From: Erigeron canadensis
Taxonomy: Eukaryota > Streptophyta > Magnoliopsida > Asterales > Asteraceae
Assembly (NCBI RefSeq): GCF_010389155.1
Contig: NC_057766.1
Span: forward strand, 38,573,516 to 38,637,515
Reading direction: 5' to 3'
DNA length: 64,000 bases
Below are positions 1 through 64,000 of the stretch, in pieces (the first letter of the stretch is position 1; each line of letters starts with the position of its first letter). The notes under the pieces were generated by a model. The model did no database searches. It was not told where the DNA came from and saw only the letters and a list, made by a program, of their open reading frames with translations. Made by a program: the position numbers and the translations under genes.

Positions 1-1533
1 ACAAGTCTTGGGGTTTTTTTCCTCCGAATACTTGTAATGACCCATGGTCAACATCTCGTTGTCTATGGTACATACGTACAACGTTTCACCATTATACGGT
101 GGGGTTTCCCTAATGTCACATACCGACCGAATGTTTTGGAAAAAAAAAAACTAAACAAATGAGGCTTCCTAGTTTGAATGTTACCCCATAAATAATTTTA
201 TTTATTTATTTAATTTAAATATGTATATATATGTTGAGTATATAGCCGAGTATTATATTGTGATGCATGACAAATCATGCTACACCGCTACACGTTCTAT
301 TACTATACTGTATTACACATGACCAGTATTGTGTATATGTATTTTATCATAGCTTACCTTAAAATGGATTTTAAATATAAAAACGTATACAGATTTAAGA
401 TTTTAATCTATAAAAACTAATAATACAACAAATGCACATACATGGCTGAAATGGTTTGAACCCATGAATTATAAAGTAATGCAACAAAATCACATGTATT
501 TTTAAACATATAACTTCAAATACTCCGTACATTGTAAAAGTTTTTAATAATAACCAAACTACACATTAGAGAGTTTATACTAGGATAAATCTTAAAATGA
601 AAATGAATTATCCTCTTACAAATTAGCCTTAAAGATCATTTCAAAATTATTAGAGTGTGACATGGATTCAACTAATTTTTTATTCTAATCTTAACCCTTA
701 ATTTTTTTACATAGTTAAAAAGATTCATAGGCCACTATTTTTAATTAGGAGAATATATTTATCATTTTTCCATCTTAAAAGGAAATGATATATCATCTAA
801 ACTAATCAACCTAAAAATTCTCTTAACTAAAGTGACAATATAAAAGGATAAGATAAGAAAAGAGAGTTATTAGAATCTATATATCATAATTTTGGTGATT
901 TTAAAAATTTTTAAAAATCTTTAAAAATATTAATCATTTTTCAATTTTTATATATAAGAGAGCGAGCTAGGGGTTGTTAGCTTGTCGTTATATTTTCCGT
1001 TTGCAGAATATGAATGACCCATCTAACAATTTAATTCAAAATGGTCCTATTTTATGTGTGTCGGGATATACACATGGTATTTTCTAGAGTATAGAGAACT
1101 TTGTCTCCACGTAGTAATGGATATGATGTACATGTGTGTATATCGTAGTCAAACATAAATAACATAATTCTCTTTCTTTAATATCATATCTTTGGTTGAT
1201 CTTTATAATCTGTGTATGGTAAACTACAACTGTTAAGTGTGATGCATTTGTCTATGAGAAAGTGGCTGATATAAAATTTCCAAAAGAAAATGTACTGTGC
1301 ACTATTATATAAAGGCCATAAAATAAATAGATTATGTAACGTACATCGTATGGTTTTAAAATATTCAGGGTAGTATTTCAGATTTCTAATATATTTAATC
1401 TGGGTAATTAGCTACTAATAATTTTTATTTTGTTCATTTTGATATAAAAGAGCAAATAGTATAAAAAGCTATTTTATTAATAGGATGAGTCATGAGTCCG
1501 GTCTACACTCTTTCTAGCTCGCTTCATCCCTAA
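1..1533. other. AT-rich intergenic sequence, no gene seen
   Basis: No reading frame of credible length or recognisable family is present on either strand. The stretch is AT-rich with short homopolymer and dinucleotide runs. I see no clear terminal repeats or coding remnant. Confidence 0.6.
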
Positions 1534-1541
1534 TTATAAAG

Positions 1542-2618
1542 ATGAGTTAAGTGCAAAAATCGTCTATGTGGTTTAGTTTTTTTACATTTTTCATACTCGT
1601 CGCTAACTTTTGGCCAAATTATCCCAGTGGTTTGCATTCCGTCCCTGGATCTATTAACTCCCAATTTGTCTTTTCATCCATCGCCATCTTCCCTAAACAA
1701 CACACTCATGACCAGTCTTTTGGAGTTAAGTGCAAAAATCGTCCTTGTGATTTTTCGTTTTGTAGTTTTCATCATTGTCGTTAACTAACGCAGGAGAACT
1801 TTTCATCTTTTACCTCCAAACAAAAATTTAATCCAAAAACAAAACAAACTTAAATCAAAAACCTATATATACATACATACAAAGATTTAGTCCATCATCT
1901 TCAAATGCAAATACCTACATATGAGTATCTGATCATATTTCCCATTTTCCTTCAGATTTTATGTCCAAAAATTCACTTCATATTCATATGCAGGTTAAAA
2001 TGGGAAAGATGACCAAATCCTCATATGTAAGTGGAGGTAAAATAAAACAACTATTAAAGTAAAATAAATAAAACAATAGGTTTTTCATTAGTGATAATCA
2101 CCGTGCATCATGAAAATCATCGTACATCAATTGCTTCGTGAATCTCAGTGCATCAATTTAACCATGATCTAAGGGTTAAAATCTTGTCTTATTTGTTTTA
2201 CCTTAATACTTGTTTTATAATACCTAACCCGTATGTAAGTGTTTGCATTTGAAAGTGATTGACTAGATACTCATATGTGTATATATATGTATAGATATAT
2301 AGGTTTTAATTTGAGTTTGTTTTGTTTTTGGATTAAATTCTTGTTTAGAGGTTGAAGATGAAAAGTTCTCCTCGGTTTGTTAACGTGAAGGATGAAAAAT
2401 GCAAAAGCCACAAGGACGATTTATACACTTAACTCTAAAAGATTCCTGGTTTTGTTGTTTGGGGAAGATGGAGATGGATGAAAAAAACAAAAATGCACGA
2501 CAAAGTTATAGCGGCACAGACAATATGTAAACCATAAGGATGGTTTTAGCCAAAAGTTAACGACGAAGAAGAAATATGCAAAAACGATAAACCACAACTA
2601 AGATTTTTGCACTTAACT
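1542..2618. mobile_element. Non-autonomous TIR element with 8-bp target duplication
   Basis: The element is bounded by TTATAAAG at 1534-1541 and again at 2619-2626, a perfect 8-bp direct repeat. Its ends are inverted copies of AGTTAAGTGCAAAAAT; the left end carries three extra bases (ATG). A second, internal inverted pair of the same sequence lies at about 1725 and 2410-2436. The arms run inward for about 250 bp each, for example as AGGAGAACTTTTCATCTT on the left mirrored near 2350-2372 on the right. No transposase is encoded. An 8-bp duplication is typical of hAT elements; the superfamily is inferred only from that length. Confidence 0.6.
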
Positions 2619-2872
2619 TTATAAAGTTAAAAAGGAAATAGAAACTAGAAAAAAAGTTATTTTGGTGGCACCACAACCTCTTCAATATTTTGTTTTACTA
2701 CATTAATATTAGATTAGATGTTACATAAAACAATTCAAGAAGATGTTTTGGTAAAAACATTAATAATTCCTTTTAATGTTTTGGCACTTCAGGAGTTTTT
2801 TTTACGGATGGGACAAATATCCCTTTAATTATGTAAATAGGAACTTCCTCCAATATATTTTTTAAAATTAGG

Positions 2873-3753
2873 AAGTCCGGTGGTGTAGACACCGGACTTG
2901 TCCACGTACACTGACATACACTGAAGTCCGGTAGTGTAGACACCGAACTTGATCTATGTGGCACTCAAAAAAGGTAGTCCGGTAATGAAGACACCGAACT
3001 AGCACTTGAAGTTTGAAGTTCGACCATGTTGACACCGGACTTAGCTCGTATCATTTTAAGTTCGGTATTGTGTATTTGGAGATTCTGTGTGTTTTGAAAT
3101 TTGGTATGAGTTTGAAAGAAGCTACTGTATATATTTACAGAAACATATATATAAAAAAAGGGAAAATGTTAGATGATGTTAACATCATAAATCTTAGATG
3201 ATGTTGCTTTCACAAACTCACTTAAATCATTTTCAACATATGTTAAAAAGCCCCCATGATTTTTATGGTTTGTGAGAGCAACATCATCTAATCAAGATAA
3301 TGTTAACATCATCTAAGTTATCCCCATAAAAAATTATGTGTTATCTAAAAAGATAGGATAGGAGGAAATATACATATCCAATTACATGCCGCCACGTCAG
3401 CAGTATCTAAAAGGGAACCATTATATTCTGTAATATAGATATAGATATGGCTTCAACATCATTTCCTTTGGTAACTTCATTTTAGGACTTGAAAGATCAG
3501 CCAGAGGAAGAGAGGAGTGATGATGGTGATATTTATGAAAAGGCATTACATATATATAAATGGGTTCGTACAGGAAAAGAGAAGTTCGGTCTCTCCATAA
3601 CCGGACTTCATTTACTTTCTCCTTTCTCGTGACTGCATTGTCATATCCTTGTCTCTTAGCTGCAGGTTCATTTGCCACCTAGATCAAGTTCGGTGTCTAC
3701 ACCACCGGACTTCAACGTACGTGATCAAGTCCGGTGTCTACACCACCGGACTT
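2873..3753. repeat. Subterminal palindromic units in the 1 kb Mutator-like element
   Basis: A 27-bp near-palindrome starting AAGTCCGGTGGTGTAGACA and ending in CCGGACTT occurs at 2873-2899, 2924-2950, 2976-3000 (degenerate), 3686-3712 and 3727-3753. A looser version lies near 3583-3610 and another near 3017-3041. Units are spaced by about 15-50 bp and cluster at the inner edge of each TIR. Such subterminal repeats often serve as transposase-binding sites in DNA transposons; that role is inferred here. Confidence 0.7.
3160..3325. mobile_element. Small foldback element nested inside the 1 kb Mutator-like element
   Basis: Two arms built on TTAGATGATGTTAACAT face each other around a short spacer, with a second shared block (GATGATGTTGC then CACAAAC). 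Both flanks begin ATAAAAAA, consistent with a short target duplication in A-rich sequence, though this could be coincidence. It carries no coding sequence. Confidence 0.45.
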
Positions 3754-3850
3754 CCTAATTTTGCAAATATATTGGAGGAAGTTCCTACTTACACCAATTG
3801 AAGGGATTTTAGTCCCATCCGTACAAAAAATTCGCACTTCAGGTACGTAA

Positions 3851-4345
3851 TTGCCACTTTGGATCGTCTCTTTGTGTTTTATACTTTTATGTGGTTCATG
3901 TGATGAGACCATCGAACATCTTCCATGCTCCTGCCCATTTTCAAATTCCATCTTGGACCGCATTAGAGCATGGTGCAAGGTTGGGGATTTACTGTTCTAC
4001 ACTGTGAAAGAAATTATAGAGTGCTATAACAAGTTGGGGTTGGGGAAGAAAGAAAGAAGGATTTTCAAAGGAATTATTTTCGTTGCTTTTTGGTGTCTTT
4101 GGAAGGCTCCGAATGACAAGATCTTCTATCAAATTTCTTTATGTTCGGACAAGGTCTTTCATGATATTAAAGCTATTGGTTTTCTTTGGTATAAAAGTAG
4201 ATTAAACCATGGAAGTATTAGTTGGGAGGATTGAAATTGTTTTAATGTAACTGGCCCTCCTTTGTAATTATTTTCCGTAATTGCGGGATAGTGTACTATT
4301 AATGTGAATGAATTATACTTTTCAAAAAAGAAAAAGAAAAAGAGA
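3851..4345 (+). pseudogene. LINE reverse-transcriptase 3' fragment (zf-RVT region)
   Basis: The translated stretch at 3851-4234 resembles the C-terminal end of plant non-LTR retrotransposon ORF2 proteins. It has a CGSCDETIEHL.CSCPF zinc-knuckle-like segment, then FKGIIF.AFWCLWKAPND and a terminal FLWYKSRLNHGSISWEDW block, which is the usual end of such ORFs. After the stop, about 90 bp of 3' UTR ends in an A-rich tail near 4326-4345. The reverse transcriptase and endonuclease are absent, as expected of a 5'-truncated insertion. The 5' break coincides with the right edge of the adjacent Mutator-like element. It is non-functional. Confidence 0.75.
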
Positions 4346-5457
4346 TGCATATAAATCAGGATAAATGGATTATGTGTTCTATGTTAATCCTAAACGAAAT
4401 TCATGAATAGTGAATCAGGCCGGTAACTCTGCCATGTCGTTTATTTTTAATTTTTCCGTTTTTAGCTACCTGCCATACTACATGTTTCGTATTGTTTTTA
4501 CTATTAGTAAACGAGGTAAATAGCAAAGCAGCCTCCTGCATGCATATATAGTTGTCAGCCTGCATACATTATACTCTCGTAAAGGTATAATAAATATATA
4601 CTAGAAAATGGTGACTTCTGACATCTTCATAAAATAGAAGAAAAAAAAAGTTACTGATTTCTGGATGGAAGAACATGATTAATGCTAGCGAGCGACAAAT
4701 GGTGTATTTGTGATTTTTCTAGCTCCCAAATTGATTTTAAAGAGATACGACCAATGGTGTATTTGTGGAATGTGGATTTTAAATAGAGGTGGCAATGCGA
4801 AACAGATAATTGATATAAAGGCCTAGTATTTCGTAGTAAGTTTTTTTTGTTACTTCCCATGTTTGTATCATCTTTTGTTAACTACTTGCTAAAGTCGTGT
4901 TATTGATAGATACTCTGTTTTTGCTGTTTAGAATAAAACACCATAACTTATCGTGACTAATAGAAGAAATAATCCATTATTTATTATTTAAGAAATATGT
5001 AGATCATCTGCTCGCAATAAAAGATCTAACTTACGTTATTTTAACCGGATTCGTGTTAAAGCCTCCTCACATTCAATGCCTAGTAGGATAAAAATCTCTC
5101 AATTAAAATGCAAAAAGACACAAAATTTAATTGGGATAAAATCATACCCCTTCATCAAAACTCAAACTTAAGTTTTGCAGAGAGACTTGTGTGAGATACC
5201 TCGTACCATTAGTTATTGAATATTACATGATTTAGGACATTCGAAATATCCACATTGCCCTTTAATTTCGCCACTAACTCACCTTTCATAGTTTTTGCCA
5301 TCATATATAGTTGCTTTACAATTTTAGTCCGCAAACTTACTTTTAGAATTTTTGACAAATTTAAATCCCTTTATTCACCACCAGTTTATTTTCATATTCT
5401 TGCCCTATGGCATTCGTAGCAACATGTGGGCATATGCTGGTAAAAGTTACTTTATAC

Positions 5458-5488
<31 letters not shown>

Positions 5489-5663
5489 CACCAACACGGC
5501 AACACATCTATTATCAAAAAAAATATATATATTTTCATTGTTTTATTGGCACATGAAAAAGAATATTTTCAACTGTTTTTATCTAGAGTACGTAAATAAG
5601 TAACAATATAACCAAAGTCAAATTAATGATGGAGTAATTAATTACAAGTTTGATAAGGATATA

Positions 5664-5996
5664 TCTATACTCCTTATTAAAGATTATATACCCCCCTCAA
5701 AATGAAAAGTGTTACCAAAATGTCTCATGCGAAATTACCAAAATGTCCTTAATAAACACCCCACCATAGAAGGGTTTTTATAAATTACCAAATTTGCCCT
5801 TAATGAATTAATTTACATCCTAAACCCTTATTTTGCTAATTTACATTCTAAGTCCTTATCTTATAAAATAGTTATATTATCTTAACATCAATTTACACCA
5901 CTCGACACCAATTATCGATGTCATCACCATGCGTCACCAACCCCACTATACCGTCGTTGTCGTTATCGCCGCCGCATTGCGCAGATACCATGCTCG
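5664..5996 (+). mobile_element. Short Helitron-like non-autonomous element
   Basis: It begins TCTATACTCCTTATTAAAG after an A and ends with GCCGCCGCATTGCGCAGATA followed by CCATGCTCG before a T. This fits the plant Helitron pattern of a 5' TC and a GC-rich 3' hairpin before a CTRR-like end between A and T. There is no target duplication and no coding capacity. A similar start recurs at about 61.30 kb. The 3' end is CTCG rather than CTAG, so the assignment is tentative. Confidence 0.4.
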
Positions 5997-6853
5997 TATA
6001 GATTAATAATTATTAGCATTGTATGTTGAGTATTATTTATGTTTATAATATCGGAGAGTCCTCGTTTTTGTTAAACGCTATATCTATAAATAATTTTTAT
6101 CATATTTATTAATACAATATTTATAGTCGTTTTTAAAAAAAATCTATATAACCTAAATCGTTGTGCCTACTCACATAGCTTTCTTTTTCCCGGCCCGTAC
6201 TAAATATTGACAATCAAGCAATCGGTTCCCCTTTGATATTAAATCTTAGATGCGCCTTTATAAAGATATATATAGAATACGGAGTACTAAGATAAAGTGA
6301 AAGGACTTGATACAATTTAGAAAACCATATTCTATACTATGAAAAAATAAAACGTGGTTTACCAAATCTCAAGGCATTCCTTCCGCAAGCAAGAGTATAA
6401 TTTTATTTTCTTTGAATTATTGGGGGCAGTTTTGTCTATATTGTAACACATATTTTTGATTTTGATTAATCTTGACAAGTGACAACGAAGGTTCACCTAT
6501 ACATAAATACTTGCTTTTAATATCTATGCATATTAAGAGGTAGCTTGCTTTGGAGATATAAAACCATAATGTAATTTCGTATCGACTGGCTCAAAGATCC
6601 AACGATCAACATTGTGGGTATGCACAAGGTTGACCACCTATTTAACAATTTGATCAGAGAACCAAAAGAAACTAAAAACCATATGCCCCTATAGTTGCAT
6701 ACCAAACTAATACTATGTGTTTGGTACCTTTTATAATCGAACCTCATTTGTAAGTTTTTTTTTTGGATGAGTTATTCAACTTGCATTTTATATGAGCTAT
6801 ACGAACTATACTATGATAAGAAAATCTGAATTTTTAAACATAAATACCGTTAT

Positions 6854-6888
<35 letters not shown>

Positions 6889-6890
<2 letters not shown>

Positions 6891-7310
6891 TTATATTATA
6901 AAACAGATTCCTTCCAGATTTTCAACATTGAGTTGAAATTTTCAATATTGATTTTAAGTACATCCCCAAAATACCCCTCTCATCTATTCTATATTTATCT
7001 AAAATAACCATAATACCCTTTCTCTCTCCTCAAATCTTTACCAATCATCTTTTTTCTCTCTCCTCCATAAATCATTTATTCCTCCAATTCATTTAAAATC
7101 TTTTATCTCAAAAATCATACGTTGATAAATTATAAAAATTGTATGGGTGTTCTTAAAATTTCATGCTCTTTCATTAGAGATGTCATTCGATATACTTTCG
7201 ACGAATTTTTAAATCCGAAGGCGGAGGCCGTAGGCATTTGACTATCACACTCTCTGACCTAGCTATCACCTCACCATCTCACTGCCGCAACGCGCGGGTA
7301 CTTACTCTCG
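6889..7310 (+). mobile_element. Helitron-like non-autonomous element, copy A
   Basis: The 3' end reads GCCGCAACGCGCGGGTACTT then ACTCTCG before a T, a Helitron-like GC hairpin end. About 300 bp of its body (TCTCTCCTC-rich part, then AATTATAAAAATT and ATGTCATTCGATATACTTTC) reappears in reverse orientation at about 50.64-51.07 kb, which shows it is a dispersed repeat. No coding sequence. The 5' limit in the TA-rich stretch is approximate. Confidence 0.45.
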
Positions 7311-8696
7311 TGTATATATATATATATATATATATAATTTGTTTTCTAATTGAAAAACCCTCGTGGATTAGAATATATTAATAATGACATATCTAGCATC
7401 GAAATCAAAAAGATAATTTAAAAGTTGATACATTACACCCTTTTTTTTATGAACATAAATGGATGTAATTATGTAAACAATAATTCTCAAACAGACTTAA
7501 CCTTAGTATCTATATTCTATATATATAATAAAACTTGCAAAATAATAAACAAATTTAATAATAGACGAGCCGTTCCAAAAGAATATGTTACAACTAGATG
7601 GAACGCTTGAAGGCTTATTGATTTAGAAGCTCAGCCCGGGTTCATTTCACCCCTCATTCAACATATTTACGTTGGTGTGTTTGCACTTTATACTAGATGG
7701 GCCAATCAGATATGGGCATATCAGAGAAAGCCCGACGGGCCTGAATAAAGATATATCCAACATTTAAGAGGCTAACTTTTCGCCCTAATTGTTTTAAGCA
7801 TTGCCCAGTTGCCCTAATCCTTCTGGTTGTTTTTTTTCGTTTTTTTTTTTTTTTTTCTTTCAAACGTCAACTAATCCTTCTAGTTAAGCTATAAATGCAA
7901 TAATTACCTCCCTCTCACAAAGTTGTTGCAATGATACAATTTTGCTTTTAAAATAGCATTACTAGTTGTCGTAGATAGTGATCGAGCGAAAACTTTCTGG
8001 TCTTTGCGCATATGCACCAAGAAACTAAAAGTCATGATCAAACATGTTGAACCATATTATACATATGAAGCATATGGAGTATGACGACGATAGTCGATAG
8101 CCAAGATTTAGTGGTTGATCAATACCTCTTCAATACCTTTATGGCTTTATTGGTAGATAGTTGCTCGACTTAATTACTTGTACGTACCTTGAGGTCTACA
8201 TCCAAGTTCATCACTAATAGATAAAAGGGAAATCATGTGCATAAAAAAACTTGTATCTTCCATATTAAAAGCTCGCCTCCTGATTTTCATGGTAAATGTA
8301 CAAACAATTTATGCACCTTAAACACAGTCCTTAGGGCTGTATTTAGCAAACCCCTAAATAAAAATTAATAAATAAATTTTATACATGCTATTCTCCGCAA
8401 ATTAATTTTCGAAGCGCGTAACCCGACCAGGGGAAATAGTGTAACCCGACCACCCACTATTAGCGGCGACGTCGCCGCAAATAGTGGGCCCCCTGTCAGT
8501 CAACGTCTGCAACCCATCACGTGATGCCTGTAACCATTCCCGAATCTCGTGGGTGTGGACCCCACTATTAGCGGCGACGTCGCCGCAAATAGTGGGTCCC
8601 CCACTGGCGTTTCTCGATTTACCTTTTAAATAATTGTTTAGTGTGTCCTGCCATTTTTTCGGACGAGCTAACACTCATTTACCTTTTAAATAATTG

Positions 8697-9130
8697 TTTT
8701 TATTTTAATATATGTTAATGTTAACAAATATTTTTGTTGTACTCATGTTATGGTAACTAGTATGGTAACTAGTATTATATGTAAGTATTTTAATATATGT
8801 TAACAAATATTCATATATGCTATGGTAACTAGTATGGTAATTAGTATTATATGTAAGTATTTTAATATATTTTAACAAATATTTTAATATATGTTAACAA
8901 ATATTCATATATGCTATGGTAACTAGTATTATATGTAAGTATTTTAATTAATGTTAACAAATATTTTAATATATGTTAACAAATATTCATATATGCTATG
9001 GTAACTAGTATGGTAACTAGTATTATATGTAAGTATTTTAATATATTTTAAATAATATTTTTGTTGTACAAAAATTTTAATATATGTTAACAAATATTCA
9101 TGTATGGTAACTAGTATTATATGTAAGTAT
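8697..9130. repeat. Tandem AT-rich repeats inside the large Mutator-like element
   Basis: Blocks built from GTATTTTAATATATGTTAAC, ATATTCATATATGCTATGG and TAACTAGTATTATATGTAAG recur about five times with variable length (roughly 60-110 bp). They lie between the 3' end of the transposase-OTU gene and the left TIR. An ATA/ATAATA run follows at 9130-9155. No coding content. Confidence 0.7.
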
Positions 9131-9755
9131 ATAATAATAATAATAATAATGATAATATAGTAAATAAATACATGGAGTTTTATTTTAGGAAAAAAAATAT
9201 TAATATCAGTTATTAACTACTGATATTAAAAAAATGTTAAAAAACAAGTGTTAGTAAATATATGTTAGAAAGTATTAGTTATAGAAATGTTATAGTAGTA
9301 TAGTTAGGAAAGATTACTTATGTTATTATAGTTAGGAATGATATGATTTTTAGAAATTCATTAATTTTTAAGAAAACATTTGTAGTTATAATTATTGTTT
9401 AATATAGTTAATTAATAATATTGGTTTTATTAGGTTCGTATTAATGTTAGAAACTAAGGTTTGAAAAAAAGTTGCAAAAATGTGGGCATTTTAGGTATAA
9501 TAATTTTGAAAAACAATTTTGTGTCCAAAATATGTCCAAAACAATTTTAGGTATATAAAATTTTAATCATACACAATTTTAATCATTGGATTAGCACACG
9601 TTGTAATTTTCACCTAAGTTATTTGACGTAATTTTCTCTTAATCCGGTGTCTTGCCTGAATATTTAGTAACAAATTCAACCGTTTCAACCAAAGTTAGTT
9701 AAGATTGATACCTTGTCATTATAACATTTTAGTAGATTTAAAACATTGAACGAAT

Positions 9756-12700
9756 TTAATCATTTATTACAATAGGAGGGCCTGGTGGTACTCTTGGCAT
9801 GTTTGCGTACAACCAATTTTGATACGCATCTTCTTGATTTGCGTACGTTATTGCTAGTCGACGTGCAGGATCGGTTGCGTGAAATTCCCATTCTGGATTC
9901 TTGTAGGCCATTGGGTAGTCGCCTGCTAATTTCACTGCAACAAAATGGGTTTCGTTGTTTATCAGAGCAATACTTATCGGTTGTTTGAATAACAACTGAT
10001 CTAAGCCGTGATGCATCGGAAATACTGTTCGGGGGTCACGTAGGCTAACGCAGTTGACTATTATTGGCCAGGAGGATATAGAACCACACTTTACTCATCC
10101 AATGATGTATGGGCCGGTTGCGTCCATAATAAGATGTTCGCAGCGCCGTCAACATTCGGTTGCCCTCTGTTTGCCCGAACATTTGCATGTACCCTTCGAG
10201 GTCAGATTCAAACTCCGCTAGCATCTGCGTACGAACCCACTCTGCACCCATCTCCTCATCTAGCCCCAAAGCTACAGCTGTAGCTCGAAATCCACAGTTA
10301 CCGTCTCCTTTAACATTTTGTGCGCCTACAACGTACGGCCTTAAGTACGATGGTATCTCACTTAGTACCCAAGCATAATTTTTGGAAAGACTGGCGTTAT
10401 ACGGTTCCGCAACATACCCAACCCAACTCGCCGATGACTGTGCCTCTGACTTCGGATCCGAAACCTGCGCTTGCCTTGATTCATATATGGGTGCATTTCT
10501 AGATTGTGTAGGTGGTGGCCCAAAGATGTCATCTACTAAGTTGGAATATGGTTGGTTATAGTTGAGCCAATGGTCTTGGGACGTATCGCCGAATCCATAT
10601 AATTTTTGTGTCACATATGGTGTATCCCCGACCCCGTAGGATTGGGACGGGTCCCCCTACGTATATATATCATCAAGACCTGGATATGGGTGCAGGTTTC
10701 CGAAAATGTCAGGATTATCTTTGACCCATTTTGATTCAGGGTGGGATTGATCGTCGAACAATTTTCGGTTCTCGGGATAACGACAGGACTGGGACGGCTC
10801 GTACGTACTGTGTTTGGCGGGCTGCGCAGGTGGGAGTTTGTTCAAATCTGGCACCTTGTATTCCCTCGGTCGACTGGACTTGGATTTTCGTAGCCCAGGT
10901 GGGTTGGTGTTGAGATCCGGCACCTAGACCATTAGTAAGAATCAGTTTCCTTAACTGAGGTAGTTATATATACTGTTTTTATTGAATAAGACAAATATTT
11001 TTTTAGATGTATTATGTATACCTTTGGCGGCTTTTGTTTCGAGCCGACTGGTCTTCCGCGTGTGGTCTTTTGAACAAAAGGATCTTTCACTTGTGTCTTA
11101 CCAGGCTTAAACATGTCTTTAATTTTTGACAACCAATGTTTCTTTTGAGCTTTGGGTTGCTGATCCAAGAAATTCGTAAGACCATCAACGACTTTATGGA
11201 CATCGTCTTCTTCGTCTTCGTCTTCTACGCATGTCCACGGTGTTAAGTCAAGCTTTTTCCAAAACGGGTCTATGACATGAGGCTGTATTCGAGTCCCTGC
11301 ATTTTTTTTATATAAATAAGTGTACGAAATTATGTCCTTTTGATGAAAAAATACAAGTAATAAATCGTACTAATTGCGCTGCATGTACTCGGCAATCTCG
11401 TAGGCACATGGTAGCCCGCAACTGGACTGAACCTTGCACCCACATTTGTTAACCTGTCTTTTAAGGACTTTGTCTAAGCGTACAATTTCATCAGCCATGA
11501 TGTCCAAAGCTTTAAGTGAAACCTTTCCCAACAGGTCCTTCATACAGTTGTAATTATGTTTCCCCTTCCGGGTCCCGTTGCTATACCCTAGTTGGCCCCT
11601 TATTTCTGCTTCTTGACTGATCAAGACAGAATCAACACATTGGAGGATTCTAGTAAATGTGCATTTCCCCCTCAATTCTCCCTTCAGTAAATGGTGCTCG
11701 GCCTCCACTCTGTTTGTGGTGTGGTTTTGGTAGTTGAGGTGTTCATCGACCCAACAGGACACAAACTGCTCTCGGTATGGGGACAACCAATTATCGGTCA
11801 GGTACTTGTAGACGCCTGGAAAACCCGCAAGTTTTTCCTTTAACTCCTTCTCATTTGACTTAAACTCGTCAAAAGTCCGAGACTGATAGACTTTTTTCCA
11901 CCAAACGTTAAGCCTGTCAATGTTAACATCTTTCTTCATACGCAATGCCGGTTCGCAGTGCTTGATTATGTTTTGCCATATATGGTACCTACACAGCAGA
12001 TGTTTCGCTTCCGGCATAACAACCTTCAAAGCTCTCATCAGGGCCAGCTCCCTGTCAGTAAGAACGACACGAACGGCAAAGGTATCAGCAAGGGTGGACC
12101 GAAGACATCGTAAAACCCATTGATAATTTGCCTCCCGCTCGTTTACGATAAACGCATACGCTAAACTGAAGGTCTTCCCCGTTGAAGTCACGCCGACGAT
12201 CTCAACTAGCGGCATGTTGTAGATGTTAGTTTTGTACGTGGAGTCTATTTCAATAACCCAGGGAAATGCGCGCCATAGGGTCATTGATGTTGGATGAATG
12301 AAAAATAGGTTTTCCAAGCGTCCATTTTTGTTATTTGTGGTGAACTGGTAAAAGTACCTTTTCTCTTACAACAGTGAAAACATAACCTGCGATTAATGAC
12401 CAAGATAGAGTAAATAAGTCAATTCCAACAACGTAGTACAATAGAATATTTAATGTTTGTACCTGCATTGGAGTACGCCCTGCTTGCCCCAACCTTCTTC
12501 TCGCTTTTAGGAAGTTCGTAATGTCTCCTTTGTGAGTCAAGTTTCCTGGAAATTCAAGTTTGAGGTTTACCAGGATCTGATGTGGGTACAAACCGCGATC
12601 CGATTGGGTCCCCACAAATTCTTTTTCTTCATCCGTCATCCGTCTGGCGTATGCATTCCCTTGCAGATTGGTAGTTGGATCATGATTGTGTCTCCAATCC

Positions 12701-13089
12701 TTGACAGTTAACCTCCAACCACCATCACGCCCAGGGCGGCCTATTAAAGTGAAGGGACAACCTATCTTACTAGACTGTTTGGGTGAGCCAATTAACCTTG
12801 CATCGCGCGCTCCACCATGGTGACATATAAGTGTCACTTTATTCACCACCTCTTTTGAGTTTTTGTTCGTCCGCCGTATAACTAGAACATAACCCAAATC
12901 CATTGTTGTTCTTTGAGCCCACTCCGTTAATTCTTCAAAGGAACCGAACACCTCATCAGTTTCAAAGTCCCCAGCTTCGCATTCATATTCACCGTCTGCA
13001 TCAGGTTGCTCAAACACATTATCCGGCACTTCAATACGTACGTTTTTTGGGTCTGCCCAAATATCCTCCAAACTATCCATGTGAAACAA
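9756..13089 (-). pseudogene. Broken MULE transposase fused to an OTU cysteine-protease domain
   Basis: Exons read on the minus strand: 12463-13089, about 11375-12362, 11022-11296 and 9756-10923; the 98- and 100-bp introns at 10924-11021 and 12363-12462 join in phase. Domain order: FAR1-like DNA-binding region with Cys and His-x-His ligands (IGCPF, HNHD); DDE transposase with IDSTYKT, LTDRE, CRYH and a glutamate in NRVEAEHH; SWIM-like CGC...C; proline-rich linker; OTU domain with GDGNCGF and a later ETHFVAV histidine. Three lesions are visible. There is an in-frame TAG at about 10657-10659. A one-base frame change near 10050-10060 separates the OTU cysteine and histidine halves. The SWIM histidine has become tyrosine (CAY). 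The boundary near 11370 does not join cleanly and may hide another indel. An intact copy would act in the nucleus to move the element; the OTU role is unknown. Confidence 0.8.
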
Positions 13090-13173
13090 TTCAAGTAAAC
13101 ATCAACCTCATTAACTATTAATGGTGTCCATACTCTATATATATATATATATATATATATTTACATCTATACT

Positions 13174-13209
<36 letters not shown>

Positions 13210-13510
13210 AAAACGCTTGAAAAAGAAAGATACACAATACCATCAACTACAAATACTGTTAAAATATATATCTTGAAACGCTTGAAACAATACGCTTGAA
13301 AAAATACGCTTGAAACAATACGCTTGAAAAAATATATATCTATACTCAAGAAATTTTTTTCAGAAACTTATATTGTTTCAATATAGTTCCGCAACATATA
13401 TAGTATCTAAAAATGATGGGCTAACATCATTTTATCCTATCAAAGAATGGTTCGGTATGGCAAATTTTCATTCCCAAGGTCGACATAGTATGACTTACTA
13501 AATGACGACT

Positions 13511-13625
13511 GACTAAGCTTGTGGTTGATGAAAACGAGGGGCCACGTCATCGGTATTAGCGGCGACGTCGCCGCTAATGCCGATGACGTGGCACCTCGTT
13601 TTCATCAACCACAAGCTTAGCCAGT
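13511..13625. repeat. 115-bp near-perfect palindrome near the right end of the large MULE
   Basis: The two arms mirror around GACGTC at 13564-13569: GACTAAGCTTGTGGTTGATG on the left pairs with CATCAACCACAAGCTTAGCC on the right, and the mirror continues through CCACGTCATCGG and TATTAGCGGC with only isolated mismatches. It can form a long hairpin or cruciform. It shares its centre with the other three GCGGCGACGTCGCCGC-type palindromes of the element (about 8451-8486, 8561-8598 and 13652-13678). Confidence 0.85.
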
Positions 13626-13733
13626 CAGCGTGTCAGCCTGGTTGGGGGTCCCACTATTAACAGCGACGTCGCCGCTAATAACCTGGTGGATTGACCGTTG
13701 ACCTGGTGGTGTTACCCAATGCCTTAATTTTTC

Positions 13734-15083
13734 ATCGACACATAGTTGCCTTTCTATGACACTATCAAATGAACATGATGCCAGAAAGTCCACGTCAGCA
13801 TATTAGTTAGCGGTTTTAATTGGTCCACGTGGCCTCATGACAGATACAGAACAATAGGACCATAAAAGCATTTTTATCGAAACTTTTATTTTTTAACCCT
13901 TCAAGATTTTGAACTGAACTGTATTGATCATTGTGGTTTCTAAAACACAGAATTAGTCCTTTTGACAACGTAAGCAAGCTCGCCACCTCTATTCAATGGA
14001 AAACTTCTTTAAATTGTTAATTTGTTATGATCGAATCTTATATAATACTCGTATGTATATATTAATAGATATTTTACCCCGCGCGATACACGACTAGTTA
14101 AAAAGGTTATTTTATGCATTAATAAATAGCTATTCTATAGGTTTATTATGTTGAAATTGATTATGTTATAGTTAATTGTTAATTCCTAGATTACTCTGGT
14201 CATCTTTTGTCTTTTCTGACATATTGATATCACAGTCACTAAACCTACTATAGTGATTACACACCAACATTTAACCTAAGATATTTTGATATCATCAACA
14301 AATCAAACGTAAATCGATAATGTAGCATGATATCTATATATTCATCAAACGAAATAATATATACAAAGTAAAAAACTAAACATGACAAAAATTTAGTCAT
14401 ATAAAATACACATAAATACAATACGAATAAGTAAAAAACTAATAAGATAAATAAGAGAAAATCATTATAGTTTTTGCTTTCAGTTGTGCTGAAAAGATGG
14501 AGAAAAAACCTTATGTAGTGACGGAAAAAAATAATCCTAAACACAATTTGGAAATAAAGTATTTTATCTCCAACAATTAAGAAATTCATTCGTAAAACTC
14601 AAAATAACTACTATTATCATTATAAAATAGACATTTTTTTGTGGCTAGAATAACCAATTTTGGTTAAGGTTTCGGCCAAGAGAACGAAGGAGAAACAATA
14701 AAATTGTTTAGTCGTGTATAACCTAATAATATTTTTAAAAAAACTTTAAAATTTGATATAGTCTTCAAAGTTGTATATACTTTAATAAATAATATTATTT
14801 ATGTCAAATATCATTGCCAAATTAATAGATGTATTGGACCTCTTCTTATATCTTAATATGGGTTTTGAGTTTTTTTTTTTTAATTTTGTGTATATAGTTT
14901 TGATTTAATATTTTATGTTATATTTAATTAAATAAATTACATTGGTTTGAGAATAAATAGAGGTTATAAGATAAATTTTGTAAAAAAAGTATGGAAATGC
15001 CACGTAGGATACAATTCTATGTGGCAATGTTTAAAGCTAGCTTTAGGTTGAAAGAAAGATTTAAAAGGCTATGATTTTTACTG

Positions 15084-15119
<36 letters not shown>

Positions 15120-18005
15120 TTGGTATACGGCAGAAGAATAACTTTATAAATTAAAAACCAATTGAAAAATACTTCATGATTATGATAAATTAACAACGAA
15201 AAAAACTATGAAACATAATATATGTATAGATAGATTATTAAGAATAACTTTATAAATTAAAAATCAATTGAAAAATACTTCATGATTATGATAAATTAAC
15301 AACGAAGAAAACTGTGAAACATAATATATGTATACATAGATTATTATAAAGGGCTATGTAATTTGAGGTGTACGTGTTGAACGTAATATATATAGTTTGA
15401 TTATAAAGTGTATATAGTAAATAGAAAATGAAAAAAAAAAGAAAGAAAATGTACTAAAATATCATGGATTATGAGTCATGAATTATGAAGTGTTTATAGT
15501 TAAAATAAAAAAGTTGAAAAAATGTCATGTTAGTCGTGATTTTTTATATATGTTTGATTTATATAAATATAAATTATATATATACATATGCTTTTTCTAT
15601 ATGCCATATTTAAAATATATGTATAGTTATATTATATTATTTAATGAAAATCTATTAGTGTGAAAAAAATATGGAGGTGCTACGTAGGATAAATCCTATA
15701 TGGCTTATTTAGAAATAATTTTAATTTGATGTGGATGACTTTAAAAAATCAGGATAACTATTGTTTTATTATAGATATAGATATAGATATAGATATGGCA
15801 ATCTTGTTCCTTGCAATGACTTGAAAGGGTATCCATAAATCTATAAAATAAGTCTAAAAAACAAATAAAGCACACAAATGGTAATTCTCTTCCTTCAACC
15901 ACTACTTTTATATTTGATCATTGTCTTTTTCTATCTAATTTGGTTTACAAAAGGCTAGATTTCACTTGTTAACATCAACTTGCATTTGATGACAGTTATT
16001 ATTGTTGTTATTATAATGGATACGACTTTGGTGCTAATGAACCTTTTTTAGATTCTGATAAATATTTAACATTTTTCCAAATCATATATACCTGTTTTGT
16101 ATTAATTAGTGTCATTGGGTTGATAACTCAGTGTCACGGGAAGTCCTTAAATAATAGTTTATTCTGAGAGACCTAGGTTTAAATTCTATTAATTGTCGTG
16201 CCTTTTAACAAGTTAATATAAAAAAATTTCCTCGTATAAAATATTGGGTGAGAAAGATCTCTAGCGTGACCCAGGTAAAACAACATAATCTAAACCCCTC
16301 ATTATAATATTTGATTCACATCTATAAAAAAAAATATATGTTGAATACACAAACATATTGGATTTGATTATATGAAACATAATTGTTCTCCAAAAATAAA
16401 AATAAGTTTCTTTAGATATCAACTTTCAACTTATATATTGACGGGTTTAGCAAAATTTTCATTTCAAATACGAATTATATATGTTACAAGGTTTTTTACC
16501 CGCACGATGTACGGATATTAAATTTATTTTTTAAAAGTTTTAATATTGACATTGAAGTCAATAATATAATGTTCAATATTTAAATTCCAAAAAAAAAAAT
16601 TAAACTTAATTGAACATATTTAGAAACCTAATGGTGTTGTGCTACTTGGATAGTGAAAATTAGTTTAAATGAGATTGACAGTATCTTGTGGCTGCATATT
16701 TGCTCTAAATATCATGTTTGATCAGGAATAATTGTAATTACAACCTATGTTTTTATTAAAACAATTGCTACCCGTGAAAGAAATGAACCCGCATAACCCG
16801 TAACTTCATTGAATCAAATTGTGATATCATTATCTAGTTAGAAATATTTAAATCGTATAATGAAACGATTTTGATAATATACGATTTGATTAAATAAATC
16901 CAAGATCAAAAAAGTTAGATAAAGAATATTGCCAGGGAAAAAAAAGATATATAGAAAATTTAAACTCATATTTAAGTTTATACGGTTTTAGTTTTCTTTT
17001 TTGCATATGGGATTTGTTTCTTAAATATAAGGGATTTGGTTTCTTAAGTTTGTATATAAATATCTTTTTTATTTAATATTTAATGGATAAATATTGTCAA
17101 AAAAAATGTGATAATGACACTTAGGATAAAAACCTATGTGACAAATTTAAAAAATAGCTTTATATTGAGAAAGGCTTTAAAAGGTTAGAATTTCTATTGT
17201 TTTAATAAATATATTGATAAGTTTCAAAGTCAACATATAAGAAAAATAATTCAAAATAAAGTGAGCCCATACTATAACATTCAAAAGAAATAACTTTGAA
17301 CAAATTGGCAATCTGTTATGATAAACAAAAACAAATATTTGAACAATAAGAGCATATCTTCAATGCAGTTTTTGGGATGGGGATTTCGACCCCCAGTGTT
17401 TCGGGAATCCACGTTCTCACGTTGAATCGAGTTGTCGAGGAAAGCATCGTTTGTAAGAGACGTGTTTAGTGTTTTTTTTTTTATTACATAACCAATAAAT
17501 TGTGTTTTCAAAATATTGGGTTGTAGATAAAAATAATACAGTATGTTGGTTTAGGGTACTACCGACGTGACATTAGGAAACTGAGTTATTGAAGTATTGG
17601 GGTGGACATGGTCTAATACTCTAATTCATGTTTAAAGGCATGTATTTGATCTATGTTTAAAGGTGATCAGCGTCGTAATTCCAATTGAGGACCAAATTTA
17701 AATGAGTTTATTTAAAATTATTAGTTATCTTATCATAAGCTTGTATTCTAAAATTAAAAAAATAAAATAAAATTTTTGTGTTGTTTTTCATTATATTAAT
17801 TATTTTGCACACTTAAATACATGTTTTGTCAATTCAAGTTAGCTTAACAAACAAATTATATAATTACTCGTAATATTAATATTATAAGAAAAACAACCAC
17901 CACTAGTCTATGAGTCTATGTAGCCCAAATTTGACAAAATGGAAAAAAAGAAAGACAAGAAAACATGTAGTTTGTTGATAAACACGTGAACACATCACCA
18001 ACCCT
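13734..18005. other. Intergenic, Helitron-like debris, no gene seen
   Basis: No coding sequence is recognisable. Three related blocks at about 14990-15110, 15665-15785 and 17110-17215 each contain a CACGTAGGAT...CCTATGTGG-like foldback and lead to a TTTTAAT(A) run. They resemble 5' ends of Arabidopsis-type Helitrons in reverse orientation. GC-rich end-like strings occur near 14078-14096 (CCCCGCGCGATACACGACTA) and 16497-16515. The assignments are suggestive only. Confidence 0.4.
15135..15346. repeat. Two-copy tandem duplication, about 106-bp unit
   Basis: AGAATAACTTTATAAATTAA starts at 15135 and again at 15241, and the following roughly 100 bp are nearly identical (ACTTCATGATTATGATAAAT then CATAATATATGTATA). 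Few mismatches separate the copies, suggesting a recent local duplication. It is non-coding. Confidence 0.85.
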
Positions 18006-18014
18006 CAAAAACAA

Positions 18015-18908
18015 GAGTTAATATCTAAAATGGTGTATTTAGAAAAAGTAATTACCAAAATGGTGTACTTTTAAAAATATTTGTTAAAATGGTGTTTTTC
18101 TAAAAATTATTTATCAAAATGGTGTTTTTTAAAATTTTGATTATTTTGCCGAAAAAACTAGATTTTACTAATTTACCATTTTTAATAGACCATTAAAACT
18201 TAAAAACTTGAAACCAAACTAAAATTTAACCAATATATTTAAGAACTTATCATAGAAATAAATTTTAATATTTTGTGATATAACGATAATCGATCAACGT
18301 AAAAAAGTAAAATCTAAAATATGATACATATTAATGTATCATTTTCTTTTTAGTTCTATAGATAATTAGTAATCTCAGATTATAACATTCTATCAAAAAA
18401 TATTAATCTAAATATATAATAAAGGGAAAAATCCATAAAAATCAATATTTTTACCAAAAATTCCTAATAGGTTCCACTTAATAGATGAAAATTAAATAAG
18501 TTCCTTTTAATAAAAATTTAGTGTAAAAAGGTTATTTTTTATGAATTTTCTATATAATAAAAAACAACAAATTAAAGAACGCAACGTAATTTTTGTTTGA
18601 TTTGTAAATAAAATTTGAATTGAACAAAAGTAGGTTAGCTTTTTATTAATAGAACAAAAAGTTCATAACATATATTTTTTTAAGGACAATAACTACTTTA
18701 AAAAATTGGTTTCAAAATTTTAAATTTTAATGGTCTAATAAAGATGGTAAAATAAATAGAATTTAACTTCTAAGTAAAATAATACAAAACTTATAAAAAC
18801 ACCATTATGGTAAATAATTTTGAAGAAAACATCATTTTAACAAATATTTTTAAAAGTACACCATTTTAGTAATTTTTTTTTCAAACACTCCATTTTAGAC
18901 ATTAACTC
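18015..18908. mobile_element. Non-autonomous Mutator-like element upstream of the OTU gene
   Basis: CAAAAACAA flanks the element at 18006-18014 and 18909-18917, a perfect 9-bp target duplication. The ends are inverted copies of GAGTTAAT(A/G)TCTAAAATGG, and the arms remain alignable for about 200 bp with repeated AAAATGGTGT blocks (ACACCATTTT on the right). There is no open reading frame. It ends about 220 bp before the OTU gene start codon, so it may contribute to that promoter region. Confidence 0.8.
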
Positions 18909-19125
18909 CAAAAACAAACCCAACATCAGACAGACCATACAATACAACCCAAAATGAGAATCTAAAACCCAAATCAACCCACCCACCCAATCTATCATAT
19001 CATTATCAAAAATCAATATCTATCTCCCTCTGTATATCTACTGTATCTATATAAATTTCTGTAAACAAATGGTTTCACCTCATATTCTATAATATAAAAA
19101 TCACCACAATACGATTATCCTCTAA

Positions 19126-20548
19126 ATGCTAACCGGTGTCATTTCTTCACGTCCGAAATATTGGTTACTGAATTCATCACCACTGATTTCTCACTATCAT
19201 CGTCACATCCCATCTCATGACGCCACTTTTCCTCCTCTTCATAATTACATAGATACAACATCAAGATTTAATAATAATAATAATATGAATATATCAACGT
19301 TATGGCAAACAATTCTGCCAGCGACTAGTAACATTAATCATCATCATCATCTGCAGGGTGAAGGCTCATGGAACGTCACCTGGGATGTTCGCCCTGCCCG
19401 ATGGCTTCATCGTCCTCATACTGCTTGGCTTTTGTTTAGTATCTGCGCTTGTCTTGCCACCCCTCCTCTAGACATTACTAATAATCTTTATGATAATAAT
19501 AATATTAATGTTTTGGAGGCTGCTGATGACCATATTATAAACACCTCCAATGCCAATAGTTCTGTCATTAGCGATCCTGAAAACTCTCTTAACTATAGAA
19601 TTACAGGTTGGTTGTTTATCGTCCAAGTTAATTTGTTTGGGGTTTAATTCAATTTGTTTGGATTTATTATATATGAGTATTATATTTGTTAGTTTAAGAA
19701 TTGTATAGACATGGATTCTGAACATAAAAGTATTGTAGGGGTTGCGGCTGATGGGAGATGTTTGTTTAGAGCCATAGCTCATTTAGTTTGCTTAAGAAAT
19801 GGAGAGGAAGCTCCTGACGAAACTCGACAAATGGAGCTTGCTGATCAATTAAGAGCTCAAGTATATATAGACTCTTCCTTTTACTTTTTTTTTTTTTTTT
19901 GTTGTTGTAATTGTTATATTTGTATTGGTTTCTCGGAGTATGACATGGCATTGGATGCAAAATGGGGTGTGCAGGTTGTTGATGAGCTCTTCAAGAGACA
20001 AAAAGAGATTGAATGGTAAGGCTTTTTGCTTTATTCTATGTGTAATCGGTTTGGTTTCTACAAAATTATATCGTATTATGTTGTTTCTTTAAGGTTTATT
20101 GAGGGAGATTTCGAGACGTATTGCAAAAGGATGGAAAAACCATTTGTTTGGGGTGGAGAACCTGAGTTATTGATGGCTTCTCATGTTCTTAAGTAAGGAA
20201 TCTAGTATATCATTGTTGTTCTTCTTACCTTATGTTGTATGTTAATCGAATACTATATGTATAGTGAGGCATACGACATTTTTTCTACACTTAGGTTATT
20301 ACTTTGTTCGGCTTTGGGTTTTACGTTATCAAAGTTAGAAACAAAGCAACTTAGTTTCACATGGTTGTTCTGTCAAAATTGGTTTTATTGTTAGGACTAC
20401 AATATCAGTCTTCATGTTGGAGAGGAGCTCTAACAAATTGTTCAACATTGCAACCTATGGTAAAGAATATCAACAAGACAAAGGAAGCCCGATCAAAGTT
20501 CTGTTTCATGGCTATGGTCATTATGACATATTGGAAGAGATATCATAG
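19126..20548 (+). CDS. OTU-domain cysteine protease (deubiquitinase-like)
   Basis: Five exons (19126-19606, 19709-19860, 19975-20015, 20094-20192, 20395-20548) join in frame at GT-AG sites to give about 308 residues. The OTU domain spans roughly residues 166-305. The catalytic Asp and Cys lie in VAADGRCLFRA (D175, C178) and the catalytic His in HGYGHYD (H300). FIEGDFETY and WGGEPELLMASHVL are signature blocks of the plant OTU3/OTU4-type subgroup. Members cleave ubiquitin chains; subcellular location cannot be read here. The N-terminal 160 residues are low complexity (Asn and His runs) with a hydrophobic stretch near residues 97-112, and their start codon is the least certain part. The subgroup, not the exact orthologue, is what I can support. 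Confidence 0.88.
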
Positions 20549-22228
20549 AGTAGTTGCCATAACAGATAATCCAAGAGAAGCTTTGTGTGCCATGACCCAC
20601 TAGGTATGTCCAAGAATCATTTTTTACTGACTAATTTATGAAGTTTGGATCTGCATTCCTTTTCAGTTACTTTTTGCATAGATGTTTTGCAATTTTTGTG
20701 TAGATTCTTCTGTTTCATGTGTCACACAATGGGTCAACGCTCCATTTTTGAAGGTGGCATTATTTGTGATTTATTATGCTAGTTCAAGCTATAATGGTAC
20801 TCAGGCCTGTGCTTATAGGCAGGGAGTCTTTAGGACTTTTTGTCTGCCACATCAGCATCACATAGGACTCTCTTCAAGACATTTATTGTCTATAAGGACA
20901 ACTTCTTCAGAACTTTTTCGCCACATCATCAATTCTTTTATATTTTTTTTTATAACTATATATATTTGACCAACATATTTATTTAACATTAAAACACAGA
21001 AAACTAATGGAAAAAACACATTTTATTATTAAACCACACCACGTTTAATTAAAAAAAAGCTACAACAAAAATAAAAAAACATAACGATTGTTCATAACGA
21101 CAACTTATTTTAAAACAAAACAACAACAACAACACGATAACATAATAAGAACTAGTTGTCGCTCTCGTCCTCGTCGCTCTCGCTTTTTTTAGGCATGGTT
21201 TGGCTGTATGTAGAGGATGTGTTTTTCTTGTTTTGGTTCGGTTGTAGCATTTGAAGAAAATGGTAGAAGGTTTGATTTAAAGAAGATGAAGAAATAGCCG
21301 TTTGGTTTGGTTTTCAAATACACAACAAACAATTTTTTTATTTTTTATTTATTCGTTGTTTATGGCTACCGGCCCCACACAGGAGCGTCTGCCATCTTCC
21401 TCGAGAAGAATACAACGCAGGACGCAGACTTTGGGACGCACACATTCAATAGGATAGTGAGCGTCTTTGTGCATAGGGACGCGTGGGGGGACGGTTATAA
21501 GCACCGGTCTCATGAGTACACACTATAAGAAAAGAAATGCTTCTTTTTTATGAAATTGGTCTCAAATCTATACCAACTAGTTTGGGAATAAACCGCTTCC
21601 TCATGGCTTTTCTAATCGCTGCGCATTAGAAGACTAAATTTCTTAATGTAGTTGTGGTCAATTTGTTCCTGTTACTAATCATCAAGCAAAGTATGCTTGT
21701 TTGGTATAGTGGTAGACAACAAATAAGACTAATTTTTTATGTTATTATATTGATAACAGACCCATTATCAGTCCCCCAATGATAATGGGTAGTTTGCTTA
21801 AATGTATTAAAAGATAGGATAGCTGAAAATTTTGCAGAAAGAGGATTGGTACATTATAGAAGGTATATCCTCTTGGTAAGCTAAACACAAGTCGAGGTAG
21901 GTGCTTTTGAATGCCTTTGGTTATGGAATATGCTCTTTTTAGATGCCTCCTATAATAAGCCCAAATTGATGGACAAGTGAAGAATATTTTTCTCTCCAGT
22001 TGGACATTAGTTTACAACTATAGCATAACATAATCATTATATCCCTGGGCCCATTCCACTTTCATTATTATGTGAAAAGATAAAAATGCAACCACATTTT
22101 AAGAGCTTATGCACCTGTATACTGAAAGAATGACTTGTTACCTTGTTACAAAATTGAAACAACAAAACAAATAGACAATTTCAAGATGTTTGTTTCCTGG
22201 TCACTTGATGAGAAAAAGTAGTAGTGTT
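20549..22228. other. Intergenic between convergent OTU and CSLA genes
   Basis: It contains the OTU 3' flank and a probable DNA-transposon remnant (listed separately) up to about 21.53 kb. After that there is only AT-rich sequence without a recognisable gene. The OTU (+) and CSLA (-) genes converge here, so both 3' UTRs should lie in this interval. Confidence 0.55.
20810..21530 (-). mobile_element. Probable non-autonomous PIF/Harbinger-like remnant
   Basis: The left part has GGAGTCTTTAGGACTTTTTG, GTCTGCCACATCAGCATCAC and CGCCACATCATC; the right part is rich in GGGACG/GACGC words. This composition is familiar from non-autonomous Harbinger-like elements of dicots. On the minus strand a short ORF begins ATGCCTAAAAAAAGCGAG and ends at a stop near 21151 after an acidic SDEDESD tail, with a purine-rich leader. 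I could not define both terminal repeats or a TSD, so limits and class are tentative. Confidence 0.3.
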
Positions 22229-25146
22229 TCAAGAATTGGGGATGAAAACACCAATGTAACCAAACCCTGCGATGAAGAAAGCCATAGATTGTAGGAAGAG
22301 GTATATGTAGTAATGGTTCTTCCCAAATGAATAGTCATAGCACCCACACAAGAATAGATAGAGTCCAGCAATGATTTCGAGCATATAAACACTGTCAAGG
22401 TTATAAAACCAATAAATAATTATAATCATTTTCACAATGAGTCATCTGTTGGTTTGTGTTACACAATTGCATGATCATATTTTCATGTTATAGCAAGTAC
22501 TGTAACTAGTGACTAACGAGCCAGGACAAAATGAATTTAACCATTGTTTTTGGCCAATTGGTGATGCCCGTAGTCGCCTACAGAACAACCAATATGGGGC
22601 TTAAGGCTCTTAACCCACAGGCCTGGGCCACACAAAATGTGCCCGATATATGTTAATATTTGTAGTTTAGTCATTTGTGCACATGATAAAATGGGTCGGC
22701 CTAGTAACCAACTTTTGTTTTTAAAGCAGTAAGCCTATTTACTCATATAGTCATGTCCCATTAGATCTCATATTTCATTATTGACCCGTTTGAATGTTGA
22801 AACTAAAAAGAAATTCAATTTACCTTTCTCCTATTTGAATTCGAGGTTTCTTTGTAGCTCTCTGGCCCTGTTTAGGTTTTGAAGCTTCTCCTAGTTTCTT
22901 TGTGACAACCCATTGGTTAACTGTTGTACCCGCCTCAAAAAGGCCAATAAACGTTCCTTTAGTCCGATGTAAAGACATGACATTCTCAAAAAGGATCCAA
23001 AAAACCAGTAGGTGAAAGGACCTTGGAGTCCCAACTGCATTTAGGAGAGAGACGATTGATGGAATATATATGGCACCCCATTTTGGAACTTGTACTTCTG
23101 GCATGAAAACTGTTGTGGGCAATACCACACAGTAGAAGATAAACGTAACAAGATGTGCAACGATTTTTCTAACAAAAAAGAAACTGTATATCACGTAAAA
23201 CTTCTTCAACAATGTCACTTTCTGCATCATAAATGAGGTCAATAAGCATCCTGATTTATGATACCATCCACAATAATACAGTAACCCATTACCCAACATG
23301 TTTAACCCACCCATTTTGTCACCACAAAAGAGATCGTCGAGAATATAACCTTGCTTCTTGCAATTTCCACGACCATCTTCTTAAAAAGGTTAGCTGGTCC
23401 ACATGACCATCGATGTTGTTGATAACGATATGCTTTGAAAGTACTTGGTAACTCATTTTTTACCTTACATATTAAACAGAAAATTGTCACATTGGCGAAT
23501 AAAATCTTGTAAAATTTTAAAGTGACAAGATAATACTGATGAAATTTCCAATGATATATAACTGTCACTGGCTAATATCTGTTATTTTAAATACCTTGAG
23601 ATCACCAACATAAATAAACTTCCATCCTTTGAGGCTTACACGGACAGCTAGGTCCATGTCTTCCACAGTTGTTCGGTCCTTCCATCCCCCAGCCTCATTT
23701 AGAGCTGAAATACGCCAGACACCCGCGGTTCCTACATTCAATACCAATGTCAAATGCATGTCGAAATAGTTTTGGTTTCAGCTATTTTATAATTCAATTA
23801 AATACGGGTTATTGATTAATCTAGTCTTGACTCTTTACCATTGAACCCAAAAAATGCATGTGTTGCAGATCCTGCTTCTTGTTCCACAGTAAAATGGTAA
23901 TCAAGTGACATTTCTTGCATTCTTGTCATTAAACACTCGTCCGAATTCACTGAAATGTACCATCACAAACCATATAGCTTGAGGAGCTTGTCACAAGAAT
24001 ATATTGTCATCAAAATTTGTTCTATTGCAATGCTTCATTAGTATATTATTGAAGAAAAGTTTGCAGATAGCTTGATTACAGTGTAGACAGCTAGCCCGCA
24101 AAGTTTTAACATAAAAGAAGTAAAGATCATTTATTGAAATATACTAATAATAATATAGTTTTTGGCCAAAGTATATATAACAATATAGTTCTGTTGTCAT
24201 GCTAAGAAAAAGTTTTTTCGGGTCAGTGATAGTCAACTTGGAGTCGGAGCACCACATACATTATGAAATGATGAGATGAGATGAGCTGAGCTGAAAAAGA
24301 AAAGAATACCGAATTTCCAACGAGCTTGAACAAGGGCAAGTTCAGGGTTGTGTGCGAGGAATGGGATGGTGCGCCAAAGGAAATCCGGGTCAGGCTGGAA
24401 ATCAGCATCAAATATGGCCACAAACTCACATTGCTTCACATACGAATGTTTCATGCCTTGTTTCAAAGCACCAGCTTTGTATCCATTTCTATTGTCTCTA
24501 ATTTCATACTTTATGTTAATTCCTTTCCCTGCCCATCTCTTGCATTCCAACTCTACTAAATCCTGTCACATTGTCATCAATAAAAACATATGAAACACTA
24601 AAATGATTTGTACTAACTAATTAAGTTGTTGGATTTAATTTCCATGAACTTATTCGATAAATTAGATAACCAAACCTTAATGACCGGGTCAGTTGAATCA
24701 TCAAGAACTTGAATTATGATTCGATCAGACGGCCATGAGAGCCCGCATGCTGCCCCTATAGAAAGTTGATAGACCTTCGTACATACACCCACAAAAATTA
24801 AATGAACATGAACTCAAAATGTAACAAAAAAACATAGGATCAAAGTACATACTTCTTTTTCGTTATACATTGGTATTTGTACTAAAACCATAGGGTAAGC
24901 CGAGTTACCAATCTCCAAATCTTCCTTAATCGCCTCCCATTTGTACCTTTTCTCGAGCTTATATCTCATCAACTTAATGACAACAATTACGATTCCCATA
25001 TAAACACGTTCCACAAATAGCATAACCGACATGGCCAAGCACATTGTCACCATAATTCTCATAAACGGTACAATCAATGGCTCCCTCACTTGCTCCCACA
25101 ATGTGCTCATTAGCCCATGTCCAAAACTCGAGTAAAACCCCTCCAT
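22229..25146 (-). CDS. CSLA: Glucomannan 4-beta-mannosyltransferase (cellulose synthase-like A)
   Basis: Eight exons on the minus strand (24853-25146, 24676-24774, 24310-24562, 23839-23949, 23595-23731, 23350-23463, 22824-23221, 22229-22391) join in frame to about 522 residues, close to the usual CSLA length. It is a Golgi family-2 glycosyltransferase that polymerises mannose and glucose from GDP-sugars into the (gluco)mannan backbone. Visible catalytic motifs are VLDDSTD (D123/D124), FDADF (D183, D185), TVEDMD (D277) and QQHRW (313-317), the D,D,D,QxxRW signature. One membrane segment lies near residues 30-50 and several more fill the C-terminal 200 residues. The ATG starts [11 protein letters not shown]. 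No lesion is visible. Family assignment is firm; the exact CSLA member is not determined. Confidence 0.94.
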
Positions 25147-28100
25147 TTGTAGCTCTTCCTTTTTCGCGGCTCGCTAATTAATACTTAGCTAAGTATAGTG
25201 TTTGCTATAGAGGGTCATAAAGTTTGCTACCTCTAATATATATATAAAAGATTTGAATTTTATTGCATGAGGTTGAGGACACTATAAGCAAGTTATATAT
25301 ATATATAAGCTAGCTAGCTAGGAAGCTGGTTGATGAGTTGTTAGTTTTGCTTGTGAGAGAAGCACAATTGGTGTGTCAGAAACACAATTGAGTATCCATG
25401 GAAGCTTTGAGTTTGATGACATATTTTGAATCTAAGTAAACTCACAATGTGAAAAGGAAAGGATATATTGGAAAGTGAAACTACACTTGTTTTTTAAGTT
25501 TATTTTCTCTCTTCAACTGAGAGCCAACAAGAAGCTAGGGGCCCTTGATATGCACAAATTAAATCTCAACATCTAAAAATGGTAATATTGTGAGTGAGAA
25601 AATAATAATGTTACTATCATTGATATTATGTTATTATATATATCAACTAAGTCATCAATCTATTAAATTTCAGAATAATGGTGCATGTGCTAAAAAAACA
25701 TATACAAATAAACATATACAAATGACATAATTGGTAACATTAGATCAGACTTATAATAAAACGTCATGTCACTCAAATTCCCAGCCAGCCTAATAGAATT
25801 TGATTATTGTATTCATAGATTATAAATCCATAATTGTAAAATTTAAGGTAAGTGATGCTCTGGCCTAAAGTTCATAAGCAACTTTAGGTAACGGAAAATG
25901 AAATTACAACAACTACAACTATTTGTAATTCCTAAGAACATTTTGAACTAAATCAATTTGAATAATATCTTTACTTCCTCCGTGGATTATAATCGTGTCC
26001 TAAAAAATAATCGAATTTTGTTAGTACTAAGAAAATGCAATTTTGTAGATTTGGATTTCTATGTTATTGTTTCTTATATCTTTGGACAGGAACTCTTGGA
26101 GGTTATTACTTAATTATTTTGAGAGCTAATAAATATCTATTTAACGAAAGATGTAGCGCCGACCATGAACGTATATATGACAAACTTGTTCATGCCATTT
26201 GCATGATTAATGACGTACGTACGTACGTAAGTTTGTTTTGAGATCCAACTTCAATGGACGTTCTCTTGTATTGTAAATGGTTTTTTCTATACTTAGTTAA
26301 TTTGAAGTATGTTGGTCAACTATTTTATTTATTTTCTTAGGTGATAATCCGTATAGTACATGACTATTTTTTTTTACAGTTAAAAAATGTTATTAGTAGT
26401 GTACGTATTATCAACTTTTTTGTTTTTTTTTAATTTAAAATTTTAGTGGAATTGTGTAAGCCGGAGAAATTTATTTCTACAATAATCTTTTAAACATAAT
26501 CCAGATAATGGGGATATTTATTAAAACAGCTACTCTATTAATTTACTCTCTTTTTTTGTTGAGAAAGATACAAGTTCAATTACATTGGATGCTATTATTT
26601 CTTCTATGTAAATCACATACGAGGCTCACAATGAAGATCACTCTATCAAATTTGAAATTAGGATAAATATATCTAGACTTTGTGGACTTAGTCAAGGAGT
26701 ATACGTACAGTTTCAATGATGATAAATTGTGTGCAGGATTTCTATTAATGCTGATAGTAAATTGAAATAATTAAAACAACTTGTCTTTGACCTATATATT
26801 AAATTAAATTTCATAACAATTTCATGATAGAATGTCATCATCAAATGGCATGTGGAATATTGCTCAAAAAATAGATAATATAAAAGGCATATAGAGTGAA
26901 AAATAAGTTTCTACAGAAGTCAAAAACATTTTATCAGTCAAGTCGATGGATCGTGTTATTAATTAATTATATATATGTACAATGCAGTAGGGACAACTTA
27001 TTTTGAGTCCAGTTTATTTTGAGTCCATATAATTTATACATCTGTAAGTTATGGTAGAAGTGGTTGAGATTTGATGGTGGTAGGAAAATCATGATGGTGG
27101 TCGGAGATTATGGTGATGGTGGTGGTGGTGGTAAGAAGTGGTTGAGATTTGAGGAAATGGAAAAAAATCAATGAACTAAAAAATCAAAATAAATTTTCTC
27201 ATGCAGTATGTAAATATAAAGTATTAGCCAATAAGCATCTAACTGACAAAATTTTATTTATATTTTTGTAATTAATATCTAATGGTGTATTGCTTCTCTT
27301 TGGGTGTCCAATGAAAGTAAACGAGATGCCTTATTTACTTGACATCATCGTATGAATAATAACAAGATAGCTAGACCAATCTTACAAATTACCATGGCCA
27401 AAAACTTTTGATTGACAAAGGTTTGTCTTAAGCAAAATGCAAATACAAGTATGGTATTGCACTATTGCACATTCACACTGGCCGGTGTAAATATATACAA
27501 GTGTTGCGTTGCACTATTGCACTTACAGATACAAGTATTGTATTGCATGATTGCACTTACAAACAAAGGTTTGTCTTAAGCAAATACAAGTATCGTATTG
27601 ACAAAGGTTTGTCTTAAGCAAATACAAGTATTGTATTGCAGTATTGTATTTGCGCTATTGCAAATTTACGGTCAAAGTTTACAACAAAAAAACTTTAAAA
27701 AAGGTTAAATAAGACATTTAAAATGGGACGAAAAGAGTATAATATATAATTATTGTTAATAAAAAAAACTCTTGTTATATAGGGATCGATTATATCGACT
27801 CCCCCATAATGTCTCGCTTGAAACATCCAAGGCCGGGATCTAAAGTAGGGATGGTCAAGCATGCTAGCTAATTGTATTAAAATGTAATTAGCATGTTAGG
27901 CGAAAGAGAAACTATCAAGTATACTGTACACCTAGAAGAATATTAAACTAAAATTAGTAAAAACTTGGTTTAGTTAACTATATATATATTGTCTTTACCA
28001 TTTCTCTAACATTCTAAGTGATCACGAGAGGATCTTAATTACTTACTTGGATAATAAAACCCGTGTGTTACTAGCTTATGACTTAAAAAGGGACAAACAG

Positions 28101-28378
28101 GTAAACTGGTTTTTCTTTCAAAAGCTGGAGTATTAAATATCAAGATAATCAGCATATAATATTGGTTTAAGGAATTAAATAGTTTTAGGTTGGTAAAGGT
28201 CTTGTATATGGAGTTGGGCAATCAAGAAGTGATTAAACTTTTAACACCTATTATTAGGTTCAATGTTGTCATAATTTCTTTCATACCTTTCCTGATTTAG
28301 ATGGCTTAGTTTCAGGTACTTCATTATCCAACTAACCACTTTTACAAATGCCTTACTATCTTTGTAAATATATATATA
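25147..28378. other. Intergenic upstream of CSLA, no gene seen
   Basis: The first few hundred bases are the CSLA 5' flank. The rest has no credible coding sequence. It holds a GGTGGT-rich patch near 27115-27135, a half-copy-like segment of the 28.4 kb MITE family near 26995-27140 (TTATTTTGAGTCC repeated), and the imperfect repeats at 27.4 kb. Confidence 0.5.
27415..27665. repeat. Imperfect short tandem/interspersed repeats
   Basis: The phrase CAAAGGTTTGTCTTAAGCAA occurs three times and ACAAGTATTGTATTGCA-like phrases at least five times within 250 bp. Spacing is irregular, as in a decayed minisatellite or repeated slippage. No coding sense was found. Confidence 0.7.
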
Positions 28379-28628
28379 GGTGCAAGTTATTTTAAGACCA
28401 CTTATTTTAAAATCAATTTTAGAATATGTGTTTTTTGTAACTTACGCACCACCATGATCATCTCCGACCATCACCATAATTTTTCAGTCACCGGAAAGTC
28501 TTAGTGTTTTTACAAAAAAGTCTTGTACTCGTATATCGTAGTAGATGATGATGGTGGTGTGTAAGTTACAAAAAACGCATGTCCTAATTGGTCCTAAAAT
28601 AAGAGGTGGTCATAAAATAGCCCACCCT
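28379..28628. mobile_element. Foldback MITE, copy 1
   Basis: The left arm begins GGTGCAAGTTATTTTAAGAC and the right arm ends with GGTCATAAAATAGCCCACC. Inside lie inverted blocks TTTTGTAACTTACGCACCAC and GTGGTGTGTAAGTTACAAAA. It is about 250 bp, has no ORF, and is followed 15 bp later by a second copy. Confidence 0.6.
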
Positions 28629-28642
28629 TATATATATATATA

Positions 28643-28878
28643 TGCAAGTTATTTTAGGACCAATTTTAGGACATGTGTTTTTTATAACTTACACACCACC
28701 ATGATCATCTCCGACCACCACCATGATTTTCCGGCCACCGCGTCGCCGAAAAATTTTAGTGTTTTTACAAAAAAGTCTTGTATATTGTAGTAGATGATGA
28801 TGGTGATATGTAAGTTAAAAAAACACATGTCCTAATTGGTCCTAAAATAAGAGGTGGTCCTAAAATAACTCACCCCTA
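28643..28878. mobile_element. Foldback MITE, copy 2
   Basis: Same structure as the copy just upstream: GCAAGTTATTTTAGGACCAA at the left, GGTCCTAAAATAACTCACCC at the right, and the internal pair TATAACTTACACACCACCAT / ATGGTGATATGTAAGTTA. The copies are separated by a TA microsatellite, and another microsatellite follows copy 2. Confidence 0.65.
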
Positions 28879-28894
28879 TATATATATATATATA

Positions 28895-29040
28895 TACAAC
28901 AGGACCCAATCCCTGCGCGGGGTATGGGGGAGGTAAGCTGTAGACAGTCTTACCTCTACACAAAGGTAGAGAGACTGCTTCCATAGGGACCTCCGGCCAC
29001 AAAGGATTGCAAGACGGAAAATGAGAAGCGTTTAGAAAAT
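28895..29040 (-). mobile_element. SINE of the Au-like type, minus orientation
   Basis: On the minus strand it contains AGCAGTCTCTCTACCTTTGT, GTAGAGGTAAGACTGTCTAC and CTTACCTCCCCCATACCCC, followed by GGGATTGGGTCCTGTTGTA. This order is the conserved 3' part of Au-type plant SINEs (polymerase III derived retroposons ending in TTG repeats). The 5' limit is not sharp. Confidence 0.6.
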
Positions 29041-29628
29041 CATACCTGTCTGCCGAGAATTTGAAAAGAAGGAGTATCAACCATGCGCCCTACCGATATC
29101 TTAGAAACATGTTTGACAATACAAATACAAATACGAAAGCAACCATATTGGGCATATTAAACAACATAAAAGTAGCAAACTAATAAGTAACTCGAACAAG
29201 TAGTGAGAAACAACGAAGACACACATACATATAAATAAAAAATGACAAAACCTGAAAGGAGCCCGATTGGGCCAATGCCGTAACGACTTCTAAACAACCT
29301 ATGGAAAAAAAGGAACTTAGACCGCCTAGCTATACTAATCCTAGTCCTCCCTTTTAAATATTATCATAAAAAAAAAAAATATTTGCCGACAGTGGATCAA
29401 TTTAGAACTAAGGTCATGAGTTAAAATATGCAAATATTGTACTTTGGATTTGAATTTGGTCTGACTCTATGATGGTAGCCACTAGCCAATGATAGATGAG
29501 CATTGTCTCAAATTAGTCTTTAAAATAAAAAAATCAATTGGTGTCCAAAAGAGACAAGGGTTTGAACTTTTCTCCCTCGTTTTTTTTTTTTAATAAAAAG
29601 AATTGGAATAAAAAGTAATATAAAAATA

Positions 29629-31042
29629 GAGAAAATGTCACAAATGGTCCCTGTGGTTTGTCATATTCGCATTTTGCCCCCTATGCTTTTTTTCGTTGCA
29701 AACGGTCCCTGAGTTTTTTCATTTTCATTACCAGCAGTCCCTGGCACTAACTTCCATTAGTTTTAGCCCGTTAGTAAGGGTATAGTCGTCCATTTCAGTC
29801 AATCTATTCTAATCATCTTCTTCAACTTTTTGTACAAATTCTTGTCATCTTTTTACAAAACACAACTCAGATTTCCACCATCCACAATATCTATCTTTTA
29901 TCTCATAAATAAATCAAACAAATAAATATATTGATATACGCTAAATATAAAGAAAAACAATGCTTGATTCCAATAATAATACATGTTCTCCTGTGATATG
30001 TTGAGCTGCAAGTCTGCAACACCATAAACATAAAACAACACATTTGATAAAAAAAAAAAAAAAAAACAATATTACACATACTCGGTCAATAATTTTGAAA
30101 GATAATTAAATTTTGGTTTTCAACAAATTTTCATATCTACAAAACTAAGCACAAAAAAACACCCAAACAATCTAGAAATCCTAAATTCAAATACACACTT
30201 TAACAAATAAAGATTCCAACTATACTGTAAATAATGGTTCTATAAACAATGGTTCTATTTAATAAGATATCAAACAACAACATAATTTAGAATTAGAATT
30301 TTGTTACAATATAAAGATGAAAACATAACACAAATTAAAAACTTACGGCCGACCACCACCACACAACCACCGCGCCACCACCATCCCACCTTTGGTACAC
30401 CGCCGAGCCTACATTTAACAGGAAGCCAAATTTATCCAACACCCAAACCCATCACCAGATTTCAAACCTGAACCCATTCAAAAAAATTCCATCGATCAGA
30501 TCTTTGTTAGATAATAGATTGGAGTAAGAGAAGAAAAGTTTTTTGATCTCATATATATATGGAACAGATGATATTTATGTATAGATTGATAGATGGATTT
30601 TATTTCCTATATATGTATAGTGATTTATATATGTATACTGATATGTATATGTTTGGAGTTGGTGAAAAATAGGATTCTTAAAATAGATCTAGAAAATTAT
30701 CCTTAGGAATGGAAAATAATGCGTGTGGGGGTAAAGGAGTTGTTGGCACTTGGCATATAGACATATAGTTCCTGGATATGTATGTATGATTATATCTGGA
30801 AGATTTCTTTTCATATATGTATAACTAAAAAGATTTTTATTACATATAGTCCATGTGGTTAGCAAAAAGACGATTATACCCTCACATGGTTCGCACGTGA
30901 AGGGTTTAAACAGTCAAAACTAACAGAAGTTAGTGTCAAGGACCGCTGGCAACGAAAATGAAAAACTCAGGGACCATTTGTAACAAAAAAAAAGTATTGG
31001 TAACAAAATGCGAATATGACAAACCATTTGTGATATTTTCTC
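29629..31042. mobile_element. 1.4 kb non-autonomous TIR element
   Basis: The left end GAGAAAATGTCACAAATGG is inverted at the right (GAGAAAATATCACAAATGG on the minus strand), and the arms share GTTTGTCATATTCGCATTTTG, TCCCTGAGTTTTT and the ACTAACTTC region over about 180 bp. ATA on both sides could be a 3-bp duplication. The core holds a short poly-A near 30050 and a CCACCACCGC-rich patch near 30350-30410. No transposase. The superfamily is not decided. Confidence 0.6.
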
Positions 31043-32132
31043 ATATTAGTAACTCTCATGAGTAAAAACTGAAACAACCCATTTAATTTCTTTAAAAGGA
31101 CTCGTTGTTACTTTTACTATTGTGGGAAAATGGACCCAAACACAACCATAACTACAAGAACACACACAAAAGACTTGAGCAAGAAGACTTCAAGTCGACA
31201 CCTATGAAAGACTATGCAACAAAACATGGTACCCTGACACAAATCATACTTCATTTTCACTCTTCCTTTACATGCCAATAATTAACAATCTTTCAGTGCC
31301 ACCAATTTATAGTTTGCATCATCATATATGCAATGTGAATACGTGTTATGTAATACTATAGTAACAATTGACATGATTTCTAGAGCATTTGTATGTCATT
31401 CGGTTGTCAGGAATACATAACATAACCGAGTTTATCATGTACAAAACACACGGTTAAGCATATGCTAGTACTAGCATTCTCTTGGTGCCCATTAGTATTC
31501 AATAAAATACAGATACATGAGTCAACACTCAAAGTTACTTGCTTGACCTGTCTAGTTGGTGTCAACTCAACATTTTAGTATTAATTATTATAGCATGTAT
31601 CATGTTAAGATCATTTGTACCAAAGTGATGTAAAATATTTGAGATCAAAATTAGAACAGAACATAGGTGAAAATCCAAATGTGGTGATAAAAACGAGTAC
31701 GCTTTTAAAAACACTGAAACTAGTGTTGTAAAGACAAAGGACTTTTGGGGAATACATAGTTGTTTTAGGACTTGATGCACTTGTTGCCGACTAGTTGACG
31801 AACTTTGGCTAATGATGCCTCCAATTGTTACATTCTTCTTTGGTTAAATTGACGGTGCAATTTCCCTAATGCGATATATAGTGCCATCCTTCATGTGGGG
31901 ATCTTTGAATCGTCTAATGCAATATCAAAAATACATAACTACCATCTCAACCTCACTTAAATTGTTGAATCCGCTCATCAAAATCCGAATACATCCAGAA
32001 ACTGTAAGTGCATTCTTACTGCAACACATTTGTAAAACTCTAATTAGTACACATAACTGTACATGATGCACAAGAAGTATATGCAGAGTGACAGACCTTA
32101 TGCAGCTTTCAGACCTTATGCAGCTTTTCCTC
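31043..32132. other. 3' flank of the helicase-like gene, no gene seen
   Basis: No recognisable coding sequence or repeat structure. The high-coordinate part should hold the 3' UTR of the minus-strand gene that ends at 32133. Confidence 0.5.
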
Positions 32133-35100
32133 TCATGACAATTTACACATTGGGCTTGGCAGAAGACTTGATATGGCAGATAAATATGTATCGATCAACC
32201 CACTTGTAAAAAGCACCGTATGTGGGTCAACAGAAATAAGCTTCCGAATAGATTTGATGCTATCAAGGTAAGCATCTCCGGTAGAAGGATCCAGTTCATC
32301 AATAATCTGTATGATTACAAAATCAAATCCAACCCGCCAATGATTAATTAAAAGTTAATTTGAGAAAACATTGAGATAACAAGGGGCAAAAGGTCCTGTA
32401 GGTAGCAGCTCGATCACTGCTGGGTCGGTTGGTGAGTCACCCAAAAAAAGCATCAAGAAAGGTCAAGCATATATGTATCCCTAGAGTAACTTTTATCTGT
32501 TGAGCGACGTCTTGATTTGACCTATCTATTATGAATGGGTTGACTCGGTATGTTTGGGTCAAATAGATACAAAAGTCCCCTTGCATGGTTTTTAAACAGA
32601 ATAAAATTCAAGCGAACATTTAGTAAAACAAGGACTCAAGTTGTAGCACAAGTCAGTCAGCAAATAGGTTTGTAGAACAAGACAACAACTCAACAAGTAT
32701 ACGCAAAAGTCCCAAACCCGAGTGATGCCTGGTAAACCGAAAACCGGGTTTGAGAGACCCGAGCTTTAGCTAAAAATGTCAATTATGCAGAACTTTTGTA
32801 GTTGTATGGGAGATTGTAACTAAAGGAATGGGTTGAGGGTAAAAAAATGGTCCAAATATAATGTGGGTTCCCCAAACCCGGTCCTTGGCTTACTAGGCAT
32901 ACTTTGGTCTTGGAAATGTCGGGTGTACTGAATGTCGGATGTACTTGTTCTACAAATTTGTTTGTTGACCTCCTTGTTTACAACTTTTCTTGACAAAAAT
33001 TTATTGTTCTCCAAAAGTTTCAAGTCGAACGCCTATTCTAAAGGTACACAACAGTCTATATCAAAGATTCAAAGTATAAGATATTGTTAAAATATTATAA
33101 TTTTGTAATCGTATCTAACAGTATAACTATTTTTGAAATTAGATAATAATGTGGACAAAAAGTATTTCTGTTCAAACCCATTAAACACACACACAAAAAA
33201 AAAACTCATTCTAACTCTTAGCCCATTTTGACCAACCTTCCAGCTAAAGAGCAATGCCCTGGATAATATGACACTCACTCTAATAAGAAAATAGTCTTAT
33301 GGGAGTCAAACAGAACCTAGATAGCAAAATTTAAAAAAATCAAATGCATAATAACAGGTTAGACAAGATACCAGTGAACGAACTCCGGAAATATCAATGG
33401 CCTCCATGGAAACAAGCTCCAAAAGCCTGTCCGGCGTGCATACAATGAATTCTGGCTCACAAGTTTTTAATCTGTACCACGGAGACAGTTTATAATATTA
33501 AACACACAATGCACTTATATACATACAAAGAGATATTCATATACAAAATTATAGCACTTTATAAGCCGGAAAAGATATATATTTAATGGTTTTCAAAGCA
33601 GAACCAAATTCAAGGACTCTGTTAGTTTTACCTATTGGTAAAAATCATCCATGTAGTATAAATCTAAATCTAAGAATGTTTCCAAAATTGACATACCTTA
33701 TAGTACAATGACTACTAGTTCAAAAATATAATACGAGGATAAACTAACACTGTCAAGTGTCAAGTGATATTTCAATTAGACAATATTACCTCTAAAGCAT
33801 GCACATGGACATTATTGTATGTTATGAATTGAGTCAAGCATGAAAATAGATAAGACGCCCGGAAAAAATGGTCCTTGAGCCCCCCTCCCCCCAATTAAAA
33901 AAAAAATCACCCTCCAACAAGGACAAAAAACTTCCTGTTTGCATATAACTTTTTTCTACAATAAATAAATTTATAAGCAAATATGGAAAGAAACAACTTC
34001 AGGCTCCCTATAGTTATGTAAATTACCCAAGAACTTGATGATCTACAGAGGCACCAGGATGTAGACTCACAGTATGTATTCCGAATGCCTTCATAGGCTT
34101 GCACACAGCACGTACCTGCATATTGCTGTTATGGTTATGCCACTATAGACCAAATGAAGTAAATGACCACCTAGGGACTTAGATGTTTAACTTGTGACAC
34201 TCTTTCGATATTACAAAGACATCGCAAATATTAAAAGAGTAAAATAGCAGTGCATTCCTTGTGGGCTTTTTGGTATACAAAGCTCATAAACTGGTTGATA
34301 TATGAGAGCAAAGAGTAAATATAATTACTTTTCGAGAGAACCAACAAAACAGTGGACCGCTTTATAAATATACTCTACACTCACATACCTGTGTTGCTTT
34401 TTCTTGTGAAGGTACAAGAAACAAAAGGTAAGGGCTCGTAAAAGATACACCTTCTTTTTCCTTTCTTGTAATGGTATCAACAGCAGATGCACCTATCCAC
34501 GCAATTTGCTCCATAGAAGCACCTCCTCTTGTCTCCAACACATGTGTTCCACTCGAATGGCATCTCCAAAATTCAAACCCCCATGAGTCAAAAAACAAAG
34601 GTTTACCACGTTCAAAAGCTTCATTATGAAGCATCATATCTTGTACCGTCTTCAAACACGAAATCAAAAATTTTGATGGGCAACCTTCATCCTTGGTAAC
34701 ATTCCCATTAAGCTTTGTGTCGCTTCCTTTCTTATCTCGCTGTGTTGACTCAATCTTAACCCTCGCCCTCTTTGATATCTCGCCTTTTCCTTTTGATCCT
34801 ATAGACTGGTTGGCCTTCCTCTTATTCTGGGAAACATCGCTTCCATTTTCAGTCACAATATCAACATTTTTAGATTGCTTATCTTTCTTAGTCTTTTTCT
34901 TCTTGTCCTTTTTCTTAACATCCTTATTCATAAGGCCATCATTAAATGGATCTTCGAGTGTGGGGAGGCTAAAACACATCCCCTGCGTCATCACAACAAA
35001 ATGTCTTAATCAAAGTAAGAATATAAAATCTCTGCTACTTATACAAAGCATTCCAATTTCTCATCCCCTACACTACATGTTAGGCCAAGGTTGATTTGAG

Positions 35101-36115
35101 AACTAGGGAATCAATTTGGGCCTTTGGGTCAAGAAGATGAAGGGTTAGATCACATGCAATAAAAGGCATGCATGTGCACACGTGGATGTTCACATGTGAA
35201 CTAACAATTAAGTAGCGCACATGAGCATCACGTGTAATTTATCTTGTCGCTTCAATGTTTGATCCAAGTGCCCAGATAGGTTACCTATTTCTCAGTTTCT
35301 TATGCTTCTCAAATGAAGCTAGCAGACATGTTTAAACATAAACCACAATAGGTCATAAACTACAAGGCTCCAAACGGGAAATGCAACCCACATACCTAAC
35401 CTTAAAACTGTTCATATAACAACTTTAGCATGTCCATCAGTACTGCCAACCTTAGTAACTGACTAAACTCACCAAAAAAAACATACCGGCTTCAAATTGT
35501 ACTCTCTCTCTCACTTTTATCACAGCATGACTCAGTGTTAAGATCAACGTAGTATAAACTAACACAAATAAATCAGGGAAAATTATGCTTATCTTCCACC
35601 CAAAAGGTGTAGATTGTCGGGGACGCCCTGACCAGGGTGCCTTTGGCGTCGGCCCGCAAGAAATAGCTCGGGAAACTCCCCTGTCTCATTGGGGTACTCC
35701 AGGAGACCATTAGCACTGAAGCCCAATAGAAAGGAATATTTTTTTTGCATTAAATCTTTTTATTAATCACAGCAAGGAAATAACTTTTTGCATCTAAAAG
35801 TTACAATTATCGTTTCCATTTCATGGTCTCAGCTCGTTTGAATATAGCAGAAAGAAAAGTATTATCCATTAGATAAATCATAGAAATACATTACTACAGT
35901 ACACTATACAACATAATTAGTAGAGCATAATTTAAACAAATTAGAAAATAATGTTGTGATGATACCTGACACATTCTGCGTTTGCCAGATTGGCGGCGTT
36001 TTTTCTGAGCGATAATGGCGGCGATACGATTAGAGACTTTGTTTGACTCGCTACGCAGCTTCTTTCTGATTAATTTGTTTTTCTTTTTCCTAATTGCATC
36101 TTCTCCTGAAGGCAT
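32133..36115 (-). CDS. Degenerate DEAD-box-like protein (Cms1-like)
   Basis: Five exons on the minus strand (35966-36115, 34389-34982, 34027-34115, 33372-33471, 32133-32306) join in frame to about 368 residues. The N-terminus is strongly basic (runs such as KKKNKLIRKKLR and KKDKKKKTKKDK), suggesting a nuclear or nucleolar protein. The second half follows the first RecA-like domain of DEAD-box helicases: FLVPSQEKATQV (motif Ia position), EFIVCTPDRLLEL (Ib), LIIDELD (motif II position) and FTSGL (near motif III). A Walker A lysine motif is not visible; the corresponding segment reads AWIGASAVDT. The second helicase domain is absent. This resembles Cms1/CMSS1-type proteins of small-subunit processing; that comparison is from memory of the family. 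ATPase activity is unlikely. Confidence 0.8.
35610..35715. repeat. GC-rich block in intron 1 of the helicase-like gene
   Basis: About 100 bp around GGGGACGCCCTGACCAGGGT and GGCGTCGGCCCGCAAGAAAT stands out from an AT-rich intron. It looks like an inserted retroposon or transposon end rather than an exon: no continuation of the host protein is encoded. Its family was not recognised. Confidence 0.35.
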
Positions 36116-38358
36116 TTTATTTTATTAATTTATTATTAATTAACGGAGAAATTGAAGGCGATTATTGTAATGCAGCTTTGCACAGGGAGCTTCCTATAGT
36201 AGTTGTTGATGAATTGTTGCTAGGTTTGTTGAAAAGAATCGAGAATATATATATATATATATATATATATCTGGGCCTTTATGGGGCTTTTCATTCTTTC
36301 TTTTTGTAGTTTGTTTTTGGTTGGGCTTTCCTAAATTAAGAACAAGAAGTCAAAGTGTCAAACAAAGAATGTACCTAGTTCGACATAAACTGGTTAACTG
36401 AATAAGTCATATGAGAGGGCTTTCCTAAAATAACTCGCACAAAAAAATTGGTAGAGAACGAATGTTTTTTACTTTTTACTTTTTAGAATCAGGTTGGCCA
36501 CTTAATTGGTTTAGTGAGTTGTTCTCAGTCCAAGTGAATAATCCGGATTGTTAAAAAAACATTATGTTTCTGCCCGTTGAATTAATCGGTTCTGTCTCAC
36601 TCGGTTTTCAAATAGTGTATACAAACGGAAAAAATCTAAACATAGGCTAGGCATATAATATGAGTTGTTTTGCTATCAAAAAATTAGGATTTGTTGGATT
36701 TCATCATGTTCCAAAACTATGCTCTATGCTTAATAAGTGAGCATGAGTTAAAATTCGGGGGAAATAAAAACATAACATAAATTGAATCGTTTAAATTTTT
36801 AAATTTCAGTTTTATCTTTTTTGAGCATGAATCAAGACTTCAAACCACATAAAAACCTATGAAAAGCTAAATTGAATTTGCTAACTAAAGGACTAGTTAT
36901 CACACATTTAATAAAGTCTTTATTTCCTAAATAATTAAAAAAACGCATTTAATAATTTTTGGAAAACCGGATTTTATTAAATGCGCGATAACTAGTACCC
37001 GACGGCACTAGTTAGCAAATCCCAATTTACAAAAGTATAAAAATTTGATTATTGGAGTTATTGGTCTAACAATAGCATTTCTCTCGGCTTAACGTAACCA
37101 CAAACACGTTCAATAGATATATAAATAAGTAAAAAAAAGTATTTAATGGCACTTTAGTCTTCCGATTTATTATACTTAATTGTTAAATGGGATTTGTTAA
37201 CTAGTGGTCGTGAAACATTAGTTAGTGTGCATCTAATGAAGTTTGAGTTTCTTAAAATAAATTAACATGTATTTATGATTTAGTTTAAAATGGTAAGATA
37301 TCTTTTTTATACAGTATAAGCATAACATATAGCTCATAACAAAGGAATGCAAATGAATGTAGACATGATAAACCCTATAATTATTTTGCATATAAAGAAT
37401 CTCAGATTTTTCCCTTGTTACAATAATTATTTGCATATAATTAAAATTAATCTAATTATAAAAAATTGAAATTACTCAATTAATGATAATCATAAAAATT
37501 AGGTTAAATTTACGGATGGTTGAATAAAGATTGCGTTTCTTCAGCAATTAATGAATATGAAGATGGAGGTTACGATGATTCCTTATAATTTTGGAAGTGA
37601 TCGTGGTGGTGTGACAGTGACGGTGACGTTCAGTGGTGGATGATTCCTTATAATTATGGTCCTTTGGACTTTTTTATTGACTGGTCTGAATGTATCTAAC
37701 CCCTATATACATACATACACATATATATAATTATATAATATTTTAATGTAATTGGATTAATTTGTTTTGACCAATTAAGTCATAATAACGCACCTTATGA
37801 GCTTGATAATGCGGAGTTCACACTTATATGAATTTATTATGATCTTAGAAGAAGACCATAAGGAACCGAGGTCCAAGGGGTAGCGCCCCCAGAAAGGGGT
37901 CCAAGAGGCAGAGACCCTGGCTTGAGGGATTGTTTTTGCCCACCTTACAATGTTACGAATTTAATGAATCCTCCATTCGGTTTATTACGATTTCTGAACC
38001 TTCCATTCAGTTTATCACGAATTCTAATTTGCTGGTTCCCTCTGACTTTCAAACACACATACAAAACATTCTTAATCTTTGATTGTATCCAATTGAATAA
38101 TTTGGGATAAACCACCGAATTGATTTAATCTAAAAACGTCTACGTGTCTTGAGAGATTTCATTATATCTTGTTTTCGTTTGTTATTTACTCTATTCCCCA
38201 ACAATATATAATATCACGCAAGATAACACCTTGACAAAACAAATGAAATACAACATGGAACGAAAACTAGATGCTATCTTTAAACCCCTCATCTTCAATA
38301 GCAATGAATAACAAACTATCGTAACACATAGCTATGCATTTTTTAGCAGCATTATAAG
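36116..38358. other. Intergenic, no gene seen
   Basis: A TA microsatellite lies near 36246-36270. Near 37866-37920 is a string (GTCCAAGGGGTAGCGCCCCC, then GGGGTCCAAGAGGCAGAGAC) of a kind common in plant Copia-type LTRs, probably a fragment. A GATGATTCCTTATAATT phrase is duplicated near 37575 and 37640. Nothing else is recognisable. Confidence 0.5.
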
Positions 38359-41300
38359 CTAAAAGCATACAAAAGGATATTGAGCAACATTTAACACATC
38401 AGGTCTATCTTCCTGGTTATATGTTAAGCATCCCCGTATAAATTCCTGAAAAAAAATAAAAATAAAAATACAACAGAAAATGCTTGTAATACCCCTGGTG
38501 TGGTGAGTTTAGCTATTACTTTAAGGAACCCATATACTAATAACCAAGTAAGTAAATTGATACCCAAAAGGATTTCCGTGGTTCACGTTTTTGACAAAAA
38601 AAGCTTAACAACAATACTTTATATTTGGCAATAAAGTTTTACATATTTCATTAAACCGACCTCATAATGCATTAGATACCTACTAAGCCTTTTGTATTTA
38701 ATGATTGCAAAAACAGAAAATACAAATATAAGATAATAATATGGGTTGAAGAGCTAACCTTTGCTTCATTTGACACGGAAGGGCTTGAAGGAAATTCAAC
38801 TTTTCGGGCTTTGATTATAGTATCTTCACACAATATTCTATCTTGTGTCTGATCATGCCCGAAAGGATGTCTTCCAAAAAGCATTTGGTACAATATAATA
38901 CCAGTTGACCACACATCAACCTATTATCAAAAGAGAACAGCTGATTGCTTTAACTAAAAGAAAAATGTTGAAAAAAAGTACGCAAAACAATTAAGCTATG
39001 CCTCCCCCCCTTCCCTCCCTTTTCTCTTTGTTTTTGTTTTTTTTTTTTTTTGATTTTTTTGAGATATCACCCATACAAAGGTCTAAAATGGACCATTTTT
39101 CATTTTCATAGACGAGTCAATATCTGTTCAATGGTGACTTAACCAGTATGAATAGAATAAAGTTAAATCGGTACCACTCACCTTCGACGAAATGAGGGGG
39201 ATCTTGTTTAGCTCAAAGCATTCTGGTGGAAGGTACCTGAGCAAGAAAGAAAGAAATCATCAATTGGCTGTCAGCCTGCCAGTATAAAACATCACTATAA
39301 TGTATGCCATAGGTAAAGAACAGTCATCCTCATAGTCAACAAATATTGGTCGAGCAAACAAGATCATAGTCTAAACCCTTTGTTCAAATTGTAATTGTGC
39401 ACTATACAGTCCGGAGTGTCAAAGAAACCATATAACAAAGAGATCTACAAATTCATGCAAAACTGAACTTTATATTGATATATAAGAGAAAATATAAAAT
39501 AGTAATAATCATGACAAGAATATAAAGAAAAAAATTCCCATTAACTTAAAATTTTCCAATTTCATTGCTAAGGAATGACTTTTAAACCGATTATTCGATG
39601 AATGCTCACCAATATGTTCCAGCTCCCTGAGATGTAAGCTTCATGCCTTGAGATCCGACATCATCCTCCATAATCTTGCTAAGACCATGATCAGTAACTT
39701 TTGCAACGCCAAATTCATCAAATAGGACATTCCCAGGTTTCAAATTATAATGAATAATCTGCTGGTTTCTTTTGTTCAAGTAAACAAGCCCTTGAAATAT
39801 TTGAAAAATAATTATCCTAGCTTCTTTTTCTGGTAGCATAGGGGTTGCTTTAAGAACAGCATTGAGATCTTTACCTGTGTATGGACCGAACAATAAGATG
39901 ACAAAAGGAGAATGTAAACAAAACCATATTGTAAAAAATGTTGAAAAAAGCATACCACTGCAATACTCCAAAATTGTGCAAAAGGTATTTTGATCTATCT
40001 CAAAGAAGTCCCATAGACGAACAATGTGATGGTGTATGAAGGTTTTATGGATATTATATTCTTGTATAGCATCATGTATGTAACTTTGCTTCTTATCCTC
40101 ACTCCATTGGGCGTTTAAGCTATGAAGCTTACATGCCACATACCTATACTCCACCAAATTAAACGCCTGATAAAGAAAAAGGTTGCTTCAAATCACTGCA
40201 GATGGGTCAATTTGTACACTTGTAGATATGTCATATGTGCAACAAATGAGACATAAAGCAAGAGGTGACAAATTGGGAGGGTCGGTGATAAGTTGGTTGC
40301 TTTAGTACCCAAAATGATAGATAGTAAGCATGTCAAAACTATATTACTTCCAGTGATAATCTAACTTTGAATAGTATGATTCACGGATGTTATAAGCTTT
40401 CAATAATACAATTATGAAAGTTTTACCTATTTGGTCCATTCAAGATTTAAAAAAAAAACCCAAATTGATCATTCATAAACAAATAGGTCAAAATTGCCAC
40501 CTCTACAAATTTTTAATAGTTGATGGTTTGTTGGAATGTGTTGCAATTTAATGATCGTCCCAGGCAGGCTAAAGAAAATCAAAATTATAAGAAAACAGAA
40601 ACTGACCTTGTACACCTCACTGAATCCACCTTTCCCTAGAAGGTTCAAGAGGGCATATCGATGGTTCAGGATCTGGTAATTATTAAAACGAGAACCATCC
40701 TCATCCCTAATACGTTTCATTTCATATATGAGTGCTCCCTTCTCTAGTTCATATCGATCTCGTTCACGCAAATAGAATTCCTCTTCCTGTTATACAAAAC
40801 AATGAAATGAACACTTCCAAAATTAAAAAACATAGATTATCTGCTAAGCAATAGGGAAGCTTACACGCTTAATGCTGGCTAGACGGGATTCATAGATTTC
40901 ATCCTGGATGATGATATCTTCTTCTGGAGCTCCTGATTCAGCATCACTTCCATCACCCTTATCTTTAAAGACAGATTCAAGGATTTTAAATGTGGTTAGA
41001 GCAAAAAATAATTTTCATAACCGAAATAACAAAAGATTGCCAACTCATAATTATAACAATATCCCACAAAATTCGATATAAGGTATGGGAAAATGTTTAC
41101 CTGGCTGACTTTTCTTTAATGACTTCCGCTGCCTCTCAATATCCTCCTTCAACTCTAGAAAATGCCTCTAGAAAGCAGAAAACGATTGTAATGTGCATGT
41201 CAGCCAGCCGTATGCAAAACTTATGTCCAAACTTCTATCAGCACAAAGGGAGCGAAAACTTTTAAATTATGTATCAAAATAGAGCACACTTGTCGAGCAT

Positions 41301-44246
41301 TAAGATCTTTAATAACTTGCCCATCTTCCCAGGTCTCAGATATGACTGTTCCGGCTCTGTAGGTTGACAAAAAAAGCAGATTATTTGCCAACAAAAGTTC
41401 TAATTTCCATACACTTGTAGCAATGCCGGTTGACTAAACTGCAAAAATATCACCAGATTCTTTACCTAATAACTTTGGCATTGCCAAGTCTCTTTGAATC
41501 ATGCCGAACTTTCATTCTTGCTTCTTTTCGCTCATCTTTAGACACAGATATCAGCAGATCAGATATTACTTTCAGTCTCTGCGATAGAGAAAAGTGTAAT
41601 GACCTCATTAGCAGATTAACGAAATGTATGTTCCTGTGGAAGTGCTAGTTAATAAAAGTAAAAATACAGCATAATGAAAGTAATGACACTCACCTTTGGT
41701 TTCACCTGCAGTTCATTATTTCTTAGCTCCTTAAGTTCCTGTACAAAAGAATAAAAGATAAATAGTGATGCTTAATTGCAGGAAGTGCAGTATGGTTTCC
41801 GAAATTTAACTAAGGAGCTGACAGCAACTACACCTTTTCCAACTGTTGGCATAGATGTTGATATTCCGAGGCCTCTTGGCGTGATTCACGTAAGTCGTGC
41901 TCTAGGGTCGTTACCTTGGCGCGTAGTGATGTGTTTTCCTCCTATATTGTTTAGGATAAAAAATAATTAAATGCGACAATTATAGACGACAGTAAAAAAA
42001 ATGCTACTGCATATTGTATAAATTTAACATATACAACTCATTTATCCAGCAATTTTACAAGGGGCACTACATTTTCCTCTTGATATCCACATTCTCATCC
42101 ATCGGAAATATATATTAGTTTATATTAGAAAATTGTCACATGAATAATAATTGGCTTACTATTTGTCCAAGAGATGATTAATCATCATAGATATCAAAAA
42201 AAAAAGTTATCTATACTTCACCTTAAGTATTTCCTTTTTTACCTTATCATTTAATGTTTATATTATTCATATATTAGTTTACATAATCATTTCCCTTTTT
42301 AAATTTTTATCGATAATAGCAAACACATTTTTTATATACCTATGTATTAGACAATCTGGAGCCGTCGGTCGGCAAAGCCGGCTGCCGGCCACCATCACCT
42401 TTTGATGCATGACTAAATGAAATTTACGAAGTTTATGTACACTACAATTTAATTTTTTTTTTTGGAAAAGTCACCCACCACTGTGCATTGCACGGGTACA
42501 CTTTTTAGAAATACATAAGACATGTCTGGACGAGAGGTAATTAAATAATATTACCTGCAACAAAGCACGTTCATACATTTCAGAAGTTATCTCTTGCACT
42601 TCTTCTTGTTGTTGTTGTAGTGGTTCTTCTCTGAGAATATCATCCTCTGCATATTGTTTAGTCCCATGATCGCAAGAATCCTGTTACACCAAGATTGAAA
42701 AAGCAATATTACATTCTAGAGTACCATTTTATATATATATATATAACCAAAATTTCAAACAACATGAATCAGGTGTATCTTTTTTCAAAAAAATGACCCA
42801 AAGTGATGAAAATGTCATTAAAAACACATAAAATTAAACATCCATATTGAAAAACAAACCTGTTCTTTTTCGGTTGTGTCACGCAAAGATAGTAGAAACT
42901 CTAACAACTTTTCCACATAGTCGTCCTGAAAATACATTCAAAATGACAAATGGTTCAAAATTTTTACCAAAGAATATGATTTGTAGTATATCTGTATGTA
43001 TATGATGGATACATAAAGACTTACCTTGTTGTACTTTGTCTTATAGCTAAGATTGAAAATGTTACAAAACTCAATTAATTCAAGGTTCAAGCAATTTTTC
43101 AGCAACCTTGTCTCTTTTTCATGCTGCAGACATAAATCAACACAAGCTTAGATGAACCGAACCATTTCTCGTTGGTGTATAAACCCTAATGACTAATCAT
43201 ATATATAATAAAGCCCTAATGACTAATCATATATATAATGAGAAACATATTACTAGCAACAAAGAAATGATGCGTCACTGGAAAAATAATTAAACAACGT
43301 TAAATAACTCACTTTATCATCAGCCCAATTAAAACCCGCAAAGTTGCCAATCAACTCTCTTAATTTTTTCTTCTGCAAACATATGCATCACAGTCGTTAT
43401 ATATATATTTGATTCTTTAGATTCAACTATGTACTTCTCACCTTGCCTTCTTTACTAAAGAGAACGATGTGCAGTTTTTTCAGATCTCCATCTCCTGATT
43501 TCACTGAAAATTATAATCATGGTGAGATTTGCATGCCATAAAGGGCATTTTTGAAACACAATACACTTGGGAACTACAAGTTAGAAATGAGTTTTGAATC
43601 GAAGGTGTAATTATAATTTCACATGAAGTGTTTTCTAGATAATTTCACATGAAGTGTTTTCTAGATAATTTTCACTATAACACATCTTATAGTTTTTCAA
43701 GTTTTCCGTGAAAAAAAACTTCTACATCTAAGTGTTGGTGATATATCGGTTAATTTATCGGTCATGGTCAATATCAGTCTATATAGGTGATAGTATTAAT
43801 CAAAAAACTTTGACTTGTTTTTCTGCATTATTTTTTTAGGTGAAAACTTAAAAGGAATGTAAGAATGAGGGCTATCAAGTTATGGCTTATGATTTTATTT
43901 AAAGTTTATTCATGAACTTATGATTTTTTGTGGTTAGGATATCGCAAATATCTAGTTTTTAAAAAATAAATTCCTTTATAACCAATATATCGCACTACGA
44001 CTGATTTACCATTTCTAGGTGGTCGCCTGATATGATACTGTGGACTGATATTTAAATTTTAAAACCTTGATCTAAAAAAGGCCCATAGCAACTTTGACAA
44101 CACTTCTCAATTACAACATCTTTAGAGATTAAAGTAAAAAAAAAAATGAGATAGAAGATCAATAAGTTATGTATATACACAACTACGTCTAAACACAACT
44201 ATGTCAAAGAATCTTTACCATCTAGGATCTCCTTTAGTTGTACCAT
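38359..44246 (-). CDS. DEK-domain / TOUSLED-like kinase chimera with altered active site
   Basis: Eighteen minus-strand exons join in frame: 44219-44246, 43442-43503, 43313-43372, 43025-43123, 42860-42925, 42555-42680, 41834-41941, 41694-41738, 41466-41578, 41290-41356, 41101-41167, 40865-40962, 40607-40786, 39956-40166, 39610-39874, 39182-39236, 38759-38920, 38359-38445. They give about 632 residues. Residues 1-105 match the DEK N-terminal fold ([42 protein letters not shown]). Residues about 150-310 form a charged coiled coil joining TOUSLED-type sequence ([18 protein letters not shown]). The kinase domain starts near residue 357: [12 protein letters not shown] (K386), PPECFEL, DVWS. The catalytic Asp is Asn (HYNLKPGN, N487) and DFG reads DHG. 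TOUSLED kinases phosphorylate chromatin-assembly factors in the nucleus; this product may be a pseudokinase. The ATG at 44246 has a good context (GCCATGG), but the open frame extends upstream of it. Confidence 0.85.
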
Positions 44247-44283
44247 GGCGGGATCTTGTGGTATCTTCCTGTGTGAACCCCAA

Positions 44284-44330
44284 CACTACAAGAAAAACGA
44301 CTATTAGTGAGGACAAGTAATATAATAATT
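44284..44330 (+). mobile_element. CACTA-type transposon terminus
   Basis: CACTACAAGAAAAACGACTA starts at 44284. CACTACAAGAAAA is the canonical inverted terminal end of plant En/Spm (CACTA) elements. It lies 16 bp beyond the 44268 edge of the first recognisable exon of the DEK/TOUSLED gene. I could not find the opposite end (CTTGTAGTG) in the rest of the window, so the element's extent to the right is unknown; a later LTR insertion may interrupt it. Confidence 0.6.
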
Positions 44331-45826
44331 AGCCTATGTTTTTTGCCCCTTTGTCTTTTTTTCTAATTAGTAAAATAATCTAACAATTAATAAAAATATT
44401 AACCAATTATTTTTATAATCTAGCAACTGAAAAAAGAGAAGAAAGACAGGAAACACATGGTATAATGATAAAAGGTCCAATATCTTTTATTGTTAAAAAC
44501 CCATTCTACAGCCCATATATCTGACTATGGAAACTTGGATGTACAACAATACATAAATGCTTCACTATCTTTTATTTGCTAAAGAACACATTCTACGGCC
44601 CCAACTACCTTCGAAAAACAAAAAAGAAGGTGGGTTGGTTGAAACAGTTTGTAGATCGGAACGAGGAGCGATGGCAGCGGTTTGTAAGTTGGAAGAGATA
44701 GTACTGAAATGGAAGGGTGATGGCAGCAGTTTGTAGATCGAAAGAGTAGGCTCGCTTTTTCACCAGATTGTAGATGAAAGGGTGGCCGGCGCCAGTATCT
44801 ACCAAGCCACGCGGAGAAAGATAGAGAGGGAAGGGTGCGTGTTGTAGATCGAGAGTAGAATAGAGAAAGAGAGTTATGAAAGACGAAAATTGAAGAGTGC
44901 ATGTGTGCATGTGTGTGTATTTCCCGACTGTAGCAGTGAGGGAAAGTGAAAACTTTTCACTGAAAACAGGGGAGATAAAATGATGGCAGCTAAGGTTTTT
45001 TCATTTTTTACCTGAATACTTATATACGATATCTACACTAAGTTATTAAAGTTTTATTTGTTATTCGTGTAAAAACCAAAAAAATCATTATATGGATACA
45101 AGTGACCAACAAATTCAACCACACCACGCAGACACATAAGAGAGAATATTACTGAACCACAGTTATAGACTTATAGTTCTCGTAACAGCAAGTTTGAACC
45201 TCTAATAATCATATAGTACTTTTAGAATGTCTCAACACTTTCCAAACAATTATAATTACCAATGCAGAAATTTTTTAAAAGATCTGCAACCCCGGTTTTA
45301 ATTTTTGAAAAGACTACCTATCTCTAAGCGTCCGGCAAAATCTAAAAGACACAAGAGATTGGAGATTGCAATAGCCTGTATATTCATTAGATCGCATTAC
45401 GTAAAACTCATTTCTATCAGTAGGAATGTCAATTACACTCAATAAGCACGATAACCTAAAATAGGTCAAATTAACAAACCTGTATACGCATATACTCATG
45501 TATCCATCTGTATAAGAGACATATGCGAGAGTACCTACAGGAGATAGGAGTAACGGCTATGCGTATTCTATTGCTGTGAATTTCAGATTCACACTCAAAT
45601 TCTCGAATTAATATAACTATATAAGTACCTACTAATAAACCTATAGATACAAAATACATACAGAATGTGTGATTTGATGTATTAACTGTGAAATCCCAAT
45701 TCATACCTTAATGAAAGAAAATTAGGTTAAACTTAATAAACCTATATATATATATATATATATAGGATATAGAAATATAGATACATAGATCAAATCAACA
45801 CAAAACAAACAGCTTTGAAAAGAAAA
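44331..45826. other. Sequence right of the CACTA end, no gene assigned
   Basis: This may be CACTA interior or the separated 5' flank of the DEK/TOUSLED gene. A GGTTTGTA(A/G)(A/G)T(C/T)GGAA-like phrase recurs near 44650, 44680 and 44730. No exon that would extend the DEK domain N-terminally was recognised. A TA microsatellite sits at about 45742-45765. Confidence 0.45.
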
Positions 45827-47950
45827 TGTAACATTCGTGATTTTTGCCTTAGTTGACTTGTAATGAAATGAAATTGAAAGATGAATGAATTTGTTAGCTT
45901 ATATGGATTATCGAGCGTTTTGTCGTATAGTAACGTAACGTGAAGTCTAATTGTGTTATCAGTGTCGTTTTAGCGTTTAAATGGTTATCGTATAGCTATT
46001 TGTCGAATTTAGCGGAGCGGGAGCCCAAAAATGGACTCCCTAAGTCGGCCCCCTCACACCCTCTCTCACACATCCTTTAATTCATTTTACTTCACAAAAA
46101 AAAAAAATTCCTATCTCTCCCTCCCCTCATTCATTATCTTCTCCTTCCTCCCATCTACCTCAAATTCTCACCATAAATTCATAATAAATACTTGTTTCAT
46201 TGTTAGATTAACCAAGTAACATAAATCCTCATAATAATAATAATCATTTTTCAAGAATCTAGGGTTTTGAAGTGTTCATCCTTTCCAAGTTTCCCAAGAA
46301 TTCGAAATTTAAGTTCCGGGTTGTTTTGGTAAGTGAAATCTAGCTAAATCTCTCCATTTTATGTTATCGAACTTGTTTCTTAGTCGAATCTTATGAGTTC
46401 TTGGTTGATTTCGGGTCAAAAACGGATTTTTAGTCAATTAGGGTTTGAAATGGGTCAATAATGATTTTGGAGAAGAAATGAGGTTATGAATCAAAACTAA
46501 GAAATGGGTTGTGTTCATTTGAGTTTGTTTATGTCCAAATGTGTTGATTTAAGCTTGAAATCGGGTCCTAGATCTTCCTTGGTCGTCTATGGTGTCAAAA
46601 TGAGTGTTTTGGGGGTGTTTGGCTCGTGCAGGTGCAGAACTGGGTGTGTTGCGGCGCAACTAGACAAGTTGCGGCGTAACTTGAATTTCTGTTTTTCACG
46701 TTGCGGCGCAATAGGAGGCTTTAATCACTTAACTTTTTCCTAGCTTTGGTTCCAGCATCCTGGGATCGTCCCGAACTTTCCGGAATGTCCTCTTGTGACC
46801 TTATTGGTGCACTACACAAGACAAACCATTCGTTCAAAGTCGTGAGTCACTTTTGGAACCAAACTTGAGATCTTTAGTCAAACTATATTCATAAATACAT
46901 ATATCTTTTGATCCGTAAGTCCGTTTTATACGTATGACCTATCGTTGGAATCGTGAGAAAGACTACTTTATCATGGTATCATCCTTTCAAAGTGAATCCA
47001 TTTCCATTTTTAAAAATGTCTTGTGAAAGTGTCTCGTAAAGGCCTAGGGTGACGTATATTGTAACGTAAGCTATAATGTGATGATGAAATGTTGTTATAA
47101 TAGGTTTGTGACCGTTGTGCTCCCCGCTTACCCGCTTAGTCACCTTCTACCAACATTCAAGGCCAAGGTGAGTTTCGTAGCTCCGTTTCTCTTATATTTG
47201 GGGTGGAAAGTGTACTTGTTTCTTGTAGACGTTTTAGCGAATTATTTGAAATGATTTGATATTAAACGATGATTTGTGAACGTAAATGCTTTGTTTCCCG
47301 TAAACGTAATCATGAATGTTTGTTATGATCATGCCGTTGAAATATACGTAAGACATGCCGTTGATCATGCATTTGAAATATATGTAAGTCATGCCGAAAT
47401 GAACACGCCTTTGAAATATATGTAAGTCGTGCCGGTATGTGTTGATTTGTGTTATGTGTTGAATTGTATTAACGTGAAACCTTTTAGGGTTTCCCTTGGA
47501 ACGTGAATTGGTATTCTAATCTTCGTGTATCGTTAACGGTTGTTATCCCGACATTATGATTTTAACGTTTAAACCTACGAACTCACCAACTTTATGTTGA
47601 CACGTTTTAGTACACTTTTCAGGTGAACAGGTTAATGGAAGACATATTGGATGATGATTGATTGTTTGTATGCTAGGATTGGAATTGGACTTTATCAAGG
47701 ATCCACGAATCCATTGTTCCCGCTTATGGGTTATGCTTAGGATCATATGCCATCTTTTGTATTCTCTTTTGTAAACGTTTGATGGTCGTGCTCTTTATGC
47801 ATTGTTTTGCATGATCTTGGATTTGTAGTTGATTGAATTATATGGATTCCCAATCCTTTTAATGCATTTTAGATTGTCTCTACTTAATTTCCATGTCGTG
47901 CTGTGCTTTTCTTGTGATATCCCATTATTCCGCCTTGTTGGGGTGTTACA
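45827..47950. mobile_element. Putative solo LTR, 2.1 kb
   Basis: The unit begins TGTAACATTCGTGATTTTTG and ends GTTGGGGTGTTACA, giving TG...CA ends with short inverted TGT(A/T)ACA termini. The flanking pentamers are GAAAA and CAAAA, a possible imperfect 5-bp duplication. It is pyrimidine-rich near 46050-46160, as in long plant Gypsy LTRs. No gag, protease, polymerase or second LTR is present, so recombination to a solo LTR is the simplest reading. Inside, GTTGCGGCG(C/T)AAC occurs two or three times near 46646-46715, and a roughly 40-bp GAAATATA(C/T)GTAAG repeat near 47335-47425. Confidence 0.55.
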
Positions 47951-48189
47951 CAAAATCAATCAATGTTACCGGACAAAATCAGAGGAGGAAACAAAAGTGT
48001 TACCGGACAAGATTGTGGCGGTCTCAGCGGCAGATGCAGCGACGGCTGGCTGATGCGCGAGCTCTCTTTTTTTTACACTTTTTTATAAAAGGGAATGAAA
48101 AGGAGTAGAGAGGGAAAAATATATACTGTAAAATGCATTCAAGACTTTCAAAAGGAAATGAGATGGGTGAAATGTTTTAAATACACATG

Positions 48190-48550
48190 CTAATTATCGG
48201 TATTACTAGTATTTGAGAGTATTTTGGTATTTTAATCTCAGTATTTTTTTTGGTATTTTTACTATTTTATATCGGCCGGTATTTCCGGTATTTATTGTAT
48301 TTTTATTTTTTTTTTAAATATATTTTTTATGATATTTTAATGTTAGTTTTTGTTATTTGTGAAATTTAAACCTTATATTTTGCTATGGAATACCTATTTG
48401 ATATTATTTTTGAGTGAATTATAATTGTTTTTTAACTATTATCATTAAATTGTAACAAATTTTGTAGAATAATAATAAAATAAACTAAAATAGTCGTACT
48501 TGCCGGTATTTTCGGTAATTCCGATAATACCGGTAATACCGGAAATTTTT
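48190..48550. repeat. Dispersed GGTATT/CCGGTATT motif cluster
   Basis: About a dozen copies of GGTATT or its complement occur here, with palindromic runs such as CGGCCGGTATTTCCGGTATT and TACCGGTAATACCGGAA at the two ends. The unit is degenerate and irregularly spaced. It may be a foldback element; limits are approximate. Confidence 0.4.
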
Positions 48551-48713
48551 TCCACACTGATATGATTAAAAAACCGATTTTTAATATATTTGGTTGAGAG
48601 GGAAAGATGTTGCTTTATATTTGTTCAATTTCTTATTTTTCTTTTTTCTTAATTTATAGATGACTAAAAAGATTAGATAAGATAACTATTAAATTATTTT
48701 TTGAAAGGTGTGG

Positions 48714-48995
48714 ATCATTTGATCGCAACAAGGGATCTAGCTTACGTTGTCTTAACCCTAGAAAGCCGTTGAGACACTCTCCGACTTCTCTCTAGATCTG
48801 AGATCGAGAGTCTTGCTTCTCTTTCGGCTTTGTTTCGACTAGCCGTCGAGACTATTTTTTAAAGGGTAATACCCTAGGCTGGAGGTCCTTAGGAAACAGT
48901 CTCTCTACCATTGGGTAAGGGTAAGGCTGTTTACGTCACACCTCCCTCAAACCCCGACACGCTCCGGGATTGAGTACCGTTGTTGTTATTGTTGT
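48714..48995 (+). mobile_element. SINE of the Au-like type, plus orientation
   Basis: The 3' half contains GAAACAGTCTCTCTACCATT, GGGTAAGGGTAAGGCTGTTT, CTCCCTCAAACCCCGACACG and ends GGGATTGAGTACCGTTGTTG followed by TTATTGTTG. That order, including the TTG-rich tail, is the Au-SINE 3' module. The 5' part (GATCATTTGATCGCAACAAG) is shared with about 4994-5040. Confidence 0.65.
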
Positions 48996-50640
48996 ATCAC
49001 TATTTAATAATTTTATAATAATTTTTAAATATATCATTTCTCATCAAATTATATGAATAATGATATTTCTATCCATTGTTATTATATAATCTTATTGACC
49101 GTAATCATGATGCCTGATTTTAAGGGCTTTTGGGAGTTTAAAAGCTCTGAGTTTTTAAATATAAGTCCCTTTCAAAATTATAGCCTGTTTGGATATTCGT
49201 TTGAAATCAAAGCCACAACCCCACAAAACTCTTAAAAGTCTCGAACACTATATTGTTTAGTTAACTTAAGAGAGGAAATGAGAAGAGAGGGAAAGAAAGT
49301 TTTCCTTCCTAATAACCTCAAAAATGAGAGAAAAACTTTTGAAACAAAAAACAACTACCTTCCCCCTCTTAATCATTTTCACTCCTTTCTTTTCCACACT
49401 TAAAAAAATCTTAAGAATGTATTTTATAATTTTCCCCTCTCTTCTCCTTTCCTTTCCACCTCTAAATAAACTAAACAATACAGTGGAAAGTCTTTAAAAT
49501 AAAAGCTGGTGTGAGAATGGTTGAAATAAAAGCCCCAACTCCTAGCTCAATTTTCAAGCTCCAACTCCAAGCCCCTAAACATAGTCCAACTCGAAACTTT
49601 TGTGTCAAACATACCCATAGTATTTATACACAACACCAATTACAACAATTTCTTAAATACACCATCAGTTCAGATTTTAGAAATGTGTTCAAAACACGGA
49701 CTTACGACATTATTAATATTTTATGTTAATTTACTATCGTTTAAATTTATTCTACTTTTTGAGTAATAAAATGGGAAAAATGATCCGTACTGCAGACTTT
49801 ACCTATGTTTAGGTACTGTCACTTTAAAAAATATTACAAATTAAACCTTTGAATTTGATAAACATACATAGCCCCCTGAATTTTACATAACCTCCCCTGA
49901 ATTTTATATACCCCCTGCTTTACCTAAAATAGGTACTCCATAATTTACCTAACTTTTTCCCAATAAAAAATTGATCTATATATCAAAACTTTGAGTTTTA
50001 TATTAAAACTAGCTTAAGCACATGGGTGATACCCGGGTGATACTATGATAATTCATGATATTTAAAGTAATGGCGATGTAAATGTTAAATATGAAAACAT
50101 GACAAAATAATTGACTGTGGAATAAATAAAAATATGATAGAAAAAAAAAACAAATAGAAAAGTCTAAATGTTTAAAACAGAAGCTACACTAACAATGTAA
50201 TCAAATTCAACTAAAGACATCTTTGAGAATTGAGAGTTAAAGCATACAATGTTTTATACATTTACCAAGGATTAAATCTGTAACTCAAAAGAAAAATAAG
50301 CCTTTGTTTGTATGTAAAGATAAAAGAACACTTGAAGTTATTTTGTCTATGAGACTTATAAAACTTGTTGTGTAAGGAAAACAAATATGAGTAAAATGAA
50401 ACGATAAAAATTTTATTATAAGATAAATCATATGTGCCAGAAAGTTCAAAATTTTGAACGGCGGAAATTGGTGGCGGCGGCGCCGGTGAGCAGTGAAAGT
50501 TATTGATGTAATGTAGTTATGATGTATGATACATCATGCATTATAATGTATACATTGTTGAAACTTAAAATCAATATTTAAGTTTTAAGTTCAATGTTGT
50601 TGAAAATCAAAAGTAAATATGCTTTATGATAAAAAAAAAA

Positions 50641-51075
50641 GAGAGAGAGTATCTGCTCGTTGCGGCGGTGAGAGAATGGGGGTGATATGTCATAGAGTGT
50701 GATAGGTAATAGTAAGTGATAAATCATAGAGTGTGATTGGCAAATGTCTTAGTTGTACGGGCTCCGCCCTCTAATTTAAAATTTCGTTGAAAGTATATCG
50801 AATGACATTTCTAATGAAAAAGCACGAGATTTTAAGAACACCCATATAATTTTTATAATTTATCAATGTACAGTTTTTGAAATAAAAGATTTTGAATTAA
50901 TTAGAGGAATAAAATGATTTATGTAAGAGAGAGAACCAATTAAGTGGTTGAGATTTGTTAAGAGAGATGAAAATGAAAGTTGAAAGTTGTGGGACATTGA
51001 TGTATATACAATCAATGCATAGTTTTGGTAAATTAATCAACTTAGATGATACTAATATCACTTCCCTTTTTTAAT
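50641..51075 (-). mobile_element. Helitron-like non-autonomous element, copy B
   Basis: Its reverse complement carries GCCGCAACGAGCAGATAC at the end and a body (TTGATAAATTATAAAAATT, GGGTGTTCTTAAAATCTCGT, ATGTCATTCGATATACTTTC) matching copy A at 6.9-7.3 kb. Same family, opposite orientation. The right limit is approximate. Confidence 0.45.
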
Positions 51076-51325
51076 ACGTTGGTTCATTGAGTTCACATAG
51101 AATTGATCTCATTTTTTCCAGAAAATTATTTATATTTATATTTATATAAATCCACCAGCCACCACTTCTCAGAGGAAACCTAGATTCGAGTTTTGTCAAA
51201 AGAAAGTTTAAGATAATCAGGGGATTATTAAGTGGTTGATATTCACTTGGACACTAGCTTGGCTGGGGGATTAGTGGGTACCAAATGGTAATGAGATCAG
51301 GGGGTTCACATCTAATTACCTTTTT

Positions 51326-51356
<31 letters not shown>

Positions 51357-51434
51357 GACATGGGAAAAGTGAATGTGAGGTTAGGTGTGAGACAACCCCA
51401 CCTTTACTTCCACTGATATATCAATATTGATAGA

Positions 51435-52315
51435 CAATAGGGGGTGTTTGATACGAGTGAATCAAAGAGAATGAAATTGAAATGGAGAATGGAAACATAG
51501 GTAAGGGGAATTACATTGAAAGAATGATAAATATTCATTTATTTGATATAACTAGAGAATTAAACTTGAGAAATATGAGAAAGAATGAATCTCTTGTTTG
51601 ATTAAGCAAAGAACTGGAATTATCGGAGGATGAATTCACCTAACCTAAAAGTTATACAAAATAGTAGTAATTAAAAAAATAAAACAAAACAATTATAATA
51701 TGAAATAAATTAACAAAAAAAATAAAATTTTACAACACAAATCATATATAAAAGCCCTGTATAGTTGTTAATCACACAACATATAATCGAGACAAAATAA
51801 AATAAAAAACATAAGATATGAACATGATTTGTGATTAAAAACATGACCAAAAATTAAAACGTTGGTTCGATTTGAAAACTCTTGTGATTTGTGAGTAAGC
51901 ATGAAAAGTAAAGATAAAGTGAAAACTAACATTGGTATGAAATGTGGATGATGAACAGATTCTTTGAACATCAATGGCAATAAATGACAATGAAGTAGAT
52001 TTGAAAGTAGATGGTCGGAGTTTATCTAAATGTAGATATGAGATTTCCATTTTGATTTGGGAAAAAATGTGCAACTCACGTGGCAGAATAATTTTATACT
52101 CTATTTTTTTTTATTATGGCAGCTTCATTCACATGGGAATAAGAAGTTGAAAACGTTGCTATATAATTTTGCATTCTCCACCATTCTTTAGGTTTTATAG
52201 AGGAATTAAAATTAGAGAATGAAAATAGATATTTGATCCTTTGTTTCCATTCTTTGTATTCCTCTTGTCTTTTTATTTTTTATCTTTTCTTTCCATCCTA
52301 CCAAATATTATGATA
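51435..52315. mobile_element. Possible hAT-like MITE-derived segment
   Basis: The left end reads GGGGGTGTTTGATACGAGTG and the right end, reversed, reads AATATTTGGTAGGATGGAAA. Both arms are rich in GAATGGAAA-type words, as in hAT-type non-autonomous elements. The inverted match is loose and no clean 8-bp duplication was found, so this is a weak call. Confidence 0.25.
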
Positions 52316-52554
52316 AAAAAAAATGTATTTGTCATGGGCTCATGGCTCATGCCTTTGTTTGTTAAGGACTTAAAAGGCCCAAAGCATTAAGGCCCAGTCC
52401 ATACAAGACCCTAAAATAAAAGCAGTTCTTCTAGCTGAACAAAACGTTTGCAGTTTCCTGGAGCTCTTGAAAGAACAACCTCCCCCGCCAATTTAAACCT
52501 TATTTATCGCCGTCGTTGGCGTCGCCGTTAAATCTTTAACCAACAGAAAGCAGA

Positions 52555-55500
52555 ATGAGGAAGAAAGTTGACGAACGTATTCGAACCCTAATTGAAAACG
52601 GTGTCAAAACCAGACACCGCTCCATTTTCGTTATCATTGGTGACAAGTCACGTGACCAGGCCAGTCCCCTCACATAACTTGTATATATATATATGTATAG
52701 GTTTTTATATTTAATTAATATTCATATGTCATTGTGAACAGATAGTGAACCTACACTACATGCTTAGTCAATCAATTGTAAAGTCCAGACCTAATGTTTT
52801 GTGGTGCTACAAGGACAAGCTTGAGCTTAGCAGGTTAGAATTATTCCTTAACCTTTAAAAAAACTTAATTATTTTGATTTTGTATTTAGTTACTAGTTTA
52901 ATTAAGTAGTATTAATTAATGCTTAATTAGAGTTTGATATGTTTAGTGTGTATAGTAAAATATAGTTGAAATTATTGGCTAATTATATGTTAATAATTGG
53001 CTATGTGTTTTAGTCACAAACATAAGCGGGCCAAGCAGGTGAAGAAGTTTATGCAAAGAGGCGTTTTAGACCCTGAGAAGGCTGATCCTCTCTCGCTTTT
53101 CCTTGAAACTGCGGGAATTACGTATTGTCAGTATAAGGATTCCGAGAGGATTCTCGGAAATACATTTGGAATGTGCATATTACAGGTAACGATCAGAAAT
53201 TGCGTTGTATTTTAAGTTGAGTTTGGTGGAAATGTGCCAAGTGATTTTTATGTTCTTTTTTTCTTTAGGATTTCGAGGCTTTGACGCCGAATCTTTTAGC
53301 AAGAACTATAGAAACAGTTGAAGGTGGTGGCATGATTATTCTGCTGCTTCAGTCCTTGTCTTCACTCACTAGTCTATACACAATGGTCATGGTATGAGTC
53401 ACAGTTGCCTTTTACCAGTTGCTTGAAACATGTACTTGAACTATTTGCAAGAAATGACATATGGCATGTGTCGAAGTAGAGTAGCATTGATGAACTGGGA
53501 TATGTATCAATTGCATTCTTCTTTATCGAGTTTCATAGTTGTATAAATACATATGATTGATATCGAATCTCACTAAACATCTTAGTTAACTAGATGGGTG
53601 GTACCTGCAGGATGTTCATGAGAGATTCCGTACGGAATCTCATTCTTTAGCCACTGGACGATTCAATGAACGTTTCTTACTTTCTCTTGCATCATGTGGA
53701 TCATGTATAGTTATGGATGATGAGTTGAATATATTACCAATCTCATCTCATATGAAGGCAGTCACACCAGTTCCAGTGGAAGAGGTAAACTTGTGATCTT
53801 GTGAACATTATAGTTTGTTCTAATAGAAGACATAGGGGGATTTTTGGGAATATGAAAGAGAACTAAATCTCTTTGCTGTTTAATATTGATTTCTGTTGGT
53901 TCTCTTGAAGATGTAGCTATAATATCTGAATTCATGTTGGCAATGACAGGACTTGGAGGGGCTTTCAAAAGCAGAGCGTGATTTAAAAGATCTAAAAGAA
54001 CAGTTAAAAGATGACTTTCCTGTTGGTCCACTGATAAAAAAGTGTTGCACATTGGACCAGGTACTTTTGTTTCTTATACTCTACTTTAGATTAAGATACA
54101 CTTCTACTCGCTACTGTAATTAATCTTAATTTTCTTTTAATTTTAGGTTAGGATTGGTTTTTTATCTTTCTAAATGTAATAACGTCTTCTTTGTTTTATA
54201 TTTGTTATCTTTGATGAAAAATGGATGTTAATATGTTATATGTTTTATCTTGTAAACTGTTGCTATCTATAATATGTACAATATGATAGAAAGGCCATTA
54301 TACTTTTTTTCAAGTTAATCGTTGTTAATGGTATCCTTTGATACATACATTTCACCACTTTTGTAACAGTGGATTTACAATATTTATCCAGGGAAAAGCT
54401 GTTATGTCCTTTCTGGATGCGATATTAGATAAAGCACTGCGTAGCACAGTGGCCTTGCTTGCTGGTCGTGGGCGTGGGAAATCAGCTGCACTTGGTCTTG
54501 CAATTGCTGGAGCCGTTGCTGCAGGGTAGCAACTCTATTTATTTTGTGACATGTGCTATATTGATTTCTTTTGAATTGTTTTATTCATTAACATATAAAT
54601 ATGCAGGTATTCAAATATTTTTGTGACTGCTCCTAGCCCCGAAAATCTAAAAACCTTGTTTGAGTTTGTATCAAAGGGATTTGATATGCTTGAGTACAAG
54701 GTGAAAGTTACTTCAATTTTTTGGCGTACAGTTAGTTAAAAATTCGTTGTATTGGAGTCACTAGTAGCTCTTCTTAGTACGGTTGGTTCAGATTAATTAT
54801 AATGTCAATCTTTTCTGTATTTTGTTTGAATTGATGTATTGAAGTCTTATAAGTGCTTTGGCTATGATCCTTGCTTAAAGATTTTAAATTAGGATATGAT
54901 TTATATGCCATTGGATAAACTTTACTTGCACTTTTTCAGGAACACTTGGATTATGATATTGTGAAAAGCTCAAGTCCGGAGTTAAAAAAAGTTACTATCA
55001 GAATAAATATTTACAAACAGCATAGGCAAACAATTCAGGTCCGTATGTATACACAATCCATCCTCTAGTATATTGATCCTTTTTCTTAACTATCTCAAGT
55101 TTTTTTAGACTAGAAATCTTTGCTACTGTAATGCAGTTTTTAAGTCTTTTGGTTTAAGGAACACTGCTTATTTTTTATTTGGTCTTTTATGTTAGCATTT
55201 CTTTGTGTGTGTGTATATATATATAGATATATGTTTTGTATTCTCATTCAAATGTACAAAGAGTTGTTTGTTTATTAGGATTTTTGTTGCTATACTCACA
55301 AGTAGCCTCCATGCTTTAAGAGCAAGCTCACATGTATTAGAGTTAGAGTAGACTAAAAGGTTAGTGTCGTGTTCGTATTTAAAGAACATGACACTAAAAA
55401 AAGTTGTGTCTTGACGGGTTAAATTGTTAACCCGTTAAGATTTTTATTAATGGAAAGAAATTATGTTGGTTATGCATTATGATCTGATTTTTATTAAAGC

Positions 55501-58500
55501 ATGTTATATATTAGTTAAGATTTATATGAACATTTGTTTTATTAAGGATTATTATTATTATTATTATTATTGTTGTTGTTGTTGTTGTTGTTGTTGTTAT
55601 TATTATTATTATTATGTACAAGGATAATTATGGTATTTTGTTCCCAATTTCAATAGGAATTGAAATTTTTTAATGTATATTATGAATGTTTTTTTTAATC
55701 AGGATTTGTCATGTACCTGTCTGTTATCGTGTCGTCTTTGTGTTTGGAAAAAAAATGACACGATTTGTTATCGTCTCGTGATCGTGTCCAACCAAACATG
55801 TGTCGTGTCTTATCATGTCATGTAGGATCTGTTATGCCAACTAAAAAAAGGAGGCACATGTTAGATGTTAGAACTTGTTCTTGGTACTAAATATAATGTT
55901 AGATTGCATTTTATTCTTTGTTTTTTAATTTTTATGGGAAATGAGCTGTTTGTTGCAATTTTGTTTCCATGCATTAAGTGCGAGGTCACACATACCAGAC
56001 TATTACCAATTCTAGTTTTGTAAAAGGAGGCTCATGCTAGGTGAGTAGGTGATAGAATTGTTCTTCGTACTAATTATAAGACAACAATTCTGAGCAATCA
56101 TATAAAAATCTTGTTTATGTGCTACCATATTGTTATGGCGATTTCGTGCTTATTATGGATTTTTATACTGAACTTTGCTTTGATTAATCTCAAGTTAATA
56201 TTTATATGCATTATTGCAGTATATACAACCTCATGAACATGGAAAACTGTCACAAGTTGAACTTTTGGTAGTTGATGAAGCTGCAGCTATACCACTACCT
56301 ATTGTGAAGTCTTTACTTGGGCCTTATTTGGTTTTCCTTTCTTCTACTGTTAATGGGTATGCAGTATACATATATATATACACACATAAGGGACAATCAA
56401 ATAAGAACAATCTTGAAATAAGAACATGGTGAGAACACTTAAAAACTACATTTTGATGCGTTAAAAGTCCATAAAAGTAAAATAGTGCATAACTAATTAT
56501 CATTATTTAAGTGTTTAACAACACATTGATCCGTCAAAATCGAAAAAAGCACGTTTTTTGTTGGATGCATTATTTTGATGAATATGCATCCAAGATGGAT
56601 GCACAAAACAAAAAACGTGATTTTTTCGATTTTGACGAATCAATGTATTGTTAAACACTTAATTAATGATAATTAGTTATGCACTATGTTAGTTTTATGG
56701 ACTTTTAATGCATCAAAATGATGCTTTTAAGTGTTCTCACCGTTCTTATTTTAAGAGTGTTCTTACCGGAGTGTTACCCACACACACTCACACACATATA
56801 TATATATATTTATTCATAATCTTGCGAAGTACAACTGATATCTTTCTTGCATTAACTTCCGCTACTGTATATCTTTCTTGAAGCTATGAAGGTACAGGGA
56901 GATCCTTATCTTTAAAACTGCTGCAGCAATTAGAAGAGCAGAGTCGAGCCTCTACCAAAGGCTCAGATGTGGTTCCTTCTGGTATGATATGCCTTTAGTT
57001 ACGATTAAAAATTTCAGCATATATTTTGTGGATGATTATGTTTTTATCTTAATTAGTCTCAATACTTCAAATGGTTAATTGCTTCAATGCAGGACGTCTT
57101 TTCAGAAAGATAGATTTGACTGAAGCTATAAGATATGCGTCTGGTGATCCTGTTGAATCATGGCTTAACAATTTGCTTTGTTTGGACATAGCAAATTCAA
57201 TTCCTAGCATCAACAGGTTGGAACAATTGCTAACATTGCTAAAACACTGTATGGGTTGACTTTATAAACTATCTCCTTGGGCTCATAAGTTCTTTATGCA
57301 AATAGGTTACCTCCTCCCAGTGAGTGTGATCTGTATTATGTTAACCGGGATACACTCTTCTCATATCATAAAGACAGCGAGTTATTTCTGCAGGTAGTTG
57401 TGGGTCAATTTGATTATCTATAATCTTCTATACTCTATGATACATTATAAAGATTTTACACTCTTGATTAAATACTTAATTACAAGATGGGAAATTACAA
57501 ACTTACCCTTAAACTTTAAATTTATTAATAGTTTAAATTCTTAATATCTATAATTAACTCATATAGTTACCAACTTATTTTGTTTAATTTATGTTTTATA
57601 ATTCAATCATGAAATTAACATAAATATATGTTCTATAAAAGTAAATGGAATTTATGATATTTAAAATACACATAATATATTATTAATTATTTGAATCTTA
57701 ACTTTCCTTCATGAAATCAACAAACTATCAAGTTGTGTTATCTTTCGCATTATTAAATTACATCCAACAACCACCATCAGAAAACTTTGGCCCCATCAAT
57801 TGAAAAAACTTACTCCAGCTGCATTGCTCGGGCACTATGCCAGTGTTTTTGATTCATTTATGTTGGTATTTACATATTCTCATACTCCTCAGAGAATGAT
57901 GGCTTTATACGTTGCTTCTCACTACAAAAATTCTCCAAATGATCTTCAATTACTGGCTGATGCTCCAGCTCATCACCTTTTTGTGTTACTTGGTAAGCTT
58001 TTTTTCTTTCTATTGCTATTTTTATTTTCTCTATTCCGATCCTATTTTTTTATACTGTATATTTTAGGAAAGGTTAACTACATATCTAGGGAATATAGGG
58101 AGTCTTTTGTTAGAGTATATTTTGATATCTGTTAGCGATATCCTACACATATTTCTAAGAACTTGTATGTGCAGGTCCGGTCAATGAGTCGAAGAATCAG
58201 CTACCGGATATTCTTTGTGTCATCCAGGTTTGCTCTATTTTTTTGTGTCAGTGTTTTTTCTAGCAAATGGTGGCAATTTTGACTCATTTGGGTGGATTTT
58301 TGAATATTTAATTGGCCATTACAGGTCAAAACGGGTAAACGCCAAGAAATAACTTATAAGTGAAGGGTTCTATACTAAAAATCTTTTAAAAGTCTTTTGT
58401 ATTGCATAACACCATCTGAATAACATTATTAAAAGAACTAACTTATATGAATAATGACTTTTTTAAATTCAGTTTTGGTACAATAGTTATATATCTAAAA

Positions 58501-61500
58501 GTTTCAAGTACTTGGATAACAAGTGTTTAGGGTGAACTCAATGCTACGTACCAAATGTTACCCATGTGACCCATCGCCTACACTGTTCAGTGTTGCACCT
58601 CAACTTCTAGGATCTAGCCTTTCTATTAAAGTCCCTAGCTTTGATTTGTTTAGCAAGTGGCAATACTTGTAGTCTGATATCTAAACGATTGTTTGTTAAT
58701 TGTTGTAAAGGTCTGTCTTGAAGGAAAAATATCTAAGGCTTCTGCCATGAGAAGTTTAAGTGCTGGCCATCAGCCTCACGGAGACCAAATTCCATGGAAA
58801 TTTTGTGAACAGTTTCGAGATAAAGACTTCCCAAGTCTGTCTGGTGCTAGAATTGTGCGTATTGCAACACATCCAAATGCAATGAAGGTGACTCACCATC
58901 TTTATATATGCATTTCCAGTTATATACAGCATTCTTTATTGAGTTATTCTTATGTATCAATTATTTTAGGTATTTCTCAACTTACTTATTTGTGCATCTA
59001 TTCTACCTATGCATATTACATAAACAAATGTGATCTTATTATATTGCAGCTTGGATATGGTTCGGCTGCCATTGAATTGCTGTCAAGGTACTACTATATG
59101 ATGATTTTTGCATTTTTTTTTTTTAAATGATTCAAATGTACATGTTAGAACAGAAATATGCATGCTTGTTCTGTATCAGAGCATGAAGTGCACTTATCTA
59201 AGACAGCTGCTAATGAAAATATAATGCTGTAGGTACTTTGAGGGCCAATTCACTCTCATCTCTGAAGAAGATGTCAAGAATGATCCAAAATCTACACATC
59301 TCAAAATTACTGAAGCGGCTGAGGAAGTATAAGACCACCTTAGTAATTAGCTTATTTACATTTACTGTTTTCTGTATTTCTGACAAACTATTCCTGTATT
59401 GACACAGGTTTCATTGCGTGAAGAAAATATAAAGCCCCGGTCAGACCTTCCTCCTCTACTTGTACATCTTCGTGAAAGACGGCCCGAGAAGCTTCATTAT
59501 CTGGGTGTCTCGTTTGGGCTTACTTTGGACCTATTTCGCTTCTGGAGAAAACAAAATTTTGCTCCATTTTACATATGTGAAATTCCAGTTAAGTCTTTTC
59601 TGTTACTCAATCTTCATGTACTTTTTTTTACCCCTATCTTCTAATTTAAGGCTCAATCCTGACTATGGTAGTGTCATTAATCTGTCTTTAGAATTCTGTT
59701 ACCGGTGAGCATACATGTATGATGTTGAAACCATTAGACAACGATGAAATTGAAGTTAACGGATCAGATAAATTGGGATTTTTCGGTCCTTTCTATCGAG
59801 GTTTACATTTTTTTCAAGCAAAGGTGTTCTGAAGCTTGTTAATCCAGAGCAATTGAAGTTGACACCTTTTTTTTTTTGTATTACCGTAGCTTTTAGGTCA
59901 GCCTTTGCTAGGCTTTTGTGTACACCAACATTCAATACAATGGAATATAAGCTTGCAATGAGGTATGCATTTTGGTGTCCCAGCTTTTCAAACAAAGTTT
60001 TGATACTCTTATGTATTGGGCTACTTTTTTGTTTTGTAGTATCTTGGATCCAAAACTCAGCTTTGCAGATGTTGATCCTTCATCAACTCTTTCACATAGT
60101 ATGTATGATGATATCATTAAGTCTCCAATCAGTATGAATAGATTAGAAGCTTATGTCACCAACCTGGTTGATTATCACCTGGTATGAAGCATTTTGAATC
60201 AAAATTAGATGTTATATAGCTTTTACTACTTGTTCACAATTAAATGTTCTTGCTATTCAGATTTCAGATCTTAAACTGCCACTTGCATACCTCTACTTCC
60301 ATGAGAAGCTTCCAGTTACATTATCATATGCCCAAGCCTCTGTGTTACTATGCATGGGCTTGCAGAACCAAGATGTTTCTTATGCTGAGGTTTGTTCAAC
60401 TTTGTAATTAACTACTTTCTCTTAGCTGAACACCAAGTAATTCTCTCTATCTTTTTGTATCAACTATTCAATATTTTACAGGGAATGATGAAGTTGGAAA
60501 GACAACAAATATTATCATTCTACATGAAAGTCATGAAAAAGTTCCACAAGTATTTGGATTCAGTAACATCTAAACAGTTTACAGATACGTTGCCCCCTGT
60601 CAAAGAAGTATGTCACAAGTTTTATACAGACTGTTTTAGTGTTTTTGGTGTTTCATGTTTCTTCAACTTTTGACATTAATTAATTATTATGAAAGGAATT
60701 AAGCAAATGGGAAGCCATATATCTAATTTGTTAGCAGCCGGGAGTAATTTTTTTTTGTATGTATAGTATATAGTATTTAGTTATTTCCATTTCCTTTTAG
60801 GTTGAGTTGAAGCCACACTCGGTTTCAGTGGATGAGGATCTTGATGAAGCTGCAAAGGAAGTCAAGGTATGTTTTGTTCGGAATATCTCATTAAATGATT
60901 CTATAGGTTATGGTAAAACGGTGGGTCAAGCTGGTTGATGTCAGGTCAACATGGGTTTGTTTCAAAATGGGTAATATCTTGGTGCATGTTGGGTAAGCTG
61001 TGTTCAAATAAAGCACTTCATGTCAAAATCAATTTTTAAATTTTTTTAATTAAATTTTCTAGGATGTTTTATACATGAAAAAGTCCACTCTGATTAATTT
61101 CAATCCCTTTGACCTGATTCATTTTATGTTATATATATATATATATATATATGGGGGATGGGAATATAAGGCGGTATGCCGGACACAACCTTATATTCCC
61201 TTTTCCCTATATATATATATATATATATATATGGGGGAAGTGAATATGGGGTTGTCCCCCATCTAAGTTTAGATGGGGAACCCCTCACATTTTGGTTTTT
61301 CTATACTACTATATAAAAATTATAACCCCCATGTTGAAAGTTTACAAAAATAGGACATGCGAATTGACCAAAATACCCATAATGAATTAAATCATCATCA
61401 ACCCTTAATATTAAATTACCCCATTAGTCCATTATATTACCATAAAACATCTCTACAAACCTCGCATTTTGGTTTTTTAATCATAAAATTCATGGGGGCC

Positions 61501-61955
61501 TAAGGTTTATTTAAATTACAAAATAATATTTGAATATTTGTGTGTGAGGGGTTCCCCATCTAAGCTTAGATAGGGAACAGCCTCATATTCACTTTTCCCC
61601 TATATATATTTATTTGTTTCGCTTGATGTAAAACATGACACCAATCAACCCATTTACAAGTAAATGTTGCCTGGTCCTTGGAACTTACATTTGTCTTATA
61701 ATATTGTAGGATGACTTGAAAGCAAAAAGGGGCAGTGTAGTGAATCCGGACTTCCTTCAGAGGTACGCCATTGCTGACAAGGATTTAGATTTTGAGAGTG
61801 CTTTGCAAAATGGCAGTGGGAAGATACCTTCAGGTGTAGTTAGTGTCAAGTCTAGTAAAACCAAGGCAGAGAAGTACGGGAAGCCAAAAGAGAAGAGTAA
61901 AAATAAAATAAGCAAGGATGGAAGTTCTTCCAAATCATCAAAGAGGAAAAGATAA
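52555..61955 (+). CDS. NAT10: RNA cytidine acetyltransferase (NAT10/Kre33 family)
   Basis: Twenty-six exons join in frame to about 1027 residues, the normal family length. Edges: 52555-52659, 52742-52833, 53014-53185, 53269-53391, 53611-53784, 53950-54060, 54392-54525, 54607-54700, 54940-55038, 56220-56356, 56884-56981, 57093-57216, 57306-57393, 57893-57992, 58175-58227, 58711-58887, 59050-59087, 59233-59326, 59408-59587, 59692-59800, 59890-59962, 60040-60181, 60261-60389, 60482-60607, 60801-60866, 61710-61955. The enzyme makes N4-acetylcytidine in 18S rRNA and tRNA using ATP and acetyl-CoA, in the nucleolus. Visible parts: N-terminal TmcA-like domain; RecD-type ATPase with GRGRGKSA (about residue 285) and VVDEAAAIP; GNAT domain with RIATHPNAMKLGYGS (about residue 620); C-terminal tRNA-binding region; Lys-rich nucleolar tail. 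Intron 1 starts with GC. No lesion is seen. Confidence 0.95.
55548..55613. repeat. ATT/GTT trinucleotide microsatellite in a NAT10 intron
   Basis: An (ATT)n run passes into (GTT)n and back to (ATT)n within intron 9. Pure trinucleotide runs like this are length-polymorphic in plants. The same 1.2 kb intron also contains several diverged ACACGA/TCGTGTC words near 55360-55810. Confidence 0.9.
56390..56779. mobile_element. 390-bp foldback MITE in a NAT10 intron
   Basis: It is a long imperfect palindrome. Left arm words AAGAACATGGTGAGAACACT, ACTAATTATCATTA, AAGTGTTTAACAA and TTGATCCGTCAAAATCGAAA reappear inverted on the right, ending with AAGTGTTCTCACCGTTCTTA. The centre carries GGATGCA repeats (TTGGATGCA, ATGCATCCA). 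It lies in intron 10, in sequence removed by splicing, and encodes nothing. Confidence 0.75.
61153..61207. repeat. Short foldback between TA microsatellites
   Basis: GGGGGATGGGAATATAAGG on the left and CCTTATATTCCCTTTTCCC on the right form a 55-bp foldback. It resembles the ends of the next element (GGGGGAAGTGAATATGGGG) and may be a deleted relative. TA runs flank it on both sides. Confidence 0.5.
61233..61600. mobile_element. 370-bp TIR element in the last NAT10 intron
   Basis: The left arm runs from GGGGGAAGTGAATATGGGG through ATCTAAGTTTAGATGGGG to AACCCCTCACA; the right arm is its inverted copy ending TCATATTCACTTTTCCCC. TA repeats flank both ends, which hides any TSD. The core includes TCTATACTACTATATAAAAA, which resembles a Helitron 5' end and may be nested. 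Confidence 0.65.
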
Positions 61956-62379
61956 TCTTAACTGACTTGTATTCAACTGTTTAATGTATGATGCCGGGGC
62001 ATTCTCAATTTTGACTTCAACCATAACCGGTTCACAAGGGGTATGGTTGAGATTTATGTTTTCTCATTTTGCTGGATATGGTAAAAGACCAAGCTATTTA
62101 GGTTTTTGTCACTTTTAGATTGAATGATGTATGTTTTTATTTCTTTCTATATATCAATCTTTTAAGCATGAAATCAAGGACAGAAATATGTAGTTTATAT
62201 ATGTATCAAAGAAGATTAAATAGTACACCAGGTACCTTTTTTAACGTTTACAAATGGGTTAATATAATAGTTGGTTACTTGGTTCATAATAATTTCTAAA
62301 AAAAATAACATCAATTTTTTAAAAAAATATATCGGTTTACCCAAGTTTATTTAGATTTTCACAAAATACTTAACAAAAT
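61956..62379. other. 3' flank of NAT10
   Basis: This should contain the NAT10 3' UTR. It is AT-rich and no other gene or repeat was recognised before the inverted 21-bp array. Confidence 0.5.
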
Positions 62380-62770
62380 CACAATAAATTTCAAAAACGC
62401 AATGAGATTCATATAAGAACAATGAGATTCTCAAAATTGCAATAAGATTATACAAAATTGCATAAAGATTTAACAAAATCACATAAAGGTTTAACATAAT
62501 CGTATAAAGATTTAACATAATTGCATAAAGATTTTATAAATATCGTAAAGATTTTGTAACATCTGAAGTTCTTTATGAGATTCTAAATTCTTTATGTGAA
62601 CATCAAGTTCTTTTTGCGATTTTGAAAATCTTTATGCGATTTCCAATGTTCTTTATGAGATTTTTAAAGTTCTTTATGCGACTTTTAAGGTTCTTAATGC
62701 GATTTTCATCATCTTTATGCGATTTTAATAATCATATTGTGATTTTAACAATCTCATTACGCTGTATTGA
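62380..62770. repeat. Inverted array of a degenerate 21-bp unit
   Basis: The right half (from about 62565) repeats a unit like TTCTTTATGCGATTTTNAA with a period close to 21 bp, about seven times. The left half carries the reverse complement, units such as GCATAAAGATTTAACAAAAT, about seven or eight times. The junction lies near 62560-62570. Read as protein the right half gives FMRF-like repeats, a by-product of the 21-bp period. The result is a head-to-head minisatellite of about 390 bp directly behind NAT10. Confidence 0.8.
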
Positions 62771-62924
62771 AGTTATTTTCTCTTTTACTTACACTATGGA
62801 TGAGTTTTATAATTTAATTTAGGATAATAGTATAACAATGAGAGATTATCGGTTTATCACTCTTGGGTATTACTTTATATTTCATTCAATAAATGGTCAG
62901 ATACTATTACAGGAGGCTGGGAAG

Positions 62925-63040
62925 TCTCGATAACCTAGGTAGGCGCTAATACTTGTTATCCATAGATGTAGACATACCTTACCTCCACCTAGGTAGAAAA
63001 ACTGCTTTCAGATACTTAAATACTAGAAAAGGATTTTCAG
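62925..63040 (-). mobile_element. Diverged Au-like SINE fragment
   Basis: The minus strand reads AGCAGTTTTTCTACCTAGGT, GGAGGTAAGGTATGTCTACA and later CTACCTAGGTTATCGAGACT, in the order of the Au-SINE 3' module but with more changes than the copies at 28.9 and 48.8 kb. No TTG tail is clear. Confidence 0.4.
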
Positions 63041-64000
63041 TCTTTGCATTAGATGAGGATTGAAAACCTCTATATCTAAAGGTCAAGATGTTTACCATTG
63101 ATATAAACCATAATGTTTAGTTCATTACAGGCTTATAGCCATACGAAACCTAATATAGTTCGAATGGTTGATGGACAATGTACATACTTGTTGCCCATTT
63201 TTCACGTTGGCTTAAAAATGTAATTATCACCTAGTGTTGTTTGTTGGCCTACGTCGACATTATTTTAACTTTCCTAAGATGACCAAAAGATAGATGTCGT
63301 TGACCATATGTAATCCATGGTTAATACTTTGATTAGATATAATCTTCGTACCCTAAGTTTTTCTTTTTTCATAATGAAATATCCCAATTATTTCTAACAC
63401 ACATAAATAAATTGCACTCCCAAATTAACTTTTCCTACAGTTCTAAAATGTCATCCAAATTTAACATCCGAAGTTTGAATTTAGTATATGTTTTCAATTC
63501 GTAAGGTAATTAATAAACGAAATAGCTAGGTTGTCATTTACTATGAAAGATGTTTATTTTTATTTTTTATTTTAACGGCGGAAGATGTTAGGTTAATTTT
63601 TTAATACAACTATAGTCACCAAATGATAGAAAACAAGTTTTTATTCTTTTATTTCTATATAAGATAAGATACTAAAAAGAATTAATTACTCGTAACATCA
63701 GCCCATTAAAAATCTTCCTCCAAAATTGAATAATTTTAGGCTGTTTGGTGTTGACCAACTTATGTCTTATGTAGTTCCGATTATGATTAGATGTAAAATC
63801 ACTTGGTATTCCAAAAAAAAATAAAGAAGAAAAAAAGAAAGATAAAAAAGATGTAAACTGACTTTCTTTAAAATTCTAAAAGATTTAAATCATTTAATTC
63901 CACTTGGTAAATTTTTTCACAATTTTGAATTGGTTGGTGAGTTATCTTTGCCAACAACCCAATTATCCTTCGATGCATTGCTTTAAAAGAGAACTTTCCG
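63041..64000. other. Intergenic end of window, no gene seen
   Basis: AT-rich sequence with A-rich runs near 63815-63850. No coding sequence or terminal repeats were recognised. Confidence 0.5.

Follow-up and report, generated by a model that had tools for sequence, protein, structure and literature searches.

A single reading frame on the minus strand (44246-38359) joins a DEK domain to the coiled coil and kinase part of TOUSLED in Erigeron canadensis (horseweed), in a 64,000 nt stretch of NC_057766.1 referred to here as the window. We tentatively interpret the locus as a young, lineage-specific chimeric gene of this species, whose putative product would be a chromatin-tethered, kinase-dead partner of TOUSLED. 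Splicing of the window DNA yielded 18 exons separated by 17 introns, all of GT-AG type, and the spliced frame is open for 632 codons, starting with the ATG at 44246 and closed by a TAG whose last base is 38359, with zero internal stops. The proposal of a first-pass annotation, that a DEK domain and a TOUSLED C-terminus share one frame with matching splice phases, was confirmed.

Origin of the DEK part

Residues 13-96 of the predicted protein constitute the DEK domain. When residues 1-105 were compared with the PDB by phmmer, human DEK (2jx3) was matched with E=1.2e-5, and all three distinct sequences found at E<=10 were DEK, the two others at 2.3e-4. A profile made of 120 plant DEK domains scored 55.5 bits on the N-terminus, whereas the best of 200 shuffled sequences reached 10.8. 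The DEK_N profile match suggested in the first-pass annotation was not obtained as worded, Pfam and NCBIfam scans giving no DEK match to the N-terminus, but the assignment held in the phmmer comparison and with the plant profile.

Exon 1 (44219-44246) carries the start codon and encodes MVQLKEILD-, which aligns with LKDIPN of plant DEK proteins; its donor is in phase 1, as in DEK genes. The domain continues through exon 2 (43442-43503), recognised by the human DEK match and by the DEK-gene intron positions, exon 3 (43313-43372; IGNFAGFNW), whose 60 nt length is the same in the three DEK genes compared, and exon 4 (43025-43123; [10 protein letters not shown]), which is 12 nt shorter than in the DEK gene on C2. 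It ends in exon 5 (42860-42925; KLLEFL ... EKEQ), the donor of which is kept in three DEK genes and in the second copy described below. The chimera has 5/5 junctions in common with the DEK genes on C5 and C8, and 4/4 of those visible on C2; the comparison took in these three genes and left out a tandem DEK-like locus at C8:0.557 Mb.

Exons 1-5 derive from a copied DEK gene. The closest relative is the gene at C2:43.40 Mb (43/94 residues identical), and the likeness at the DNA level reaches beyond the exons into intron 2. Three complete exons could be compared with that gene; they differ from it in length by 0, 12 and 15 nt, each divisible by three, and have acquired no stop. Compared with plant DEK proteins (Arabidopsis DEK3/DEK4 and DEKL1/DEKL2, and those encoded on C2, C5 and C8 of the same genome), the chimera shares the DEK (SAP-like) domain and the intron positions, but lacks the DEK_C domain, PF08766 being absent from the whole 632-aa protein in a Pfam scan at E<=10, and the acidic/basic stretches upstream. 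It is 40% identical to other plant DEKs, whereas the median among those is 72%, and it retains 25 of the 59 near-invariant plant DEK positions. Two further loci (C6:24.58 and 18.17 Mb, E about 1.2-1.4) were dismissed as chance matches, their surroundings showing no DEK, and so were the ten matches (best E 0.8) of a genome search with the human DEK stretch.

Origin of the TOUSLED part

The remainder of the protein is encoded by exons 7-9 (41941-41834, 41738-41694 and 41578-41466; coiled-coil part), exons 10-12 (41356-41290, 41167-41101 and 40962-40865; middle part) and exons 13-18 (40786-40607, 40166-39956, 39874-39610, 39236-39182, 38920-38759 and 38445-38359; kinase domain), all on the minus strand. 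Human TLK2 (5o0y) was the top PDB match with E=9.9e-122, the next reaching 8.7e-31; the kinase domain matched Pfam Pkinase (5.2e-55), and plant TOUSLED proteins were also matched. A tree of 52 rows grouped the chimera with the TOUSLED of the same species (P0003) with a support of 0.954. Coiled coil and kinase domain are homologous throughout to P0003 and human TLK2, and residues 148-237, in the coiled-coil region preceding the kinase, are identical to P0003 at 76 of 90 positions. In contrast, residues 1-147 showed 26/121 identities to P0003, which is the level of chance.

From about 42574 to the stop codon the DNA matches the TOUSLED gene of the same genome (C5:42.58 Mb) in introns as well as exons, with exons 7-18 and most introns collinear; the segment from the end of exon 6 to exon 18 stems from a DNA-level copy of that gene. 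The border thus lies inside exon 6 (42555-42680), and not between exons 6 and 7 where it had been placed originally. The final ~20 nt of this exon come from TOUSLED, and the first ~100 nt matched neither parent in DNA comparisons. Upstream of 42574 no TOUSLED-gene DNA was matched, and the TOUSLED N-terminal region (MSEDVLLHF...) is absent from the chimera, in agreement with the earlier view that the N-terminus is unlike TOUSLED's own; the DEK domain stands in its place. The chimera differs from TOUSLED/TLK proteins also in the last residues before the stop and in two residues of the catalytic site.

Loss of catalytic residues

The catalytic-loop Asp is replaced by Asn487 (IIHYN; codon AAT, 39746-39744) and the Phe of the DFG motif by His (F506H; codon CAT, 39689-39687), giving DHG. 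Asp and Phe were present in 118/118 aligned TOUSLED homologues (P0001 is the chimera's own gene; P0002, not among the aligned sequences, also carries both), so that no Asp to Asn change was found among these other TLK family members. At codon 487 a GAT is found in all three of the parent gene, the second copy and a C5 pseudogene; codon 506 is TTT in the parent and TAT in the second copy. The glycine loop, the VAxK lysine (VACK, Lys386) and the DFG Asp505 are retained. Of 334 near-invariant columns, 34 are changed in the chimera against 3 in the parent; no other sequence has more than 6 such changes.

By motif the protein classifies as a pseudokinase, a class in which one or more of the VAIK Lys, HRD Asp and DFG Asp have been lost, and its kinase end is probably dead. 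An active kinase was rejected on these motifs, a point missed in the first-pass annotation. The chimera resembles pseudokinases with Asn in place of the catalytic Asp, such as HER3, in the Asp to Asn change combined with the kept ATP-site lysine and DFG Asp, and would be expected to act as partner and not as enzyme; it differs in having DHG as well.

A second copy in the same genome and the search for relatives

About 150 kb away the genome contains a second copy, in which DEK exons are again followed by TOUSLED exons; this makes misassembly unlikely. This copy is broken: exons 9-12 were not found, and exons 2, 5 and 14 contain gaps of odd length. The two copies have derived changes in common: two residues that are V and E in 118/118 homologues, V512 and E522, are M and K in both. 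The fusion arose once and was then copied ~150 kb off, that copy having since decayed. The identity of introns between the copies, 74% in the DEK part and 84% in the TOUSLED part, counts against one fusion followed by one duplication, since the DEK-part introns look the more diverged.

A search with residues 1-106 revealed no other protein with the DEK-TOUSLED order, none of 90 candidates matching at E<=1. Among the matches listed, 120 TOUSLED-like ones had no DEK part and 120 DEK ones had no TOUSLED part, and no fused relative turned up outside the Erigeron canadensis genome. One candidate, P0002 from Ilex (633 aa), was rejected as the same fusion: its sequence begins within the coiled coil and contains a repeated part of TOUSLED. 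Assembled read data, in which the fusion does not occur, carry no information here, since P0003, the species' true TOUSLED, likewise lacks such a source. The remark that no plant family with this order had been described holds in so far as none was found elsewhere; a family it is not, one genome, as far as could be seen, having one intact and one broken copy. Among the titles listed from the openly licensed literature none dealt with a DEK-TOUSLED fusion, which does not prove novelty in print.

Alternative interpretations

The main rival to a chimeric protein is that the TOUSLED-derived part alone is translated, the DEK exons being 5' untranslated sequence or an upstream frame, and that the product is a diffusible, kinase-dead TOUSLED of 529 aa without the N-terminus. 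We consider this unlikely, though the public protein of the locus, P0001 (529 aa), starts after the DEK exons and equals the chimera from residue 106 (exon 6) to the stop, plus two extra residues, MD, which is a hint of transcripts starting between the two parts. The ATG of P0001, apparently in ATGGAT at 42845-42840, sits beyond the ancestral DEK donor (42860). Within 21 kb upstream on the same strand, 42845 is the sole place where ATGGA[TC] is followed by G[TC], thus the model must use the donor at 42840, which an annotation program would presumably hardly pick without evidence. Use of this donor disrupts the DEK frame, and neither the second copy nor the DEK gene on C2 has it, whereas the 42860 donor is common to both and to the other DEK genes; on an approximate donor matrix the scores are -4.09 and 5.39, respectively. 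The DEK exons diverge from the parent at about intron speed (65% identity, against 68% in introns), as expected of untranslated sequence. The stop-free length differences from C2, all multiples of three, and a 27 nt difference in exon 6 between the two copies, again a multiple of three, argue for a translated frame. A truncated DEK gene adjoining a separately transcribed truncated TOUSLED copy would account for the different parents and for the start of the public model between the two parts. This is very improbable: the DEK part has no terminal stop, exon 5 keeps its conserved donor with exon 6 following in frame, the TOUSLED part starts inside exon 6 without a TOUSLED promoter region, and the second copy has the same arrangement.

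The locus might also be a recent chimeric pseudogene in early decay, functionless and open by luck. The broken sister copy, the stops in another TOUSLED copy on C5, the lost catalytic and near-invariant residues and the dN/dS of 0.77 in the DEK exons are compatible with this rather improbable explanation. The TOUSLED-derived frame, however, is under relaxed but genuine constraint: it has 0 stops where 5.2 were expected neutrally (P=0.005), and 49 amino-acid differences from the parent where neutral simulation gave 82 (95% range 67-98). Moreover, identity to the parent is 91.9% in exons 7-18, with a single indel, in contrast to 84.7% and 33 indels over a similar length of introns, and every intron has kept GT-AG. 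The corresponding evidence is weaker for the DEK exons, where the absence of stops is weakly informative (P=0.10).

Possible function of the chimera

In our preferred reading, splicing at the ancestral donor 42860 would give the 632-aa protein, whose DEK domain would replace the lost N-terminus of TOUSLED and tether the coiled coil and dead kinase to chromatin. The chimera would probably encode a predicted chromatin-bound dead kinase and not a new enzyme; that so divergent a DEK domain binds chromatin is assumed. In human TLK2 the N-terminus carries a nuclear localization signal. The putative partners would be TOUSLED or ASF1: dimerization via the coiled coil with active TOUSLED may damp or relocate the activity of the latter, or ASF1-histone partners may be bound without phosphorylation. 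Dimerization of human TLK2 requires the coiled coil, and dead/active heterodimers are under-phosphorylated (PMC6023931). TLK1B without kinase activity still stimulates chromatin assembly (PMC2845150), and animal work has suggested non-catalytic TLK functions (PMC2845150, PMC6374402).

If the protein is made, it represents a natural experiment in which a TLK lacks catalysis and carries a foreign chromatin-binding domain; its parents, its sister copy and the changes in between can be read together in one genome. It would then offer a way to study non-catalytic TLK functions in plants and suggest common sites of action for DEK and TOUSLED. If it is not made as a fusion, the locus illustrates how a fused domain can be concealed, or rightly left out, by a public gene model. 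A bolder and doubtful extension is that this is the first tethered TLK pseudokinase, with a DEK module for the regulatory N-terminus and catalysis switched off, serving as a locus-bound dominant-negative or scaffold regulator of TOUSLED and ASF1. It would also suggest that DEK and TLK are functionally connected in ordinary plants because the chimera fuses the two proteins, on the view that they work together. DEK S307 is given as a candidate common substrate of TLK1 and TLK2 in a human phosphoproteome network (PMC13299901). DEK is likewise joined to an unrelated partner in the human cancer fusions DEK-NUP214 and DEK-AFF2 (PMC7441080), but those are somatic and occur in tumours, whereas the chimera is germline, belongs to a plant and has a TLK as partner.

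Structure and origin of the fused gene

The window lies at C6:38573516-38637515 in the 426-Mb genome. On its minus strand, 18 exons from 44246 to 38359, separated by introns that are all GT-AG, form a 632-aa open frame, which bears out the proposal of the first-pass annotation that DEK and TOUSLED are encoded in one frame. The top protein match was a public 529-aa 'TOUSLED-like' protein of Erigeron canadensis (P0001), identical to the window protein over residues 106-632; the species is accordingly taken as horseweed. The same annotation considered the DEK-TOUSLED order unfamiliar, and the matches listed include no further protein that shows it: a search with residues 1-106 against 90 candidates of suitable length had no hit at E<=1, and neither a Pfam kinase domain nor a kinase motif was present in the 120 DEK matches listed of 408.

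The DEK domain claimed for the N-terminal part was not detected in Pfam and NCBIfam searches, but was recovered in two other ways. A PDB search with residues 1-105 yielded three distinct sequences at E<=10, all DEK, the top match being 2jx3 (E=1.2e-5, residues 13-96). A plant DEK profile, made from the 120 listed of 408 proteins retrieved with a consensus query, scored 55.5 bits with the window and 10.8 with the best of 200 shuffles. The domain is a divergent DEK member, with about 40% identity to plant DEKs (their own median pair identity is 72%) and 25 of 59 near-invariant positions retained.

Three DEK genes were found in the same genome (C5:32.88, C8:0.57 and C2:43.40 Mb; all genome copy counts are lower bounds). 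Window exons 1-5 agree with these genes in both the position and the phase of their introns, with 5/5 junctions matching on C5 and C8 and 4/4 visible ones on C2. The C2 gene is the nearest (43/94 residues identical; C8, 37/96; C5, 33/96), and its DNA-level likeness to the window extends across introns. Taken together, the shared introns and the DNA likeness show that the DEK part was copied from a DEK gene at the DNA level.

The TOUSLED gene of this genome (C5:42.58 Mb) matches the window at the DNA level from about 42574, within exon 6, across most introns and as far as 38364, at the stop codon. The final ~20 nt of exon 6 correspond to the 3' end of a TOUSLED exon, and the alignment continues into the intron after it. 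Exon 6 is thus chimeric, its first ~100 nt matching neither parent. Within a 52-row tree, the window copy stood beside E. canadensis TOUSLED (support 0.954), with a branch length of 0.125 vs 0.007.

A second copy and the public gene model

A second fusion copy (C6:38.76-38.77 Mb; L039, C6:38760000-38769900) is found ~150 kb off on the same strand and repeats the order of DEK exons, exon 6 and TOUSLED exons. It is broken: a search for the window exons recovered none of exons 9-12, and odd-length gaps interrupt exons 2, 5 and 14. Between DEK exon 3/4 and exon 5 it is also longer by ~2.4 kb. Since the two copies share their order and changes away from the parent, among them M and K at V512 and E522, which are unchanged in 118 homologues, a single fusion followed by duplication is the simplest account. 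The introns argue against it, identity between the copies being 74% in the DEK part (window 43503-42860) and 84% in the TOUSLED part; candidate causes of this greater DEK-part divergence are gene conversion, difficulty in aligning short AT-rich introns, and older DEK copies. A further TOUSLED copy (C5:21.98 Mb; L041, C5:21973000-21982900) is a pseudogene with in-frame stops, in which DEK exons were looked for and not found.

In the public model the protein begins with MD and continues with exon 6, without the DEK exons, and real transcripts may lie behind it. ATGGA[TC] followed by G[TC] occurs in the 21 kb upstream on the minus strand a single time, at 42845, as this model would have it. It would need a donor 20 nt beyond 42860, which would put the DEK exons out of frame, and this donor (42840) scores -4.09 against 5.39 for 42860 with an approximate matrix. 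As the 42860 donor is common to the window, the second copy and the compared DEK genes, whereas 42840 is absent from the second copy and the C2 DEK gene, the fused frame is the ancestral one.

Kinase residues and selection

The window kinase keeps the glycine loop, the VACK lysine and the DFG Asp. Position 487 is Asn and position 506 is His, where 118/118 aligned homologues have Asp and Phe, respectively; in this alignment P0001 is this same gene, and Ilex P0002 was dropped, yet has both Asp and Phe. Apart from this gene, altered catalytic residues were not seen, as far as readable, in the 120 TOUSLED matches listed of 1230. Near-invariant columns are altered in 34 of 334 cases in the window, in 3 in parent TOUSLED and in at most 6 in every other homologue. 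A kinase without its catalytic Asp is normally unable to transfer phosphate. For human TLK2, the DFG Phe (F614) is described as an R-spine member and the D613A mutant as dead (PMC6023931).

Against the parent, the TOUSLED-part exons show 91.9% identity and 1 indel, the introns 84.7% and 33 indels. In a branch simulated at the neutral rate of the introns, 82 (67-98) amino-acid changes and 5.2 stops were expected; 49 and 0 were observed (P of no stop 0.005). Together with a pairwise dN/dS of 0.27, half of whose path is the constrained parent, these values show that constraint on the TOUSLED part is relaxed yet present. Evidence for selection on the DEK exons is weak: dN/dS against the C2 gene is 0.77 and stops number 0 vs 2.3 expected (P=0.10), though exon lengths differ by 0, 12 and 15 nt, preserving the frame. 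Plant substitution rates are 5-10 per 10^9 years, and the intron distance to the TOUSLED parent, 0.17 per site, would very roughly correspond to 9-17 million years.

A possible mode of action

Tethered through DEK and with its coiled coil kept, a dead TOUSLED is predicted to form pairs with TOUSLED on chromatin, damping or anchoring it. Work on human TLK2 describes an N-terminus that holds a predicted nuclear localization signal and whose deletion releases activity, pairing with TLK1 that requires coiled coil 1, and 17 phosphosites of the active homodimer that are missing in the dead/active heterodimer (PMC6023931). Kinase-dead TLK1B is reported still to stimulate chromatin assembly (PMC2845150), and the inactive form of fly Tlk to have its own effect (PMC6374402). 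Arabidopsis DEKs are described as chromatin proteins affecting H3K27me3 (PMC12712427), and a human network study places DEK S307 among candidate TLK substrates (PMC13299901).

Other features of the window

Upstream of exon 1, a CT-rich stretch containing a repeated motif (44760-44640, minus strand), partly common to the second fusion copy (44759-44706), is possibly a 5' untranslated exon. The minus strand also carries Mutator-like (MULE/FAR1) transposase pieces at 10048-13101 (PF10551, E=1.5e-26; FAR1, 7e-4) and a gene fragment of glycosyltransferase family 2 at 24236-24565 (PF00535, E=3.6e-8), perhaps a cellulose-synthase-like gene. Exons of a GNAT_acetyltr_2 protein (PF13718), which we take to be probably the RNA cytidine acetyltransferase NAT10/KRE33, are on the plus strand at 57695-59127.
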